A stretch of 64,000 bases of DNA from Haloplasma contractile. Its GTDB lineage: Bacteria; Bacillota_I; Bacilli_A; Haloplasmatales; Haloplasmataceae. The stretch lies in contig JAENYC010000011.1 of NCBI GenBank assembly GCA_016841945.1, positions 1 to 64,000 of the forward strand. Direction: 5' to 3'. Made by a program: the position numbers and the translations under genes. Each line of letters opens with the position of its first letter. Position 1 is the first letter of the stretch. The notes under the pieces are model-generated. The model had not been told where the DNA came from. It ran no database searches and worked only from the letters and a program-made list of their open reading frames with translations. Below, one piece after another: positions 1-64,000 of this stretch.

Positions 1-53
1 CCTATTTATCAGTTTATTGGTTTTTCTCCACCAACACTAGTTGACAAAGAGCC

Positions 54-84
54 AAAAAAGTTTCCCGATAGGAAACTTTTTTTT
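54..84. terminator. Bidirectional intrinsic terminator
   Basis: A 12-bp stem (AAAAAAGTTTCC, five-base loop CGATA, GGAAACTTTTTT) carries an A-run on one side and a T-run on the other, so it can end transcription from both directions. It overlaps the stop codon of the minus-strand GNAT gene. Bases 1-50 before it contain only short open frames and no gene can be assigned there. Confidence 0.8.
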
Positions 85-1033
85 AGGCCATTTCATAATA
101 AGGAGAGAGTATAATTTGACCTGGTTTTCTTTCTTTGTTCATCACTTCTTGACAATATTTATTGATTAGATAATCTCCTTTATCTAGAATACAAATCATA
201 CAAGCATCCCAAGTGTGATTAATATATTCTACATCATAATCACTAAACATATCCTTTATAAAAGAAGTTTCAGATAACGGTAAGGTAAGTGTATTAATCT
301 CTTGTTTATACATTATAAAGCTGATAATACAATCTAAAGATGCTTTATCTTTACAAAAAAACATATTTATTCTATCTAAATGATCTTTTTCATGACGAAT
401 ATAGCCAATTACTTGTTTATCTTTTTCAATAATAGATGCTTTTATATGCGGATAATTATTCATCCAATCTAACAATAAAGCACTCGGTTCGACCGCTAAA
501 TCAACTGATTCAAACCACTTTTTCCACATGCCGAGCAGGGTAGGAACATCTTCTTTGGTGATTCTTCTAAATTGTAAATCCTCTTCTTTTTTTTCTATAT
601 TCTTTAAATTTAATTTTATACTAGCTTCACCAAACATATTGGTTAAATAACCAAATTTAGGATAATAGGTACTATGTCCCCATAAAAATGAAAATTTATA
701 TCCCTTTTTTAACGCAATTTTATGACCCTCTTTAATTAATAATGTGCCAATTCCTAATTTTTGATATTCTGGCAATACCGATATCGGTCCTAATAATACG
801 GATGGCATTTGTTTTCCATCTATATAAGATATCTGAGGATAAAATAAAACGTGCCCTACAACCTTATCATCTTTTAACGCAACAAGTGATAACTCAGAAT
901 CAAAGTATTTCCCTCTTCTTAAGGCATCAATTAAAGCCACTTCTCCTATATAATCCTGATCAGAGAAAGCCTGTGCTGTCACCTCAGCAATGTCTTCATA
1001 ATCTTCTATTAATTCTTGTCTAACAGTAAACAT
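83..1033 (-). CDS. Two-domain GNAT family N-acetyltransferase
   Basis: This is a cytoplasmic acetyl-CoA-dependent N-acetyltransferase of unknown substrate. The N-terminal half holds the GNAT core: a beta-4 strand ending in the acetyl-CoA loop (PEYQKLGIGTLLIKEG, about residues 90-105), then the YYPKFGY segment typical of YhbS-like predicted acetyltransferases. The C-terminal half (about residues 160-316) resembles a second, weaker GNAT-like fold. The open frame reaches an ATG at 1042, but the Shine-Dalgarno AGAAAGG touches that codon directly; the ATG at 1033 has nine bases of spacing and is the better start (316 aa). The gene is monocistronic and shares a terminator with whatever lies left of the window. 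Substrate cannot be inferred. Confidence 0.8.
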   Translation of the reverse strand: MFTVRQELIEDYEDIAEVTAQAFSDQDYIGEVALIDALRRGKYFDSELSLVALKDDKVVGHVLFYPQISYIDGKQMPSVLLGPISVLPEYQKLGIGTLLIKEGHKIALKKGYKFSFLWGHSTYYPKFGYLTNMFGEASIKLNLKNIEKKEEDLQFRRITKEDVPTLLGMWKKWFESVDLAVEPSALLLDWMNNYPHIKASIIEKDKQVIGYIRHEKDHLDRINMFFCKDKASLDCIISFIMYKQEINTLTLPLSETSFIKDMFSDYDVEYINHTWDACMICILDKGDYLINKYCQEVMNKERKPGQIILSPYYEMA

Positions 1034-1107
1034 ATTATTCATCCTTTCTATTAATTAGTATACTATAAATAATAGAAATTTTAAATATCATATCTACTTT
1101 AATTCAT

Positions 1108-4100
1108 TTATTCTGTTTTTACTGGTATTACTTGAAGAAAGTGTTGAGTTAAATCACTAGATAACAAGTCATATATCATTTTGGCTTCTTCAAACTGATG
1201 ATAATCTAGTAAACTTTGATAATAAATAGTGAGAACTTCTTTTAGTTTTTTTGAATCTTGTAATGTTTCTAATGTCACTTTTGCTCCCTTAGCAATTCTA
1301 GATTGCAAAACATCTTTTGTAAGTCCCATCTCTTTTTGTATTCGTAAAAATACAATACCACCTGTCATGCCTGAACATATCCATGGACCAGGGTCACCAA
1401 GTACTAAGCCACAACCATTTGTCATATATTCAAAGGCAAAGCCTTTAATATTTGCATCAATTCCTTTATTAGCATATTGATTTGGCTTTATCGGTTTTGT
1501 TACCCTTCCACCAAAGATTATGGTAGCGCCAGATAACCTGATACCAGCCCTAGCATCAGCATTCCCTTGAATAATAAATACACCATCCTGTGCACCATAG
1601 GCAAACCCTTTCCCGACAGAACCATTGTATAAATATCCTTTCTTACCTTTGTATTTAAATATTTTTATGCTTCCACCTGATGCTGTTTTACCTACACCGT
1701 CTTGTGCACCTCCATCAACATGAATATGAATACCCCTCGTATTATAGGCACCTAATCCATTTCCAGGTGTTGATCCCTTTACAAAATGTAGTTGAATATC
1801 TTTTTTAGACTGATGATATTTCGCAATACGACTTCCCAAATTACGTTTTTTGGCATTGACTTGTTCATATGTTTGTGATATATCAAACTCATCATCAGCT
1901 TCTGTCTCTTTAACATCCATTTGTTCACTATGACATTCTTTTAATAAAGTCGATAAATCTAATAAATCTCTCCCTCTATTTTGAATTAATAAACTAGACT
2001 TACCCACTAAATCTTGTGTGTTTGAAACACCACATTTTGCTGTTAAAGTCTGTAATTGTTTTCCTAATGACTTGAATAAGGTAACGATGTTTTTGACACA
2101 TTGATCAAATTGTCTAGGTTCAAAACGCATCAATTTTCTTTCCTTCGCCTCTTCAATTGAATCAATTTGTGTTGTAATTCCTAAATGACAAGACCCTAGG
2201 TAACATCTACGACAGACAGTACAACCTACCGCAATCATCGCTAGTGAACCAAATCCAATTCGATTCGCACCCAATAACATGATTTTTAAAGCATCTAATG
2301 CACTCTTCATTCCTCCATCTGCCCATATTTCTACTTGATTTCTAATACCCGCTTTAACCAATGCATCATGTGTTCTCTTGACACCAATTTCTATTGGAAG
2401 TCCAACATTTTCAATGGCATGCAGTCGTGCTGCACCTGTTCCACCATCAAACCCACTTAAACTAATAAAGTTAGCACCTGCCTTCGCAATTCCGACAGCA
2501 ATGGTTCCTATATTAGGAACAACTGGGACTTTCACAGCTACTTTAGCTTGATCATTTGCTGTTTTAATCTCAGAAATAATCTGAGCTAAATCTTCTATAG
2601 AATAGATATCATGATTATTAGATGGAGAAATTAACTCAGAACCAATAGTCGCATTTCTAGCATCTGCAATTTTCTCAGTCACTTTAGCACCTGGTAAATG
2701 CCCACCTTCACCGGGTTTTGCACCTTGACCAATTTTTACCTCAATTAGATTTGATGAATTTAAATATTTGACATTTACACCAAAACGATCAGAGGCTATT
2801 TGTTGGCCTCTTGTTTTGGGATATTTACCAATCATATCCTTAATTTCTCCGCCTTCACCAGTTAAGCTAATCATATTTAATCGGTTGGCAGCCTCTGCAT
2901 AGGCTCGAAAAGTAACCTCATTTTGTGAACCAAAAGACATTGAGCTGATGATAAAGGGTAGGGCATGGTCTTTAATCCTTATATTTACTTCTTCAACATT
3001 ATTCTTTGTTCCCTTAATATCTAATAGATGTCTAATAGATATCGGTGTTTGATTTTCTAATTCCTTTAACCTTTCATGATAAACCTCATCATCAATAATA
3101 CGTTCTGAAAGATCGGAAATACTTCTTTTTATCCTAGGATACAATCTATAAACACTTTCTATTTTTTCAGTTTCTCTTTTATAATCATCGACTCTAGTTA
3201 ATGCATCTTTCTTCATCGTATTTAAGTTGTTTTTAAGATGATGACCACCTAAGAAATTTGGAATATTTAATATTTCATTTATTTCTTCATTCAAACCGAT
3301 ACTTGAAAACAACCGACTATATCCGCGTAATTCATGTATTCCTAGTGTTGATATGACTTTCTCTATTCCCTTATTTAATACATCAAATAAAATACCTGTT
3401 TTTTGTTCAGGAACCAAAGAAAACATAAGATATGGATTGACAAGATCAGCACCAAGTCCTATTGCGACCATGATATCATGGAGAGATCTAATAGCTCCCG
3501 AACGGAGAACTAAAGATATTTTTCTTCTAAGTCCTTTTTTTGATAGTTCTAAATCAAGATATGAAATCATTAAATGTGGATCTAACCATAAGTGATTCAT
3601 ATCTTGATGCGCTTTTTGGTCATCTAACACGATTAAAACCGCACCTTCTGATATGGCCTTTAAAATTGCATTCAAAATTCTGTTCAAAGCATCTTTTATC
3701 GTTTCTTCTATTTTATAAGTGACCGATAAATGAAACAATTGTCTTTTTTCTTCAAAAATATGAAGTACCTGTTGATATGATAGATGATGCCTATCAATTG
3801 TTTTCTCTACCACAATAGGCGATGTTAATTGAATCAGGTCATGGTCATTGTCCTTTGTAAATAGTTCTGGTCGTCTTCCAATCACTACCCTTGTTGAAAA
3901 ATGTTCAATTTCACGTTCTCGGTCTATCGCAGGATTTGTCACAACAGCCACAGTTTCTTTAATAAAATCTGCGATATTTTTTCTACTTTTCTTTAACGGG
4001 CCAAGGGGTGCATCATATCCAAATGAACCAATGGGTTCTTTTTTCAGATTGACCATTTCTTTAATCATTTTGATATGATCCTTATTCCAACCATTGGCTT

Positions 4101-5394
4101 TTAATACGCCATTATGATTCAACACCTTACTAGAGGTTGCTTCATCTATATCTTTTAATCCTAATAATTGAGCATGACAATTAGAGAAGTCTAATCGTTT
4201 ACTCAACCTTCTGTAAACCTCTTCTTGATACTCGGAATAATAATAAACCTTGATTTGATTATTGACATATTTTAGCCCAACTTTTTCACCAGGTGCAAGT
4301 GGTTTTACTTCACTAACGAATTCACTAGTTAGTTTAATCCCTTGTTCTGATGAAAAATAGAGAGAGTCTTCTGTTTCAAGCATCCAAAGTGGTCTAAGTC
4401 CTAAAGCATCAACACTAAAAACAGCTTCATCAAAAGCACGTGAAATAATTCCTGCTGGTCCCTGTGCAAAATGTCCCCATGCTTCTCTTATATAAGTATA
4501 TAAGTCTTTCAAATGATTGGGTAGATATTTTATTTCATTTATGATTGGTGGAAAAATAATATCTAGTGCCTCAAACAAACCTAAATGATACTTCGATATA
4601 AAGGTATCTATTATACGATTTAAATCCTTTGAATCACTTGTATCCGCTTCTAATAAAACACCAATCATTTTTGCTTCATTCCTAAGTTTTGTAATGGTAT
4701 TAATTTCTCCATTATGACCAATTACACTAAATGGTTGAACACGATTGAAACTAGATTTTGTATTCGTTGAATATCGATTATGTCCTAATGATATTGTAGA
4801 TGCAGTTAATGGGTGAGATAAGTCTTTATAATAGCTTTTTAACACCTCTCCACAACCCATCACTTTATATATCACATAAACATGACTTAATGAAACAACA
4901 TTAATGCATTTATTTTCTTCTATATCTATTCTTAAATGATAAAGCATTTCACTTACACTTACATGAAATTTCTTAACAACTAAACCCACTTGCCAAAATA
5001 TAGGTTCTTGTTCTTTCCCATTGACACCAAGAAATTTAGAATTCGTTTCTCCATTCTCTTCATATATCACTTCACAATTAACACTTAATTTTATTATTAT
5101 CTCACGCTTCACTTTATCTATATTCGCCATCTTATCAATAAAAAAATGGCCGACAATAAAATCATCACGCTCAACAAGTTTTTCATCAATTTTTTTTCTT
5201 CTTAACTTTTCTTTCCAAAGTGCTCTTGGAATATCAATATGAATACCCGCTCCATCTCCCTCACCATTTGTGAAACCTGCACGATGATTCATTAAAACGA
5301 TAGCATCGATACAATCTACAACATTTTTGTTTGTAGGTATTCTTTTTTTCTCAACGACCGATACGATGCCACAACTATCATATTCTCTACGCAT
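1108..5394 (-). CDS. gltB: Glutamate synthase large subunit (GOGAT)
   Basis: The enzyme makes two glutamates from glutamine and 2-oxoglutarate. The 1428-aa chain shows all GltB parts: a class II glutamine amidotransferase with the nucleophile in DSCGIV (Cys8), the GDGAGI and HNRYSTNT motifs, a central linker, an FMN barrel (SFGSQNE, IGQGAKPGEGGHLPGAKV), a 3Fe-4S ligand set C-x5-C-x4-C near residues 1056-1067 (CTVCRRCYLGSC, with one extra Cys), and the C-terminal beta-helix (GAYNTRGIHIHVDGG). It is somewhat shorter than the usual ~1500 aa, and the propeptide before the catalytic Cys is only seven residues. No gltD is in the window, so the electron donor may be a GltD encoded elsewhere or ferredoxin. 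GAGGAG sits five bases before the ATG. A terminator hairpin lies in the leader. Confidence 0.97.
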   Translation of the reverse strand: MRREYDSCGIVSVVEKKRIPTNKNVVDCIDAIVLMNHRAGFTNGEGDGAGIHIDIPRALWKEKLRRKKIDEKLVERDDFIVGHFFIDKMANIDKVKREIIIKLSVNCEVIYEENGETNSKFLGVNGKEQEPIFWQVGLVVKKFHVSVSEMLYHLRIDIEENKCINVVSLSHVYVIYKVMGCGEVLKSYYKDLSHPLTASTISLGHNRYSTNTKSSFNRVQPFSVIGHNGEINTITKLRNEAKMIGVLLEADTSDSKDLNRIIDTFISKYHLGLFEALDIIFPPIINEIKYLPNHLKDLYTYIREAWGHFAQGPAGIISRAFDEAVFSVDALGLRPLWMLETEDSLYFSSEQGIKLTSEFVSEVKPLAPGEKVGLKYVNNQIKVYYYSEYQEEVYRRLSKRLDFSNCHAQLLGLKDIDEATSSKVLNHNGVLKANGWNKDHIKMIKEMVNLKKEPIGSFGYDAPLGPLKKSRKNIADFIKETVAVVTNPAIDREREIEHFSTRVVIGRRPELFTKDNDHDLIQLTSPIVVEKTIDRHHLSYQQVLHIFEEKRQLFHLSVTYKIEETIKDALNRILNAILKAISEGAVLIVLDDQKAHQDMNHLWLDPHLMISYLDLELSKKGLRRKISLVLRSGAIRSLHDIMVAIGLGADLVNPYLMFSLVPEQKTGILFDVLNKGIEKVISTLGIHELRGYSRLFSSIGLNEEINEILNIPNFLGGHHLKNNLNTMKKDALTRVDDYKRETEKIESVYRLYPRIKRSISDLSERIIDDEVYHERLKELENQTPISIRHLLDIKGTKNNVEEVNIRIKDHALPFIISSMSFGSQNEVTFRAYAEAANRLNMISLTGEGGEIKDMIGKYPKTRGQQIASDRFGVNVKYLNSSNLIEVKIGQGAKPGEGGHLPGAKVTEKIADARNATIGSELISPSNNHDIYSIEDLAQIISEIKTANDQAKVAVKVPVVPNIGTIAVGIAKAGANFISLSGFDGGTGAARLHAIENVGLPIEIGVKRTHDALVKAGIRNQVEIWADGGMKSALDALKIMLLGANRIGFGSLAMIAVGCTVCRRCYLGSCHLGITTQIDSIEEAKERKLMRFEPRQFDQCVKNIVTLFKSLGKQLQTLTAKCGVSNTQDLVGKSSLLIQNRGRDLLDLSTLLKECHSEQMDVKETEADDEFDISQTYEQVNAKKRNLGSRIAKYHQSKKDIQLHFVKGSTPGNGLGAYNTRGIHIHVDGGAQDGVGKTASGGSIKIFKYKGKKGYLYNGSVGKGFAYGAQDGVFIIQGNADARAGIRLSGATIIFGGRVTKPIKPNQYANKGIDANIKGFAFEYMTNGCGLVLGDPGPWICSGMTGGIVFLRIQKEMGLTKDVLQSRIAKGAKVTLETLQDSKKLKEVLTIYYQSLLDYHQFEEAKMIYDLLSSDLTQHFLQVIPVKTE

Positions 5395-5415
5395 ATTATC
5401 TCCTCAATCCATGAT

Positions 5416-5447
5416 AAAAAAAAACCAAAGTGAATTGGTTTTTTCTG
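5416..5447 (-). terminator. Intrinsic terminator hairpin in the gltB leader
   Basis: On the minus strand the stem AAAAAACCAA / TTGGTTTTTT (loop TTCACT) is followed by a nine-T run and ends only about 20 bases before the gltB start. It may terminate the upstream acetyltransferase operon, but a promoter for gltB cannot fit after it, so the gltB transcript probably passes through it. A promoter candidate with a TATGAT-like -10 lies upstream at about 5465-5490. Confidence 0.7.
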
Positions 5448-5512
5448 TTTTATGGGAAAATTATATCATATATCTTCTAGGTTTACATTATGAAAACGTA
5501 TACCAGTTAACA

Positions 5513-6082
5513 TTATAAATTTTTATACCATATTAATCTTACTTCATCATCATATTCACCATAATATGCATATTCATTAATCTCACCTAACTCACAACCA
5601 TTTTGAACATAGAATTGACAAGCGGGTACGTTGTTGTTTTGTGATTCTATTTTAATTTGACAACATTCTCTAGATTTTGCCCATTCTACACAAGTTCTAA
5701 ATAACGCTTTTCCAATCCCTTTTTTTTTATACTGAGGATGTACTCGAATATCCCACAGTACACATAAATCATCTCGATTATCTAACATTTTTACTTCTTT
5801 TGTTTGATATACCAATGTAGCACCAGCAATTGTTACACTTTTATCATACACGATAAAAAATGCCCAATTCTTCGTATCAAAATCTTTAGTCCACGAAAGT
5901 GGATCCTCTTCCTTTCCTAAATCTTTCACATATGGATTAACCTTTGTTTCTTTTAATAATATACCACCTAAACCATGATTTATCTTATCCAACTCATAAA
6001 TAGAAGACACATTTACCAACATAGGAATTTGACTATAATCATATAGTTTGTCTTCATTTATTTCTTCTACTATATATCTCAT
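5513..6082 (-). CDS. GNAT acetyltransferase, streptothricin acetyltransferase (SatA)-like
   Basis: This 189-aa cytoplasmic acetyltransferase has the acetyl-CoA loop YKKKGIGKALF and, after it, the layout of Bacillus SatA: CVEWAK, IKIESQNNNVPACQFYVQNGC and a closing YGEYDDEVRLIWYKNL that parallels SatA's C-terminus. SatA proteins acetylate the beta-lysine of streptothricin. Whether this protein does so is inference; other small amines are possible. Its ATG overlaps the stop codon of the upstream APH-like pseudogene by one base (TAATG), and that pseudogene itself overlaps an AAC(6')-like gene. The three therefore formed one operon of aminoglycoside/streptothricin-modification-like genes. Confidence 0.75.
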   Translation of the reverse strand: MRYIVEEINEDKLYDYSQIPMLVNVSSIYELDKINHGLGGILLKETKVNPYVKDLGKEEDPLSWTKDFDTKNWAFFIVYDKSVTIAGATLVYQTKEVKMLDNRDDLCVLWDIRVHPQYKKKGIGKALFRTCVEWAKSRECCQIKIESQNNNVPACQFYVQNGCELGEINEYAYYGEYDDEVRLIWYKNL

Positions 6083-6860
6083 TAATAAAACTCATCCATT
6101 ATCGTATAAAATTCAATTTTATCCCAATTTGGTTCACTTAATCCATATGTTTTAAGAAATAAATCTATATATTGTGCATGAAAATCATGTTTAATACTAC
6201 GAATAGCCAGTGCTATATCCCTATATTTATCACTCATGCCACCACGTCCTACATCTAGAATGCCAGTACACTCATTATTATCAACCATTAAATTATCCAT
6301 ACAGTAGTCTCCATGTGTAAAAGCAAAATCATGGTATTTAGGTTGCAAATCACATAATTTTTGAAAGAGTCCTAATGGTGTGAGATAATTATATTCTTCA
6401 TCAAAATTGTCAAAAACCAATCCCTTTTGTATTCTTTTGTGCACATCTTCTAACATGTCTTCATCTCTTACCTTAATCAAGCAGTCATGATAATCAATTT
6501 GATGAATCACTTTCAATATATTTGCATAAAGCATGATTGTCTGTTCTATCGATTGATTTTTTTCATAATCCTCTTCCATATTCATTCCTTTAACCGTTGT
6601 CATTAACAAATACTGTATCATTTCATCTTGTTCATAATAGACGACTTTTGGTACCGGCACTTTGTTCTCTAACCATTTAAGGATTTGACATTCCCTTTCT
6701 AAATCATCGAATAAGAAATCATTTTTATTTAATACTTTTAGATGATAACTCATATCTTTCGATTTATATTGAAAAACAGAGGCACTAGATAATCCAAACT
6801 TAGATTTTTCTTTTTTAAAACCTTTTAATCTTCTTTTAACTCATTCGGAAGTTTAAACAT
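6082..6860 (-). pseudogene. Aminoglycoside 3'-phosphotransferase-like gene, double frameshift
   Basis: The longest intact piece (6082-6753, 223 aa) matches the body of APH(3') kinases: WLENKVPVPKV, the catalytic loop THGDYCMDNLMV, the metal-binding ILDVGRGG, and the family's C-terminal ending YTIMDEFY. The N-terminal nucleotide-binding part is missing from that frame but is present upstream in two other frames. An ATG at 6860 opens MFKLPNELKED and stops at 6825-6827; a second frame then reads LKGFKKEKSKFGLSSASVFNINRK, given here in pieces (LKGFKKEKSKFG, then LSSASVFNINRK), and runs into the third frame near 6758. Both junctions need a one-base restoration, in a T-run near 6828 and an A-run near 6758. 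The gene overlaps the end of the AAC(6')-like gene. It is either a true pseudogene or two homopolymer sequencing errors. Confidence 0.8.
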
Positions 6861-7398
6861 TTATATCTCCAACACGTTTTGCCATATATATATCAGGTTT
6901 TCCAAATCCATTGGCATCTGGTATCACACCAACAATTTTGTATCCATTTTTTTGATAAAAGGAATAGGGATGGTTTTTAATATTTTGAATGTGTTTTATC
7001 TCATTATATAAATTTGGATACAAATCTTTATTGGATAAACTCGTTTGATTTTTTTCATCATCACTTCCTAAATAAATTGTGATGGCGCCTCTTTCTGCAA
7101 CCTCTTCCTCAAACAATGCGATTAATTTAGAACCTATTCCTTTTCGTTGATGGGATTTTTTCACAGCCAATGGATGAAGTTCATATACATTTCCATTATA
7201 AGTTGGTATACCACCAATGACTCCGACGATGCATTCATCCTCTACTGCACCAATACAAATTTTCTTCTCTTGTAACATCTCTTCAATCTCAATCTGTGCT
7301 ATCTCTGCATTTTTATAACAGTCGAAGTTTTCCTGTAGTATTTTTGATGCTTGTAATTTATATTCATGGTCAAAAGATGTTAAGTGGATAAATTTCAT
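6853..7398 (-). CDS. Aminoglycoside 6'-N-acetyltransferase (AAC(6')-I)-like GNAT protein
   Basis: The 181-aa protein has the features of the AAC(6')-I group: ELHPLAVKKSHQRKGIGSKL (acetyl-CoA loop), ITIYLGSDDE, TSLSNKDLYPNL, HPYSFYQKNGYKIVGVIPDA and the closing GKPDIYMAKRV. Enterococcal AAC(6')-Ii-type enzymes acetylate the 6'-amine of aminoglycosides; substrate here is inferred from family resemblance only. GGAGG lies seven bases before the ATG. It is the first gene of the modification-enzyme operon and its last codons overlap the ATG of the APH-like pseudogene by eight bases. Confidence 0.8.
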   Translation of the reverse strand: MKFIHLTSFDHEYKLQASKILQENFDCYKNAEIAQIEIEEMLQEKKICIGAVEDECIVGVIGGIPTYNGNVYELHPLAVKKSHQRKGIGSKLIALFEEEVAERGAITIYLGSDDEKNQTSLSNKDLYPNLYNEIKHIQNIKNHPYSFYQKNGYKIVGVIPDANGFGKPDIYMAKRVGDINV

Positions 7399-7411
7399 CT
7401 ATCTTCCTCCT

Positions 7412-9052
7412 TTAAAAACTTTGTTTCCAAGTGAATGCATTAATGAATAACAGGATAACAAGGTATATATATATGCCTATGTTAAATAATGTAAATAGAA
7501 AATGAATGAGCGCGAAGAATCCAATGATAACCATTAATAAAATTACAACCATGCCTTGACTCTTGTTCGCATTTTCAAATGGTTCTGAAAAAGGGAGTGA
7601 GTGACCAAGAATCTTAAAACAAATCACCACAAAGATTAACATTGTGATAAATACAACGATTAAATCAGGAATAATCGTGATATTAAACAATAATATAAAA
7701 ATAAAACATTCGACTAAATAAATCGGCAATAGTAATCGCATAATAAATGCTTTTAAAACCCCTTTATTAATCGCAGAAAAATTCTTAACCGGACTCACTT
7801 TATAAATCCATGAACCTTTATAATATTTAGAAAATTTCAACATCATAACAGCTGATGGTAACATAAAAGCACAGAAATAAATATAGAGATGAAGTTTTGT
7901 TCCTTCGAAATAAAACAAGATATCCCAAATATGATTAATATTAAAACCGACCTGGAATAAGAAGATAAATGGAAAAATAATAGAAAAGCCTAATGAAGGG
8001 TAAACCTTTAATTTAAAATCCCTCTCACTTTTCATCATTTCTGTACTAAACTTATAAAAACTGCGTTCTTCTTTATCTCGAATAAATAATTTATAGACAT
8101 GCCATTTTTTATCCCTATATTTTTCTACATCCTTTACTTCATTTAATTTTAATAGACTGTCTTCAAAAGTAGGGATTAATTTTAAATAGATAACAAATGC
8201 GATAATTGGTATTAATAGAGCGAGTACTGATAATACAAGTACAAAGATGCTTTTATTATCTTGAAAAAATATTTCAAAAGGAGCTCCAAACCATACGGGT
8301 ACAATGAAATATGTGTACCATTTCTCGGTGATTTGAATATTTGTTTGAAACATACGTGCGAGTAATTGATAACCAACGGTTATCGTAATTACCATTAAAA
8401 TTTGAACATAATTAATAATATCTTTGAGTTTCTCTCCACTGTATATTTTTAATATGATGAGATATATTAGTGTTGTTAAAACGATGATAAATAAATTAAG
8501 TAAAATAATTTCTCCTATAAACAAGAAAGTGAATAATAAACTATAGATAAAACCTTCTAGTACCAAATATTTTAAAAATATAGCGATAATACCAGGACCT
8601 GTTAATGCCAAGGTAAGTAAAAACAAGAAATGAAAAATATGAAAAAATTTCGCAACAGTTAATGTTTTAGAATCAACAGGTTTTGAAGAAATAATTGTTT
8701 TATCTCTAATATCTAATACAACTGATGAAAAATCAGCAATAACAGTTGAAGTCTGTAAAAACAAAAGCATAGCAAAAATAATACTCATTTGCGCCAACAT
8801 ATTATTGATAATAAAAACAAATGGTACTATCATCATAAACCCAAATAAACTATAAAACCACAAAGAAGATAAAAAGTAATTTTTGTTTTGCGTTTCTCTT
8901 TTTCTAGTATTTCCTAACATGGTAGGAACTCTTCTACCATCCATAATCAATTTCACTTGTAATATTTTTCTGAAAACAGGATAATCAATATTTAATTTAT
9001 TAAAAAGAAATTTAAAACGGTCCAATATTTTTAAAATCAAGAAATCTTTCAT
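7412..9052 (-). CDS. ABC-2-type exporter permease
   Basis: This 546-aa integral membrane protein has roughly a dozen hydrophobic segments, the first near residues 65-110, with cytoplasmic charged stretches such as DKKWHVYKLFIRDKEER in the middle. It starts one base after the stop of the ATP-binding protein at 9054 (TAA-A-ATG), so the two form a tightly coupled two-gene exporter. The length and layout fit the large single-chain permeases of ABC exporters with unknown substrates. Nothing in the sequence tells the cargo. Confidence 0.8.
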   Translation of the reverse strand: MKDFLILKILDRFKFLFNKLNIDYPVFRKILQVKLIMDGRRVPTMLGNTRKRETQNKNYFLSSLWFYSLFGFMMIVPFVFIINNMLAQMSIIFAMLLFLQTSTVIADFSSVVLDIRDKTIISSKPVDSKTLTVAKFFHIFHFLFLLTLALTGPGIIAIFLKYLVLEGFIYSLLFTFLFIGEIILLNLFIIVLTTLIYLIILKIYSGEKLKDIINYVQILMVITITVGYQLLARMFQTNIQITEKWYTYFIVPVWFGAPFEIFFQDNKSIFVLVLSVLALLIPIIAFVIYLKLIPTFEDSLLKLNEVKDVEKYRDKKWHVYKLFIRDKEERSFYKFSTEMMKSERDFKLKVYPSLGFSIIFPFIFLFQVGFNINHIWDILFYFEGTKLHLYIYFCAFMLPSAVMMLKFSKYYKGSWIYKVSPVKNFSAINKGVLKAFIMRLLLPIYLVECFIFILLFNITIIPDLIVVFITMLIFVVICFKILGHSLPFSEPFENANKSQGMVVILLMVIIGFFALIHFLFTLFNIGIYIYLVILLFINAFTWKQSF

Positions 9053-9053
9053 T

Positions 9054-9827
9054 TTACTTCTCCGTAATTAAAGTCATCATATTTTCTGCGATTTCCTTAT
9101 GTTGATTAAATCCTGTTAATTGATTAAATATTTGTTCTAGTGATGCTTCATGTAATTGGGTTTTCAAGCTGTCAAAACTACCATCCGCTACGACATTACC
9201 ATTATTTAATAATACTATTCGATTACTAATTTTTTCTACAACATCCATAATATGTGATGAATAAAATATTGTCTTTCCTTGATTCGCTAATAAAGCAAGT
9301 AATTCTTTAACAATCATCACGCTGTTTGCATCAAGACCAGCAAGTGGCTCATCTAAAAATAAAAGGTCAGGGTTATGTAACAAACTAGATATAATTAACA
9401 GTTTTTGTTTCATTCCTTTTGAGAAAGAATTAATACGCGAATCTAAAACATCACCAATCTCAAAATAATCCATAAATTGTATGGCCTTTTCTTTCACTCG
9501 TTTTTCACTTAAACCGTATAACTCACCAGTAAAAGTTAAATATTCACGCGCTGTTAAATTATCATATATCTCAGCTTGTTCTGGTACATATCCTATTCTT
9601 CTTTTATATTCTACACCTTGATGCGAAATATCTTTACCAAATATTTCAATCTTACCAAGGTAACCACTAACCAATCCTAGCATAATCTTAACAGTTGTTG
9701 ATTTCCCTGCACCATTAGGACCAATATAACCGATAATTTGACCTTCCTCTACTTCAAGATTAATATTTTTTAAAACTTGATGATTACCAAAGCTCATTGA
9801 TAAATTAGATATGGTTAAAATATTCAT
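9054..9827 (-). CDS. ABC transporter ATP-binding protein
   Basis: The 257-aa cytoplasmic ATPase has Walker A (GPNGAGKST, about residues 36-44), an ABC signature in the form FSKGMKQK, Walker B with catalytic Glu (LLFLDEP) and the switch His (IFYSSHIMD). The C-terminal tail after residue 210 is short, as in CcmA-type exporter ATPases. It is the first gene of an operon with the 546-aa permease. AAGGAG lies ahead of its ATG, and the upstream region to 9997 is shared with a divergent small gene. Confidence 0.93.
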   Translation of the reverse strand: MNILTISNLSMSFGNHQVLKNINLEVEEGQIIGYIGPNGAGKSTTVKIMLGLVSGYLGKIEIFGKDISHQGVEYKRRIGYVPEQAEIYDNLTAREYLTFTGELYGLSEKRVKEKAIQFMDYFEIGDVLDSRINSFSKGMKQKLLIISSLLHNPDLLFLDEPLAGLDANSVMIVKELLALLANQGKTIFYSSHIMDVVEKISNRIVLLNNGNVVADGSFDSLKTQLHEASLEQIFNQLTGFNQHKEIAENMMTLITEK

Positions 9828-9997
9828 AATAATCTCCTTTTTCTTAGTATCATATTCATTTTACTTTTATCGTTATAATTTGTCAATGTACTTAAATTGT
9901 ACTATTTTTTCAATTATCATCTCCTTTCTATATCGCCCTTACCACAACCCAAATGATATCATAAATTATAGTAAGCATTATAAAAAGGATGGTCTAG

Positions 9998-10189
9998 ATG
10001 GATTTAGATTTAAAAATGATTTTTTCTATTGTTGGTTTGGTTGAAGATATTAAAAAAACTTATCGAACTTTCGTCCATAAAGATAAGTCAAAGTATCAAC
10101 ACCCTCAATTTAAATATTTAAAAAATCGTTATCCACCTAACAGACGAAATATAAAGCCCCCTCCTAGAAATCATGGGTTTTGGATATAA
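9998..10189 (+). CDS. Small basic hypothetical protein (63 aa)
   Basis: The gene has a plausible start (AAAAAGG nine bases before ATG) and a TATAAT-rich region before it. The product is short, Lys/Pro/Arg-rich in its second half (KNRYPPNRRNIKPPPRNHG), with a hydrophobic patch (MIFSIVGLVEDI) at the N-terminus. No family is recognised. Its stop codon lies inside a 43-base perfect palindrome that probably ends the transcript. It stands divergently from the ABC exporter. It could be spurious, but start signal and terminator argue for a real gene. Confidence 0.5.
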   Translation: MDLDLKMIFSIVGLVEDIKKTYRTFVHKDKSKYQHPQFKYLKNRYPPNRRNIKPPPRNHGFWI

Positions 10190-10226
10190 TTTAAACAGAA
10201 GAAAGTTTCTTCTGTTTAAATTATAT
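10184..10226. terminator. 43-base perfect palindrome (21-bp arms), probable terminator
   Basis: The arms run 10184-10204 and 10206-10226 around a single central G, with core AACAGAAGAAA / TTTCTTCTGTT and AT-rich outer parts. It contains the TAA stop of the 63-aa gene. No long T-run follows, so termination would rely on the very stable hairpin, and another function is possible. Confidence 0.55.
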
Positions 10227-10293
10227 ATATGCCTATTCACTTTAAATATTTATGTCATACTTTATTATAGTATGATAATAGGAGGTTAACATC

Positions 10294-10431
10294 GTGTATA
10301 CCAAATATAGAAGGATACCAGCAGTGGGTAGGTTTTATTTAGGTCGTCTTTATGGAAATATATATCCCTACTATATGCCTTATTACATTTATCCTTATAA
10401 CTATTATTACTCACAACAATATATCCAATAG
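10294..10431 (+). CDS. Tyrosine-rich small protein (45 aa)
   Basis: A GTG start follows AGGAGG with eight bases of spacing, and TATTAT/TATGATAAT promoter-like boxes lie just upstream. The 45-aa product is extremely Tyr-rich: 14 Tyr, mostly in the second half (YPYYMPYYIYPYNYYY). The N-terminal third is basic (YTKYRRIPAVGRFYLGRL). Such Tyr-rich short proteins recall spore coat or cell-surface structural proteins, but no homology can be shown. It stands alone between the 63-aa gene and the convergent MFS gene. Confidence 0.5.
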   Translation: MYTKYRRIPAVGRFYLGRLYGNIYPYYMPYYIYPYNYYYSQQYIQ

Positions 10432-10450
10432 AATAGTAGGATTGTAAACA

Positions 10451-11734
10451 TTATTTCGCTTCGTCAAAATCAGGTATCTCATTTTCAATATTCCTTATTT
10501 TTTTAATTATATATCCCAATAAACAAATTAGTGCACCTAGTATTCCACTAATAAAAAACATAAATCCCATACCAGAGCCTTTATCTTGTCCAACTAAAAA
10601 AGAAAAAACAGTAGGTTTCAAAAACATCGGCTCAAATACATAATCGGCTAAAAAACCACCGAGTAAAAAACCTATGGGCATCATCGATAAGTTAAACATT
10701 CCTTTTATAGAAAATATTCTACCTTGTATGCTCGGTTTTATTTTAGATTGCCACAAAGCATTTTCTGCACCCATTAATAACGGTAAGAAAATAGATGATA
10801 ATATCGCTGCAGTTATCCAAACATATACTGACTGTCCAACTCCCATCAATATATCACCTAATAAAAACGAAGCACCACCAGCCAGTAAAATTGTCAATAT
10901 TTTTTTCTTTGGCACACCAAATATACTGACAACAATACTACCAATAACGCCACCGACTCCAAGTGATGTTTGTACCATCCCTAATATTACCTCATTTTTA
11001 TTTGTTTTTGCCAATATGTAAGCAGGTAATATACCAAAGTAAGTCGTTGCCGCTATTAAGTTGATAAATATATATATGATCATTAAATAAAAGAGACCCT
11101 TCCGTTCATATAGATAATGTAGACTAAATTTTATATCTTTAAATATATGAACTCTTTCTATCAATTGCTTTTTCATTATTTGAGGTATAGATACCAATAG
11201 TAAAGAAGATACCGCGAAACTAAATGTGATGATATCAATTAACATAATACCTGTAAAACCTATGATTCCTAATAAAGCACCGGTTAAAATTGGTGCAGCA
11301 ATTTGTGCTGCATTTGATGAAAATGATCGCATTCCACTTGCCTTAGCATATTTTTCTTTAGGAATCAATAAAGTGATAGAACTTGTATAAGCTGGTACTT
11401 GAAAGGCTTCTAAAGCAGATGATAAGGCTTGAAAGACAAATAAATACCAAATATACATTTGATCAGATAGAAAAGCTACTAGTAATAAAATAGTAAAACA
11501 TCCCGCTAATAAATCGGATAAAATCATAATCTTTTTACGGTCCCATCGGTCAATTAATACCCCAGCGAAGGGACTTAATAATATATAGGGTGCATAAGCG
11601 AAAAAACCTAATAAGGCAGTTGTTGATGCTTTACCAGTTTGATTATAGGCCCATATTAAAAATGCAAATCTGGTCATATTAGACCCCATTAAAGATAGGA
11701 ATTGACCAGACCATATTAATGTAAACTTCTTCAT
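10451..11734 (-). CDS. MFS exporter, macrolide-efflux (MefA/EntS-like) type
   Basis: The 427-aa protein has twelve hydrophobic helices with the MFS motif between TM2 and TM3 (GVLIDRWDRKKIM). The opening FTLIWSGQFLSLMGSNMTRFA and the NALWQS segment in the second half are typical of the MFS_3 group (MefA, EntS). It is expected to be a proton-driven exporter in the cytoplasmic membrane; substrate is unknown. It lies 15 bases after the membrane protein at 11750, so the two may be cotranscribed. Confidence 0.85.
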   Translation of the reverse strand: MKKFTLIWSGQFLSLMGSNMTRFAFLIWAYNQTGKASTTALLGFFAYAPYILLSPFAGVLIDRWDRKKIMILSDLLAGCFTILLLVAFLSDQMYIWYLFVFQALSSALEAFQVPAYTSSITLLIPKEKYAKASGMRSFSSNAAQIAAPILTGALLGIIGFTGIMLIDIITFSFAVSSLLLVSIPQIMKKQLIERVHIFKDIKFSLHYLYERKGLFYLMIIYIFINLIAATTYFGILPAYILAKTNKNEVILGMVQTSLGVGGVIGSIVVSIFGVPKKKILTILLAGGASFLLGDILMGVGQSVYVWITAAILSSIFLPLLMGAENALWQSKIKPSIQGRIFSIKGMFNLSMMPIGFLLGGFLADYVFEPMFLKPTVFSFLVGQDKGSGMGFMFFISGILGALICLLGYIIKKIRNIENEIPDFDEAK

Positions 11735-11749
11735 AAAACCAATCCTTAT

Positions 11750-12604
11750 TTATTGCTCATTTTTAGTTGAATAATAATGTATACTTGAAGCAATTAATTT
11801 AATTAATAAACCTAATCCACCAAAACCAGTTAATACAGCACCTTTAATACGCTCTTCTATAATATAGTTTTTTAGTGTATCAGGGCTAATACTACTATAC
11901 TGTTCAAAAACCCAATCATGTACTGTTTCCGTTGCATGGCTCAAGATGTATAATCCATATATAAAAACAACTAATAATATAAGATTCGTAATACAATGTA
12001 TAAATCTTTTATCTATTATCATCTTTTTGACTTGATTAACAAAATCATTGGGATATTCCATATTCTTTGTGATGTTGAGTTTATCAAAAACAAAAAATAC
12101 AAGTGGAAAGGTAAGTGCTAAAATAATAATATAAATAATACTAAAATTAAAAAGTTCATAAGATATATAAGCATTAATTACAACAGCTAATAAATAACCA
12201 ATAAAAAATAATTGTATTTTAGAGAATGGTTTTTTAGTGAGTAAGTGAAATAAATAAGGGACTAAAAAGAAATAGATAGTAACTCCAGAAAACGCTAATA
12301 TGATAGATGGGATTTCAGAGTTGTCTGCATAACTCAATACTTGAATCAACATAACAATAATAAGCGCGATATAAATGATTGTATTAAATATAGTAATGTT
12401 TCTTTTATTTTTTATAGCATGATAAAAACTCATCAACCCTAATATTGATAAATAAAAAATAAATGAGATAATGAGTGGTGCTAGAAAATTCACACCAGGG
12501 ATTTTAGGCTTGATAACATTTGTGGTTAGAAAAATCAGGGTATAAATCAGATATATTAAGTATATCATTATAAAATTAATACTGTGTTTTATCAAAGTTT
12601 TCAT
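11750..12604 (-). CDS. Hypothetical polytopic membrane protein
   Basis: The 284-aa protein is nearly all hydrophobic, with about eight predicted membrane segments, and ends in a short charged tail (YYSTKNEQ). No motif is recognised. GGAGG precedes the ATG. It is upstream of and close to the MFS exporter (15-base gap), which suggests cotranscription; a role in efflux or envelope is guesswork. Confidence 0.7.
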   Translation of the reverse strand: MKTLIKHSINFIMIYLIYLIYTLIFLTTNVIKPKIPGVNFLAPLIISFIFYLSILGLMSFYHAIKNKRNITIFNTIIYIALIIVMLIQVLSYADNSEIPSIILAFSGVTIYFFLVPYLFHLLTKKPFSKIQLFFIGYLLAVVINAYISYELFNFSIIYIIILALTFPLVFFVFDKLNITKNMEYPNDFVNQVKKMIIDKRFIHCITNLILLVVFIYGLYILSHATETVHDWVFEQYSSISPDTLKNYIIEERIKGAVLTGFGGLGLLIKLIASSIHYYSTKNEQ

Positions 12605-12710
12605 AATTCCTCCAAAAAAATATTTTCATAAACATTATAACATTCTTATTTAATAAAAAAAAGAGATATCTAATTATATCAAAAAATAAGACTGCTTATA
12701 TAAAACAATC

Positions 12711-13361
12711 TTATTTTAATATTATGTATTTAAATATTGTCCAATAATGAAAACAAGTACCAATCATAACACAAATATGAAATAGTTCATGAGAACCAAA
12801 TTTTAATGATAGATTTGGTTTTTTTATTCCATATATGATACCACCTATAGTGTATACAATCCCTCCTAGTATTAACCATATAACACCTTTAATTGATATA
12901 GATAAATATAGCGGATAGATGGCAACTATCGCTAGCCACCCCATCATGATATAAATAGTAGTCTTTATAAACCGTGGCATATTGATATAAAAAATTGATA
13001 TCATGACTCCAACTATCGCAAAAGACCAAATAATTGTTGTTAATGTCCATTTCCATGTACCTTCTAAACCTAATAAACAAAATGGTGTATAAGTACCCGC
13101 GATGAGAATATAAATCATGGAATGATCCACTTTCTTTAAATGATAAATCAGTTTATCACTGCCGTTTACCATATGATAGATACCACTAGCTGTATATAAC
13201 AATACCATACTTATTCCAAAAATGGTGATGGATAGAATACTTGTTAGTGAATGATTTTCATTAATTGTAGTAATTAATAATACAATTAAGCCGATACTTG
13301 CTAAAAATGCTCCAACTAAATGCGTTAAAGCATTAATTGGTTCACGTAATTTACTTTTCAT
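12711..13361 (-). CDS. Hemolysin III family membrane protein (YqfA/PAQR-like)
   Basis: The 216-aa, seven-helix protein shows the family's conserved pattern: REPINALTHLVGA at the start, YHM in TM2-3, KKVDHSMIYILIAGTYTPFCL, and FGSHELFHICVMIGTCFHY near the end. The conserved His residues correspond to the zinc site of PAQR proteins. Bacterial members were named after B. cereus hemolysin III, but a lytic role is generally unproven. The gene is ten bases after the ABC ATPase at 13372, so they may share a transcript. Confidence 0.92.
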   Translation of the reverse strand: MKSKLREPINALTHLVGAFLASIGLIVLLITTINENHSLTSILSITIFGISMVLLYTASGIYHMVNGSDKLIYHLKKVDHSMIYILIAGTYTPFCLLGLEGTWKWTLTTIIWSFAIVGVMISIFYINMPRFIKTTIYIMMGWLAIVAIYPLYLSISIKGVIWLILGGIVYTIGGIIYGIKKPNLSLKFGSHELFHICVMIGTCFHYWTIFKYIILK

Positions 13362-13371
13362 GAAACACTCC

Positions 13372-14028
13372 TTATTTTAACAACAATGCCATAATCCTTT
13401 TTTCATATTGAAGTGAATTATGAAACATGTTTTGAATTTCTTTTATTTTACCACGATGTAAGACAAATAATTCATCTGCAATATCAAAACCAAAATAAAT
13501 GAGATTAGTCGCGATAAGAATTGTCTTTTGTTCTTCCTTTAATATTTTAATTAATTTCATGACTAATAATTGGGATTTTCTATCCAACCCTCTAAAGGGT
13601 TCATCTAATAAAATGGTATGACTATTAAGACAGAGAGCACTTAAAAGCACTAAAACATTTTGTGTATATAAACTGGTATCTTTAATGATATGATGAAGAT
13701 CTTTTTTTATACCAATACTGTCAATTAATCGATATACCAAATCATTAGTTTCATTTCCCCCTAATGATAACAACATTTCTACATATTCAATACCTGATAA
13801 AGATTTTGAAAAATCAGGTAACTGATTAATGTAACGACATTTATCATCTGTTTTTATATTTCCTTTATAATCTCTTATACTATTCCCTATACATTTAAGT
13901 AATGTTGATTTTCCACAACCTTTTAAACCAAGTAAAACACCTACTTTACCTTCATCTAGTTTAAAGGTAATGTTTTTTAAAACTTTTTTTGATTTAAAAT
14001 CAAACGAAACATTTTTACAATTAATCAT
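13372..14028 (-). CDS. Lone ABC ATP-binding protein with degenerate signature
   Basis: The 218-aa protein has a variant Walker A (GLKGCGKST), Walker B with Glu (TILLDEP) and D-loop (GLD), but the signature LSGGQ is replaced by SLYTQN, and no permease gene is adjacent. Such ATPases can serve ABC-2 exporters encoded elsewhere or act as non-transport regulators. The ATG at 14034 directly abuts AGGAGG, so the second ATG (14028) is the start. The 220-base upstream region contains an inverted repeat TTTACAT-TT-ATGTAAA (14152-14167) and a second dyad AATATGA/TCATATT, possible operators. Confidence 0.75.
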   Translation of the reverse strand: MINCKNVSFDFKSKKVLKNITFKLDEGKVGVLLGLKGCGKSTLLKCIGNSIRDYKGNIKTDDKCRYINQLPDFSKSLSGIEYVEMLLSLGGNETNDLVYRLIDSIGIKKDLHHIIKDTSLYTQNVLVLLSALCLNSHTILLDEPFRGLDRKSQLLVMKLIKILKEEQKTILIATNLIYFGFDIADELFVLHRGKIKEIQNMFHNSLQYEKRIMALLLK

Positions 14029-14151
14029 TTTCATCCTCCTATGAAATATAAGTTATGGGTTTAATACTACTAATATGATATGTCAATATGTGTCATATTA
14101 TTTACATTATCTATTTTTATTTAATTTATAGCACAATCACACCGACAAATA

Positions 14152-14167
14152 TTTACATTTATGTAAA
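14152..14167. promoter_or_regulatory. Palindrome upstream of the lone ABC ATPase, possible operator
   Basis: TTTACAT, two bases, ATGTAAA forms a perfect 7-bp inverted repeat in the 230-base gap between the ABC ATPase start and the TldE terminator; TTTACAT occurs again at 14172-14178 within TTTACATTTATT. The spacing fits a dimeric repressor such as a GntR- or PadR-type protein. No other gene is seen in this gap. Confidence 0.35.
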
Positions 14168-14220
14168 CTACTTTACATTTATTATTTCATATTAGAAAGA
14201 AAATGTCAATCATTTTATAT

Positions 14221-14249
14221 AAAAAAGGGATTAGCAAAATGCTAATCCC
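14221..14249 (-). terminator. Intrinsic terminator after tldE
   Basis: GGGATTAGC / GCTAATCCC with a five-base loop is followed on the minus strand by six T. It lies ten bases after the TldE stop codon. Confidence 0.85.
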
Positions 14250-14258
14250 ATTATTATT

Positions 14259-15551
14259 CTATTTACCTGACACTAAAACATCCTTAATTTTAATATATGG
14301 ATATATGTGACTACCAAAATCAATTGTCTCTTTTGATATTTCAGTAATATTACTTAAAGCTTCTCTTAAGTTCGTCGCAATCATCGTTTCATTCAATGGG
14401 AATTTGATTTCTCCGTCCTCTATATAATAACTATTTTTTAATACTAATGATAAATCGCCATTATTATTTGGATTTCCACCAGAAACACGATTGACAAGTA
14501 CTCCTTTTTTCACTGATTTAACCATATCCTTAAAAGATTGGCTACCTGGTTCTATTATATAACCGCCACCACTATTATTGGCTCTTGTTAAACCAGTTTT
14601 ATTTGCACCATATTGTGATAATAGATACGATTTTAATACACCTTTATCTATAATCGTCATATCTTTGGCTTCAAAACCATCACTAGTTATATGATAACCA
14701 TTTGCTATTCTTTCACTTCTTGGTGCTGCATGAAGCGTTAAGATTGGACTTGCAACTTGTTCATCTAATTTATCTTTTAATAAACTCGTGTTTGAAATTA
14801 AAGGCATATCTGTTAAATAACAGCCGACATAAAAACTAATAAACATATCAACACAATCTGGTGTTAATATAACATCACCTTTAAATTTACCATCTATACC
14901 TTGGGTCTCGATTTGTCCAATCGTTTCATCTAATACTCGTTTTAAAGACCCATAGCTTAATAAATCATTTTCTAATTTTCTTAAATGATAACCTGAATAA
15001 TTAAATGATGAACTCTTACTTCCAACTTTCGCTGCAAATAAACTAGAAAAATCATAAATGCCTTTTGTTTCTTTAAAATCTACACCATTTGTATTCATTA
15101 AATACTTAGTGCTTAATGTAAAACTAATCGCAGTATCCATTAAATTAATCGTCGGATATTGCTTTTTAATATTGTTTACATATTGATTTAATAACTCATA
15201 CATTTTATCTAAATCAGGTTCACTATCACCAATGGTAAATTCTTTTTTATCTTGCTTAGCTGCAATATCATAAGCTTCATCAGATTCTGAATTGTCGCAT
15301 ATATCAAGTACCGATTCTAATGCTTCATCAACAGACTGTACATCAGTTTTATTAATCGAAATAGAACCTTTTTTATGATCCTTAATAACCTTTACTAGAT
15401 AAGTGTTATCAATGGTTGTTCGAAGTAATGATATTTCACCATTATCAAGATTTAACTCATACTTTCTTTTTTGTGAAACACTACATTGACATTTATCCAC
15501 TTGGTCTTTCATTTTTTCAATGGTATACTTTAAAATTTCATTATCAATCAT
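14259..15551 (-). CDS. tldE: TldE/PmbA-like metalloprotease subunit
   Basis: The 430-aa cytoplasmic protein belongs to the TldD/PmbA family and lacks the HExxxH motif, as expected for TldE, which forms a heterodimer with TldD. Conserved pieces include the N-terminal coiled section, LTPDCVDMF and the C-terminal SGGNPNNNGDLSLVLKNSYYIEDGEI. TldD/TldE removes leader peptides or degrades unfolded peptides such as microcin B17 precursor and CcdA. It begins one base after the tldD stop with GGGGG eight bases ahead. The pair is an operon ending in a strong terminator. Confidence 0.93.
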   Translation of the reverse strand: MIDNEILKYTIEKMKDQVDKCQCSVSQKRKYELNLDNGEISLLRTTIDNTYLVKVIKDHKKGSISINKTDVQSVDEALESVLDICDNSESDEAYDIAAKQDKKEFTIGDSEPDLDKMYELLNQYVNNIKKQYPTINLMDTAISFTLSTKYLMNTNGVDFKETKGIYDFSSLFAAKVGSKSSSFNYSGYHLRKLENDLLSYGSLKRVLDETIGQIETQGIDGKFKGDVILTPDCVDMFISFYVGCYLTDMPLISNTSLLKDKLDEQVASPILTLHAAPRSERIANGYHITSDGFEAKDMTIIDKGVLKSYLLSQYGANKTGLTRANNSGGGYIIEPGSQSFKDMVKSVKKGVLVNRVSGGNPNNNGDLSLVLKNSYYIEDGEIKFPLNETMIATNLREALSNITEISKETIDFGSHIYPYIKIKDVLVSGK

Positions 15552-15552
15552 C

Positions 15553-16932
15553 TTATTCGCCCCCTATATTAACTTTACATTTAATTGAAGGACCACCCAT
15601 ACCAACAGGAATAGGTTGTTTTTTACCACACATACCACCAGCTCCAGCCCATTTCATTTCATCTGAAACAGCCGTGATACTTTGTAGCACATCAAATGCG
15701 ATACCTGAGATTGTGGTATCTTTAATTGCTTTTCCTAGTTTTCCATTTTTGATTTCATATCCCATTGTAATCGCAAAAGTAAATTCACTGGTTGTATCTG
15801 CTTGACCATTAGAAGTTTTCATCAGATAATAGCCATCTTCAATAGAGGCTATCATTTCTTTTAGTTTACTTTCACCAGGCAATATAGCCGTATTACGCAT
15901 ACGAATAAGTGGTTCATCACTAAATTGCCAAGCCCTCGCATTTCCTTTTGGTGTTGTATTGAATTTACGTGCACTTTCTTTATTATGCATATAATTTTTT
16001 AATATGCCATTTTCAATAATGACAACATCTTCAGCGACCGTCCCCTCATCATCCATAAAGATAGGAATTGCTAAGGTTTCTCCATTATAGGTATGTGCAA
16101 AATCTACCAGTGAAACAAGTGGGCTTGCAACTTGTTTATTCATGTATTCACCAGCAATAGAACCACCTAATACTAAATCAGCCTCTGTTGTATGTCCGAT
16201 GGCTTCATGTGCTAAAATTCCTGCGATTTTAGAATCTAAAATAACTTCTTTTAAACCTGATTTGGCATTTACGCCTTCACTCTTATCAATCAATTCTTGA
16301 TACAATGCATCAATATCTTCAAATAGTTCACTTGGATTCTTTAAGTGTTCTTGTGGCTCACCCGGACCTCCAAAAACTTCATAGATATTAACAGGTGCAC
16401 CATCTTTCATTAAGGTAAGTTGTACAACTATCGCTGTTGTAGGAACAAATGAATAAAAATTAGATTCATCCGATGTGATGAGTGTTTTCTCCATCGATAA
16501 TCCACGCATCCCCACATATCGTTGTGCTAAAGTAGGATACTTTTCTTTAATGTAATCGTCAATTTCCTTTAAATATGCTTTTATTCCTCTTTGTGTTAAC
16601 GCAGTCTTTTTTGATCTGAAGTCTTTTTCCATATTTCCTACTGTTTTAGGAAGAAAATCCTTGCGAAGGTCTAATCTTGAATTAAGAAAAAGTGCATTAT
16701 TATTGGCTGCTTTTAATACCTCCTTCACACTAGCGTCATCAACTTCAGAATTAGATGCAAAGCCCCATGAACCACTCTTATAAACTCTAGCACTTACACC
16801 ATTATTCGTCGTTTTAGAGTTTGAAATCATGTTTCCATTCATAAAGCCCATATTCAATTGCTTATTCTCTTGAACTCTTAACTCGGTGTATTGAGTTAAG
16901 TCATCTAAATATTTTTTTAAGTCTCGAGACAT
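15553..16932 (-). CDS. tldD: TldD metalloprotease
   Basis: The 459-aa protein carries the zinc motif HEAIGH (His242, Glu243, His247) and the glycine-rich closing segment with a Cys (AGGMCGKKQPIPVGMGGP) that gives a further ligand in the family. It pairs with TldE encoded directly downstream. The dimer is a cytoplasmic protease acting on unfolded peptides and on leader peptides of RiPPs. No RiPP precursor is seen nearby. The start follows AGGGGG. Confidence 0.95.
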   Translation of the reverse strand: MSRDLKKYLDDLTQYTELRVQENKQLNMGFMNGNMISNSKTTNNGVSARVYKSGSWGFASNSEVDDASVKEVLKAANNNALFLNSRLDLRKDFLPKTVGNMEKDFRSKKTALTQRGIKAYLKEIDDYIKEKYPTLAQRYVGMRGLSMEKTLITSDESNFYSFVPTTAIVVQLTLMKDGAPVNIYEVFGGPGEPQEHLKNPSELFEDIDALYQELIDKSEGVNAKSGLKEVILDSKIAGILAHEAIGHTTEADLVLGGSIAGEYMNKQVASPLVSLVDFAHTYNGETLAIPIFMDDEGTVAEDVVIIENGILKNYMHNKESARKFNTTPKGNARAWQFSDEPLIRMRNTAILPGESKLKEMIASIEDGYYLMKTSNGQADTTSEFTFAITMGYEIKNGKLGKAIKDTTISGIAFDVLQSITAVSDEMKWAGAGGMCGKKQPIPVGMGGPSIKCKVNIGGE

Positions 16933-17017
16933 CTTTTATCCCCCTTTTTTTGTTTTTATAGGCATTTTAATCATATCAAATTAATCGTTAAATTAATAGT
17001 CTTTTGCTGGTAAATTT

Positions 17018-17797
17018 TCATTTTATCAAGCCATTCCATACTTTTAACACTTCTTTAATAGACCTGTTCATTTCATCTGCAAAACTTGAATTCGTTTTGA
17101 CAGCATAATGAAGTTGGGCATAATTTTTAGCTTCAAATGGATTATTTTCAGAAAAACGATTGTCTAAGTGTTTATACATGTCTTTTATACGCTTCTCATC
17201 TAAAATATTATACTTTTCATTAAATACAACATATTTTTTATCAAATCTAGTCCTAAATTTTTTTTTATAATCTTTGGGATAATAACCTAGACAGAGCATT
17301 GCAACAGGATAAGCATATCGTGGTATATTGAGTAATTCTTTATGTATTTCGTATTGTTCCATAATATCGCCGATATAACAAGAACCAATTCCAAGTGATT
17401 CAGCCGCAGTCACCGCATTAACTGATGCGATTAAAGCATCTTCTAAAGCCAATATAAAACTAGATTCACTAGGCCCTTGATATGTTCTTCCTGTTTTCTT
17501 ACAAAATTTTTCCACATCATTGATTCGATAATAATCAAACCATTTTTGATAATCAGCAACAAAAACAAGACATACCGGTGCGCTTTTAATAAAAGGTTGA
17601 TTATCACACGTTTGACTCAGTGTCTCCTTCATTTCATCATCTTTAATAACGATAATTGAATATGGCATCATATTTCCTGCAGTTGGTGCCTTAATCGCCA
17701 TATCTAAAATTAAATCTAAATGTTTATCACTTATCATTTCTTTTGCATATTTACGTAATGAACAACGATTATTTAAAACATCAATTATTTCATTCAT
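17018..17797 (-). CDS. Nitroreductase family NAD(P)H:FMN oxidoreductase
   Basis: The 259-aa flavoprotein has the family's N-terminal FMN site (NNRCSLRKYAKEMIS), the KAPTAGNMMPYSIIVIKD segment and SLGIGSCYIGDI for the phosphate side. Overall length and the C-terminal extension (about residues 190-259) fit the NfsA/FRP-type branch. It would reduce nitroaromatics, quinones or flavins with NAD(P)H in the cytoplasm. The gene is single, divergent from the DUF2975 operon, and starts after GGAGTG. Confidence 0.88.
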   Translation of the reverse strand: MNEIIDVLNNRCSLRKYAKEMISDKHLDLILDMAIKAPTAGNMMPYSIIVIKDDEMKETLSQTCDNQPFIKSAPVCLVFVADYQKWFDYYRINDVEKFCKKTGRTYQGPSESSFILALEDALIASVNAVTAAESLGIGSCYIGDIMEQYEIHKELLNIPRYAYPVAMLCLGYYPKDYKKKFRTRFDKKYVVFNEKYNILDEKRIKDMYKHLDNRFSENNPFEAKNYAQLHYAVKTNSSFADEMNRSIKEVLKVWNGLIK

Positions 17798-17860
17798 TCT
17801 ATCACTCCATTCACTATTAATTATATCAAAGGTTTAAAGTTTTTCTATTTTTTTTAATAA

Positions 17861-17923
17861 AATTATTGAAAAACAATAATTAATTGCATATAATAATAAT
17901 ATAATTATCAAAAAACAATAATT
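17861..17923 (+). promoter_or_regulatory. Promoter with two matching operators for the DUF2975/XRE operon
   Basis: A promoter TTGAAA-17-TATAAT lies at 17866-17894. Operator 1 (17861-17881) is a perfect palindrome AATTATTG-N5-CAATAATT over the -35 box. Operator 2 (17903-17923) has the same 3' arm and N5, with two changes in the left arm (AATTATCA), and covers the start region and Shine-Dalgarno. The copies are 42 bp apart, four helical turns. The best candidate ligand is the XRE protein encoded in the operon. Confidence 0.65.
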
Positions 17924-17933
17924 GGAGGCTTAT

Positions 17934-18995
17934 ATGTTTAATCGTTTATTTTACTTTATATATAATTTCCATAAAACTATTAAAGGTTGGATATTCATTT
18001 TTTTAATGTCTATCGTTCTTATTATTCTTGCATTTAATACCCAGATTAACATAAGAAATTCTTTTGTTTTAATTGAAATATTAACTTTTCCCTTTCAATT
18101 GATAAGTAAAGGTCTACAAGCATTAGCCCTTATAAATGCTTTCACAAATATTATCGCACTTATAATATTTATAGTAATATCTTCAATACCTATATTAATC
18201 TATATAATAAAATTTATTAAATATAAAAATGATTATAAAAACCCAATACTAAGTGGATTATTCTATTCTACGCTATCATTTTTAATAGGTTGCTCACTAT
18301 ACTTATTAATCAATCCATCTTTAATAAAAAATGCTCTTAATCATTTTACACCAATCACATCTGAAATTGCTCAATATATTACTGAGTTTCAAAAGTTTAT
18401 AAATATAGGACTTATTCATATCATTTATTGTTTTATTTTCATCTTCTTATCCTTTCGTTTTTTCCAATACATGAAAGAAAATAAACTCAATTTATTTAAT
18501 GCTTCAAAAATTCTATTAATCATCCAAAAGATAGCTTATGTCATTTTATATTTTATCGCCTTTTATTTTCTTCCTCTAGGGTTAAATAATAATTTAAGTT
18601 CAATTAATCATGAAGCATTTGGCGCTAAACATCTTTTATTTCTTGCAATCTTAAAATATATCTATCTATACATCATTTTAATCATAACCTGTTTCATTTT
18701 TAGGAAATTACATGATTTACTATCTAATTTTAAACAGGAATTATTATTTGAAAATATTAATGTCTTACTCCTTCAGAAAACAGCATTATTATTCATTATT
18801 AACTTAATTGTCGCATTAAGTTATCAAATTATACAAAATGGTTATCAAATCCTTTTTTCTGGGGAAATACAAAATATTGATATGGGATTTACATTACCTG
18901 TTACACATATACTACTCGCTTTAGTATTCAATTTATTATCACTTCTTATGTCACAAAGTTATAAAATATATAAGGAACATCGCTTAACCATTTGA
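17934..18995 (+). CDS. DUF2975-like membrane protein, long form
   Basis: The 353-aa integral membrane protein has about eight to nine hydrophobic segments. The C-terminal half resembles DUF2975 (YoaS) proteins, including the segment LLFENINVLLLQKTALLF and the charged ending YKEHRLTI; usual family length is about 160 aa, so the N-terminal half (residues 1-150) is an added membrane domain. TTG at 17922 also opens the frame but is part of the Shine-Dalgarno; GGAGG lies five bases before the ATG at 17934. The next gene is a YozG-like XRE regulator, the standard partner of DUF2975 genes. Function of the family is unknown. Confidence 0.75.
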   Translation: MFNRLFYFIYNFHKTIKGWIFIFLMSIVLIILAFNTQINIRNSFVLIEILTFPFQLISKGLQALALINAFTNIIALIIFIVISSIPILIYIIKFIKYKNDYKNPILSGLFYSTLSFLIGCSLYLLINPSLIKNALNHFTPITSEIAQYITEFQKFINIGLIHIIYCFIFIFLSFRFFQYMKENKLNLFNASKILLIIQKIAYVILYFIAFYFLPLGLNNNLSSINHEAFGAKHLLFLAILKYIYLYIILIITCFIFRKLHDLLSNFKQELLFENINVLLLQKTALLFIINLIVALSYQIIQNGYQILFSGEIQNIDMGFTLPVTHILLALVFNLLSLLMSQSYKIYKEHRLTI

Positions 18996-18996
18996 T

Positions 18997-19221
18997 ATGA
19001 GTATCTATGTGAATTTAGATGAAATCATAAAAATGAATCAAGTTACCTCAAAAGAATTAGCTGATATTATTGGCATTACAGAAGCCAATTTATCAATATT
19101 AAGGAGTAATAAAGCTAAAGCGATTCGATTTTCAACATTAAATAAACTCTGTAAAGCATTAAAATGTAAACCGGGAGATTTATTAAAATTTACTGATGAT
19201 GAAATGGAGGATGAAGTGTGA
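18997..19221 (+). CDS. YozG-like XRE family transcriptional regulator
   Basis: This 74-aa protein is a single helix-turn-helix domain: ELADIIGITEANLSILRSNK is the HTH and AIRFSTLNKLCKALKCKPGD the family-specific second part, very close to B. subtilis YozG. It begins one base after the DUF2975-like stop and overlaps the next gene by four bases, so translation is probably coupled. It is the likely repressor acting on the two palindromes at 17861-17923, by analogy with self-regulating XRE operons; direct binding is inferred. Confidence 0.88.
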   Translation: MSIYVNLDEIIKMNQVTSKELADIIGITEANLSILRSNKAKAIRFSTLNKLCKALKCKPGDLLKFTDDEMEDEV

Positions 19222-19973
19222 AAAAATATATGTTTATCTTATTAATATATGGTTCGATACTACTATTATTTTCATGTCAACTGGTCGTTTTAGATGATAC
19301 AACAACCACAGATAATCAAATATTTGATGTCATTGGTTTTAAAATACAAGAAGAAAATCAAACACCTGAATATTTTGCATATAAACATGAACCAAGTATT
19401 GAAAATAGTAAATATTTTCGTAGCTATCATATACATTATATAAACAATAAGGAAGAAATAATAGATGCCATATATTATACTGATTTAGATCAAAATCATT
19501 GTTTTACCATATCATATCTTATCAAAAATAATTATGAGGAAATAAGTACTGTTAATGAAAATGTTATCTGTGATAAATTAAATGAAAGCTTAGAATATAG
19601 TTTCGAAAAAGATGAATCAACAGTAACAGTTAAACTAAACATTGAATTCAAAGATATTGACTTTTTAGAAAGTTTCCAAGTCATTGAATATGATGAAAAC
19701 AGTGATCAAATCAATATTCAAAATATATCACTCAATAACATAGTACAAAATATTAAAATCAGTTCTAATACTATTGATTTTATTATTGTAGAAAAATATA
19801 AAGATCAAGAAAATCAAGTCTACTATAAACGTCATATACATTCTAAACAAGATTTGACAAGATTATATGATACTTTTAAATATTACTCAATTCATGCATT
19901 AAATCAAAATAGAGATAAGGAGTATTATCGATTTGAGTTCTCACTAAATGATTCTGAGGGTGAAAACATATGA
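19218..19973 (+). CDS. Predicted lipoprotein, paralog 1
   Basis: The 251-aa protein starts with a signal sequence and lipobox (ILLLFSCQ, Cys about residue 20), then a Thr/Asp-rich linker. The mature part begins with FDVIGFKIQEE and has mixed beta-strand character with no recognised domain. GGAGG precedes a GTG start that overlaps the XRE stop (GTGA); an ATG lies twelve bases further in. The neighbour at 19970 shares its layout: lipobox-QLV, V/F-IGF, a paired Cys later (DQNHCF and VICDK here) and an acidic C-terminal half. It is expected on the outer face of the membrane. Confidence 0.75.
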   Translation: MKKYMFILLIYGSILLLFSCQLVVLDDTTTTDNQIFDVIGFKIQEENQTPEYFAYKHEPSIENSKYFRSYHIHYINNKEEIIDAIYYTDLDQNHCFTISYLIKNNYEEISTVNENVICDKLNESLEYSFEKDESTVTVKLNIEFKDIDFLESFQVIEYDENSDQINIQNISLNNIVQNIKISSNTIDFIIVEKYKDQENQVYYKRHIHSKQDLTRLYDTFKYYSIHALNQNRDKEYYRFEFSLNDSEGENI

Positions 19974-20728
19974 AACGTTTAATATATAGTTTAATAATAC
20001 TATTTTTTCTTTTATTTTTCTCATCCTGTCAGTTAGTTTTAAGTACCACAACAATAGAAATAGTAGAAGAAATACCGCTAAATTTTATCGGTTTTCGTGT
20101 TCGCTATGATGGGATGACCTCATCACCTAATGAGGAAAATATGGACTATTATTATATTGATAGAAATCAAATCAGCCCATTTTTTTCAAATATAATTATA
20201 GAAGACTATATAAACGAAGAAGGTGCTCATGTTCATCATATAGAAGTAGATTTGAATATTAAAAGTGATGATGATAAATGTTTATTACTTGAACGTATGT
20301 TAAAAAATGATGTTGGAAAAATCGAGTATGATTCTAGCACTTGGGTATGTGGTGGGGTATCGATGTCCATTATGAAATCACATGAAATCAAATCAAATGA
20401 TTATAATGAAATCATAGAATATAAGGTTAATTTCGTTGGTATAAATCCTTTATTGGAATATACGGTTACTCAATTTAATCAGGATAATCAAAAAATTACT
20501 CAAGAAACCCTCGATTTAAATGAATCTTTACATGATATCATATTAAATAAAAACACAGTTTTTATTAAAATACTGAAAAAATTCAATAAAGATGATGAAA
20601 TACAAGAAGAAAGAAACTTATATATGATAGAAGATTTTATAAATCAATCTTTTAATGATACTGTTTATACAATTAATCAAAATAATGAAAGAACCTACAT
20701 TCAATTTAACTTTCAAATAGAGGAGTGA
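19970..20728 (+). CDS. Predicted lipoprotein, paralog 2
   Basis: This 252-aa protein has a signal sequence and lipobox (FFSSCQLV) and repeats the plan of the preceding gene: LNFIGFRVRYDG after the linker, DDDKCLLLERMLKND, STWVCGG and a C-terminal YTINQNNERTYIQF that parallels HALNQNRDKEYYRF of paralog 1. The two Cys of the mature part are conserved in position, so a disulfide is possible. It overlaps paralog 1 by four bases (ATGA) and precedes the LigB pseudogene by four bases. Function is unknown; a tandem duplication is clear. Confidence 0.75.
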   Translation: MKRLIYSLIILFFLLFFSSCQLVLSTTTIEIVEEIPLNFIGFRVRYDGMTSSPNEENMDYYYIDRNQISPFFSNIIIEDYINEEGAHVHHIEVDLNIKSDDDKCLLLERMLKNDVGKIEYDSSTWVCGGVSMSIMKSHEIKSNDYNEIIEYKVNFVGINPLLEYTVTQFNQDNQKITQETLDLNESLHDIILNKNTVFIKILKKFNKDDEIQEERNLYMIEDFINQSFNDTVYTINQNNERTYIQFNFQIEE

Positions 20729-20732
20729 TATA

Positions 20733-21622
20733 ATGTCTATTGTATTTGGTGGTATTACTCCACATGGATTTTCAATTATCGAAGAAATTTCTGGTCATGA
20801 AAATGAATTATTTAAACCTATTCGTAATGGAATGAAAGAATTTGGAAGAAGATTCAATCAACAAAATATAGATACCATTATTTTATTAACACCGCATGGT
20901 TTAAGAGTTACAGATCATACCGCAATTTACACCAATGAAGCATGTAAAGACACGTTATCACAATTTGGAAAGAATGTTAACCTAGAATATCTCTGTCAAA
21001 AGGATATGGCACAAAAGATATATAAAGAAGCTAAAAAAGCTAAAATCTCTGTAGTAGGCGTTAACTACGGTGCAATGTCAGGTGAACTTTCTAATCTTCC
21101 AATGAATTGGGGTAAGAAACAGTTTAAAAATATCTGTTCAAACCTAACCAAATCTGTTTAATAATGGATAGATTTTGTTAAATTAAATGGTATTGAAATT
21201 GAAGTTATTAATCATACAGAGACAAAGACATATGAACAAGAATTAGTTGAGGATGTATGGTCAATTATAACCGTTTTTTCTTCAAAATTATATGGGATTA
21301 GAAGCCATAAAAGAAAAAAAATTAAGAAAGAGTTGCCTTAATTGCAAGTGCTGACCAAGGTCATTGTCATAAAGAAGATGGTCCCTATGGTTATCAAAAA
21401 GAATCGGAAATAATAGATGATATAATTGTTGATATTATGAAAAATAACAAACTTTGTTAATTAGTTGATATTGATAAGGCATTAATAAATAAAGGAAAAC
21501 CAGATAGTATTTGGCAAATGTTAATTTTATACGGTGCTTTAAAACAAACCCAATTAAAAGAATCTTTTATTACTTATGAGTGTCCTACCTATTTTGGAAT
21601 GCTTATAGCAACATATGCATAA
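20733..21622 (+). pseudogene. LigB-family (class III extradiol dioxygenase-like) gene, disrupted
   Basis: The first 127 codons (20733-21113) read a normal N-terminal half: GGITPHGFSIIEEISG, ILLTPHGLRV and GVNYGAMSGE, ending at LPMNWG. From 21332 the C-terminal half continues in another frame: VALIASADQGHCHKEDGPYG, one in-frame TAA after KNNKLC, then DSIWQMLILYGALK and CPTYFGMLIATYA before the final TAA. The middle, about 50-60 residues, is replaced by a piece of an IS607-type transposase gene. Intact members carry metal-binding His residues (HG, DQGH) and are found both as ring-cleavage enzymes and as uncharacterised MEMO/LigB proteins. The gene is the tail of the lipoprotein operon and is certainly nonfunctional. 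Confidence 0.85.
21114..21331 (+). mobile_element. IS607-type serine recombinase (TnpA) fragment inside LigB gene
   Basis: Translated in the frame of the LigB N-terminal half, the insert reads a resolvase C-terminal segment: LTKSV, two stops, WIDFVKLNGIEIEVINHTE, then (frame unchanged) EQELVEDVWSIITVFSSKLYG followed by IRSHKRKKIKKEL, pieces quoted separately. The pattern EQELVED..SI...FSSKLYGIRS..KK is the signature of IS607 TnpA C-termini. The catalytic N-terminus and the TnpB gene are absent. The insert replaced, rather than simply interrupted, LigB coding sequence. Confidence 0.75.
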
Positions 21623-21642
21623 GTTATAATATTAATCTCATT

Positions 21643-21672
21643 AAAAAATGGTCAAAATTTGACCATTTTTTT
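21643..21672. terminator. Bidirectional intrinsic terminator
   Basis: A 13-bp stem AAAAAATGGTCAA / TTGACCATTTTTT with a three-base loop separates the convergent LigB pseudogene and the Tet(M)-like gene. Both sides end in T-runs when read outward. Confidence 0.85.
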
Positions 21673-21684
21673 CATAAGACTGAT

Positions 21685-23628
21685 TTACTGACTATTACTG
21701 TCATCTCTTATATTTTTAGGCAACACGCTTAAAAGATAACGTTTATGATCACTTGGGTCAACCGTTGTTCTTTTTTTGATTTTACCTAGATTAATAGAAC
21801 ATGGTTCATAAGTTTTAAATTTTGTTTTAAATTCACTTTTTCCTTTTGATAATGCCACTATTTTAACTGCGTAATCCATTGATGTACTTAATGGAATCGT
21901 CCCACTCACATAATAGGTATCATCTTTTATCTTTTGTTCAATAATCTTTGCCCTCATTTGATATAAATCATTAAAAATAATGCCTGAGTCTTTCACATGA
22001 AACATGCATTCAAATGTGTGAATGGGTTCTAATAAGGTCATCTCTGCAGCTTTTAATGCATCCATTACAGGCATTGGTGTTATTTTTTTGAAATCTCCTG
22101 GACTTGTTGATAGTTTAATCGAACGACCGCCTGTTATCATCACTTTAACATCCGTTACTTCCCAACCATACACGCCTTCTTTTAATACAGTTGGAACGAC
22201 TTCTTTCACTTCATTTTGAAAGCGTGGAAAGATAAAATCAGTTGTATAAGCGGATTGATAAATAACACCACTATTTCTTTTTAATGGTTCTACTTGCATT
22301 TCTAATGCACCAAAGAATGGTGTTTTTAAATCAATAAATCCTTTACCAATTTTAGTTGGTGTTTCCTTGTATATCACTGTAGGTTTTTCAAAAATAACAT
22401 CTATATTGAAACGATCTTTAATGATTTTTGTTAGAATCTCCATTTGAATGATGCCCATTAATTGTACATGTAATTCTTTTTCTTTCTCTTGCCAATTAAC
22501 ATTTAAATAGGGGTCTTCTTCATCTAAATAGTTAAAACACTCTACTAAAGATTTTAAATCTTTATCTTGTTTAGGATATACTCTAACAGTTAATGTCGGT
22601 TTCACCATATGAAATAAGTGATTTTTTCTATATTTTTTCCCTATCACATCACCAATCGTAGCGTATTTTAAACCTGTTATAATCCCTATTTCTCCACCTT
22701 TTAAATACTCTTTTTGAATAAGTTTTGTTCCTTCTACCTTAAATATTTTCGTTACCTTTTCATATTGATTTTTTGTGTTGTTATAGATTGTATCACGAAC
22801 TTTAATGAAACCACCGTAAAGTCTAATATGTACCGTCTTACCACCTATTGCCTCATGATTCACTTTATATATTAACCCAAGTAAATCTTTATGAATCACT
22901 GGATTTGGTAAGTAATTAACAACTGCATCTAAAACATTTTGAGTTCCAATTCCATTTAAAGCAGCGCCAAATAAAATGGGTATGCATTCAAAATGTTTTG
23001 TTTTTTGATGAACTACATCATGAACATCATCCATTGAAATTGATTTATTTTCAACATACAAATTAAATAGATGCTCATTTAATAAACAGGCAGTCTCTAA
23101 TAATCTTTTGTTATTTATCTTAACTCTAACATCCTTACAACCTTCGTTTGTCACTTCATTAACTAAAAGTCCTTTTTGATTAATTAAATTTTGTACCTCA
23201 TCGACCACTTTATTTATATTTGCTCCTATACGATCAATTTTATTAATAAATATTATTGTAGGAATTTTCTTAGACTTTAATGCTTTCCATATCACTTCGG
23301 TTTGTGACTGAACACCTTCAATACAAGAAATCACAAGTATTGCTGCATCTAATACCATTAAAGCTCGTTCTACCTCAGCTGAAAAATCTACATGCCCTGG
23401 TGTATCAATGATGTTTATCTCAGTGTTTTTATAACGAATCATGGCATTCGCACTCTTCACCGATATTCCACGACTTCTTTCAACTTCTAAATTATCTGTA
23501 TGAGCAGAGCCATAATCGACTCTTCCCTTCTTTCTAATACCTCCTGTATGATATAAAATGTTTTCTGTTAAGGTTGTTTTACCCGCATCTACATGGGCAA
23601 ATATACCTATATTTCTAATTTCTTTCAA
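21685..23628 (-). CDS. Tet(M)-like ribosomal protection GTPase
   Basis: The 647-aa translational GTPase matches the EF-G-derived ribosomal protection group in length (Tet(M) 639 aa). G1 is NIGIFAHVDAGKTTL, G2 RSRGIS, G3 DTPGHVDF, G4 NKID and G5 within CIPILFGAALNGIGTQNV. The C-terminal domain IV shows STSPGDFKKITPMPVMDALK, aligned with STPADF...VLKKA of Tet(M), the region that reaches the decoding centre. Such proteins release tetracycline from ribosomes; the exact drug here is inferred. The start is TTG, five bases after AAAGGAGG. The leader (23629-23905) has two short ORFs, a terminator and an SD-blocking hairpin, typical of inducible antibiotic-response genes. Confidence 0.85.
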   Translation of the reverse strand: MKEIRNIGIFAHVDAGKTTLTENILYHTGGIRKKGRVDYGSAHTDNLEVERSRGISVKSANAMIRYKNTEINIIDTPGHVDFSAEVERALMVLDAAILVISCIEGVQSQTEVIWKALKSKKIPTIIFINKIDRIGANINKVVDEVQNLINQKGLLVNEVTNEGCKDVRVKINNKRLLETACLLNEHLFNLYVENKSISMDDVHDVVHQKTKHFECIPILFGAALNGIGTQNVLDAVVNYLPNPVIHKDLLGLIYKVNHEAIGGKTVHIRLYGGFIKVRDTIYNNTKNQYEKVTKIFKVEGTKLIQKEYLKGGEIGIITGLKYATIGDVIGKKYRKNHLFHMVKPTLTVRVYPKQDKDLKSLVECFNYLDEEDPYLNVNWQEKEKELHVQLMGIIQMEILTKIIKDRFNIDVIFEKPTVIYKETPTKIGKGFIDLKTPFFGALEMQVEPLKRNSGVIYQSAYTTDFIFPRFQNEVKEVVPTVLKEGVYGWEVTDVKVMITGGRSIKLSTSPGDFKKITPMPVMDALKAAEMTLLEPIHTFECMFHVKDSGIIFNDLYQMRAKIIEQKIKDDTYYVSGTIPLSTSMDYAVKIVALSKGKSEFKTKFKTYEPCSINLGKIKKRTTVDPSDHKRYLLSVLPKNIRDDSNSQ

Positions 23629-23633
23629 ATTAT

Positions 23634-23654
23634 CCTCCTTTATTAGAAAGGTGG
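23634..23654 (-). promoter_or_regulatory. SD-sequestering hairpin before the Tet(M)-like gene
   Basis: On the minus strand CCACCTTT (23654-23647) pairs, with one mismatch, with the Shine-Dalgarno AAAGGAGG (23641-23634) across a five-base loop. Inside the second leader ORF, AAAGGT at 23676-23671 can instead pair with ACCTTT of the same anti-SD, extended by a TTAA/TTAA stem. The two hairpins exclude each other, a layout known from erm-type translational attenuators. Confidence 0.65.
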
Positions 23655-23655
23655 A

Positions 23656-23715
23656 TTAATTATTTAACCAACCTTTCATGTAGTTTTTATATAAAAAGTT
23701 AGTTCTTGTTTTCAT
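23656..23715 (-). CDS. Leader peptide 2 of the Tet(M)-like gene (19 aa)
   Basis: The ORF encodes MKTRTNFLYKNYMKGWLNN and has a very strong start (AAAGGAGGAG ahead of ATG). It ends 27 bases before the TTG start of the GTPase gene. Its codons for Lys-Gly-Trp form one arm of the alternative hairpin that would free the GTPase Shine-Dalgarno. It is regulatory by position; the peptide itself has no known family. Confidence 0.65.
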   Translation of the reverse strand: MKTRTNFLYKNYMKGWLNN

Positions 23716-23744
23716 ATCAAACTCCTCCTTTAAAATTAAAAATG

Positions 23745-23767
23745 CGCAAAAAGCAACTCTTTTTGCG
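23745..23767 (-). terminator. Attenuator terminator in the Tet(M)-like leader
   Basis: CGCAAAAAG / CTTTTTGCG with a five-base loop is followed on the minus strand by CATTTTTAATTTT. It lies between leader ORF 1 and leader ORF 2. A second hairpin just upstream, AAGGCACG / CGTGTCTT (about 23770-23795), may be part of the antiterminator switch. Confidence 0.7.
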
Positions 23768-23839
23768 ACATACTAAAAGACACGAACTCTTCCGTGCCTT
23801 CATTCACTATTTAGGCTTAAGTTACATGAATAAAACTAT

Positions 23840-23875
23840 TTAATTCCTCTTTACCTCATTATTAATCTTTCTCAT
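23840..23875 (-). CDS. Leader peptide 1 of the Tet(M)-like gene (11 aa)
   Basis: The ORF encodes MRKINNEVKRN with AAAGGAG eight bases before ATG, close to the transcription start. Its position upstream of the leader terminator fits a sensor ORF whose translation state decides read-through. It is too short for homology evidence. Confidence 0.55.
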   Translation of the reverse strand: MRKINNEVKRN

Positions 23876-23908
23876 ATAAAACACTCCTTTCGTGTTACAT
23901 ACAATATA

Positions 23909-23937
23909 ATTATATGTTCAAATGAATATAATATCAA
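23909..23937 (-). promoter_or_regulatory. Near-consensus promoter for the Tet(M)-like leader transcript
   Basis: Minus strand TTGATA, 17 bases, TATAAT. Transcription would begin near 23902 and give a leader of about 270 bases before the GTPase start. Confidence 0.8.
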
Positions 23938-23944
23938 GTGTTTT

Positions 23945-24682
23945 TTACTGATTAAATATCTCTTTTACTTTGATTACGTTAATTCTATCATCTTTTAGGC
24001 GGTTATCTCGTTTTGGAATACATGTTTTTCTAACATTCCAATCTTTCTGATATTTTTCCTCTATTAATTTAACCATTTCATAAAATGATAAATGATCATT
24101 TCCTTCTATATGATATATATCTGGTTCCATTTCTAAAGAAATTTTAACCATCCATTTTGCGCTTTCTTTTATTGAACAAGCTGATAAAAGCCAGTTTTCA
24201 CTTGCTTCAATATATCCCATATGATGATAAGTCGTTTCTAAAAAGTTTAACATATTGTTCATTTCAAAATTATCTCCAATTTGCCACCCTAGACGAATAA
24301 TATAAGCCTTTGGATTATTTTTTATAATATTTTTTTCACATTGTATTTTATATAAACCATAATCACTTGTTGAATTTGGTTCAACTGTGATATCAAATGG
24401 TCCATCACCAGAAAAAATACATTCAGAACTAGTAAATATAAACTTAATATTATGTTCAAAACAATATTTGGCTAAAAAGGTCGTCCATTCTATAGATCCT
24501 AATGCGAGATGAAATAAATAATCTGGCTCTAATACTTCTAGAAATTGAGTCATTCCTACTTCATCACTTGTATTAACCGCATTTCGGTCCCATTTGAAGG
24601 CTGTAACACCGTTTATTTCCAATTCCTTTTTAACATAAGGAGCAATGGTTCCATTTAAACCCGTTATTATCGCTTTTTTCAT
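23945..24682 (-). CDS. RmlD-like extended SDR (NAD(P)-dependent sugar reductase-like)
   Basis: The 245-aa protein has an N-terminal dinucleotide fold (KKAIITGLNGTIAPYV; the usual GxxGxxG is weakened to GLNGTIA), an FTSSECIFSG strand, and the YxxxK pair in YGLYKIQCEK. This fits dTDP-4-dehydrorhamnose reductase-type proteins, but no other deoxysugar gene is near, so the substrate is unknown. TTG at 24694 is part of the Shine-Dalgarno TTGGAGG, and the ATG at 24682 is the start. The gene is single. Confidence 0.75.
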   Translation of the reverse strand: MKKAIITGLNGTIAPYVKKELEINGVTAFKWDRNAVNTSDEVGMTQFLEVLEPDYLFHLALGSIEWTTFLAKYCFEHNIKFIFTSSECIFSGDGPFDITVEPNSTSDYGLYKIQCEKNIIKNNPKAYIIRLGWQIGDNFEMNNMLNFLETTYHHMGYIEASENWLLSACSIKESAKWMVKISLEMEPDIYHIEGNDHLSFYEMVKLIEEKYQKDWNVRKTCIPKRDNRLKDDRINVIKVKEIFNQ

Positions 24683-24825
24683 TTTTACCTCCAAGAATCA
24701 ATGATTTACTAACATCATCTTATCATTTATGACTCTCATTATAAGGCGATTTATGTAAGTTAATGAGAACATTTTTAAAATTTTTTTTCATTCATGATAT
24801 AATTAACGAGAACAAGGAGGGAATC

Positions 24826-25587
24826 ATGAGAAAAATTAACCACTTAACCTATTTGAATCTAGATGAATGTATAAACATAGTTAAAGAAAAAAATAATGAA
24901 CAAAACCTGACAAAAGAGATGCTTGTCAGGTTGATGACAGAAAAGAATCTAATAAGGAAACAAATTGATCATGAATGGTATTTTAGTCAGTGTGATTTAA
25001 ATTATTTCATATTTAGTTTAAAAAGAAAAGACATAAAATATCTTGGCGGAATAGGCATTGATTTATCAGACCTGTCACTTAAAGGTAAGGTATTAGATAT
25101 TGGTGGAGGTGGTGAAGGAATTATCGGACAAGTAAAAAGTTCTGATACTATCGCTATTGATCCATTAAAAAGAGAATTAGAAGAAGCATCAAGTGGACCA
25201 GTTAAAATTGTGATGAACGCTAAAGATTTACTTTTTCTGGATAATACTTTTGATACCATCACATCTTTTTTTACCATGATGTACATTTCTAATATTGATC
25301 ACAAAAAAGTATTTGAAGAAATATATAGAGTATTAAAACCAAATGGTGAGTTTATATTATGGGATATCACTATACCCAAAAATGAAAGTCCTGAAATCAA
25401 TATTTTTATTTTGTTTTTAGAAATAAAATTACCTACTAAAAACTTATTAACAGGTTATGGAAATAGATATAATGATAAACACCAAGATAGTGCTTATTTT
25501 ATACAACTAGCCGAATCGATTGGATTTAGAGTAGAAAAAGAAGTAGTTATAGAAGAAAATGCATATGTACTAAAATTGATTAAGTAG
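24826..25587 (+). CDS. Class I SAM-dependent methyltransferase
   Basis: The 253-aa protein has the SAM motif I VLDIGGGGEGIIG (about residues 88-100), an acidic loop IAIDPLKRE, motif DTFDTITSFFTMMYI and RVLKPNGEFILWD, a Methyltransf_11-type core. The N-terminal 60 residues (LDECINIVKEKNNEQNLT) look helical and may bind substrate. AAGGAGG precedes the ATG at 24826; the frame opens earlier at 24763 but without a start signal. Substrate unknown. Its stop codon lies inside a terminator stem. Confidence 0.85.
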   Translation: MRKINHLTYLNLDECINIVKEKNNEQNLTKEMLVRLMTEKNLIRKQIDHEWYFSQCDLNYFIFSLKRKDIKYLGGIGIDLSDLSLKGKVLDIGGGGEGIIGQVKSSDTIAIDPLKRELEEASSGPVKIVMNAKDLLFLDNTFDTITSFFTMMYISNIDHKKVFEEIYRVLKPNGEFILWDITIPKNESPEINIFILFLEIKLPTKNLLTGYGNRYNDKHQDSAYFIQLAESIGFRVEKEVVIEENAYVLKLIK

Positions 25588-25608
25588 ATGATAAAATCTA
25601 CTTTTTTA
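25582..25608 (+). terminator. Intrinsic terminator after the methyltransferase
   Basis: AAGTAGAT / ATCTACTT with a six-base loop and a run of six T. The TAG stop codon is part of the left arm. Confidence 0.75.
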
Positions 25609-25610
25609 AT

Positions 25611-25639
25611 TTGACAAACATTGTATTATTATATATAAT
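25611..25639 (+). promoter_or_regulatory. Consensus promoter of the ABC-2 exporter operon
   Basis: TTGACA, 17 bases, TATAAT: both boxes match the sigma-A consensus exactly. It lies right after the preceding terminator and about 35 bases before the ABC ATPase start. Confidence 0.85.
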
Positions 25640-25673
25640 TATATAGTTTTCAACTTTTTTAAAGGAGGACTCT

Positions 25674-26651
25674 ATGATTGAAGTATCTGGTTTAAGTAAA
25701 TCGTTTAAAGTTGCGAAAAGAAAACCTGGTTTATTACAGGCGATGAAATCGCTATTTTACCGTCAATTCACAACTGTCCATGCATTAAAAGATATATCCT
25801 TTAACGTTAACCAAGGTGAAATTGTTGGGTATATTGGCCCAAATGGGGCTGGGAAATCAACCACTATCAAAATCATGAGTGGGATATTAATACCTGATGA
25901 TGGTAAATGTAATATCTTAGGATATACACCTTGGAAAGATAGAAAACACTATGTGAAAAACATTGGTGTTGTTTTTGGACAACGTTCCCAATTATGGTGG
26001 GATGTACCAGTGATTGATTCATTCCATTTATTGAAAGATATTTATAAGATAACTGAAACTGATTTTAAAGATAATTTAGAGTTACTAACAGAAACATTAG
26101 ATTTATCGGAAATACTAAATACACCCGTTAGACAACTTAGTTTAGGACAGAGAATGCGATGTGAGATTGGCGCTTCTTTACTACATAGTCCAAAGATTTT
26201 ATTTCTTGATGAACCGACAATAGGTCTTGATGCGGTATCTAAAATAGCGGTACGTCATTTTATTAAGACGATTAATCAAGAAAAAAAAGTGACCGTTATA
26301 TTGACGACACATGACATGAGTGATATTGAAGCACTTGCAAAACGAATCATTTTAATTGGTAAAGGACAAATATTATTAGATGGTACCTTATCAGAATTAA
26401 AAAGTAAATTCGGTACTGAAAAAGTCATTACTGCTGATTATAGTAGAATCAAAGAACCCATCGATATTCCTCATACCAAAATATTATCCTACTCTGATGA
26501 ACGTCTACAATTAGCAGTAGATACAAAACAAATTAAGGTTTCCGATGTGATTACAGCATTATCTCAAAACCTTGAGTTATATGATTTAACGGTTGATAGC
26601 CGACCAATAGAAGAAATTATTATTGATTTATATAAGGAGTACCAAATATGA
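25674..26651 (+). CDS. ABC-2 exporter ATP-binding protein (DUF990-type system)
   Basis: The 325-aa ATPase has Walker A GPNGAGKST (about residue 60), signature LSLGQRMRCE, Walker B ILFLDEP and the switch His in TTHDMSD. The first 35 residues (KRKPGLLQAMKSLFYRQF) and IGVVFGQRSQLWWDVPV are characteristic of the ATPases that work with two DUF990-type ABC-2 permeases. The next two genes are such permeases and overlap or abut, so a three-gene exporter operon is complete. Substrate is unknown. Confidence 0.92.
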   Translation: MIEVSGLSKSFKVAKRKPGLLQAMKSLFYRQFTTVHALKDISFNVNQGEIVGYIGPNGAGKSTTIKIMSGILIPDDGKCNILGYTPWKDRKHYVKNIGVVFGQRSQLWWDVPVIDSFHLLKDIYKITETDFKDNLELLTETLDLSEILNTPVRQLSLGQRMRCEIGASLLHSPKILFLDEPTIGLDAVSKIAVRHFIKTINQEKKVTVILTTHDMSDIEALAKRIILIGKGQILLDGTLSELKSKFGTEKVITADYSRIKEPIDIPHTKILSYSDERLQLAVDTKQIKVSDVITALSQNLELYDLTVDSRPIEEIIIDLYKEYQI

Positions 26652-27451
26652 GTGCTTATATATCCTTATTTAAAATGAGATTAATGCAGGGACTACAATA
26701 CCAAGTTGCTGCTTTTGCCGGCGTTTTAACGCAGTTTTTTTGGGGTTTTATGTACATAATGATTTATCAAGCATTCTATCAAAGTACAACTAATGTACAA
26801 CCCATCTCACTCCATCAACTCATTGTCGTCGTCTGGCTCCAACAAAGTTTTCTTGCACTTATCATGTTGTGGTTTAGAGACAATGAAATTATCAGTTTAA
26901 TCCTTAAAGGCGATATTGCTTATGAACTATGCAGACCAGCTGATTTATATGGGTTCTGGTATTCAAGACTCATTGCGCAACGTCTTTCTAGTGCTCTATT
27001 GCGTTTTGTTCCCATTTTACTCGTCGCATCGCTTCTACCATATCCTTATCGCTTCAGCCTTCCTGATAATGTCATTACTTTTTTACTTTTTTTAATTACT
27101 TTATTCTTAGGACTCATCATAGTGGTGGCGATATCGATGCTTATTTATATCTCAATGTTTTATACTTTATCCGGTGTTGGTTCACTTCTCATATTTGGTG
27201 TGTTAGGTGAATTTTTATCAGGACTTATAATACCTGTCCCATTAATGCCACATAGTTTAAAAATCATCGTTTATCTCCTACCGTTTAGATATTGCTCAGA
27301 TTTACCATTTAGAATATATGCTGGTAATATAGGATACCATGAAGCTATCTTAAGTATCTTTGCACAAATTTTTTGGATCATTCTTCTTTTCTTGATTGGA
27401 AAATTATGGATTAAAAAGGCATTAAAAAGAGTTGTCATTCAAGGAGGTTAA
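26648..27451 (+). CDS. ABC-2 family permease, subunit 1
   Basis: The 267-aa membrane protein has six hydrophobic segments and the family segment ELCRPADLYGFWYSRL. Its ATG overlaps the ATPase stop (ATGA). With the following gene it forms the heterodimeric channel of the exporter. The opening KMRLMQGLQYQVAAFAGVLTQFFWG is split here as KMRLMQGLQYQ and AAFAGVLTQFFWG. Confidence 0.85.
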   Translation: MSAYISLFKMRLMQGLQYQVAAFAGVLTQFFWGFMYIMIYQAFYQSTTNVQPISLHQLIVVVWLQQSFLALIMLWFRDNEIISLILKGDIAYELCRPADLYGFWYSRLIAQRLSSALLRFVPILLVASLLPYPYRFSLPDNVITFLLFLITLFLGLIIVVAISMLIYISMFYTLSGVGSLLIFGVLGEFLSGLIIPVPLMPHSLKIIVYLLPFRYCSDLPFRIYAGNIGYHEAILSIFAQIFWIILLFLIGKLWIKKALKRVVIQGG

Positions 27452-27453
27452 GT

Positions 27454-28236
27454 ATGAAATTATATTTTAAATATTTGTCGATTTTATTACGGAGCCAAAT
27501 GCAGTATCGTACATCATTCATTTTACTATCCATTGGACAATTTTTTGTTCCTTTCTCTATTTTTATTTCAATGTATTTATTATTTCAACGATTTGACCAT
27601 ATAGGTGGATGGAATTTATATGAGGTCGCCCTTTGTTATGCGATTATACATATCGGGTTTTCAGTTAGTGAATGTTTCGCAAGAGGTTTTGATGCTTTCC
27701 CATCATATGTTGTTAAGGGTGAGTTCGATAGAATCTTAGTTAGACCTCGTTCAACAGTGTTACAAGTTCTTGGCGCTAGATTTGAGTTTTCACGAATTGG
27801 AAGGTTTTCACAAAGTATTATCGTCATGATTTATGCCTTAATAAATCTATCAATTGAGTGGGATTTCATTAAAATAATAACCCTATTATTTATGATATTA
27901 AGTGGTGTTATTATATTTACTGGTGTATATATGTTAGGTGCAACCTTAAGTTTTTGGACGATTCAAGGTATTGAAGCCATCAACATTGTCACAGATGGCG
28001 GAAGAGAAATGAGTCAATATCCACTCACTATCTATAAAGATTGGGTAAAGAAATTTTTTACCTTCATAATCCCATTTGGGACTGTCAATTATCTTCCGCT
28101 CATGTATATCTTAGATAAGACAAATGGAAATGATTATTTCTATATGGTTATTCCTTTATTTGGTATGTTATTTATCATTCCTTCTTTGATGATTTGGAAA
28201 TTTGGCGTAAAGCATTATAAATCAACGGGTTCATAA
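27454..28236 (+). CDS. ABC-2 family permease, subunit 2
   Basis: This 260-aa protein has six membrane segments and the family's conserved ECFARGFDAFPSYVVKGEFD and FDRILVRPRS. The closing part IPFGTVNYLPLMYILDK is typical of DUF990-type second permeases. AAGGAGG precedes its ATG, two bases after the previous stop. It completes the exporter. Confidence 0.87.
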   Translation: MKLYFKYLSILLRSQMQYRTSFILLSIGQFFVPFSIFISMYLLFQRFDHIGGWNLYEVALCYAIIHIGFSVSECFARGFDAFPSYVVKGEFDRILVRPRSTVLQVLGARFEFSRIGRFSQSIIVMIYALINLSIEWDFIKIITLLFMILSGVIIFTGVYMLGATLSFWTIQGIEAINIVTDGGREMSQYPLTIYKDWVKKFFTFIIPFGTVNYLPLMYILDKTNGNDYFYMVIPLFGMLFIIPSLMIWKFGVKHYKSTGS

Positions 28237-28237
28237 T

Positions 28238-28266
28238 TTGACTAAATGGTTTGTGCTTGCTATAAT
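28238..28266 (+). promoter_or_regulatory. Promoter of the lipoprotein gene at 28295
   Basis: TTGACT, 17 bases, TATAAT, starting directly after the preceding permease stop codon. Confidence 0.75.
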
Positions 28267-28294
28267 TGATTGACAAGATAAATGAGGTGAAAAA

Positions 28295-29026
28295 ATGATG
28301 AAAAAATATATTTTAATTTTGTTATTAATAATAACTACTTTCCTTATTACAGCCTGTGGTAATAAGTCAACATTTGATAAGATTCATAATAATATGATAA
28401 AATCATATAACTATCAAGTCAAAGTTGATATCGATTCTACCATCAATAGTAATAAACGCCTGTCAACATCTACATTGTATTATGATTTTGATAATGAAAA
28501 TATTGGTAATATAAAAATGATAATTGATGATGATGATACTTATTTTCAAATAGATAGAGAAAATGACTCATTTATGTATTACCAAATAAGTACTACCTGG
28601 TATAAACGCTCCTATTATGTCACTTCTGCACCTAATATTATAGGAACAAAGATAGACGCCAACGATTTTGCATTTTTAAATCATAATGACACAGAATACA
28701 CGTTAATTGATGAAACAGATACCCTAAAAACCTATGAATTCATAGTTAAACTTGATAATTATTTTGCTAGAGATTTTCTAGGTGTTACGAATCTTACCGC
28801 AGAAGAACAAACAGAATTACTAAGTGATTTTAAATATATTGTGACCATAGACTTAAAATCTCAATTAATTACTAAAATAGAAATGGATATGAAAGACCTT
28901 ATGGTACAATATATGGAACTTATTGGAGATAGTACCATTATAGAAAATTATCTCGTAACAATAGAATTTTCAAAATATAATGAAGTTGATGTTGAAATTC
29001 CTGAAGAAGCATTAAATGCAAGTTAA
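28295..29026 (+). CDS. Predicted lipoprotein
   Basis: The 243-aa protein has a signal peptide and lipobox LITAC (Cys about residue 22), then a mature part rich in Asp/Thr/Tyr with alternating strands such as LYYDFDNENIGNIKMIIDDD and KYIVTIDLKSQLITKIEMD. This beta-rich layout resembles LolA/LppX-like or DUF-type lipoproteins, but no family can be named. It has its own promoter and terminator. It should sit on the outer face of the membrane. Confidence 0.75.
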   Translation: MMKKYILILLLIITTFLITACGNKSTFDKIHNNMIKSYNYQVKVDIDSTINSNKRLSTSTLYYDFDNENIGNIKMIIDDDDTYFQIDRENDSFMYYQISTTWYKRSYYVTSAPNIIGTKIDANDFAFLNHNDTEYTLIDETDTLKTYEFIVKLDNYFARDFLGVTNLTAEEQTELLSDFKYIVTIDLKSQLITKIEMDMKDLMVQYMELIGDSTIIENYLVTIEFSKYNEVDVEIPEEALNAS

Positions 29027-29031
29027 ATATT

Positions 29032-29064
29032 AAAAACGCTATAAAAGATTATAGCGTTTTTTTT
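29032..29064 (+). terminator. Intrinsic terminator after the lipoprotein gene
   Basis: AAAACGCTATAA / TTATAGCGTTTT with a four-base loop, followed by further T. The region 29065-29155 before the convergent MATE gene holds nothing else visible. Confidence 0.9.
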
Positions 29065-29155
29065 AACTAGTTCTGATTCTAAATTAGTAATCCTAATAAA
29101 GAATGATTCTAGTTGTTGATAATATTATATTGAATTTATGATAATTTATACCTCT

Positions 29156-30508
29156 TTATGTTAAATTTATTAACCATTTTTTTCGTTTATATAATGCCAT
29201 ACTAACAAATGCATTTAATATTCTCGTTGATTCTACCGCAAGAATAAGTATTATGATATTAAAATGCAGAAGATAACCACAGATTAAGGCAACCGGTACT
29301 TTAACTAACCACATAAAGAGTGAATCTAAACACATGACTTCAATAACTCTACCACCACTTCTTAAGACAAAGAAAGGGATTCTAGTTAACATCAAGATTG
29401 GTGCAATCATTCCTTGTATTAGGACGGCATAAGTGATAAGTAACTTTGTTTCAGGTTCTATATTATAAAATAGTGGCACAATAAACGCTAAAACACTTAA
29501 AATAACAGCGATGACTAATCCCATCATAACGGCATAGCCCAGTAGATAATCAGCATTTTTCTCAGCTTCTTCTAGTTCATTATTGCCTAGTTTTGAACCA
29601 ATAAAAATGCTCGTGGCTGTTCCCATACCACTGGCAAGGATAAAGACTACTTGCCTTATCATGTCAGAAATGTTGACAACCGTAATTGCACTCGTTCCTA
29701 ATTGACTATATGTTTTAAATATAATGATTAAAGATAAAGTAAAAAAGATTTCATTTATAAACAGTGGAAATACGCGTAAAAAAGTTCTAAATGTTAAACG
29801 AAGATCAATTTTTAAATAGCTAAAGACATTGGTTTTAAATGGATAATCGTTCAAAACAAATATGACTAGATAGATAATCAACTCTATCATCCTAGCAATT
29901 ACTGTACCAATGGCTGCTCCTTTTACACCTAATTCAGGGAAAATCCAAATACCATATATTAAAAAGAAGTTTAGTATAGAATTAGTAATCATTCCTATAC
30001 CACTTGCCACCATCGGTATATAAGTTAACTTTAATGGTCTAAAAGTAAAAGCAAAAGCTGTTGAAATCGATAATGGTAAAAAACTCCAAATGGCTATTTT
30101 TAAATATCGTATGCCATAATCGAAAGCTTCGGTATTATTATCTAAAAATACACCTACAATTTCTTTTGCATATAATAAACCTATCAGAAAAAAAATGACA
30201 GTTACCATGAATGGAAACACTAATTTAATTCCAAACATTTTCTTTAATTCGTCTGTCTTCTTTTGTCCATAAAATTGAGCAGTAAATATAGCTGCACCTG
30301 TACATATGGATGCAATGACGGGATAGAATAATTTATAATATTGATTGGCTACTGCAACACCAGCTATTTCTGGTTCACCTAATTGTCCCACCATTATATT
30401 GTCTAAAAAATTGATAAAATTCTGAATAAAAAACTGAATAATAATCGGAATAACAATGATAAATAGTTGTTTGTAAAACATTTTATCTGCGATATACTTT
30501 TTATACAT
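29156..30508 (-). CDS. MATE family multidrug efflux protein
   Basis: The 450-aa membrane protein has twelve hydrophobic helices in two halves. It shows typical MATE segments: NFLDNIMVGQLGEPEIAGVA near residue 35, FYGQKK after TM2, and GTATSIFIGSKLGNNE in the second half. It is expected to export cationic drugs with Na+ or H+. GTGAGG precedes the ATG. The gene is single and divergent from the OFA transporter. Confidence 0.93.
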   Translation of the reverse strand: MYKKYIADKMFYKQLFIIVIPIIIQFFIQNFINFLDNIMVGQLGEPEIAGVAVANQYYKLFYPVIASICTGAAIFTAQFYGQKKTDELKKMFGIKLVFPFMVTVIFFLIGLLYAKEIVGVFLDNNTEAFDYGIRYLKIAIWSFLPLSISTAFAFTFRPLKLTYIPMVASGIGMITNSILNFFLIYGIWIFPELGVKGAAIGTVIARMIELIIYLVIFVLNDYPFKTNVFSYLKIDLRLTFRTFLRVFPLFINEIFFTLSLIIIFKTYSQLGTSAITVVNISDMIRQVVFILASGMGTATSIFIGSKLGNNELEEAEKNADYLLGYAVMMGLVIAVILSVLAFIVPLFYNIEPETKLLITYAVLIQGMIAPILMLTRIPFFVLRSGGRVIEVMCLDSLFMWLVKVPVALICGYLLHFNIIILILAVESTRILNAFVSMALYKRKKWLINLT

Positions 30509-30655
30509 ATTTACCTCACATCAATATCTTTTTTATAAACCAAATAATATTATATCTTATATACCAAAATCTAACAAATAAAATGAGTTGCGTAATTGTT
30601 GAAATTTGTTATAATACTATTAGTTTGATATTCAAAGTATTATAAGGAGTAAGAC

Positions 30656-31822
30656 ATGAAAATACATAATCGATTGACTATAATATTTGGCGCTATTCTT
30701 GTACAAATGTGTATCGGTACCATTTATTCTTGGAGTTTATTTAATGAACCATTAATGAACAAATTAGGAAAAACTGAATCAGAAGTTGTCATTTCTTTTT
30801 CAATCGCAGTTTTTATTTTCGCGCTTTCAACCATATTATCTGGTCGGTTACAAGACAAAATAGGACCCAGAATTGTTGCTACAATAGGAGGGTTCCTCTA
30901 TGGTGGAGGAATAATTTTATCCGCTTTTTCAAGCAACTTACTAACCCTATATATAACTTATGGAATAATAGGCGGAATGGGTGTTGGGTTTGCATATGTA
31001 TGTCCTATTACAACATCTTTAAAATGGTTTCCGAATAAAAAAGGATTAATTACAGGTGTGTCTGTAGGTGCTTTTGGTCTAGGAAGTTTAGTTTTCAAGT
31101 TCATTATTCAAGGTTTATTAACGAGTTATGGCATTAGTCATACATTTATATATATTGGAATCATCTATTTAGTTCTAATTTTATTAGGTGCTCAATTTCT
31201 AGTTGTTCCTAATAATTTAAAAGAAACAAATACACTTCATACAAAGAATCATTATCAAGTGAAAGAAATGTTAAAAACAAAATCTTTTTATTATATCTTC
31301 TCTCTGTATTTATTAGGTTGTAGTAGTGGACTACTCGTTATTGGACTTGCCAAAGATATAGGTGTTGATTTTGTTCAACTAGACCCCATAACTGCATCTA
31401 ACGCGGTTGTCGTCATAGCTTTATTTAATGCGAGTGGTCGTATTATATGGGCATCTCTTACTGATAAACTGAATATATTTAGCGTGGTTCTATTTATGTT
31501 TTTATTTACCTCTCTTTTTATGGGAATATTAAGTTTCATTCCTTTAAACACATTTTTATATTTCTTCTCATTATCTGGTATTGCCCTTTGTTTTGGTGGT
31601 TTTCTAGCAGTATTTCCTATTATCACTGGACGGTTTTATGGACTAAAAAATCACGGTGCTAATTATGGAGTTATGTATCAAGCATACGGTATTGCTGCAT
31701 TATTAGGTCCCTTAATCAATCAAATTATAGGTCAACTTATGACCACTTTTATGATATCAACTTTCTTATCTATAATAGGTTTATATCTGACTCATACCTT
31801 TAAGAAAAAAATGGACTCATAG
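30656..31822 (+). CDS. MFS transporter, oxalate/formate antiporter (OFA) family
   Basis: The 388-aa, twelve-helix carrier has the OFA start QMCIGTIYSWSLFNEPL, motif A GRLQDKIGPR, and YGIIGGMGVGFAYVCPITTS. OFA members carry oxalate/formate, lactate or other monocarboxylates; the substrate here is open. AAGGAG precedes ATG, and TTGCGT-16-TATAAT upstream is a possible promoter. Its stop codon sits in the loop of a terminator shared with the convergent MFS gene. Confidence 0.9.
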   Translation: MKIHNRLTIIFGAILVQMCIGTIYSWSLFNEPLMNKLGKTESEVVISFSIAVFIFALSTILSGRLQDKIGPRIVATIGGFLYGGGIILSAFSSNLLTLYITYGIIGGMGVGFAYVCPITTSLKWFPNKKGLITGVSVGAFGLGSLVFKFIIQGLLTSYGISHTFIYIGIIYLVLILLGAQFLVVPNNLKETNTLHTKNHYQVKEMLKTKSFYYIFSLYLLGCSSGLLVIGLAKDIGVDFVQLDPITASNAVVVIALFNASGRIIWASLTDKLNIFSVVLFMFLFTSLFMGILSFIPLNTFLYFFSLSGIALCFGGFLAVFPIITGRFYGLKNHGANYGVMYQAYGIAALLGPLINQIIGQLMTTFMISTFLSIIGLYLTHTFKKKMDS

Positions 31823-31831
31823 TCCATTTTT
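31807..31831. terminator. Terminator holding both stop codons of a convergent gene pair
   Basis: An 11-bp stem AAAAATGGACT / AGTCCATTTTT with loop CAT. The plus-strand TAG (31820-31822) and the minus-strand TGA (31817-31819) lie at the loop, so the two coding regions overlap by six bases inside the hairpin. Confidence 0.85.
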
Positions 31832-33034
31832 CTTTAACCTCTTATAAGTTTTATTATAAAAAAATACGGTCGGTAGTAGTACAATACTCGAAATAAGTAA
31901 TGCAAATTCTATAGATATACTTGATGCAATAATACCTAATATAGGGCCTCCAATAATTTGCCCAAAAGCATCAATTTGTCCGAAAGTTGATAATACTGTT
32001 GCTCTAACAGATGATTCAATTTGTTGATTCATCCAAGCACGATAGATGGGACTAATGGTAACTCTAAAGATATAAAATGAAAAATACATCATCATAGCTA
32101 AAATAAATTGATTCGATAAAGCAAAGAATATCAAACTAATAATCATTAATATATTGATCATTGACAACATCCATACCTTTTCTAACTTGCCTTTTTTCTC
32201 TAGATTTCTTTTTATTACCTCCACAATAACAATTGTTGAAATGGTCGAAATCAAGTTAATAAGGCCAATCCAGAAGATGGGTTTTAATAATGTCGGAAAA
32301 CCAAGCTGTTTTAAATGTGGTTGCCATAATCTATCAAATCCTTCACTATATAAACCATAGAAAAGTGAAATTAAAACCATTGATATTAAAATAGGTTTCG
32401 TTTTAATAAATTTAATTCCCTCTATAAAAGTATGAACCATCTGTTGATAAGTATTTAAATCATCTTTTTTTGTCTTATGAAAATGCCTCTCTTCCATTAT
32501 GATGGCTAAATAAATTGCTAATCCTATAAATAAGATACCTCCGATTAACATTGGTAAATTGATGATGAAGTATCCAATCGTCACACTTGTTGCAATACCT
32601 AATAAGGTAAAAAATTGCCCAAATTGAGCCCCTCTTAAATATACATTTTCTAAGTTCTCTCCATTTAACTCATCTGCAATCCACGCTTCATTTGCTCCAC
32701 TTAAAAATGTTGCGCCTATTCCCCATACAATTTGCGTCATTATAATGACGTAAAAGAAGGGCATACTCCCTTCTATAATAAAAGCACTACCAATTAATAT
32801 AAGTCCAATAATAATGGATAATTTTCGACTCTTTAAGTCAGCAAGAATACCTGTTGGTATCTCAAAGAGAAAACAAGATAATTCTAAGATAGTACCAACA
32901 AACACGATTTGAAATGGTGTAAGCAGTGCTACTTCTAAACGGTATAATTGACTGACTGTAAAAATAAGAGAAAACAAAAAGGCAACTGCACTACAATAAA
33001 TTAAATAAACATGATATGCTTTTTTTTGATACAT
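31817..33034 (-). CDS. MFS transporter (drug efflux-type)
   Basis: The 405-aa membrane protein has twelve hydrophobic helices and the MFS motif GILADLKSRKLSIIIG after TM2, with FLFEIPTG just before it, the pattern of YxiO/MdtG-like and tetracycline-type MFS exporters of Firmicutes. The middle loop HFHKTKKDDLNTYQQM separates the halves. It overlaps the EamA stop by one base, forming a two-gene operon. Substrate is unknown. Confidence 0.87.
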   Translation of the reverse strand: MYQKKAYHVYLIYCSAVAFLFSLIFTVSQLYRLEVALLTPFQIVFVGTILELSCFLFEIPTGILADLKSRKLSIIIGLILIGSAFIIEGSMPFFYVIIMTQIVWGIGATFLSGANEAWIADELNGENLENVYLRGAQFGQFFTLLGIATSVTIGYFIINLPMLIGGILFIGLAIYLAIIMEERHFHKTKKDDLNTYQQMVHTFIEGIKFIKTKPILISMVLISLFYGLYSEGFDRLWQPHLKQLGFPTLLKPIFWIGLINLISTISTIVIVEVIKRNLEKKGKLEKVWMLSMINILMIISLIFFALSNQFILAMMMYFSFYIFRVTISPIYRAWMNQQIESSVRATVLSTFGQIDAFGQIIGGPILGIIASSISIEFALLISSIVLLPTVFFYNKTYKRLKKNGL

Positions 33035-33933
33035 TATCTTCTCCGTTCTAGTTTTTTATTATAATTAATAATATAAATAGCGATAAGGGCTAAAATACCA
33101 CCAATAATAGTCCACCATTCTACTTTTTCTTTTAATATTAACCAACTAAAAAAGACAGCACTGCTTGGGACTAAAAAGGTATAAGAACTGGCTTTATTAG
33201 CTCCTAATTGGCTCGCTGCATAAAAGTATACAGTCGTTCCAAAAGTGGTAGCGGCAAGAGATAGATAGAAAATATTTATCCAGGTTATGCTTTGAACTTC
33301 TGATATATCAAACACGCCTTTTGGAATCGCAAGGATAAAATTTAATAATGCGGCTAATCCATAAGTATAGAAACTAAATACAAAAGGTGATATATTTAAT
33401 TTAGATTTTTGTGTGATGACAGAAAGTAGTGCCCAAGAAAGTGCTGCTAATAAAAATAAAAGGTCACCACCACCTAAAAAACTTGGATTAAAGATATTCC
33501 ATATTTGAAATAAGATAGCACCACCTATTAAACCAATGAACAGTCCAATTGCTTCTTTTAATTTCATGGACTGTTTTAAAATAATCACGGATATCAAAAA
33601 GGTAAACAATGGATTAAGTGTTGTGACAATCACACCACCCTCATTAGCAAGACCATATCTTAAACCATATAAAAAAAAGAAATTATATAGTACTAAAAAT
33701 ATCGCACCAATGATTACTTGATACCGTCCTCTTTTATTTAAACTTAAAGATGGTTTTAAGTATAATATAATTGGTATAAAGGATATAAAAGTAATAAAAA
33801 ACCGCCAAAACACAACAATTTCTAAAGCTACTTCAATGTCAATAGCTTTACCTGAGGTCCAACTCCCTCCCCATGTTAACATCGCAATGACGATGATAAC
33901 AGCAAAAACCGTTTCTTTTTTTATCTTCGACAT
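33034..33933 (-). CDS. EamA/DMT family permease
   Basis: The 299-aa protein has ten membrane helices in two EamA repeats (about residues 10-145 and 155-292). Typical pieces are WGGSWTSGKAI at the start, VFWRFFITF, and AALSWALLSVITQK opening repeat 2. These drug/metabolite transporters export amino acids, nucleosides or other small molecules. It overlaps the MFS gene at 33034, so both are cotranscribed, EamA first. Confidence 0.9.
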   Translation of the reverse strand: MSKIKKETVFAVIIVIAMLTWGGSWTSGKAIDIEVALEIVVFWRFFITFISFIPIILYLKPSLSLNKRGRYQVIIGAIFLVLYNFFFLYGLRYGLANEGGVIVTTLNPLFTFLISVIILKQSMKLKEAIGLFIGLIGGAILFQIWNIFNPSFLGGGDLLFLLAALSWALLSVITQKSKLNISPFVFSFYTYGLAALLNFILAIPKGVFDISEVQSITWINIFYLSLAATTFGTTVYFYAASQLGANKASSYTFLVPSSAVFFSWLILKEKVEWWTIIGGILALIAIYIINYNKKLERRR

Positions 33934-34010
33934 AATAATTCCTCATTTCCTAACCTTCTCACTTATTATATCAAAAAAACCTTTGATTTTTCTATAATAT
34001 TATATTTACA

Positions 34011-34042
34011 AATAAAATGCAAGGATGTCCTTGCATTTTATT
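34011..34042. terminator. Terminator overlapping the aminotransferase stop codon
   Basis: Fifteen-base arms AATAAAATGCAAGGA / TCCTTGCATTTTATT around TG. The arm includes the TAA of the minus-strand aminotransferase gene. The stem could also act on plus-strand transcripts. Confidence 0.7.
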
Positions 34043-35057
34043 GATTCACATATGTTTCTAAAGCATCTAACAATAAATTATTTTCTTCAACAGATTTAAT
34101 GGTTATTCTAATATAGTCACCATCTAATCCAGGATGATTTCTTGTATGGCGTACAACTAATCCTTTTGTTAATAGGTACTTAATTAACTTAATATCATCA
34201 TCCACCTTCATCACAAAGAAATTAACAGGACTATCAAATACTTCAAATCCTAGTTTCCTTAATCTATGAAACATTCTTTTTCTTTCTTTATCATAAAATT
34301 CCTTGGTTTTATCAATAAAATCAAAGTCATTTAAATAAGTTAGACTAACAATTTGTGCAATACTATTAACACTCCATGTAGGTTGTCTATCTTTTATCTT
34401 ATTAATATTGTTTACATGTGATAAAACATACCCTATTCTTAATCCTGATAGATGATAAAATTTTGTAAGGGACCTTAAAATATATACATTTTTTAGTGAT
34501 TTAACATCTAATGTTTGATGATGAATACTCATAAAATCAATATAAGCTTCATCAATGATTAAGTCTACGTGTTTTTTCTTTAATTCATGTGCTAATGTTG
34601 ACATCACATCACATTCAAAATAACGTCCAGTAGGGTTATTTGGATTACAGATAAATAATGCATCATGTGTTTCTTTGACTTCATTAAAATCGAATACATA
34701 TTCAACATTTACATGAAAGGATTTTAATGCTTTTTCATATTCTGAATATGTTGGATGTAAAATCGCAACAGTTTTATTTTGATAATAAGATGCTAAAATA
34801 TAAATTAACTCATTCGTACCATTAGAAAACAAAATGTTTTCAATTGGTATTTCTTCTCTTTCTGATATTAATTGTCTTAATCCACATGCTTCATCATCAG
34901 GATAAGTATCAAAATATGATTCATAGTTGATATCTAATTTTTTTTCTTGTTTAATCGCATTGCCATTGTCACTGAAATCTATCACTTTATCTGGCATTGG
35001 AATTTTAAACTGTTCATATAATTTTTCTGGGTTTGCACCATGTAAACGCCATTCCAT
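34038..35057 (-). CDS. Class I/II PLP aminotransferase, CobD/HisC-like
   Basis: The 339-aa PLP enzyme starts with HGANPEKLYEQF, has FSNGTNELIYILA, NPNNPTGRYFE, the Asp of IIDEAYIDF and the Schiff-base Lys in SLTKFYHLSGLRIGY, followed by RQPTWSVNSIAQ. This combination fits threonine-phosphate decarboxylase (CobD) more than histidinol-phosphate aminotransferase, but no cobalamin or his gene is in the window, so the reaction stays open. GGTGG precedes the ATG. It follows the DUF1189 gene by 22 bases, perhaps on one transcript. Confidence 0.8.
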   Translation of the reverse strand: MEWRLHGANPEKLYEQFKIPMPDKVIDFSDNGNAIKQEKKLDINYESYFDTYPDDEACGLRQLISEREEIPIENILFSNGTNELIYILASYYQNKTVAILHPTYSEYEKALKSFHVNVEYVFDFNEVKETHDALFICNPNNPTGRYFECDVMSTLAHELKKKHVDLIIDEAYIDFMSIHHQTLDVKSLKNVYILRSLTKFYHLSGLRIGYVLSHVNNINKIKDRQPTWSVNSIAQIVSLTYLNDFDFIDKTKEFYDKERKRMFHRLRKLGFEVFDSPVNFFVMKVDDDIKLIKYLLTKGLVVRHTRNHPGLDGDYIRITIKSVEENNLLLDALETYVNQ

Positions 35058-35079
35058 TAGATAACACCACCTTTTTTGA

Positions 35080-35862
35080 TTACTCTACATCAAATGGCAT
35101 CTCTACCTTTTCTTCTTCAGGTTCTTGATATCCATGTTTTACCGCAAGATAAGTCAACCCAAATATAATCGCATAATCAAATATAACCGTTACAATTAAA
35201 CCACCAATTGGCATGTATGAGGTAATCCAACTAATAAACGATACACCAAATATCATTCTTGTGACGGCATTAAATGCAACATAAGGCAGAACAGTGATAA
35301 TGGTTAATTTATACATTTGATCAAACTTAATCGGTTTTTTCATAAATTCTTTAAATATAAACATCATCACTGCAGCTAAAAGAATATTCGCTAAAATATA
35401 GAATATTGTCCCCACTAGAAATGAACCAACAAAACCAGCGATATAAATGATAATGATAAAAGAGTTTAATATATTACTTACATCATTCACATTAAAATCT
35501 GGTCCTTGATTTCCTATTTGTAGTAACTGCTCATAACTAAAACTACGACCATCTTGTAATAAAACATAATTCTGAGTTAATATGATATTCTGACTCGTAT
35601 TAGTTAATTCCTCTCGACCTAAATCAATAATAATTCCTTCATATTCATAGTATTCTTCATTACAAACTAATTGATAATTTGTAATTTGGCATCCAGTCTC
35701 ATCCGCAAATTGTCTTAATTCTGTTTCATCTAAACTATTCATGGTTAAAAGCATAGATACTAAAACAGATAGTGCAAAAATTAGACCTAATACCATAGAA
35801 AATAGAAATGCTTTTCCTAATCCTTTTTCTGATTGATTATATGCATAACGAAAAAATGACAT
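35080..35862 (-). CDS. DUF1189-like membrane protein
   Basis: The 260-aa protein has one membrane segment after a short cytoplasmic start (FRYAYNQSEKGLGKAFLFSM), an extracytoplasmic domain of about 90 residues with two Cys (DETGCQITNYQLVCNEEYY), and four to five C-terminal helices. This layout matches DUF1189. Function is unknown. GGAGG precedes the ATG. The acidic tail EEEKVEMPFDVE ends the protein. Confidence 0.7.
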   Translation of the reverse strand: MSFFRYAYNQSEKGLGKAFLFSMVLGLIFALSVLVSMLLTMNSLDETELRQFADETGCQITNYQLVCNEEYYEYEGIIIDLGREELTNTSQNIILTQNYVLLQDGRSFSYEQLLQIGNQGPDFNVNDVSNILNSFIIIIYIAGFVGSFLVGTIFYILANILLAAVMMFIFKEFMKKPIKFDQMYKLTIITVLPYVAFNAVTRMIFGVSFISWITSYMPIGGLIVTVIFDYAIIFGLTYLAVKHGYQEPEEEKVEMPFDVE

Positions 35863-35906
35863 AATGTTCCTCCTTTTTTTTATTACTTATATTATATAAT
35901 ATTATT

Positions 35907-36806
35907 TTAAATATTTAAACTAATTTCACCCTTAATTACAATTACAGCCTTTCCTCCAACATATACTTTGACCTTTTTATCTACAACTTCAGTTCTTATC
36001 ATTAACTGTCCATATCGATTCAAAGAATTGACCTGTTTAATATAAAATTGATTATTTTCATCGACTATTTTTTCTAATACTAAATAACCAGCTAATGCAC
36101 CATTGGCAGAACCTGTAACCGGGTCTTCATCGACCCCCACTGCTGGTGCGAAATCACGAGTTAATAATAAATCATTATTATCTTTTGTATCAAAAGTAAA
36201 TAAATGCGTTGTTGATATACTTCTTAATTTGTTATGATCTTTTAGCTTAGAAAAATCAGGATGACAACTCATGATTATATCTCTGGTTTTAACAGGGATT
36301 AACAAATGCCAGTTACCAGTATATGCATATTTTATTTTATACCTTATATCTATATCATCATATGATAGATTAAGATACTTTAATACTTCTTCAATCTCTT
36401 CATCATATGCCTTCATTTTAGGTTCAACCTGTTTCATCACCACAGCGTTTAATTTGTCGTTTATAATATCCCAATCGATCGGAACAACTCCGATATTGGT
36501 TTGTAATTTTAATTGTTTTACTTTATTTATATAATCGTATTCCATTCCTAATATCCAAGACACTGCAATCGTTGCATGTCCACAAAAATCTATCTCATTC
36601 GTAGGTGTAAAATATCGAATATTAAAATCACTATTTGGATTTTTTGACGGTAATAAAAACGCTGTTTCAGATAAATTTAATTCCTTTGCGATTAACTGCA
36701 TTTTTTCATCATCGATTTTTTCTTCTAATATGACAACACCTGCTGGATTGCCTTTAAACATTTTATCAGTAAAGGCATCAACTGTAAATAATTTTATCCT
36801 ATTCAT
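35907..36806 (-). CDS. PhzF family isomerase/epimerase, copy 1
   Basis: The 299-aa protein has the PhzF signature: TVDAFTDKMFKGNPAGVV at the start, the catalytic Glu in LNLSETAFLLP (about residue 47), DFCGHATIAVSWIL, and FAPAVGVDEDPVTGSANGAL. PhzF proteins isomerise small acids such as DHHA or act as epimerases in amino-acid and isoprenoid side pathways; the physiological substrate is not predictable. It lies seven bases after a paralog, clearly a tandem duplication. Confidence 0.92.
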   Translation of the reverse strand: MNRIKLFTVDAFTDKMFKGNPAGVVILEEKIDDEKMQLIAKELNLSETAFLLPSKNPNSDFNIRYFTPTNEIDFCGHATIAVSWILGMEYDYINKVKQLKLQTNIGVVPIDWDIINDKLNAVVMKQVEPKMKAYDEEIEEVLKYLNLSYDDIDIRYKIKYAYTGNWHLLIPVKTRDIIMSCHPDFSKLKDHNKLRSISTTHLFTFDTKDNNDLLLTRDFAPAVGVDEDPVTGSANGALAGYLVLEKIVDENNQFYIKQVNSLNRYGQLMIRTEVVDKKVKVYVGGKAVIVIKGEISLNI

Positions 36807-36813
36807 ATGTATC

Positions 36814-37671
36814 TCACCTTTTATCTAATTTCATTTTACCAGATATAATGGGTAACGCTTTCCCACATACTTTAATGTTTAATCCATCAACCACATTAAC
36901 TTCAATTAATAATTGCCCTAATCTATTCATTTTATTCGTTTGTATAATCTTAATTTTTTGATTTTTCCAAGGTAATATTTTTTCTAACATTAAATAACCA
37001 ACTAAAGCACCATTAGTAGAACCTGTCACAGGGTCTTCATCTATCCCAACCGCAGGAGCAAAATTCCTTGTATATAGTTTATTGTTATAAAATGTAAATA
37101 GATGAATGCTTGTGATTTGATGTTCATTTTGAAAATCATTTAATAAGTTCATTGAGGGATTCACCTTATCAATGAGTGCTTTAGATTCTATAGGAATGAG
37201 TAAATCCCAATTACCTGAATAAACATATTTAATCGGATAATGATGATTATAATTATTTGTTTTCAAATCGAGAATATTTAATACTTCGTCTATATCTCCT
37301 TTATAATCTCTTACTTTTGGTGATACTTGACACATCTTCACTTGTTTAAGTTCTTGATTTTTTTTTACTAATTCTATTTTAACCCATCCTACATTAGTTT
37401 TTATTTCTAATTCATTCATTTGATGGTTCATTCCTAAAATCCAGGATAAGGCGAGGGTTGCATGTCCACAAAAATCAACTTCAACTGTCGGTGTAAAATA
37501 ATGCACTCTATCATTATAAAAAAAAACTGTTTCAGGTAAACTGATTTCTTTTGCAATCTCTAACATTTCTTCTTTAGATAAAAAATCTTGATATAAAACA
37601 ACACCCGCTGGATTTCCTTTAAACGCCTCATCTGTAAAACTATCAACAATGTAAACTTGTAATTCTCTCAT
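36814..37671 (-). CDS. PhzF family isomerase/epimerase, copy 2
   Basis: This 285-aa paralog keeps all key features: IVDSFTDEAFKGNPAGVV, catalytic Glu in ISLPETVFFYN, VDFCGHATLALSWILG and FAPAVGIDEDPVTGSTNGAL. A GTG at 37683 also opens the frame, but alignment with copy 1 (MNRIKLF against MRELQVY) supports the ATG at 37671. It is the first gene of the two. The region just upstream holds a remnant of a Tet-like GTPase start. Confidence 0.9.
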   Translation of the reverse strand: MRELQVYIVDSFTDEAFKGNPAGVVLYQDFLSKEEMLEIAKEISLPETVFFYNDRVHYFTPTVEVDFCGHATLALSWILGMNHQMNELEIKTNVGWVKIELVKKNQELKQVKMCQVSPKVRDYKGDIDEVLNILDLKTNNYNHHYPIKYVYSGNWDLLIPIESKALIDKVNPSMNLLNDFQNEHQITSIHLFTFYNNKLYTRNFAPAVGIDEDPVTGSTNGALVGYLMLEKILPWKNQKIKIIQTNKMNRLGQLLIEVNVVDGLNIKVCGKALPIISGKMKLDKR

Positions 37672-37679
37672 CCCATCAC

Positions 37680-37773
37680 TCACTTTAAACCATGAATATA
37701 TTTCTTTTTATCCACTAGACCTATAACAAAAAATGTTTTATTTGCATCAACATGTGCCAATATCCCAATTCAC
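37680..37773 (-). pseudogene. Short fossil of a Tet/EF-G-like GTPase start
   Basis: On the minus strand AGGAAG precedes a GTG-AAT, and after a two-base loss the frame reads GILAHVDANKT, the G1 motif of Tet(M)/EF-G-type GTPases with one residue changed, then unrelated residues to a TGA. It is not the fragment of the gene at 21685, whose motif differs (GIFAHVDAGKT). Only about eleven residues support this, so chance similarity is possible. Confidence 0.45.
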
Positions 37774-37781
37774 GTCACTTC

Positions 37782-38360
37782 CTATACATCTAATATCTCA
37801 TAAATTGATTGTTTTATCTCTTTTTCTATTTCATCTTTTAAATCAAATACTTTTTTCCATTTAGGTACTGTATAATCAGTTACTCCTTTTCTAAGTGCTA
37901 CATCAACCATTCGCTTTTCTATTTTACAAAAACCGGTTGGTAATGCAAGATAGTCACAAACTTGAATTAATTTGTCATATTGATCATACGTCGTATTTTC
38001 AATGAAATTTTTTATAAATTGAATTTCTTCTTCTGTACAATCAAATTTACCAATAAAATCTGAAATATTTTGATGTACAAAAGAATGAGTTAGACAAACT
38101 TTACCTACTTCCTCATACCCTAACTCACATAAATAATTATAACCATATATAGTATGATGTAAATCATATACGCCTTCACGTCTACCGATATCGTGTAACA
38201 GCCCACAAATATAGGCCTTTTCACTATGATATCTTTTACTATAACTCGCAATCTTTTCTGCTGCCAAAGCGGTATTATATGAATGTTTAACCCAAGTACC
38301 AGGATTTAATTTTTCAGCTTCTTGAATCAGTTTATGTGCTTCTTCTCTTAATGGTATCAT
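37782..38360 (-). CDS. HD domain phosphohydrolase
   Basis: The 192-aa protein shows an HD domain: HSYNTALAAEKIASY (first His), CGLLHDIGRREG (His-Asp pair, about residues 52-53), then HTIYGYNYLCELG and a later Asp in QVCDYLA. Such proteins hydrolyse phosphate esters, often nucleotides; this one is of the short soluble type. Its ATG has AGAGGTG ahead and overlaps the preceding GNAT gene by 29 bases, so the two are translationally linked. Confidence 0.85.
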   Translation of the reverse strand: MIPLREEAHKLIQEAEKLNPGTWVKHSYNTALAAEKIASYSKRYHSEKAYICGLLHDIGRREGVYDLHHTIYGYNYLCELGYEEVGKVCLTHSFVHQNISDFIGKFDCTEEEIQFIKNFIENTTYDQYDKLIQVCDYLALPTGFCKIEKRMVDVALRKGVTDYTVPKWKKVFDLKDEIEKEIKQSIYEILDV

Positions 38361-38922
38361 TGTTCACCTCTAACTTATCTTTCAAAATTTTAATTGCTGC
38401 TTCATAATCATTTTTATAATGGGCAAAGCTACCTTCTTCTAATATCTTAAAACCAGCTTTTTGATAAATTCCTATTGCTTTATAACTCCAAGTTTGCGTA
38501 TGAAGATAAATATCAACATCTCCTAATAACGTTATACTATGTTTAATTCCTTGATAGACAATTGCTTTTCCTAAACCCTTCCCCTGATAATTAGGTTTTA
38601 CCGCTACCCAATGTACAGACGGATAATCATCATCCCACCATATGGTAAATGTGGCAACTTTTTCATGTTTATCATTTTCAATAAATAGACATCTTTTCTT
38701 TAGCTCTTCTTGATAAGGTTTATAATACTTATCAAAATAACTTAACGATTTTTCTACATTATCAAATTCTAAAACAGATGTCTCTATTTCTGCCCATGCT
38801 TTTTCATCACCTGTTTGATAAGAAACAAAATCATAACCTTTAGGACAAATAACCTCTTTTATCTTTGTCCCTTGTTTTCTTAACATAATCACATTATAAT
38901 ACGGAATCTTTTTGTCTAACAT
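38332..38922 (-). CDS. GNAT family N-acetyltransferase
   Basis: The 196-aa enzyme has VHWVAVKPNYQGKGLGKAIV as beta-4 strand and acetyl-CoA loop, followed by IYLHTQTWSYKAIGIYQKAGF, the usual GNAT end. The N-terminal 50 residues carry the substrate side (CPKGYDFVSYQTGDEKAW). Substrate unknown. It starts after GGTGGAG and overlaps the HD gene by 29 bases. Confidence 0.87.
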   Translation of the reverse strand: MLDKKIPYYNVIMLRKQGTKIKEVICPKGYDFVSYQTGDEKAWAEIETSVLEFDNVEKSLSYFDKYYKPYQEELKKRCLFIENDKHEKVATFTIWWDDDYPSVHWVAVKPNYQGKGLGKAIVYQGIKHSITLLGDVDIYLHTQTWSYKAIGIYQKAGFKILEEGSFAHYKNDYEAAIKILKDKLEVNNDTIKRRST

Positions 38923-38984
38923 ATCTCCACCTAAATAATTTTTCTCTATTATAACATAGGAAAGTATCTGTTTGCTTATTGCTT

Positions 38985-39567
38985 AACTAATTATAATAAT
39001 TTTTATGATGTATCCTTAAATTTGTGGGTATTTTCAGAGTATTTCTCTATCCAAATCCAGATATCTCAAGTATCATATTGTCATTTTCATCTATTGCAAC
39101 CACAATACATACTTTATGATGAGATATTCCAGAATAAGCTAATAACTATATCTAGGTATATTTGATGGTTTGGTTCCTTTAAGTATATCTTCGTATAGAT
39201 ACAATCTAACTCAACTTTAAGTTTCTATTAGCTTTATAAAGTTTATGTCGCATATAAAAACAAGTTGTAGTTCTTAAGTATCACAATCAATGAATTTCAA
39301 CCATATATCTTTTGTAGTTCTACTTCTATATAGAAGTATATTAGATGTATCACAAAATGATTTATTACATCCGTGACATATGTATATTGTACTCCTTAGT
39401 TTGTTTTTTTGTTTTTAACAAACTTAACTGATTCACAATGTGGACAATATAAATAAGTATCACTTTTTGATTCCTTAGGCTATTAATAGACTTAATGAAA
39501 CTAAAAACATCTTCATATTTCTTTGTAGATAGTTTATTTAATTCATTAAATCTGCTATATTTATCAT
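38985..39567 (-). mobile_element. Decayed IS1595-like (zinc-ribbon DDE) transposase
   Basis: The 800-base gap 38923-39724 is filled by a transposase fossil on the minus strand. Pieces in different frames, in order: NDKYSRFNELNKLSTKKYED and VFSFIKSINSL, YLYCPHCESVKFVKNKK (zinc ribbon first half), YICHGCNKSFCDT (second half), YRSRTTKDIWLKFIDC, FYMRHKLYKAN, IYTKIYLKGTKPSNIPRYS and YSGISHHKVCIVVAIDENDN. Several stops and frameshifts separate them, and the C-terminal catalytic part is lost. An ATG with AGAGGT at 39567 is the old start. Inverted-repeat ends are not visible. Confidence 0.8.
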
Positions 39568-39691
39568 TCTAATTACCTCTTTATATAAAGTGATTTATTA
39601 CATAATGTATGTAACAATGAAAAAATATAAACACTTAAATTGAATTTAGCGTTGAATTTTGTCAATTGTTCATTCAAAAATCATTTCCAAT

Positions 39692-39719
39692 AAAAAACCA
39701 ACTGATTTAGTTGGTTTTA
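39692..39719 (-). terminator. Intrinsic terminator after the OppB-like gene
   Basis: AAAACCAACT / AGTTGGTTTT, loop of five, followed on the minus strand by six T. It ends the gene at 39725 before the transposase remnant. Confidence 0.8.
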
Positions 39720-39724
39720 ACGGT

Positions 39725-40663
39725 CTATTTTTTTGAACCAATTCTAATTCTAGGATCTAATATTCCATATAAAATATCAATGATTAAACCGAAGACTAAA
39801 CTGATGGATGTATAAAATCCAGCAATCAGAACTAAACGATTTGTATCAATAATAATTCTATATTCACTACCAAGTTTAACAAAAATTGAATCTAGAAATT
39901 GTCTTGCAATTCCTGGGATACCATATATCAATTCTATAATAAAAGAACCGCAGAGGACATAAATAAAAGATGATAAAATGGCTGGTATTACAGGTACCAT
40001 ACAGTTTCTTAATGCATGGCGAAATATTGCTTGTCTCCTATTTAAACCTTTTGTTTTTAACATTAGAAAGTAATCAGATTGGAAATCTTCAACTAACTCT
40101 CCACGTACTAAACGAGTTAGTTCTGCAATGGGTCCAGCTGATAAGGCCAATATTGGAATAACTAAACCTTTCATTCTCATTGTATATCCATGAATCTCTG
40201 CAGGATATTGTGGTGGAAACCATTTAAATTGAAAGCCTAAAAAATAAATTAAAATAAAAATTAATACAAAGCTTGGTATAGAACTGAATATTAATGTGAA
40301 AATACCGATAATATGATCATATATAGAATTTTTCTTAATTGCCGAAAAAATGCCTAGTAAAATTCCAATTGGGATATAAATAAAAAATGCGATGATGTTC
40401 ACTTTCAAAGTAATAGGAACTTTTTCCTTAAATAAACTCCAAATTTCTTTTTGTTTAATTGTATATCCCCAATCCCAATTTTTTATAACACCTTTTAGAA
40501 ATTGAATATATTGTTGATATACAAGTGGTACATCATTTATTAATGGATGAGGATATGACCATAATTCAATCATAGCTAGTCTACTAACAAAAAACAATAA
40601 TGAAGTAACGAGAAATAATATAATAAAAAAGAAAATTAACCTAATAAATAAGTATTTAATCAA
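39725..40663 (-). CDS. OppB/DppB-like peptide ABC transporter permease, orphan
   Basis: The 312-aa membrane protein has six helices with the OppB layout: KYLFIRLIFFFIILF as TM1, a periplasmic loop with QYIQFLKGVIKNWDWGYT, VPITLKVNIIAFFIYIPIG, and the EAA-like cytoplasmic loop MLKTKGLNRRQAIFRHALRN before the final helices. The frame opens at a GTG (40678), but TTG at 40663 follows GGGGTG and gives the usual MIKYLF start. No OppC, OppD/F or binding protein is next to it; the transposase fossil lies where they would be expected. It follows the unknown protein at 40716, possibly on one transcript. Confidence 0.8.
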   Translation of the reverse strand: MIKYLFIRLIFFFIILFLVTSLLFFVSRLAMIELWSYPHPLINDVPLVYQQYIQFLKGVIKNWDWGYTIKQKEIWSLFKEKVPITLKVNIIAFFIYIPIGILLGIFSAIKKNSIYDHIIGIFTLIFSSIPSFVLIFILIYFLGFQFKWFPPQYPAEIHGYTMRMKGLVIPILALSAGPIAELTRLVRGELVEDFQSDYFLMLKTKGLNRRQAIFRHALRNCMVPVIPAILSSFIYVLCGSFIIELIYGIPGIARQFLDSIFVKLGSEYRIIIDTNRLVLIAGFYTSISLVFGLIIDILYGILDPRIRIGSKK

Positions 40664-40715
40664 ACATATACACCCCACTTCTATATTAATTACCTTATTT
40701 TATAATTTAATTTAA

Positions 40716-41678
40716 TTATAAAGTGATTTTTTTTATTTTTGCTTCTTTATACATCTTCTTAAATAAAGATGGAACTGTATCATAATTCTTCTGCGTCATT
40801 CTATAATCTATTAATTCTTCTAACTTCATACCACTAATAAAAGGATCCGCTTCTAAACCAGGTAATAACTTAGATTTCTGAAAACATACTTCTGTTTCTA
40901 TTAACTTAATAATACCAAAATAATCTTTTTCCATAATATCAGAAGTATCAGGGTGAGTTGATAACAGATGTAGATTCATGAATCGTACACCAACTTCATG
41001 TATCAATGCGTTTTTCATCACATCCCAACTATGACAACTACCAAATACAATTTTCTGTGGTCCCAAACTACTCGCAGTTGTATAAGATTCAGGACATATA
41101 ATCAGATTAAACTCATCATACGGATACTTCATATTTAACACTTGTTCCCATTTTGAAAATACGTTAAGCGTTCTACATTTTGATTCATAATCTTTCATAT
41201 TATAATGGTTTAACAACTGATGATATTCATGAAGATAATGTGGCCATAATTTAATAAGAAACTCATGAAAATAGTTTACAATATCAATTACTTTCTCTTT
41301 ATTTTTCCTTATATTTTTGAAAAGATAATTTAACCAACTTTTTGTATACCATTTATCCCAATATATCGTCTTTTTTGGATAAATGTCTTGAAAAGAATGA
41401 ATGGATTCATTTTTTATAAATTGAATCAACACATGATTTATTTTTTCAAGTTCACTGACAGATGTTGGGTCTAAATAAGATGGTATCTGATAAACCAAAG
41501 TAAAGATTGGGCCACCAGCACTTGGCGGACAAAAAGCAAACTCTTTTCCTAAAGTTTCTAATTTTTTTGTGTTCTGTTCATATTTTGGATTAGTTTTACC
41601 CCCGATTAATCCTAGTTGTTTCAATCCATAAAAACAAAGTGATGCATAATATGATTTTTTAATATTAACATTTGACAT
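40716..41678 (-). CDS. Unknown protein linked to an ArsR regulator
   Basis: The 320-aa soluble protein is not recognised. Visible features are a Tyr-rich helical start, CPPSAGGPIFTLVYQIPSYL near residue 50, a long helical region (120-180), LIICPESYTTASSLGPQKIVFGSCHSW, and NALIHEVGVRFMNLHLL followed by IKLIETEVCF. The HEVGV...E pattern recalls zincin metallopeptidases but lacks the second His of HExxH. Two of its Cys are in GSCH and EVC. It is four bases after the ArsR gene, so the regulator and this protein are one operon under the ATTAGA-N6-TCTAAT operator. Confidence 0.65.
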   Translation of the reverse strand: MSNVNIKKSYYASLCFYGLKQLGLIGGKTNPKYEQNTKKLETLGKEFAFCPPSAGGPIFTLVYQIPSYLDPTSVSELEKINHVLIQFIKNESIHSFQDIYPKKTIYWDKWYTKSWLNYLFKNIRKNKEKVIDIVNYFHEFLIKLWPHYLHEYHQLLNHYNMKDYESKCRTLNVFSKWEQVLNMKYPYDEFNLIICPESYTTASSLGPQKIVFGSCHSWDVMKNALIHEVGVRFMNLHLLSTHPDTSDIMEKDYFGIIKLIETEVCFQKSKLLPGLEADPFISGMKLEELIDYRMTQKNYDTVPSLFKKMYKEAKIKKITL

Positions 41679-41682
41679 TCTA

Positions 41683-42537
41683 TCACTCCTTGGTTAATAA
41701 TTGTAGAAAGTCAATCATCTTCTTAAGGCGCGCTCTTTCTGGTGTATAAGAAACCACTTTTCCAGATTGAGCACGGGATACTAAACCCGCTTGGCGTAAA
41801 ACGTTTAAATGATGAGAAACAGTTGCAGCTGTAATTCCAAGTATTTTCGCTAGTTCAATTCCTTCAATACTTTGTTGTTGAAATAATAATTTCTGCATGA
41901 TTTTCATCCGTCTTTTATCTCCTAATGCAGCCATGCATTTTACATATACATCATTATCTATTAGAATTTCATCAACTTTCTCTTCAGCCCCAACTAATAA
42001 AATCAAATGATTTAAAACAGAATTAAAACCTAACTGAACACCCATATATCTTGATGGTATGATGATAATTTGATTTGAATCCTCCACCATTTTTTTATGT
42101 TCAAGTGATAACTGATATCCATATCTTTTTTCTAATAAATCAATAACCTCTGAAATATGTGTTATATTAATATCATTCTTTTCATCATCTTTCCAATATT
42201 CTGGTTTTAATTCATAAACATGGTTAATTAATTTTAATAATCCATTTATTTTAGTTGATTCAATTAAATGATTATTTTGATTTTTTACAAGTTCTCCATG
42301 TTTTATGACTAATTCTAATAATGGATTTAAAAGTATTTCTGCATGATCTAAATCTTCATAAGGAATAATCGATTGTAGTAAATCACCATATTTTTCTTTA
42401 CATATTTTATGATACTTTAAGTATTCTTTTTTGACATCAAAAACATACGGATTTTGCATGGCTAAAAATCCCATAAATATATCCATTGTAAGATATCTTT
42501 TCATCTTAATATTAACTTCTTTTTGCTTAATAAACAT
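41683..42537 (-). CDS. ArsR-type regulator with N-terminal sensor domain
   Basis: The 284-aa protein has a C-terminal winged helix (about residues 195-284): LGDKRRMKIMQKLL, ELAKILGITAATVSHHLNVL as recognition unit and RQAGLVSRAQSGKVVSYTPE. The 190-residue N-terminal domain is not a known metal-binding form; the same plan occurs in the paralog at 45483. GAGGTG precedes ATG. The promoter (TTGACA-17-TATACT at 42585-42613) and the operator at 42557-42574 sit right upstream, suggesting autoregulation. Confidence 0.85.
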   Translation of the reverse strand: MFIKQKEVNIKMKRYLTMDIFMGFLAMQNPYVFDVKKEYLKYHKICKEKYGDLLQSIIPYEDLDHAEILLNPLLELVIKHGELVKNQNNHLIESTKINGLLKLINHVYELKPEYWKDDEKNDINITHISEVIDLLEKRYGYQLSLEHKKMVEDSNQIIIIPSRYMGVQLGFNSVLNHLILLVGAEEKVDEILIDNDVYVKCMAALGDKRRMKIMQKLLFQQQSIEGIELAKILGITAATVSHHLNVLRQAGLVSRAQSGKVVSYTPERARLKKMIDFLQLLTKE

Positions 42538-42556
42538 TCCAACACCTCATATTATG

Positions 42557-42574
42557 ATTAGATGATATTCTAAT
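42557..42574. promoter_or_regulatory. ArsR operator copy 1 (ATTAGA-N6-TCTAAT)
   Basis: A perfect 6-bp inverted repeat with six-base spacer lies between the promoter TTGACA-17-TATACT (minus strand, 42585-42613) and the ArsR start. The same motif occurs before the other ArsR gene and the ABC operon. Confidence 0.65.
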
Positions 42575-42614
42575 TGTCAAATTAAGTATACAGATAAATT
42601 AATCACTTGTCAAG

Positions 42615-42642
42615 AAAAAACTACATCCTGTTAGATGTAGTT
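42615..42642 (-). terminator. Intrinsic terminator after the 61-aa gene
   Basis: AACTACATC / GATGTAGTT with a six-base loop and six T on the minus strand, immediately followed by the promoter of the ArsR gene at 41683. Confidence 0.85.
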
Positions 42643-42826
42643 AATTTCTTTTTATAAATTGATTCTCTTTTTCACTATATATATAACCTTTATCTTTTAA
42701 CTTTTCTTTCAAGATTTTAACATCGAGATTTAAATCATGACACAATGACTTAAAATCAATGTACTCATCCTTTAATTTATTATTAATGGTATTGACATTC
42801 ATACTTAATAATTCCTCTTGATTCAT
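42641..42826 (-). CDS. Small hypothetical protein (61 aa)
   Basis: The gene has AAAAGGAGT seven bases before ATG and its own terminator. The product is charged and helical (MNQEELLSMNVNTINNKL, KSLCHDLNLDVKILKEKLKD, KGYIYSEKENQF) and looks like a small winged-helix or DNA-binding-like domain, but no family is recognised. It follows the second permease of the ABC-2 operon by 35 bases and is probably its last gene. Confidence 0.6.
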   Translation of the reverse strand: MNQEELLSMNVNTINNKLKDEYIDFKSLCHDLNLDVKILKEKLKDKGYIYSEKENQFIKRN

Positions 42827-42861
42827 CTTAACTCCTTTTATTTTTATTATTTGCTGTTAAA

Positions 42862-43644
42862 TTAATAAGCATCCATCGTCGCACCATTTCTTGCTTTTTT
42901 CTCTAAATATTGATACATCAATAAAGCAAAAATAATATATATACAGCCAATTAAAAACTCTTGACTTAATAAAAATAATATGTTTGTTTTCCCTCTTAAC
43001 AACATTTTAGAAGCTTCAATACTTCTTGTAAGTGGAAGGCAATAAGAAATACCTTGTAAAAAACCTGGTAAATTTTCTCGTGGTATATTAGCACCTGAAA
43101 AAACTAACAACAAGGAATAACAAATATTTAAAAGCATATGAATTTCCCTTGTGATAAGCGCAAAGATTCCTATCAAAACACCTAATCCCATGACCGAAAA
43201 TATTCCAATTAGAATACTTAGTATAAATAATGGAATGTTGATATAAGATAAATCAATATTAAACAACAATATTCCGAGTAAAATACCCGTTGTTACAGAT
43301 AGTAACCCATCTAATATATGCATAAAAGTTCGACCGATAAAAACCACAAATTTATTAATAGGGGATGCAATGACGACTTTCAAAGTCCCCATATTACGAT
43401 CATTAATAAAAGTGGTTGATACACCAAAGAAGGCATTAAAAGAAGCAAGTATTAGCGCGTTGCCAATCACCCAAGGTGTTAAATCAGTCGCATGATATGC
43501 ATATTTAGCAGTTAAAACAAAGAAAATCAGTTGTAAAAGTGGCATCATGGTTTTAACTAAAATATAGTTTTGTAAACTGAGTATCGCAAATAAAGAACGA
43601 TAACTCATAAGTGCTTGATTAAAAAATCTCTTGATTCCATCCAT
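42862..43644 (-). CDS. ABC-2 permease, subunit 2
   Basis: The 260-aa membrane protein has six helices, with the ABC-2 pattern NDRNMGTLKVVIASPINKFVV after TM2 (NDRNMGTLKVV, then ASPINK) and SGANIPRENLPGFLQGISYCLPLT before the last helix. It begins directly after the stop of the first permease (TAA-ATG overlap-free). With the ATPase at 44420 and the permease at 43645 it forms an exporter controlled by ArsR. Substrate unknown. Confidence 0.88.
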   Translation of the reverse strand: MDGIKRFFNQALMSYRSLFAILSLQNYILVKTMMPLLQLIFFVLTAKYAYHATDLTPWVIGNALILASFNAFFGVSTTFINDRNMGTLKVVIASPINKFVVFIGRTFMHILDGLLSVTTGILLGILLFNIDLSYINIPLFILSILIGIFSVMGLGVLIGIFALITREIHMLLNICYSLLLVFSGANIPRENLPGFLQGISYCLPLTRSIEASKMLLRGKTNILFLLSQEFLIGCIYIIFALLMYQYLEKKARNGATMDAY

Positions 43645-44427
43645 TTACACTACCTCCAGTGTTGCATTCACTCTTGCCTTTTTATCGATTAATTTAAAGA
43701 AATAAATGGCTGTGATAAAATACAAAATGGTCAATAAGGTTAAAATACCTAATTTATAATAAAACTCATGCATGTTAATCATCTCTCTACTTGATATACG
43801 AAGTAAATCTTTAGCCCAAGTGGGTGTTAAAACATAGGAAATTACCCTAAGAAAAGAAGGAAGCATGTCAATTGGAAAAACTAGTCCACAAATAATATAA
43901 ATAGGATAATCAAGCGCGTTCATAAATATACGCACTTGTCTTGATAACGTTAGTAAACCCGCTAGCAACATTGATATCGCCATAAATGATAGTATGGTTA
44001 CTAATAAGGTAATTGAAAAATGAAAGATATGGGGAATGTAAAATTTAACACCATATACTAAAACGATAAAAGCAGTTGAGTAAATCATTGAAACAACACC
44101 TAATAAGACGTTTCCAAATATTTTTCCACTCATGATGACGATGAATTTTACAGGTGAACAGTTTAATATCGGTAATGTGCCCATCCATCGTTCTCTATCA
44201 ATATCACTAGCAGAAGAATACACAATAGTCCCCCAAATGGTAATGAGTCCTGTTCCATAAATCATATGAGAGACAAAGTCTGTTACACCTGAGTTTTTGA
44301 ACATGAGATATAAAATAGTTCCAAAAATAAGTGGTTGAACTAACATCACAAAACGAAACATGTTTCTTGAAAAGGTTTGTTTCATATGTAGAATTGAACT
44401 TGTGAAAAATGCTCGAACATTACCCAT
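43645..44427 (-). CDS. ABC-2 permease, subunit 1
   Basis: This 260-aa membrane protein has six helices and the ABC-2 features DIDRERWMGTLPILNCSPVKF and, near the end, GLVFPIDMLPSFLRVISYVLTPTW; pieces are DIDRERWMGTLP and VFPIDMLPSFLRVISYVL. The frame opens upstream at 44460, but AAGGTG precedes the ATG at 44427, which overlaps the ATPase stop by eight bases. It is paired with the permease at 42862. Confidence 0.87.
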   Translation of the reverse strand: MGNVRAFFTSSILHMKQTFSRNMFRFVMLVQPLIFGTILYLMFKNSGVTDFVSHMIYGTGLITIWGTIVYSSASDIDRERWMGTLPILNCSPVKFIVIMSGKIFGNVLLGVVSMIYSTAFIVLVYGVKFYIPHIFHFSITLLVTILSFMAISMLLAGLLTLSRQVRIFMNALDYPIYIICGLVFPIDMLPSFLRVISYVLTPTWAKDLLRISSREMINMHEFYYKLGILTLLTILYFITAIYFFKLIDKKARVNATLEVV

Positions 44428-45391
44428 TGAAATCACCTTGTAATATCTGTATATAAGCATCTTCTAATGTCTTCTGTCTTGTATTAATATTGATAAATTG
44501 ATTTTCCTTAAATATCTCTTGTAAACTTTTTAACACAGAAAAATAATGTTTAGTTTCAATACTCACATGAAGTACTCTATCTTTTTTCATTAATTTAGCC
44601 TGTTGATAGATGTTAGCCAATTGATTTTTTTGATTTTCATCTACCTCTATTAAGTTCGTTGTTAAAATTTTAATATCATCTAAGTTTGATTTAATCTCCT
44701 CAGGTGAGCCAATTTTAATAATTTTTCCATTATTAATAAAAGCAATTCTATCACACAAATCATCAGCTTCTTGCATGTAGTGAGTCGTTAACAAAATTGT
44801 TTTTCCATCTTCTTTTAATTTTAAGATTATATTTCTTAAGTTTTGTGCTGCAACAGGGTCTAATCCTATGGTAGGTTCATCTAAAAATAATATATCAGGG
44901 TCATTCATTAAACCTCTCGCAATTTGAAGTCGTTGCTTCATTCCTTTTGAAAAGGTCTCAACTTTTTCTTCTTTTCTATCGTATAATCCAACTAATTTTA
45001 ATAACTCATCAATTCTTTTTTCTTTTATATTTCTCTTCAACTTATGTAAGTCTCCAAAATAACTTAGATTATCCTTCGCACTTAAACGCCAATATAAACT
45101 TCTTTCCCCACCAAATATAAAATTAATCTGTTTTCTAATCTTTTGTTCTTCTCCATCAACATTATAGCCCAATACCTTTGCCTCTCCATCACTGGGCAAC
45201 AGGAGTGTCGTTAATATTTTAATCGTCGTTGTTTTTCCTGCACCATTTGGTCCAAGTAACCCAAATATCTCACCTTTCCTAATATCAAAATTGATACCTT
45301 TCAGTGCTTCTGTCACAATTGTTTTTCTTCTCATAATCCCTTTTTTTGATTTGTATACTCTTTTTAAATTCTTCACTTCTACTATATTCAT
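44420..45391 (-). CDS. ABC-2 exporter ATP-binding protein
   Basis: The 323-aa ATPase has Walker A GPNGAGKTT (about residue 47), signature FSKGMKQR, Walker B ILFLDEP and TTHYMQEAD with the switch His. The N-terminal KRVYKSKKGIMRRKTIVTE and IRKQINFIFGGERSLYWRLS are typical of exporter ATPases that serve two permeases. GGAGG precedes the ATG. Its promoter (TTGACA-17-TATAAT) and the ArsR operator at 45408 mark it as the first gene of a repressible operon. Confidence 0.93.
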   Translation of the reverse strand: MNIVEVKNLKRVYKSKKGIMRRKTIVTEALKGINFDIRKGEIFGLLGPNGAGKTTTIKILTTLLLPSDGEAKVLGYNVDGEEQKIRKQINFIFGGERSLYWRLSAKDNLSYFGDLHKLKRNIKEKRIDELLKLVGLYDRKEEKVETFSKGMKQRLQIARGLMNDPDILFLDEPTIGLDPVAAQNLRNIILKLKEDGKTILLTTHYMQEADDLCDRIAFINNGKIIKIGSPEEIKSNLDDIKILTTNLIEVDENQKNQLANIYQQAKLMKKDRVLHVSIETKHYFSVLKSLQEIFKENQFININTRQKTLEDAYIQILQGDFNG

Positions 45392-45407
45392 TGTTTTCCT
45401 CCTACAA

Positions 45408-45465
45408 ATTAGACGAATATCTAATAAGATAATTATATTATATTAACCCTGTGTTTATTTGTCAA
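45408..45465 (-). promoter_or_regulatory. Promoter of the ABC operon with ArsR operator copy 2
   Basis: Minus strand TTGACA-17-TATAAT (45465-45437) is followed by ATTAGA-N6-TCTAAT (45408-45425) over the predicted start site. The match to the other two copies makes ArsR control likely. Confidence 0.7.
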
Positions 45466-45482
45466 TAAAAAAAACAAACTTT

Positions 45483-46529
45483 CTACAGTTTGTCTTTTCC
45501 TTGATTAGTAATATAATCCTTCGTTAATTGTAATATCCTTTTCAATTGTGCATCATTCAGTCGAAAATACTTCGTATTTTTAATCTTTTCTTCATTTACT
45601 AATCCTACAGATTTTAATTGTTCAAGATGATGTGATATGGTTGCTGTGGTTAAATCTAAGCTATTTGCGAGTAATTTACCATATGAAGGGCCATTATATA
45701 ACCGTCGTAATATCTCTAATCTTGTTCTATCAGATATAACTTTTAACGTACTTATAATTTCTTCCCCCATTTGATTTAACTGAAATAAATTATTTCTTAA
45801 ATCATATATCACAATATTCATTTTTTCATTGTGAATTCTTAACCGATGGGGACTTATAAAATAAGATGGACAAAAAATAAATATTTGATAATCAAAAACT
45901 CTCCCAAATTTCTTTCCCATCAGTTCTTGACTCACATCTAAAGCATTTTTCATCTTTAGTTTTGCCTCAATTATTTCATTCGCATCTTGATAATCGATTG
46001 ATAGTGTTTGTATTTGCTGTTGAAATAGTGGTAATTGATTGATCTCTTTTAAGAGTCTACAAAATTCTTGTTTAAACCAACTTGTTTCATATAAAATAGG
46101 ATGTATTTCCTTTATAGATTCTTTAAACAGCCAAGGAAATTTTTCTTCTATATCTTTTTCTAGAATCTCTTGATTTATTAACTGTCGATAATTTTCTTTA
46201 TTCAACACATGGTCTGTGAAAATAGAGATGACTTCATGGTCTTCTAATCTCAATATTTTATCAATTAATAGATTCAAATCCTTATATTCTTCAAATTCTA
46301 AAATGAATTGATATAATTGCAGGCCATGAAAAGGAAAATTTGCGATTTTCTCAAGAAGGCTTTTACTATCATCATCTAATACATTTAAAATTGTTTTGAT
46401 AAAATCATGCAGAAACTCATGATGATTAGGAACAGCGAGTGCTTGTACAACAGAAAACAATTCCACAATGGGTGAGGAAATACATGAGGTTTTAGGAGTT
46501 ATTGTATTTTCATCTATTTCAAAAGACAT
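45483..46529 (-). CDS. ArsR-type regulator with N-terminal sensor domain, paralog
   Basis: The 348-aa protein has a C-terminal winged helix (about residues 255-340): VISDRTRLEILRRLYNG, LANSLDLTTATISHHLEQLK and SVGLVNEEKIKNTKYFRL. The 250-residue N-terminal domain is helical and has one Cys (FCRLL). It is unlike small metal-sensing ArsR proteins and probably binds an organic ligand or a partner protein; this is inference. The gene stands upstream of the ABC operon with its own promoter (TTGACG-17-TATAAT, 46563-46591) and operator. Confidence 0.85.
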   Translation of the reverse strand: MSFEIDENTITPKTSCISSPIVELFSVVQALAVPNHHEFLHDFIKTILNVLDDDSKSLLEKIANFPFHGLQLYQFILEFEEYKDLNLLIDKILRLEDHEVISIFTDHVLNKENYRQLINQEILEKDIEEKFPWLFKESIKEIHPILYETSWFKQEFCRLLKEINQLPLFQQQIQTLSIDYQDANEIIEAKLKMKNALDVSQELMGKKFGRVFDYQIFIFCPSYFISPHRLRIHNEKMNIVIYDLRNNLFQLNQMGEEIISTLKVISDRTRLEILRRLYNGPSYGKLLANSLDLTTATISHHLEQLKSVGLVNEEKIKNTKYFRLNDAQLKRILQLTKDYITNQGKDKL

Positions 46530-46542
46530 TTTATCACCTCTA

Positions 46543-46591
46543 ATTAGATATGTATCTAATTTATTATAATCCGAAAAGAGTATGACGTCAA
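46543..46591 (-). promoter_or_regulatory. Promoter of the ArsR gene with operator copy 3
   Basis: TTGACG-17-TATAAT on the minus strand (46591-46563) is followed after two bases by ATTAGATA-TG-TATCTAAT (46543-46560), the most symmetric copy of the motif. Confidence 0.7.
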
Positions 46592-46659
46592 GAATTGTTT
46601 ATCTATGCTATAATAAATGGTAGAATAACTTACTTAAAAAACAAAAAAGGAGAATAAAT

Positions 46660-47337
46660 ATGTGTGGACGAATTAGTATCGCTTTGAGTACCGAGGATAT
46701 GATACAGATATTACGCAACAGGTATGAAATCGAAGATGATGCATTAGATTATGATTTACCTAGATATAATATTGCACCCTCTACAAATGTTTTATCTGTT
46801 ATAAATGATGGTATAAAATATCGAGTAGGAAACCTACGATGGGGTTTCATCCCTTTTTGGGCAAAAGATGATAAATTTTACTCAATTAATGCCAAAGCAG
46901 AAACACTATCTCAAAAACAGATGTTCAAACATGCTTATAAACATAAACGCTGTGTCATTTTAGCCGATGGTTTTTATGAATGGAAAAAGGAGCACAAGGA
47001 AAAAATACCCTATCGATTTAAAATAAACGATCAAAATATAATTCCCCTTGCTGGCTTATGGAGTCCATATAAAAAAGAAGATGGCACTAAAATTTATACT
47101 TGTACCATCGTTACCACGAAACCAAATGAACAGATAGAGCCCATTCATCATCGAATGCCTGTTATATTATCACAAGAAAACGAAAAAACATGGTTAAATC
47201 CTTCCATCACGGATGATGAAGTTCTAAATTCAATTCTAAAACCTTACTCATCAAAACAAATGTCTCATTATCAAGTACCAAGCATTGTAAATAATCCTAG
47301 AAATGAAACCATCGAGTGTATTAAACCTATCGTATAA
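46660..47337 (+). CDS. SOS response-associated peptidase, YedK/HMCES (SRAP)
   Basis: The 225-aa protein forms a DNA-protein crosslink with abasic sites in single-stranded DNA through its Cys2, which is exposed after Met removal (MCGRIS). Other active-site residues are visible: Asn37 in YNIAPST, Glu108 in ADGFYEW and His163 in PIHHRMPV. Length is usual for bacterial YedK. AAGGAG precedes ATG. No LexA box was noticed, so SOS control is not supported by the sequence. Confidence 0.95.
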   Translation: MCGRISIALSTEDMIQILRNRYEIEDDALDYDLPRYNIAPSTNVLSVINDGIKYRVGNLRWGFIPFWAKDDKFYSINAKAETLSQKQMFKHAYKHKRCVILADGFYEWKKEHKEKIPYRFKINDQNIIPLAGLWSPYKKEDGTKIYTCTIVTTKPNEQIEPIHHRMPVILSQENEKTWLNPSITDDEVLNSILKPYSSKQMSHYQVPSIVNNPRNETIECIKPIV

Positions 47338-47374
47338 ATACAATCTATTTACATAAACTATATTTGGTGATATG

Positions 47375-47548
47375 ATGAATCGATCTCATAAACAAGAATT
47401 AGAACGTTTGAAAGCGAAGAATGAATATACAACTGAAGATTTAGAAATTGCAAAAGAACTATTAAAACAAGAAGATCCTCCCTTTCATAAAGAAGTAGCC
47501 TCAGTTGTTGAAAAAATTACTCAACTATTAAATCATGAAAAAAAATAA
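47375..47548 (+). CDS. Small helical hypothetical protein (57 aa)
   Basis: The ORF follows the YedK gene by 37 bases; GGTG lies five bases before the second ATG (47375), and another ATG is at 47372. The product is charged and helical (RSHKQELERLKAKNEYTTED, KEVASVVEKITQLLNHEKK) with no recognised family. Its TAA lies in the arm of a terminator. Helical amphipathic pattern and start signal argue for a real gene. Confidence 0.55.
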   Translation: MNRSHKQELERLKAKNEYTTEDLEIAKELLKQEDPPFHKEVASVVEKITQLLNHEKK

Positions 47549-47568
47549 CCTTAAGGTTATTTTTTTTA
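47538..47568. terminator. Bidirectional terminator
   Basis: AAAAAATAACC / GGTTATTTTTT around TTAA between two convergent genes; the stop codons of both lie at its edges. Confidence 0.85.
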
Positions 47569-48297
47569 CACTTCGATATTAAAAAATTTTTTTAAAAGGA
47601 TGTAGAAATCGCTTTTATTTTCTATTAAATGTATTTTTTTATTATCTTCTATTGTTTGAATCAGTTTCTTATCAGTTAATGATATCCGGCCATTTTCTCT
47701 TTCTAAAGAACATAGGATTTGTTTAGTAAATATTGAATCCTTTGATGTTTCAAAATAACGACATCTTTCCTCACAATCTTTTAACTTTTTTTTATAAAGG
47801 TTAAATTGATAACATACCTCTATCTTTTCATTTGTTTCTTTTAATAATTGATAATTCTTATTCTTTTTTATAATCCTAAATATGCCATTGGAATCGACTT
47901 GTTTTTTATCTAAAATAAATGGAAGTGGCTCTAAAAAATGATTGCCAAAACCAACATCAACAAGATACTTGTTGTTATTAACTTTTGCAAGTATGAATAA
48001 ATGATCATATTCATTTCCCAAAACATCAGCCGAAATAAGTGTGACATCAAACCCAATGTGTTTTAATAATTCATATAAAAGACCATTCAACTCATAGCAA
48101 ATTCCACCACGATGATGAAGCACTATCTTTTCATACAAGTATCTTGTGTCTAACACTAATTTCTTATGATGTATTATATCTATATTTTCAAATGGTACGT
48201 TTAGTAGATGAAGTTTTTGAATTTTCTTTAATGTTTCTAAATTAGGACATAATTTACCTTTATATTTCATTCTTTTTAAATACTTTTTCCAATTCAT
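47566..48297 (-). CDS. Arylamine N-acetyltransferase
   Basis: The 243-aa protein has the full cysteine-protease-like triad of NAT enzymes: Cys67 in HRGGICYEL, His99 in EYDHLFI and Asp114 in YLVDVGFG. These enzymes move acetyl from acetyl-CoA to aromatic amines or hydrazines. FENIDI near residue 36 is also typical. GGAG precedes ATG, nine bases after the radical SAM gene, suggesting one transcript. It is slightly short (family about 250-280 aa), with a reduced C-terminal lobe. Confidence 0.93.
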   Translation of the reverse strand: MNWKKYLKRMKYKGKLCPNLETLKKIQKLHLLNVPFENIDIIHHKKLVLDTRYLYEKIVLHHRGGICYELNGLLYELLKHIGFDVTLISADVLGNEYDHLFILAKVNNNKYLVDVGFGNHFLEPLPFILDKKQVDSNGIFRIIKKNKNYQLLKETNEKIEVCYQFNLYKKKLKDCEERCRYFETSKDSIFTKQILCSLERENGRISLTDKKLIQTIEDNKKIHLIENKSDFYILLKKFFNIEV

Positions 48298-48305
48298 AAT
48301 TCTCC

Positions 48306-49196
48306 TTACCTATCAAAAAGTGATAGTTGTTTCATTCCACGTGTACTTTTTAATTTATCTATGATATCTGTCATTTTATACACTAAATTTAAATGTCTAC
48401 ATTCTTCTTCAAATACATTATACAATCTTTTATGATTTGGAGATAAGCATTCATACTGATTTCCAAACACATGAATATAACGGTCTTTTAATCCTGGAAA
48501 TTTTTTATCCAACTGATTGAAAAAATAATCTCTTTGATTCTGTCTTAAGGTTACGCCAAAATAAGGAATGACAAAAGAGGCACCATTTCTTTTCGCTTCT
48601 TTTATAATATTTCGTATATTGTCTTCATGATCATTTATAAATGGTAGGATGGGCCAAATTAACACACCAGTAAATATTTGATTATCAGCTAAAATTTTAA
48701 TCGCTTTAAATCTTTCGGATGTTAGTGAAACATTTGGTTCTATTATTTTACACAACGAATCATCAAAGGTGGTGATGGTAAAATTAACCATTGCTTCTTT
48801 TTGTTTCTTAATGGCTTTAAACAAATCAATGTCTCTTAACACTAAATCAGATTTAGTTAAAATACCTACACCATATTGATACTTAAGAACGAGTTTTAAA
48901 GCTCCTCTTGTCAGTTGATATTCTTTTTCAAAAGGATTATAAGGATCACTCATAGCACCAGTACCTACAATTCCTTTTTTCCGTTTTGACTTTAAATCGT
49001 TGTCAATGATTCCTAATGCATTTTCTTTTGCACGAACTTGTTCAAAATCATATACTTGATAGCACTCACTTCTTGAATCACAATAAATACAACCATGACA
49101 ACAACCTTTGTAGATGTTCATATTATAATTCCAACCAAACCAATGTTGACCATTTGAATAATGAGATATAATGTGTTTCGCTTGTATAAATTTCAT
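48306..49196 (-). CDS. Radical SAM protein, SPL/Rv2578c-like
   Basis: The 296-aa protein carries a C-x3-C-x2-C iron-sulfur motif (Cys32, Cys36, Cys39 in GCCHGCIYC; Cys33 is extra). It continues with the family pattern: GTGAMSDPYNPFEKEYQLTR, GVGILTKSDLVLRD and TIT-type strands, as in spore photoproduct lyase-like proteins of the Rv2578c group. The reaction is unknown for this group. It precedes the NAT gene on the same strand. Confidence 0.9.
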   Translation of the reverse strand: MKFIQAKHIISHYSNGQHWFGWNYNMNIYKGCCHGCIYCDSRSECYQVYDFEQVRAKENALGIIDNDLKSKRKKGIVGTGAMSDPYNPFEKEYQLTRGALKLVLKYQYGVGILTKSDLVLRDIDLFKAIKKQKEAMVNFTITTFDDSLCKIIEPNVSLTSERFKAIKILADNQIFTGVLIWPILPFINDHEDNIRNIIKEAKRNGASFVIPYFGVTLRQNQRDYFFNQLDKKFPGLKDRYIHVFGNQYECLSPNHKRLYNVFEEECRHLNLVYKMTDIIDKLKSTRGMKQLSLFDR

Positions 49197-49236
49197 GTTT
49201 TTCTCCCTATTTAATGAATATGACTCATTATATTAT

Positions 49237-49254
49237 AACAAACAGACGTTTGTT
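49237..49254. promoter_or_regulatory. Inverted repeat before the radical SAM gene
   Basis: AACAAAC-AGAC-GTTTGTT lies between the HAD-kinase stop codon and the radical SAM start, beside a TATAAT on the minus strand. It may be an operator; a terminator role is less likely since no T-run follows. Confidence 0.35.
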
Positions 49255-50494
49255 AATCAACAATATTAGGTTGCATATAATTTTCATTGTTTATTATTAT
49301 ATCACTTATTGCTTTAGGTTTATATTTTTTAAGATACATTTTTTGAATAGGGATGTATTTATTTATATATCTGTTTAAAACCGCATCACCAAAGATATGA
49401 TGATCACGCCTTTTTGCTCTTATTAATACTTCATCAAAAGTTATATCAATAAAAATTCTATAATCAAAATATTGATAGATAGGCTCCCTGTAAAGTAGAA
49501 CGCCTTCTATCAAAACTATGGTATCTTTATCTATTCTGTATCTTTTTTTTATTGTCAATTGATCTTTTTCCATATCAAGTAATTTAATTTCTTTATCAAG
49601 TTGATGATTATTTGTAATTGGTTTTAATATTTCATCCACAAGCTTATCTAAATCAAATGCATTGTCTATATATGAAGTGATTGGATCCTTACCTTTATAT
49701 CGAATGATAGATGGATGATGAAAATCATCCATATGTATCATTTGAGTTTTAATCCTCATTTTCTGAAGAAATCGATTGAATTCTTTCGTAAACATTGTTT
49801 TACCAGAGGTATCAACACCATTGATTCCTACAATCAATGGTTTATCATGTTGTTTCTTGTTTAGTATTTCTAGATAAATCCGTTGATATATTGTATTAAT
49901 CTTATTAATTATCCAATAGATATCTAACGGTTTATCACATTTAAAATCTGCCAACTGAACATCATCATTACCATAAGATATACCAATTGATAAACAAGAT
50001 GTTTCTAAAACTGCCTTTATATCTGATAAACTATCACCTATTACTATCGCATTTGATGTATGATATTCATCAAGTATTTGTTCTATCATTTCCTTCTTAG
50101 TGAATCCTTTTGTATATCTCTTAATCGTTTTGAAATATTGACTAATATTAAAATGTTTTAAAAATTTAGTTGTTACATTTGTACACATACATAGTGTATA
50201 TTCATCATCATTTAATTTTTTTAACAATTCTATGATACCATCATATAATTTGGATTTTTTATAAAATACTTCATCCTGATAGACTTTAATCTCTTGTCTA
50301 ATTGTTTCAATCTCTTCTTCCTTTATATCTCCAAAAATCTTTTGACATATAATAGATGTTGGTTCTCCAATTAATTCCAAAACTTTAGCTTTAGTTATAG
50401 AGTTAATATTTCTTTTTTGACAGGTTTTTATAAATGCATCAGTTTTAAATATTGTTCCATCTAAATCAAATATAATCGTTTTAAATAAACTCAT
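49253..50494 (-). CDS. HAD phosphatase fused to uridine kinase-like P-loop kinase
   Basis: The 413-aa protein joins two enzymes. Residues 1-200 are a HAD phosphohydrolase: IIFDLDGTIFKTD (catalytic Asp pair), CMCTNVTTKF (motif II), FTKKEM Lys and IVIGDSLSDIKAV (acidic motif). Residues 215-413 are a uridine kinase/phosphoribulokinase-like P-loop kinase: GINGVDTSGKTMFTKEF (Walker A), IHMDDFHHP and IVLIEGVLLYRE, with the lid region RAKRRDHHIFG. It might make and dispose of the same phosphoester. It is the last gene of an operon with tag, a GNAT and a nucleotidyltransferase; its ATG overlaps the latter by 14 bases. Confidence 0.85.
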   Translation of the reverse strand: MSLFKTIIFDLDGTIFKTDAFIKTCQKRNINSITKAKVLELIGEPTSIICQKIFGDIKEEEIETIRQEIKVYQDEVFYKKSKLYDGIIELLKKLNDDEYTLCMCTNVTTKFLKHFNISQYFKTIKRYTKGFTKKEMIEQILDEYHTSNAIVIGDSLSDIKAVLETSCLSIGISYGNDDVQLADFKCDKPLDIYWIINKINTIYQRIYLEILNKKQHDKPLIVGINGVDTSGKTMFTKEFNRFLQKMRIKTQMIHMDDFHHPSIIRYKGKDPITSYIDNAFDLDKLVDEILKPITNNHQLDKEIKLLDMEKDQLTIKKRYRIDKDTIVLIEGVLLYREPIYQYFDYRIFIDITFDEVLIRAKRRDHHIFGDAVLNRYINKYIPIQKMYLKKYKPKAISDIIINNENYMQPNIVD

Positions 50495-51053
50495 TTTTCT
50501 CCCTCAACACCCATTTTTTAAAGGACTTCATATCCTTAATACCATGATATAAAACTGCCTGATAGATGTCGACACTTAATATTTGATGACCATAAACAGG
50601 CAATTTTATTAACTCTTTTTTGAGATTTAAGATTATTTTTCTTACATTGTCATCTAAATGTTTTTTTATCTCACGCATATATAATTGATGTTTATTGATA
50701 TAGTTTCTATCAGTAAACCAAATATCAACATTCCACATTTGTTCATTAAAGATTTTTGATTCAAAACCAATAAAATAACCTTTCGGACATCCTGATTCTT
50801 CATTAAAAGTGTCTTTGGTTTCAAACCAAAGCGGACGATAGGCATGAAAGATTTTAGTTGACAGTTCATAAATATCCATTTGATTGATATTTTTTACATC
50901 CATGTATATATCCAAATCTCTCCATACCATTAAATCAAGTTCATAACTCCCTGTTAATATCACTTCACCATATGATTCTAAAATGTTTTTTAAATGAAGT
51001 TGATAAAACGTCTTTGCCTCTTGTCTTATCTCGTTACTTTTTATTTCTATCAT
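50481..51053 (-). CDS. Nucleotidyltransferase-like protein (GSx10DxD)
   Basis: The 190-aa protein has a polymerase-beta-like nucleotidyltransferase motif: GEVILTGSYELDLMVWRDLDIYMD (quoted in parts: ILTGSYELDLMVWRDLDIYM), with the GS and DxD pair, and a third acidic residue in WNVDIWF. This resembles streptomycin adenylyltransferase- or LinB-like folds; substrate unknown. The frame opens at 51086, but AAAGGA precedes the ATG at 51053, which overlaps the GNAT stop by one base (TAATG). The second half is helical. Confidence 0.7.
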   Translation of the reverse strand: MIEIKSNEIRQEAKTFYQLHLKNILESYGEVILTGSYELDLMVWRDLDIYMDVKNINQMDIYELSTKIFHAYRPLWFETKDTFNEESGCPKGYFIGFESKIFNEQMWNVDIWFTDRNYINKHQLYMREIKKHLDDNVRKIILNLKKELIKLPVYGHQILSVDIYQAVLYHGIKDMKSFKKWVLREKNEFI

Positions 51054-51841
51054 TATAATCCTTTCTGTTTTTTTATAAAATACCATTTTTCAATATTTAT
51101 AAATCCACATTTTTTATAAAAATCATCAGCAATTCCTGTTACCCTTATTATATTTGATTTAGAAAAAGCACGTTTTATCGTTTCATATACTAATACTTTA
51201 CCCAAACCTTTTTTATGATATTTGGGTGACACTTGTATCCAATCTAAATAGGTTTCTTTAGTTTTTGCTTGATAGGTACTAATTGCAAGTGCAGCTCTGT
51301 CATTTGTTTTTTTCTCTGTAATCCAAAACCATAAACAAGGATCAAAGGCCATATCTTTTGTCCAAGATTTTATTTCTTCTTGTTTATGATGATGTCCTTT
51401 ATAAGCACTATTAATGAGAAAGCATGCATCGTTGTAATCCTTATCAATCATAAAATTAAAGTGATCTATTCTAAAATCATGATGTAGAGAATAATCAGTT
51501 AACTGACCTCTATAAATAAGAGGTGTCATTTCATCTATTTGATAGTTAATTAAATCATTTTTAATTAAACGATAATAGTCTTCATGTAAAATCAAGCAAT
51601 CAAAAGCATTAGTTTCTTCTTGTTTAAATAAAAAATTCATCTTTTGATTAGACCAATAAAAAACTAATTTTTCATGGTCTATCGCATATAGATAGATATT
51701 ATCTTTGCTCTTCACTTCAAATGTTTCTGCTTTTTTTAAAATCCTTTCGGTTTTCCAAAAAGCAATACTAGATAAATAACATGGATTGTCCATATATAGT
51801 TCTTTTACTTTATCAATAAATAAATCATTATTTATTCTCAT
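51053..51841 (-). CDS. GNAT family N-acetyltransferase with N-terminal domain
   Basis: The 262-aa protein has the GNAT core in its C-terminal half: YLDWIQVSPKYHKKGLGKVL (beta-4 and acetyl-CoA loop), then VTGIADDFYKKCGFINIEKW. The N-terminal 130 residues are a separate domain, as in YitI/YjbC-like proteins. It overlaps the tag stop by four bases (ATGA). Substrate unknown. Confidence 0.82.
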   Translation of the reverse strand: MRINNDLFIDKVKELYMDNPCYLSSIAFWKTERILKKAETFEVKSKDNIYLYAIDHEKLVFYWSNQKMNFLFKQEETNAFDCLILHEDYYRLIKNDLINYQIDEMTPLIYRGQLTDYSLHHDFRIDHFNFMIDKDYNDACFLINSAYKGHHHKQEEIKSWTKDMAFDPCLWFWITEKKTNDRAALAISTYQAKTKETYLDWIQVSPKYHKKGLGKVLVYETIKRAFSKSNIIRVTGIADDFYKKCGFINIEKWYFIKKQKGL

Positions 51842-52404
51842 TTTAAATCACCTTTATATTTCATCATACATGATTCAATATGATTATTGATAATGCCAAC
51901 TGCTTCTAAATAGGAATATATGATTGTAGAACCTAAAAACTTAAAACCTCGTTTTTTTAAATTTAATGTAATGTCATCAGATAATTTAGATGTTATAGGA
52001 ATTTCATCAATCTTCTCATAATGATTCATAATCGGTTTTCCATCTACAAAGCGCCATAAATAGTGTGAAAAACTACCAAATTCCTCCTGAACTTCTATAA
52101 ACTTTCTAGCATTATTAATCGCTGCTTCTATTTTACGACGATACCTTATAATACCTGGATTATTTAAAAGTTCTAAAATCTTCTCTTCATTATATTGACT
52201 GACCTTTTTTACATCAAAATCATCAAAAGCTATTCTAAAATTCTCTCGTTTTCTCAATATAGTAATCCATGAAAGTCCCGCTTGCATGGATTCTAATACT
52301 AAAAATTCAAATAGTGTTTGATCATCATAGGTCGGAATCCCCCATTCTTCATCATGATACTTCATGTATAATTCATCACCTAAACACCAATCACATCTTC
52401 TCAT
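51838..52404 (-). CDS. tag: DNA-3-methyladenine glycosylase I
   Basis: The 188-aa base-excision enzyme removes 3-methyladenine. It matches Tag: RRCDWCLGDELYMKYHDEEWG holds Cys4 and His17 of the zinc site and the C-terminal NHIESCM supplies the other His and Cys. LEFLVLESMQAGLSW-type core is present as FEFLVLESMQAGLSWITILR, and FVDGKPIMNHY follows. AAGGAG precedes the ATG. It is first in a four-gene overlapping operon. Confidence 0.95.
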   Translation of the reverse strand: MRRCDWCLGDELYMKYHDEEWGIPTYDDQTLFEFLVLESMQAGLSWITILRKRENFRIAFDDFDVKKVSQYNEEKILELLNNPGIIRYRRKIEAAINNARKFIEVQEEFGSFSHYLWRFVDGKPIMNHYEKIDEIPITSKLSDDITLNLKKRGFKFLGSTIIYSYLEAVGIINNHIESCMMKYKGDLK

Positions 52405-52441
52405 TTTAAATTCTCCTTATATAAGCTATTATCATTATAAC

Positions 52442-52471
52442 AAAAAAACTGACTTTTTCAGTCAGTTTTTT
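52442..52471. terminator. Bidirectional terminator between tag promoter and sodA
   Basis: AAAAACTGACT / AGTCAGTTTTT with five-base loop; on the minus strand it follows the sodA stop, and TTGTTATAATG after it looks like the tag -10 region. Confidence 0.85.
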
Positions 52472-52480
52472 ATACAAAAT

Positions 52481-53101
52481 TTATTTTACCGCTTTATTGT
52501 ATAATTTTTCAATTACCTTCCAATTGAAAATATTCCATATCGCATTAACATAATCAGCTCTTTTATTTTGATAATTTAAGTAATAGGCATGTTCCCATAC
52601 ATCGATTGCAAGTATTGGTGTTTTCCCATCACTTAATGGTGAGTTTTGATTCGCATACTGTACAATCTCTAATTCTTTAGATTTATTCACAACAAGAAAT
52701 GCCCAGCCTGAACCAAATAAAGTATTGGATGCGATTGTTAGTTTCTCTTTGAACTCATTAAATGAACCGAAATTTTGTTCAATTGCTTTTAATAGGTCAC
52801 CAGTTGGTTTCCCACCACCATTTGGTGATAAAATAGACCAGTATAAATTATGATTATAATAACCACCACCTGTATTTTTAACAGATAGACGAATATCCTC
52901 AGGAATCGAATTTATATCGCTTAAAATATTTTCAATTGTTTTCCCTTCACTAATTTGAGGATATTTTTCAAGTGCGTTATTTAATTTATTCTTATAACCT
53001 CTATGGTGTCTATCATAGTGAATTTCAACCGTTATTGCATCAATACTTGGTTCTAATGCGTCATAGGTATAAGGTAAAGTAGGTAATTCAAATTTCATCA
53101 T
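52481..53101 (-). CDS. sodA: Superoxide dismutase, Mn-type Fe/Mn family
   Basis: The 206-aa enzyme has all four metal ligands: His28 (IHYDRHH), His84 (YYNHNLYW), Asp167 and His171 (IDVWEHAYY). The residue before YYNH is Gly and the second-sphere Gln sits in YANQNSPL, as in Mn enzymes rather than Fe enzymes. It detoxifies superoxide in the cytoplasm. GGAGGAG precedes ATG-ATG. A 19-bp Fur-type box overlaps its promoter, so expression is likely iron- or metal-regulated. Confidence 0.95.
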   Translation of the reverse strand: MMKFELPTLPYTYDALEPSIDAITVEIHYDRHHRGYKNKLNNALEKYPQISEGKTIENILSDINSIPEDIRLSVKNTGGGYYNHNLYWSILSPNGGGKPTGDLLKAIEQNFGSFNEFKEKLTIASNTLFGSGWAFLVVNKSKELEIVQYANQNSPLSDGKTPILAIDVWEHAYYLNYQNKRADYVNAIWNIFNWKVIEKLYNKAVK

Positions 53102-53124
53102 CTCATCTCCTCCTTTACTTTGAT

Positions 53125-53151
53125 TATACCTTATTGATAATCATTATCAAT
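53125..53151 (-). promoter_or_regulatory. sodA promoter with a 19-bp Fur-type box
   Basis: ATTGATAATCATTATCAAT (53133-53151) is a perfect 9-1-9 palindrome containing the TGATAATnATTATCA Fur consensus. On the minus strand TTGATA-16-TATAAT forms the sodA promoter, so the box covers the -35 and spacer. It also covers the stop codon of the SHOCT gene. Fur is the best candidate; PerR boxes have TTATAAT arms. Confidence 0.75.
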
Positions 53152-53395
53152 TAATATGCTTTTTTATAGCCTTTTTTTTCTTCTGATATTCTTCTTCTGA
53201 TATATCTCCATTAACAAATTTCATATTTAATTGATTTAAGACATCAACTTGTTGATTATGCGTTTGATCAGATCGGATTAATTTAATCACTGTATAAACA
53301 ATAATCACAAGCAGTATGAGACCAAAGATATGTAAACCATACGCCCAAAAATTATTTCCAAAACAATTATAATCATTTCCATATCCAAACATCAT
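53147..53395 (-). CDS. SHOCT domain small membrane protein
   Basis: The 82-aa protein has an N-terminal Gly/Asn/Tyr-rich start (FGYGNDYNCFGNNFWAYG), one membrane segment (LHIFGLILLVIIVYTVIKL) and a C-terminal SHOCT motif (VLNQLNMKFVNGDISEEEYQ). SHOCT proteins are small oligomerisation modules of unknown function, often next to metal and stress genes. AAAGGA precedes the ATG. It lies 18 bases after the CueP gene and probably belongs to that operon. Confidence 0.85.
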   Translation of the reverse strand: MMFGYGNDYNCFGNNFWAYGLHIFGLILLVIIVYTVIKLIRSDQTHNQQVDVLNQLNMKFVNGDISEEEYQKKKKAIKKHIN

Positions 53396-53413
53396 ATGAA
53401 CCCATCCTTTCTC

Positions 53414-53968
53414 TTATGTTAATTGTAGTGTTGTGAGACATGTATTGCTCTCTCTAGTTGTATATATTGTCTCTGTTGCACTTAAACCATTATAAGTCAC
53501 TGTTATATTTAATGTTTGATTTTTGGGTAACCAAACTCCAATAAATCCATTGTCCATACTTATATACTCATCATCTATTAAAACATTTCCATTTATATCT
53601 TCAATTAAGACATTTATTTTTTTATTATCAAGTTCTCCACGGCATGTCACTAAATTATGATTACCACAAGGATGTGTGTTCTCAATGTATGGCGCAAATG
53701 ATAAGTAGAATTTATCCTTCGATATAGGATATGTATACTCTTTATTTTCATCACCAATGATCAATTCACTGCCATTCACTGCTGCATAAAAACCATCTTT
53801 TTCATTTGTGGTTTCATCAAGAAATTCAACCATTTGTTGGACAGACATATGGCCTAATCCATTCTCTTTTAAGAATTGATCTTTTTGTCCCTTATTAAAT
53901 ACTATATATATACTAAATATTATTCCAATAGAAATTACGCTAGCTATAATAACAATCATTTTCTTCAT
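53414..53968 (-). CDS. CueP-like copper-binding envelope protein
   Basis: The 184-aa protein has an N-terminal membrane anchor or signal (MIVIIASVISIGIIFSIYIVF). The rest follows Salmonella CueP: DKFYLSFAPYIENTHPC, TCRGEL, DNGFIGVWLPKNQTL and CLTTLQLT. The three Cys (101, 109, 177) have the same spacing (8 and 68) as Cys96, Cys104 and Cys172 of CueP, which bind copper. In Salmonella CueP stores Cu in the periplasm and helps supply Cu to SodC. Here it would sit outside the membrane. It follows a two-component system by 52 bases, suggesting copper or redox control. Confidence 0.87.
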   Translation of the reverse strand: MKKMIVIIASVISIGIIFSIYIVFNKGQKDQFLKENGLGHMSVQQMVEFLDETTNEKDGFYAAVNGSELIIGDENKEYTYPISKDKFYLSFAPYIENTHPCGNHNLVTCRGELDNKKINVLIEDINGNVLIDDEYISMDNGFIGVWLPKNQTLNITVTYNGLSATETIYTTRESNTCLTTLQLT

Positions 53969-54020
53969 AAAATAACCTCCTTTTTATCTATTAAAATTTT
54001 ACTAAATAGATATGGAGATT

Positions 54021-55424
54021 TTATGGATTTTCTTCAATTTTAGATAATGTGATGATAATTCTTGTCCCTTTACCTATATCACTATCTACTGAAATCCTTC
54101 CTTTATGAGCTTCAATGATAGATTTTACTATGCTGAGCCCTATTCCAGAACCACCTGTTAAACGATTCCTTGATTTATCAACACGATAAAACCTTTCGAA
54201 TATATGCGGTAAATCAATTTTAGATATACCTATTCCTGTATCTATAATGATAATTTTTACTTCATTTTTAACTTCTATTACCTTTATAAAAATATCATTT
54301 CCTTCTGGTGTATATTTTAAGGCATTAGAAATTAAATTAATAAACACTTGTCCCATTTTGTATTTATCAACATAAAGGTAAATATTTTCTTCTTTAAAAT
54401 GTACATTAATATTTTTAGCGATTATTTGTGATTTGAATAGATTTAACACATTATGAATAATACCGATGATATTAACCTTTTCAATATGTAAATCGTATAT
54501 TTTGTTATCATAACGTGATAGTTTATCTAAATCTGATACGATGTTATTTAACCTTATTATTTCTTCATAAATACTCTGAAGGTTTTCTTGATTAGCCTCT
54601 AATATACCATCAATCATCGCTTCAATATGGCCTTGCAATGTAGCAAGTGGTGTTCTCAATTCATGAGTGACATCAGATGTTAACTGTTTTCGAAGTTGAC
54701 CTTGAGTCATTAATGTATTTGATAACTGATTAACTGATTCAGTTAAATCATTAATTTCTATTATACTTGAGTGATGATTATTAATTTTATCATAATTTCC
54801 TTTCGCTATATGTTTAGTTGCCTGTACAACATGATATAAAGGATTTGCAATATGCCTAGACATATATTGTCCCATTATTAAAGCAATAATGACAAAAATC
54901 AATAATGCAATAAAGTATAATGTGTTTAACGATTGTAAAAATGATACATCATCTTCTGTATAAAAATATGGACTTAAAAAACCAATTACTACTTTTCCAA
55001 CAATTTCATTATCTTGATTAGTCAATAAAAAATCCTTTTCCAAATATCGACCATTCCAATTCGGATTATTCGATTTCATTCTATCGATTATTTCATTTAT
55101 AATCATTTGACATCTATGTCCATGATGATAATTTGCATCCCAAATCACTTGATTATTTTCATCTGTTACTGTAAGGATATATCCATTATTAAGCTCATAC
55201 ATGCCAACCCATTCAATCATTTCACCATTCCAAGAATCTTGATATATGTTTTCAATAGATTGAACAATTTGCGTTAATTTATTTTCCTGCTTTGTTTTAG
55301 CATAATCTCTAAATTGTTTTTGAACAATAAAATTACTAATGATACCAATAAAAAAAATAAATACAAAAAGATAAGCAATATATGATAATGATAGTTTTCT
55401 TTTTAGACTTTGTGATTTACTCAT
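54021..55424 (-). CDS. Membrane sensor histidine kinase
   Basis: The 467-aa kinase has two membrane helices (about residues 15-35 and 165-185) around a 130-residue extracytoplasmic sensor containing His-rich NYHHGHRC, then HAMP, H-box DVTHELRTPLATLQG, N-box NLISNALKYTP, and G-boxes DTGIGISKIDLPHIFERFYR and GGSGIGLSIVK. The frame opens at 55457, but the ATG at 55424 overlaps the regulator stop by eight bases and follows GAGG. The sensor's HHGHRC cluster could bind metal; with CueP downstream, copper is a plausible signal. Confidence 0.92.
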   Translation of the reverse strand: MSKSQSLKRKLSLSYIAYLFVFIFFIGIISNFIVQKQFRDYAKTKQENKLTQIVQSIENIYQDSWNGEMIEWVGMYELNNGYILTVTDENNQVIWDANYHHGHRCQMIINEIIDRMKSNNPNWNGRYLEKDFLLTNQDNEIVGKVVIGFLSPYFYTEDDVSFLQSLNTLYFIALLIFVIIALIMGQYMSRHIANPLYHVVQATKHIAKGNYDKINNHHSSIIEINDLTESVNQLSNTLMTQGQLRKQLTSDVTHELRTPLATLQGHIEAMIDGILEANQENLQSIYEEIIRLNNIVSDLDKLSRYDNKIYDLHIEKVNIIGIIHNVLNLFKSQIIAKNINVHFKEENIYLYVDKYKMGQVFINLISNALKYTPEGNDIFIKVIEVKNEVKIIIIDTGIGISKIDLPHIFERFYRVDKSRNRLTGGSGIGLSIVKSIIEAHKGRISVDSDIGKGTRIIITLSKIEENP

Positions 55425-56112
55425 TATCCTCAACACCAAAGCGATATCCAACTCCATGAACAGTTTTAATATATTTTGGTGGAGAATCCATCATCTTCTT
55501 TCGAAGATTTTTGATATGAGAATCTATCGATCTATCATATCCTTCAAATTTATCTTGATAGACTTTCTCAATAATATTATCACGGGTAAATACACGATGT
55601 GGATGGGTGGCAAGAAGGGATAAAATTTTAAACTCTATTGGTGTTAAATTTACTTTTTTTTGATTTTTGTATACTTCATAGCGATTAAAATCTATGATTA
55701 AATCATCGTTAAAATAGGATTGTATATTGGCAAGCGGAGTCACTTTGGTCCTTCGCAAAACCGCTTGTACACGTGCCACTAATTCTCTTGGACTAAATGG
55801 TTTTAGGATATAGTCATCAGCGCCTATATCAAATCCATTTAAAATATGTGTTTCATCTATCTTCGCAGTTAACATCATAATAGGTACTCTTGATGTATTT
55901 CTAATATATTTACAAATCTCTTCGCCTGATACATCTGGAAGCATCAAATCAAGTATAACAAGACTTGGTTTTTCTCTTTCAAAAATCTCTATTGCTTCTT
56001 TTCCATTCATACTTGTAATAACTTTATATCCCATTTTTTCAAGATATAATTTTACAACTTTTACAATTTTTATTTCATCATCAACAATTAATATTTTATA
56101 ATTTTCTTTCAT
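55417..56112 (-). CDS. OmpR-family response regulator
   Basis: The 231-aa protein has a receiver domain (DDE near residue 11, phospho-Asp in LVILDLMLPD about residue 54, Lys in DYILKPFSP) and a C-terminal winged helix ending SIDSHIKNLRKKMMDSPPKY and IKTVHGVGYRFG. It is the partner of the overlapping histidine kinase. GGTGG precedes ATG. It probably activates itself, the kinase and the CueP/SHOCT genes. Confidence 0.95.
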   Translation of the reverse strand: MKENYKILIVDDEIKIVKVVKLYLEKMGYKVITSMNGKEAIEIFEREKPSLVILDLMLPDVSGEEICKYIRNTSRVPIMMLTAKIDETHILNGFDIGADDYILKPFSPRELVARVQAVLRRTKVTPLANIQSYFNDDLIIDFNRYEVYKNQKKVNLTPIEFKILSLLATHPHRVFTRDNIIEKVYQDKFEGYDRSIDSHIKNLRKKMMDSPPKYIKTVHGVGYRFGVEDNE

Positions 56113-56208
56113 GAAATCACCACCTGATCATACTATTATTATGGATAGATTAATCCAACTTATCATCATCTAGTCTTTTATTATACTCTTTATTTATGGA
56201 TTTTTAAT

Positions 56209-56241
56209 GAAAACCTATCGCCACTTAAACGATAGGTTTTC
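56209..56241. terminator. Hairpin between the TetR gene and the two-component operon
   Basis: GAAAACCTATCG / CGATAGGTTTTC with a nine-base loop, five bases after the TetR stop. The T-run is inside the arm and not continued, so it is a weaker candidate terminator. Confidence 0.55.
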
Positions 56242-56245
56242 ATTA

Positions 56246-56839
56246 TTATGTTAAAATTTTTAAAATGATTTGTAGTACTTTATCAACTAGTTCATCCTTA
56301 TCTAATGTAATATCGTCACAATTATGAATGTAATGCATAATACTTGTCACAATCAAGTTACCAATACAAACGACTGTAAAAGCATCATTCACTTCTTGTA
56401 TACTTCCTTCTTTTACGCCTTGTTGAAGGATATGTCCTAAATACTCTCGATATTTCATTTTTAATTCTTTTAATTTTTTCATAATTTTCTGTTTCAAAGA
56501 TTCATTAATGAGTCCACCAATATCTTGTGACATTAACATCGTATGAAACGATGAATTTTCGATAAAAAGGTGCATGAGTGTTTTAATATGATAATATAAT
56601 GCATCTTTAAAGTTAGTTATTTTATCTTGGCGACTTATTATTTTATGACTCGTCTCTTCCATCATATAGATAATGGTCTCAGCAATCACTTCATCTTTAC
56701 TATTAAAATATTCATAAACTGTTCCTTTACCAACGTCTGCTTTTTTTGCAATTTCTGATATGGTTAAATGATTTAAGAAACCTTCTTCTTTGATATGAGT
56801 AATCACCGCATTAAATATTTGTTCCTTTTTATTTGACAT
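56246..56839 (-). CDS. TetR family repressor of the RND pump
   Basis: The 197-aa protein has the TetR N-terminal helix-turn-helix (LTISEIAKKADVGKGTVYEY, about residues 24-43) and a helical ligand domain. The frame opens at 56854 within the Shine-Dalgarno GAGGAG; the ATG at 56839 has seven bases of spacing and starts one base after the RND stop. It likely binds the 34-bp palindrome before the RND gene and represses the operon, including itself; its ligand is unknown. Confidence 0.9.
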   Translation of the reverse strand: MSNKKEQIFNAVITHIKEEGFLNHLTISEIAKKADVGKGTVYEYFNSKDEVIAETIIYMMEETSHKIISRQDKITNFKDALYYHIKTLMHLFIENSSFHTMLMSQDIGGLINESLKQKIMKKLKELKMKYREYLGHILQQGVKEGSIQEVNDAFTVVCIGNLIVTSIMHYIHNCDDITLDKDELVDKVLQIILKILT

Positions 56840-56840
56840 A

Positions 56841-59800
56841 CTACGACTCCTCATGATCGCGATGTTTATGATTAAGAAGACGATACATAATAGGCGCTAT
56901 AATCAAGGTTAATAATGTTGCATAAACTAACCCACCAATCGCGGTAATACCTAATGGTTGAAGCAATTCGCCACCTTCACCAAATCCTAGCGCCATTGGT
57001 ACAAGTGCCAATGATGTCGTTAATGCGGTCATTAGAATAGGTCTTAAACGTGTTTTTCCTGCTTGAATCAGCGCATCATCAATAGACATTCCTTCTTCTC
57101 TTAACTGATTTACATAATCGATTAATACAATCCCATTATTTACAACAATTCCAGATAGAATAATTAAACCAACCATCGCTACCATACTAATTGGTAAATC
57201 CGCAAGGACTAAGGCAAATAATCCGCCTGTAAAAGCAAGTGGTATTGTAAAAATGACAATAAATGGATACTTAAGTGATTGAAATTGTATTGCCATTATC
57301 ATATAAACCAATAATATCGCAACTATACCTGCTAGAATCATATCATTTTTTGTTTGTTCAATATCTTCATTTTCACCAACAAAGGATACTTCATAACCCT
57401 TATCTCCAAATTCAGTTTCAAACTCAGTAGAATTTAAATAAGCGTTAACTTTTTCTTCTACTTCTTTAGACACGTCTGTAATAATAAATCCTTTTTCTAT
57501 TTTGGCTGAAACCGTTACTGTACGTGTTTTTCCATCACGATTGATTTGACCAAATCCAGGATAATTGGGATCTATACTTGTCAGTGGTGTTGGTACCAAC
57601 TGCTCATTTTCATAGACTGCACCTTTTACTAAAGATGTTAATGGATTAGGATCATCATCGGTTCCAACGTAAATCGTATTTCTTGTTTCATCAAAATGTA
57701 GATTTGGATTGATAAGAATGGCCCCTACTGGTTTAGTACCATCGAAGTAAGGATTGACTTGTTCTTCATTTAAATATGGGATGTTAAAGAAATATAAAAC
57801 GAAATCCTCATCATTTTCTTCTAATTTTTTCTCAATTGCTTTTGTCACATCATAATCAAATACACGAATTTGTGAGAGGAACATGTCATAAGTGACATCA
57901 TCCATATTAAAACCACTAGATGGAACTGTAATATCATAATCAATGCCATTTACTTTTATCATCATATTGTTATCTTCACTTGTTGTCATACTAAACCCAA
58001 GAGATGTATAGAAATTATCAATCGCTTTTAATATATCACTCTGCGTCACACCACGCATAATCGCATTGCTTTTATTAACCGTTATTCTCACAACATCATC
58101 AGTTTGAGGAATACCATTATTATAATCCTTTGTTCCCTCTACTTTTTCAATTTCTGTTACTAATTTATTCGCAATCTGTCGCATGTCATCTAAATCATGT
58201 CCTTTAATTTCGATTTGAATACCCGTACCACCAAATCCAGACATAGATGTTGTCGATTGTGCATTGACCGTTATTTTTACGACATCAGATGTTTCAACAT
58301 TTTCAAGTTGTGTATAATCTAGTTCATCTCTAATTCTTTCAATCTCATTTGCAACTGCACTGGTTGATAAACGACGTTCATCTTTTAATAATACCGTAAT
58401 TGAGGCACTATCAGTAGAACCTGTTCCTCCAAATAAAGACATGAATCCAGCACCACCAACATCAGCACTGACCGTTTCATAATCCTCAATTTCCATTATT
58501 TCTTCTACTAATTTATCAGTGATTTCAGCGGTTTTCTCAAATGAAGTACCTTTTACCATCTCTATATCAACAGAAATCGTACCCTCATCTGTTTGAGGTA
58601 ACAATTCAAATCCTTTCATATTAGCTAGGAAAATTGAAAGACCTAACAATACCGCAATGGTTAATAAGGATATAATTTTTTTACGAAGTGCAAATCTTAA
58701 AACTCTCTCATACAACGATTGAACTTTAGTGAAAATAGTAGGTTTTTCAATCTCATCCTTCTTTTGATTTAATACCCGTGCACTGATACATGGTACCATT
58801 GTTATGGCTATGATTAAACTAGCAAGTAATGAGAAGGTAACTGTTAATGCCATCGCTGTAAATAAATCAGCTGTCATCCCTTCAATAAATACGATTGGTA
58901 AAAATACTGCTATCGTTGTAACAGTAGAAGCTGTAATAGCAGCTGCGACTTGCCCAGCACCTTTAATGGCTGCTTCTTTAGGTGTTTTTCCTTCTTTAAG
59001 TAATCGATAGATATTTTCAATCACCACAATGGAGTTATCCACAAGCATCCCTATTCCTAGTGCGAGTCCTCCCATCGATACGATATTTAATGAAATATCA
59101 AAGGCATACATTAAAGAAAAAGCTCCAATAACACTAATAGGAATCGCTAATCCAACAATTAATGTTGGTCTTATATCCCATAAGAATATAAATAAAATTA
59201 GAACCGCTAATATACTACCTATAATTAAATTATTAGTGACAGACCCAACTGATTGTTCAATATATTCTCCTTGATTTAATAATTCTACATATTCTGCTTC
59301 ATATTCTTCACTATCAATGATTTCATCAAGTTTTTCTTGAATTGAATTGACAACTTCTGTAATTCCATACTCAGATTGTTTCTGAAATGAAATGGATATT
59401 CCTTGTTTTCCATTTATTTTCATATATTGATTAGTCGCTGCATTGATAAATCCAATATTTTCTGATAAATCTCCTAATGTATAGGACTCATATATCGGGG
59501 TATTTTTTAATTCTTGTAATCCTTCAATATTGTCACCAATATAAAGCATTCGAATTTCATTACCATCCGGGACAACTCCAGCTAGTCCTTCTATATTTTG
59601 ATCTTTTAAAATTCTCATCACTTCTGTTTGTGTTAACCCTAAATCCTCTAATAACTCCTCTTTCAAATCAACTTGAATCTCAGTATCTGATGCACCACTT
59701 AAACTAACCGATGCAACACCAGGAATTCGTTCTAATTGATTGATGACGTCATCTTTTACCCATTCAGTTGTATGAATGAGGGATTCATTATCATCCATAT

Positions 59801-60242
59801 CAGGCCATACTCTTGATAAGGATACCACCATAAGGGGCATCATATTCGGATCAAATTTAATGATCATTGGATTACCAACACCCTCTTTTAGTGTTAGTAG
59901 TTCAAAACTCTCTCTCATCTCTAAAAATGCAGTATCCATATTAGTTGATTGTTCAAATTCAGTAATCACCATAGAAAAATGTTCTCTAGAAGTTGATTGA
60001 ATAGTCTTCAAATTACTAATGGTTAGTAAATTTTGTTCAATCGGTATGGTGACATCTGCTTCAACTTCCTCCGGGTTTTTTCCTTCATAAGTTGTGACCA
60101 CAACAGCATAAGGTAAGTTTATATCCGGAAATAATTCTAATGGTAACTTCGTAAGTGAAACTACCCCCAATAATATGACGATTAATATTGCCATTAATAC
60201 GGTTATTGGTTTATGCACACTATATTTCGCTATGTTTTTCAC
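56841..60242 (-). CDS. RND family efflux pump (HAE-type, SwrC-like)
   Basis: The 1133-aa pump has twelve membrane helices and two large extracytoplasmic loops (about residues 35-335 and 560-905). Family marks are KPITVLMAILIVILLGV-type TM1, LFPDINLPYAVVVTTYEG, and the TM4 proton-relay region GMLVDNSIVVIEN, where only one of the two AcrB Asp residues is kept, as in Gram-positive members. Second-half TM10-11 shows GIVVNNGIVLIDYVN. No membrane-fusion or outer-membrane partner is encoded, as expected for a single-membrane cell. GTG start with AGGAGG. Loops contain extra insertions around residues 780-880. TetR follows as second gene. Confidence 0.93.
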   Translation of the reverse strand: MKNIAKYSVHKPITVLMAILIVILLGVVSLTKLPLELFPDINLPYAVVVTTYEGKNPEEVEADVTIPIEQNLLTISNLKTIQSTSREHFSMVITEFEQSTNMDTAFLEMRESFELLTLKEGVGNPMIIKFDPNMMPLMVVSLSRVWPDMDDNESLIHTTEWVKDDVINQLERIPGVASVSLSGASDTEIQVDLKEELLEDLGLTQTEVMRILKDQNIEGLAGVVPDGNEIRMLYIGDNIEGLQELKNTPIYESYTLGDLSENIGFINAATNQYMKINGKQGISISFQKQSEYGITEVVNSIQEKLDEIIDSEEYEAEYVELLNQGEYIEQSVGSVTNNLIIGSILAVLILFIFLWDIRPTLIVGLAIPISVIGAFSLMYAFDISLNIVSMGGLALGIGMLVDNSIVVIENIYRLLKEGKTPKEAAIKGAGQVAAAITASTVTTIAVFLPIVFIEGMTADLFTAMALTVTFSLLASLIIAITMVPCISARVLNQKKDEIEKPTIFTKVQSLYERVLRFALRKKIISLLTIAVLLGLSIFLANMKGFELLPQTDEGTISVDIEMVKGTSFEKTAEITDKLVEEIMEIEDYETVSADVGGAGFMSLFGGTGSTDSASITVLLKDERRLSTSAVANEIERIRDELDYTQLENVETSDVVKITVNAQSTTSMSGFGGTGIQIEIKGHDLDDMRQIANKLVTEIEKVEGTKDYNNGIPQTDDVVRITVNKSNAIMRGVTQSDILKAIDNFYTSLGFSMTTSEDNNMMIKVNGIDYDITVPSSGFNMDDVTYDMFLSQIRVFDYDVTKAIEKKLEENDEDFVLYFFNIPYLNEEQVNPYFDGTKPVGAILINPNLHFDETRNTIYVGTDDDPNPLTSLVKGAVYENEQLVPTPLTSIDPNYPGFGQINRDGKTRTVTVSAKIEKGFIITDVSKEVEEKVNAYLNSTEFETEFGDKGYEVSFVGENEDIEQTKNDMILAGIVAILLVYMIMAIQFQSLKYPFIVIFTIPLAFTGGLFALVLADLPISMVAMVGLIILSGIVVNNGIVLIDYVNQLREEGMSIDDALIQAGKTRLRPILMTALTTSLALVPMALGFGEGGELLQPLGITAIGGLVYATLLTLIIAPIMYRLLNHKHRDHEES

Positions 60243-60262
60243 AAAAATCCTCCTATATTAAA

Positions 60263-60327
60263 TATTGTACTGACCGACCGGTCGGTCAGTACAATAAACA
60301 TTATAACACTTTTTTTTAAATAGTCAA
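60263..60327 (-). promoter_or_regulatory. RND promoter with a 34-bp perfect palindromic operator
   Basis: Minus strand TTGACT-16-TATAAT (60327-60300). Four bases on lies a 34-bp perfect palindrome (60263-60296) with core GACCGACCGGTCGGTC, strikingly GC-rich for this DNA. It covers the start site. Such ACCGACCGGTCGGT cores are typical TetR-family sites; the downstream TetR gene is the obvious ligand. Confidence 0.85.
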
Positions 60328-60457
60328 TTAAATTCCTGTTAATAGATTGTGTTTTTTTATCAAAGTACATACATATTTTTAAAAAAACTGTTGCAAAATC
60401 TATATTTTATGATAATATATATTATAGATACATACATTAGATATATAGGAGGTATAT

Positions 60458-60979
60458 ATGTCGCAAAAATATGCTATATTAGGACTTTTAAATATTTCAC
60501 CTATGACAGGATATATGATTAAAAAAAACCTAGAATTATCCATGAAAAAATTTTGGCCCATTAGTTATGGAGGATTATATCCAACTTTACACAAATTGTC
60601 GAATGAACAAATGGTTCAAGTAGAAGATAATGATGGAAATAGAGGTCAACTTTTATACCATATTACTCCGCAAGGAAAAAGAGTGTTTCATGAATGGATG
60701 AAAAACAAAAATTGTACTATTCAAAATAAGGATGAATACATCTTAAAATTGTTTTTATCTAAAGATTTAAAAAAACAAGAACGGATCGATTTATTAAGAA
60801 ATTATTTGTTACAGAAAAAACAAATGTATCATGATATTCAATCCATTCTTGATAAACAAAAACAAGAACAATTATACTATGATAAAGGGATGGAAATTGT
60901 ATCTAAATACTCTTTACTAACCTTAGAAAGTGAAATTAATATTTTAAATACCATTATTGAGGAGGAGAATCATGATTAA
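60458..60979 (+). CDS. PadR family transcriptional regulator
   Basis: The 173-aa protein has the PadR winged helix: AILGLLNISPMTGYMIKKNL, FWPISYGGLYPTLHKL and GQLLYHITPQGKRVF, followed by the C-terminal dimer helix (VirR-type, DEYILKLFLSKDLKKQERI). AGGAGG precedes the ATG. TACATACAT occurs twice upstream (60366 and 60431), possible binding half-sites. It overlaps the next gene by eight bases; the operon encodes two membrane proteins that it may control. Confidence 0.9.
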   Translation: MSQKYAILGLLNISPMTGYMIKKNLELSMKKFWPISYGGLYPTLHKLSNEQMVQVEDNDGNRGQLLYHITPQGKRVFHEWMKNKNCTIQNKDEYILKLFLSKDLKKQERIDLLRNYLLQKKQMYHDIQSILDKQKQEQLYYDKGMEIVSKYSLLTLESEINILNTIIEEENHD

Positions 60980-61676
60980 TATTTTAGATTTTAATATCTT
61001 CTTTATTCTATTGATATTATTGACTATTACTGTTTTATATCGTTATTATGGTTTAGTTATACATAAAATACAAAAAAAAGTAAACCTTAAAAATTCTGGC
61101 ATGCAATTCTTTACAACTGAACTTGCATTAATTATGTTTAATGTTTGTTTTATGCTATTACTAAAAATAAACATACTTAAACGTTTATCATTTATAAATT
61201 TTCATATGGGACTTATATTTTTAATCATTGGTATAATTTTTGCTATTATGATTGCATTTTTATCTTACAACCTAATGAAAGATGGTTCCCATGGAAAAGC
61301 CTATCAAAAGATGGTTCAAAAATCCCCATTCTTTATATTTATATCTTTACTATTGCTCGTTGGATTTGCGGAGGATTTATTATTTATAGGGATTATACAA
61401 AATGTCTTAACTACTAAAATTGGTTGGTGTGCTATTATTGTTTATTTATTCATTTTTGTTTTTTATCATTATTTCAATGTATTAATAGGTGCAGAAACAA
61501 AAAAAGAATTTTTGGGGATGCTTCCAGTTCGATTGATCATATCTTTAATCATTTCATTAAGTTTTCATTTCACAAAAACGCTTATCTATGGCATCATCAT
61601 TCATAATTTATTTGATACTTTGAGTTTTATTGGTACCTATGTTGCGATTAATAATAAAAAGAAAGAATCATGTTAA
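60972..61676 (+). CDS. CPBP/CAAX-like membrane protein with altered motif 1
   Basis: The 234-aa protein has about seven helices and resembles CPBP (Abi, CAAX prenyl protease 2-like) proteins in its second half: VGFAEDLLFIGIIQNVL in place of EExxxR, YHYFNVLIG as motif 2 and IIHNLFDTLSF as motif 3 (HNxxD). The first motif lacks the second Glu (ED) and the Arg. It may be inactive or have another role. The frame opens at TTG 60957, but GAGGAGG precedes the ATG at 60972. It overlaps the following gene by seven bases. Confidence 0.65.
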   Translation: MINILDFNIFFILLILLTITVLYRYYGLVIHKIQKKVNLKNSGMQFFTTELALIMFNVCFMLLLKINILKRLSFINFHMGLIFLIIGIIFAIMIAFLSYNLMKDGSHGKAYQKMVQKSPFFIFISLLLLVGFAEDLLFIGIIQNVLTTKIGWCAIIVYLFIFVFYHYFNVLIGAETKKEFLGMLPVRLIISLIISLSFHFTKTLIYGIIIHNLFDTLSFIGTYVAINNKKKESC

Positions 61677-62281
61677 CTTTTAAAAAATACTATCGATTAT
61701 TCTTTACTATTATCATATGGACTGGATTAATCTTGCGCCTAATCGATATTATTATAATAGGATTAAAAAAAGGACAACTAGCAAGATATATTAATATATA
61801 TTTTAGCTATTTTACCATTGAAGCAAACCTCATGCTTGCCATATTATTGACTATTTTAACCTTTAAAAAACAGACATTTACTTATCCCATATTAAGAGGT
61901 GCTATTGTTTTATATATTATCGCAACAGGACTTATTTATTATCTTTTACTAGCTGATATTCATATTGTAGATGGTATTTCATTAATTGCCGCTAATATAC
62001 TACATTATGTAACACCACCACTTGCTTTAATTGACTGGATTATTTTTAAAGAAAAAGCTGATTATAAATTTCATTATTCTTTTACATGGTTAATTTTTCC
62101 ACTTATTTATTTTCTCTATTCATTAATTCGTGGTTTGATTATTGATATATATCCCTATCCTTTCATTAATGTAAACACCCATGGTTACTTAACTGTTATT
62201 AAAAATGCATTTGTTTTAAGTTTTGCTTTCTTAGTATTAGGATTTATAATCATTGCATTTAAAAAGTTACAAAATAGATAA
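61670..62281 (+). CDS. Pr6Pr-family membrane protein
   Basis: The 203-aa protein has six hydrophobic helices and the family pattern: YFSYFTIEANLMLAILLTI, TGLIYYLLLAD, LHYVTPPLALIDWI and the later ending YPYPFINVNTHGYLTVIKNA. Pr6Pr proteins are uncharacterised. It overlaps the CPBP-like gene and is the third gene of the PadR operon. A role in lipid or bacteriocin sensitivity is guesswork. Confidence 0.8.
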   Translation: MLTFKKYYRLFFTIIIWTGLILRLIDIIIIGLKKGQLARYINIYFSYFTIEANLMLAILLTILTFKKQTFTYPILRGAIVLYIIATGLIYYLLLADIHIVDGISLIAANILHYVTPPLALIDWIIFKEKADYKFHYSFTWLIFPLIYFLYSLIRGLIIDIYPYPFINVNTHGYLTVIKNAFVLSFAFLVLGFIIIAFKKLQNR

Positions 62282-62394
62282 AGCAGATGATTTGGCAATG
62301 CCTTCTAGTAATGCTACACTAGGTATATAGTCGTCAGTTTGAATTAGAATAATTCATGAGATATAGTGAAATAATAAATCTAGGAGGTATTATC

Positions 62395-63033
62395 ATGAAA
62401 ATGTTAAATGAAGAAGTCGAAAAACAATTAAAAGATGTATTTAGCAATATGGTAAATGATGTGACCATCGCTTTATTCACAAAAGAAGGAGAATGTCCTA
62501 CTTGTGAAGAAACAAGAGGATTTATGAAAGAAATTGAAGCGTTAAATGAAAAGATAAAGTTTAAAGAATATGATATTAACAAAGACCAAGAGTTAGCTGA
62601 ACGCTTTCATATTGAAATGGTACCAAGTATTGTATTATTAAATGACAAAGAAGAATATTTAGGTGTCAAGTTCAATGGTATTCCAGCTGGTCATGAAATC
62701 AATTCATTTGTCCCTGCAATTTTAGAAATTTCAGGTAATGTTGGTGAAGTACCAGAAAAAATTCAAGAAAGAGTCGATAAAATAACAAAACCAACAAATA
62801 TTAAAGTTTTTATCACATTGAGTTGTCCACACTGTCCAGGTGCTGTTCAAAAGGCTCATAAATTAGCACTAATGAATCCAAATATTGAAGCAGAAATGAT
62901 AGAATCACAAACATTTAATGAAATTTCTAATAAATTTGATGTATCTAGTGTACCTAAAATCGTGATTAATGATAAACATGAACTAGTAGGTAATCAGCCA
63001 ATTGAAGCATTTCTTAATGAAATGGAAAAATAA
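62395..63033 (+). CDS. Protein disulfide oxidoreductase with two thioredoxin folds
   Basis: The 212-aa cytoplasmic protein has two thioredoxin-like units: CPTC (Cys34/Cys37) and CPHC (Cys144/Cys147), each followed by its cis-Pro (MVPSIV and SVPKIV). This matches glutaredoxin-like PDO proteins known from archaea and some bacteria and the N-terminal domain of AhpF. It may be reduced by thioredoxin reductase. AGGAGG precedes the ATG at 62395; an upstream ATG at 62356 lacks a start signal. No thioredoxin reductase or AhpC gene is adjacent. Confidence 0.87.
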   Translation: MKMLNEEVEKQLKDVFSNMVNDVTIALFTKEGECPTCEETRGFMKEIEALNEKIKFKEYDINKDQELAERFHIEMVPSIVLLNDKEEYLGVKFNGIPAGHEINSFVPAILEISGNVGEVPEKIQERVDKITKPTNIKVFITLSCPHCPGAVQKAHKLALMNPNIEAEMIESQTFNEISNKFDVSSVPKIVINDKHELVGNQPIEAFLNEMEK

Positions 63034-63040
63034 TAACATG

Positions 63041-63072
63041 AAAAAGACTTACTTCACAGTAAGTCTTTTATT
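63041..63072. terminator. Bidirectional terminator
   Basis: AAAAGACTTAC / GTAAGTCTTTT with a six-base loop between the convergent PDO gene and the ABC exporter. Confidence 0.85.
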
Positions 63073-63073
63073 A

Positions 63074-64000
63074 TTATTGATTAAATTGAATAAAGAAAAA
63101 TTTTTTGTATAATCCATTTTGATGAATAAGCTCATCATGAATACCTGTTTCAACTACTTTCCCTTTATCTATAACGTATATACAATTAGCATGTTGAATA
63201 GTAGATAAGCGATGTGCAACAACAAGTGTTGTCCGTCCTTTCATTAATACCTCAAGTGCTTTTTGTACAATTTGTTCTGACTCTGAATCAAGCGCTGATG
63301 TGGCTTCATCTAGAAGTAATAACGGCGCATCTTTTAATAAGGCTCTTGCGATTGCGATTCTTTGCCTTTGTCCTCCTGATAATTTTGTACCTTTTTCACC
63401 AATGACCGTATCATAGCCATTGACTTGCTCCATGATAAAATCATCAGCGTAAGCAAGTTTAGCAGCCTTAATCACTTCCTCCATAGATGCACATGGTCTA
63501 CCATATAAAATATTTTCAGCAATTGTACCACTAAATAAATAGGCATCTTGTGGTACATATGCGATATTATCTCTTATATGTTTTAAAGAATAATCATTAA
63601 TGTCATATCCATCTAACAATAATTCACCAGAATTAATCGGATAAAATTTCATCATCATTTTTAATATGGTACTCTTTCCGCCACCACTAGGTCCAACCAG
63701 GGCTGTAACTTCTCCTTTTTTAACCAACAAGTTTAACTTATTTAATGCTTTTGTACCTTCTTCATACTGCATCTCAATATCTATCATACGAATTAATACG
63801 TCATTTTGATTTTTAATCACCTGATAATTTTTCTTCATTTTTGATTCAGTCGGTCTATCTAAAAATTCAAACACACGATGAGCACCAGCTAAGGAGCTCT
63901 TCGTACTGGATATAAATTGACCTATATTATTGAAGAACATATTCGCATTACCTTGAAGATGAATGATTGCTGCGATAGAACCAATGTCTATCATTTTATT
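63074..64000 (-). CDS. ABC exporter (fused permease-ATPase), C-terminal part
   Basis: The open frame continues past the right edge of the window; the visible 308 residues are the last membrane helix region (NMFFNNIGQFISSTKSSLAGA and RVFEFLDRP) plus the ATPase domain. It has Walker A GPSGGGKST, signature LSGGQRQRIAIARALL, Walker B LLLLDEATSALDSESEQ and the switch His in VVAHRLSTI. It is a homo- or heterodimeric MsbA/BmrA-type exporter of drugs or lipids. Start codon is outside the window. Strong terminator follows. Confidence 0.93.
   Translation of the reverse strand, partial: NKMIDIGSIAAIIHLQGNANMFFNNIGQFISSTKSSLAGAHRVFEFLDRPTESKMKKNYQVIKNQNDVLIRMIDIEMQYEEGTKALNKLNLLVKKGEVTALVGPSGGGKSTILKMMMKFYPINSGELLLDGYDINDYSLKHIRDNIAYVPQDAYLFSGTIAENILYGRPCASMEEVIKAAKLAYADDFIMEQVNGYDTVIGEKGTKLSGGQRQRIAIARALLKDAPLLLLDEATSALDSESEQIVQKALEVLMKGRTTLVVAHRLSTIQHANCIYVIDKGKVVETGIHDELIHQNGLYKKFFFIQFNQ

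What the first reader, a model, noticed from the sequence alone, without database searches (positions are those of the whole stretch)
23629..23937. Two leader peptides, a terminator and an SD trap in front of a Tet(M)-like gene
From the promoter TTGATA-17-TATAAT a 270-base leader carries an 11-codon ORF, an intrinsic terminator (23745-23767), a 19-codon ORF with a very strong Shine-Dalgarno, and a hairpin in which CCACCTTT blocks the GTPase SD (AAAGGAGG). AAAGGT inside the second ORF can pair with the same anti-SD, freeing the SD. This suggests a two-step switch, transcriptional then translational, driven by ribosome position. Translational attenuation is known for erm genes and transcriptional attenuation for tet(M); the combination in one leader is unusual.
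Basis: partly seen in the sequence, partly recalled or inferred. Interest (0 to 1): 0.8.

Follow-up and report, generated by a model that had tools for sequence, protein, structure and literature searches.

The report
Ribosome-sensing switch before resistance-type GTPase gene
Upstream of a gene for a ribosome-protecting GTPase, the messenger RNA carries a transcription stop signal and then a short peptide gene whose stalled ribosome should refold the RNA and open the GTPase start site, an unusually complete version of a known antibiotic-sensing switch.

Summary
Codons 4-9 of uORF2 pair over 14 bp with the AAAGGU segment, giving the erm-type pair of states: 1:2 + 3:4 (SD closed) and 2:3 (SD open). 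Folding gives SD accessibility of 0.22 in the ground state and 0.93 with a ribosome on codons 2-8. About 1 in 1000 dinucleotide shuffles do as well, no other gene in 464 kb of this genome does, and ermC, as a control, gives a similar profile. One of four energy sets weakens the closed state. The first step is weaker: the terminator is real-looking, but uORF1 ribosome position hardly changes it, whereas the same model finds clear antitermination switches before two homologous genes of another family. No homolog shares this leader, so covariation is untestable. Precedents exist: tlrB (both attenuations in one leader), tetM, tetQ, and ermA (two leader peptides). Verdict: probably a real erm-type translational attenuator behind a terminator. 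New variant of a known kind, not a demonstrated two-step switch.

The parts
23909..23937 (-). sigma-A type promoter TTGATA-17-TATAAT; transcript expected to start near 23902
   Evidence: 11 of 12 matches; no other minus-strand promoter-like site between the upstream gene and the GTPase start
23840..23890 (-). uORF1 MRKINNEVKRN (23875-23840) with SD AAAGGAG (23890-23884)
   Evidence: sequence; two such SD-uORFs in 0.0002 of shuffles
23776..23801 (-). 11-bp hairpin just before the terminator (possible pause hairpin; role unknown)
   Evidence: folding, probability 1.00 in every state modelled
23732..23767 (-). intrinsic terminator: 9-bp stem CGCAAAAAG/CUUUUUGCG (23767-23745) plus U-rich tail
   Evidence: 1 found, 0.1 expected; forms at about 0.97-1.00 in nearly all states
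23656..23731 (-). uORF2 MKTRTNFLYKNYMKGWLNN (23715-23656) with SD AAAGGAGG (23731-23724)
   Evidence: sequence; the only SD-uORF among 227 genes sampled with so large a predicted switch
23691..23704 (-). segment 1, AACUAACUUUUUAU, in codons 4-9 of uORF2
   Evidence: 14-bp pairing with segment 2, probability 0.99 in the ground state
23664..23679 (-). segment 2, AUGAAAGGUUGGUUAA, in codons 13-18 of uORF2; pairs with segment 1 (closed) or segment 3 (open)
   Evidence: 2:3 probability 0.98-0.99 with a ribosome on codons 2-8
23646..23659 (-). segment 3, anti-SD UUAAUCCACCUUUC, overlapping the uORF2 stop
   Evidence: 3:4 probability 0.97 in the ground state
23632..23641 (-). segment 4, SD of the GTPase gene, AAAGGAGGAU
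   Evidence: accessibility 0.22 in the ground state, 0.92-0.97 with a ribosome on uORF2 codons 2-8
21685..23628 (-). divergent ribosomal-protection-type GTPase, 647 aa, TTG start
   Evidence: EF-G/Tet RPP domains; closest sequence 42%; TetB(P) about 38%; 552 bits against the tet_protect cut-off of 775

Best explanation
The leader is an erm-type translational attenuator placed behind an intrinsic terminator. Without stress, part of the transcripts from the 23937 promoter end at 23745. On those that read through, segments 1:2 and 3:4 pair and hide the GTPase start site; a ribosome moving through the last codons of uORF2 leaves 3:4 closed. When a ribosome-targeting drug (or another cause of slow translation) holds a ribosome on codons 2-8 of uORF2, segment 1 is covered, 2 pairs with 3, and the SD opens so the protective GTPase is made. 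The leader elements are shown by sequence. The switch is shown by folding only. The inducing drug, the stall codon, the actual termination and any regulation of the terminator by uORF1 are inferred or open.
For: SD accessibility 0.21-0.22 ground, 0.92-0.97 for ribosomes at codons 2-8, back to about 0.2-0.3 for codons 10-15. Switch amplitude 0.73 reached by 0.001 of 1000 dinucleotide shuffles; none had both states as clean. First of 227 SD-bearing genes in 464 kb of the same genome; only 7 have any SD-uORF near enough. The same model on ermC, a proven attenuator, gives 0.39 to 0.65 at codons 9-10, against 0.34 to 0.65 here. Stable at 20-37 C and in Turner 2004, Turner 1999 and Langdon sets. Segments 1 and 2 are transcribed before 3 and 4, which favours 1:2 kinetically (inference). 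Terminator and promoter.
Against: The Andronescu set puts the ground state largely open (0.73) when the region upstream of uORF2 is included, though closed (0.27) when it is not. Synonymous recoding of uORF2 keeps a switch as good in 9% of cases, so the pairing is not far beyond what the peptide allows. No homolog shares the leader, so there is no covariation. A ribosome at the uORF2 stop also opens the SD (0.98), so coupled re-initiation could leak. No expression data.
Confidence: 0.62

Rival explanations
1. Full two-step switch: a ribosome stalled on uORF1 prevents termination, then one stalled on uORF2 opens the SD, so both conditions must be met.
For: Both uORFs have strong SDs and the terminator lies between them. 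A stall on uORF1 codons 3-10 does rearrange upstream pairing (b:c 0.7-0.9). B. subtilis tlrB combines both attenuations, also without an identified overlapping antiterminator (PMC6851288). Two homologs, L012 and L013, have uORF-controlled terminators in the same model.
Against: Terminator probability stays near 0.97-1.00 for almost all uORF1 ribosome positions (lowest 0.60, for one position on a transcript ending at the hairpin). The 72-nt gap from the uORF1 stop to the stem rules out direct blocking as in tlrB.
Confidence: 0.25
2. Translational coupling or re-initiation: ribosomes finishing uORF2, 27 nt before the GTPase start, open the trap themselves, as proposed for tet(L) (from general knowledge); no stalling is needed.
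For: SD accessibility is 0.97-0.98 with a ribosome on the last uORF2 codon or its stop.
Against: It leaves the 14-bp 1:2 stem and the 2:3 alternative unexplained; the ribosome at the stop sits against the SD, so only the same ribosome could restart.
Confidence: 0.2
3. The terminator only ends transcription of the upstream same-strand gene (24694-23945), and the pairings are chance in an A+T-rich leader.
For: The terminator is about 178 nt after that gene's stop codon on the same strand; the leader is 27% G+C; no homolog conserves it.
Against: A near-consensus promoter lies between that stop and the terminator; shuffles reach the switch in 0.1% of cases.
Confidence: 0.15

Closest known systems
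erm(C)-type translational attenuator (ermCL-ermC, pE194)
   Same: 19-codon leader ORF with strong SD; segments 1:2 and 3:4 against 2:3; same accessibility change in the same model
   Different: Here segment 1 lies early (codons 4-9), so a stall on codons 2-8 is needed; the leader peptide is unrelated; a terminator precedes it; the gene is a GTPase, not a methyltransferase
B. subtilis tlrB (yxjB) leader (PMC6851288)
   Same: [quoted passage not shown] no clear overlapping antiterminator
   Different: tlrB uses one 9-residue RYR leader peptide whose ribosome blocks both elements; here two uORFs flank the terminator, which neither can touch directly
Tn916 tet(M) transcription attenuator and Bacteroides tetQ translation attenuator (listed in PMC5418344)
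   Same: each regulates a ribosomal protection gene through its leader
   Different: each is listed with one layer; this leader carries a terminator plus an erm-like switch
ermA (ermAL1, ermAL2) and mefA/msrD (mefAL, msrDL) double leader peptides (PMC8274638, PMC10314930)
   Same: two leader peptides act in series on one resistance gene
   Different: ermA is discussed as translational or mRNA-stability control and msrD as transcriptional at both peptides; here one of each is proposed
Leaders of homologs L012 and L013 (another family of the same class)
   Same: uORF, terminator and SD trap before a homologous GTPase (37-38% identity)
   Different: single uORF; terminator clearly switchable in the model; unrelated sequence and layout

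Membership tests
erm-type translational attenuator | short leader ORF with its own SD directly upstream of the gene | tested here: met
   uORF2 23715-23656, stop 27 nt before the start codon
erm-type translational attenuator | gene SD closed in the ground state by 3:4, with 1:2 formed | tested here: met
   1:2 0.99, 3:4 0.97; weaker in one of four energy sets
erm-type translational attenuator | ribosome on segment 1 gives 2:3 and frees the SD | tested here: met
   2:3 0.98-0.99 and SD 0.92-0.97 at codons 2-8; shuffles 0.001
erm-type translational attenuator | drug-dependent programmed stalling within the leader peptide | not testable with these tools
   MKTR (codons 1-4) fits the Lys/Arg-X-Lys/Arg motif of macrolide/ketolide arrest (PMC8298421), a lead only
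leader-peptide transcription attenuator (Tn916 tet(M), ermK) | intrinsic terminator between promoter and gene, after a leader ORF | tested here: met
leader-peptide transcription attenuator (Tn916 tet(M), ermK) | terminator formation depends on ribosome position in the leader ORF | tested here: not met
   0.97-1.00 at nearly all positions; L012 and L013 do switch in the same model
[quoted passage not shown]
tlrB-type dual attenuator | one stalled leader-peptide ribosome relieves both | tested here: not met
   uORF1 stop is 72 nt before the terminator; uORF2 starts after it
tetracycline ribosomal protection protein (Tet(M)/TetB(P)) | NCBIfam curated score cut-off | tested here: not met
   tet_protect 552 of 775 bits; Tet(M) 321 of 1420
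tetracycline ribosomal protection protein (Tet(M)/TetB(P)) | EF-G-like domain order over the full length | tested here: met
   Pfam GTP_EFTU, EFG_III, EFG_IV, EFG_C; residues 4-608 aligned to Tet(M) 3j25
tetracycline ribosomal protection protein (Tet(M)/TetB(P)) | domain IV loop Ser508-Pro509-Val510 of Tet(M) | tested here: not met
   aligned residues are Lys505-Leu506-Ser507

The most novel reading that the evidence does not exclude
Two separate leader peptides sense translation stress in series, the first controlling termination by a route not visible in equilibrium folding (kinetic folding or pausing) and the second controlling SD access, for an EF-G-like GTPase whose domain IV loop and MKTR leader hint at a drug other than tetracycline.
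Probability: 0.15. Interest if true: 0.7.

Novelty: new variant of a known kind. Interest (0 to 1): 0.45.

Why it matters
If real, it would extend erm-style four-segment translational attenuation to a low-G+C Bacilli GTPase of the ribosomal protection superfamily and show that control layers (terminator, SD trap) are reassembled independently in front of members of this family. The leader would also be a handle for finding which drug this divergent GTPase answers to.

Tried and rejected
Rfam: no hit at gathering thresholds, only chance-level hits at E up to 1. Closest homologs by genome search: only five others above the cut-offs among about 860 genomes; the same-genus genome lacks the gene and its surroundings are not syntenic. 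The closest homolog (L009, 42%) has a short simple leader. L010/L011 and the Paraclostridium plasmid copy follow an upstream coding frame closely, and two Paenibacillus copies show no comparable leader. Genome contigs and viral-contig scans with the single protein found none; with an alignment, mostly EF-G and distant proteins. A uORF1-driven antiterminator and a long-range pairing of uORF1 with the terminator 3' arm were considered; the second appears only once the polymerase is past the U-tract and was rejected as a mechanism. In one search the energy-set comparison after the first load was faulty (parameters did not reset) and its synonymous test ran under the wrong set; both were redone. 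In one search the uORF1 start was one base off; repeated. The uORF count used too short a spacing window; redone.

Full report
Observation. The promoter scores 11 of 12 and is the only good one in the leader. The terminator is the single terminator-like site found, with 0.1 expected. Two short ORFs with seven-base SD matches in one leader occur in 0.0002 of dinucleotide shuffles. The leader folds 4.07 standard deviations below shuffles.

The minimum-energy fold holds the AAAGGU segment in a 14-bp stem with AACUAACUUUUUAU, codons 4-9 of uORF2. With the anti-SD/SD hairpin this makes the erm arrangement: 1:2 and 3:4 closed, or 2:3 open. I removed the RNA covered by a ribosome at each codon and refolded the rest. 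Unoccupied: 1:2 0.99, 3:4 0.97, SD accessibility about 0.22. Ribosome on codons 2-8: 2:3 0.98-0.99, SD 0.92-0.97. Codons 10-15: 3:4 0.78-0.98, SD 0.21-0.28. Last codon or stop: the ribosome covers the anti-SD and the SD is free again.

Is it more than chance? Shuffling uORF2 and the anti-SD while keeping the SD gave as large a switch in 1 of 1000 cases and never both states as clean. Among 227 SD-bearing genes in 464 kb of the same genome, 7 have a nearby SD-uORF, and this one has the largest switch. The same procedure on ermC from pE194 gives 0.39 rising to 0.65 at codons 9-10, against 0.34 to 0.65 here. Limits: 9% of synonymous recodings of uORF2 do as well, so the peptide itself fixes much of the pairing; and the Andronescu energy set makes the unoccupied state largely open when the region upstream of uORF2 is included. 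Turner 2004, Turner 1999 and Langdon agree on a closed ground state, and temperatures of 20-37 C make no difference.

The transcriptional half. Terminator formation was followed for each ribosome position on uORF1. It stays at 0.97-1.00 at nearly all positions, the lowest being 0.60 at one position for a transcript ending at the hairpin (repeated with the corrected start 23875). The method can detect such control: in L012 and L013, homologous genes from another family, a ribosome early on the single uORF takes terminator probability from above 0.9 to about 0, and shuffles reach this in 0.014 and 0 of cases. Those leaders also hide the gene SD in the readthrough transcript (accessibility about 0.3). 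Comparing the two by eye, the SD trap has one pair changed on both sides (A-U to C-G) and one C to U change that keeps pairing. So the pairing of a terminator with an SD trap seems to recur in this gene family with unrelated sequences, which I take as suggestive only. In the window, uORF1 and the terminator may still be linked by kinetic folding or polymerase pausing, as B. subtilis tlrB needs NusG pausing and has no identified overlapping antiterminator (PMC6851288), but nothing here shows it.

The gene. It is an EF-G-like GTPase of the ribosomal protection superfamily. The closest sequence, in the same family of bacteria, is 42% identical; TetB(P) is about 38%. It scores below the tetracycline-protection cut-offs, and the Tet(M) Ser508-Pro509-Val510 loop aligns to Lys-Leu-Ser (numbering from the alignment offset and general knowledge of Tet(M)). 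Tetracycline resistance should therefore not be assumed. uORF2 begins M-K-T-R, which fits the Lys/Arg-X-Lys/Arg arrest motif known for macrolides and ketolides (PMC8298421), and a stall there lies in the predicted open range; this is a weak lead, since such a motif is common by chance.

Known background. tet(M) is listed as transcriptionally and tetQ as translationally attenuated (PMC5418344). tlrB combines both in one leader (PMC6851288). ermA and ermB have two leader peptides (PMC8274638), and msrD is under two leader peptides in its operon (PMC10314930).

Conclusion. Probably a real erm-type translational attenuator, placed after an intrinsic terminator, for a divergent ribosomal-protection GTPase. 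The translational step is well supported by computation; its inducer is unknown; the transcriptional step is open. New variant of a known kind.

Noticed in passing
L012 (upstream of 1473) and L013 (reverse strand): Homologous GTPases of another family have single-uORF leaders in which an early ribosome abolishes the terminator in the folding model, and the gene SD is sequestered by a stem closing around the terminator, with one compensatory pair between the two.
   Followed up: partly
window 21685-23628, residues 505-507: The Tet(M) Ser-Pro-Val domain IV loop is Lys-Leu-Ser here (and different again in L009, L012, L013), so drug specificity may differ.
   Followed up: no
L101:17647-17734: TTG-started 16-codon uORF (LLHASYLPFLFVYYLL) before a deformylase-like ORF gives the second-largest predicted SD switch in the 464-kb screen; may be chance.
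   Followed up: no
G000:C4:31823-33634 (L002): A second, 34% identical ribosomal-protection-like GTPase in the same genome; its 420-nt upstream region showed no comparable leader by eye.
   Followed up: partly
window 24763-30508: Near the GTPase lie a SAM methyltransferase-like ORF, an ABC exporter set and a MATE-type efflux-like protein; the ABC part matches relatives (70-72% DNA identity) but the GTPase region does not.
   Followed up: no
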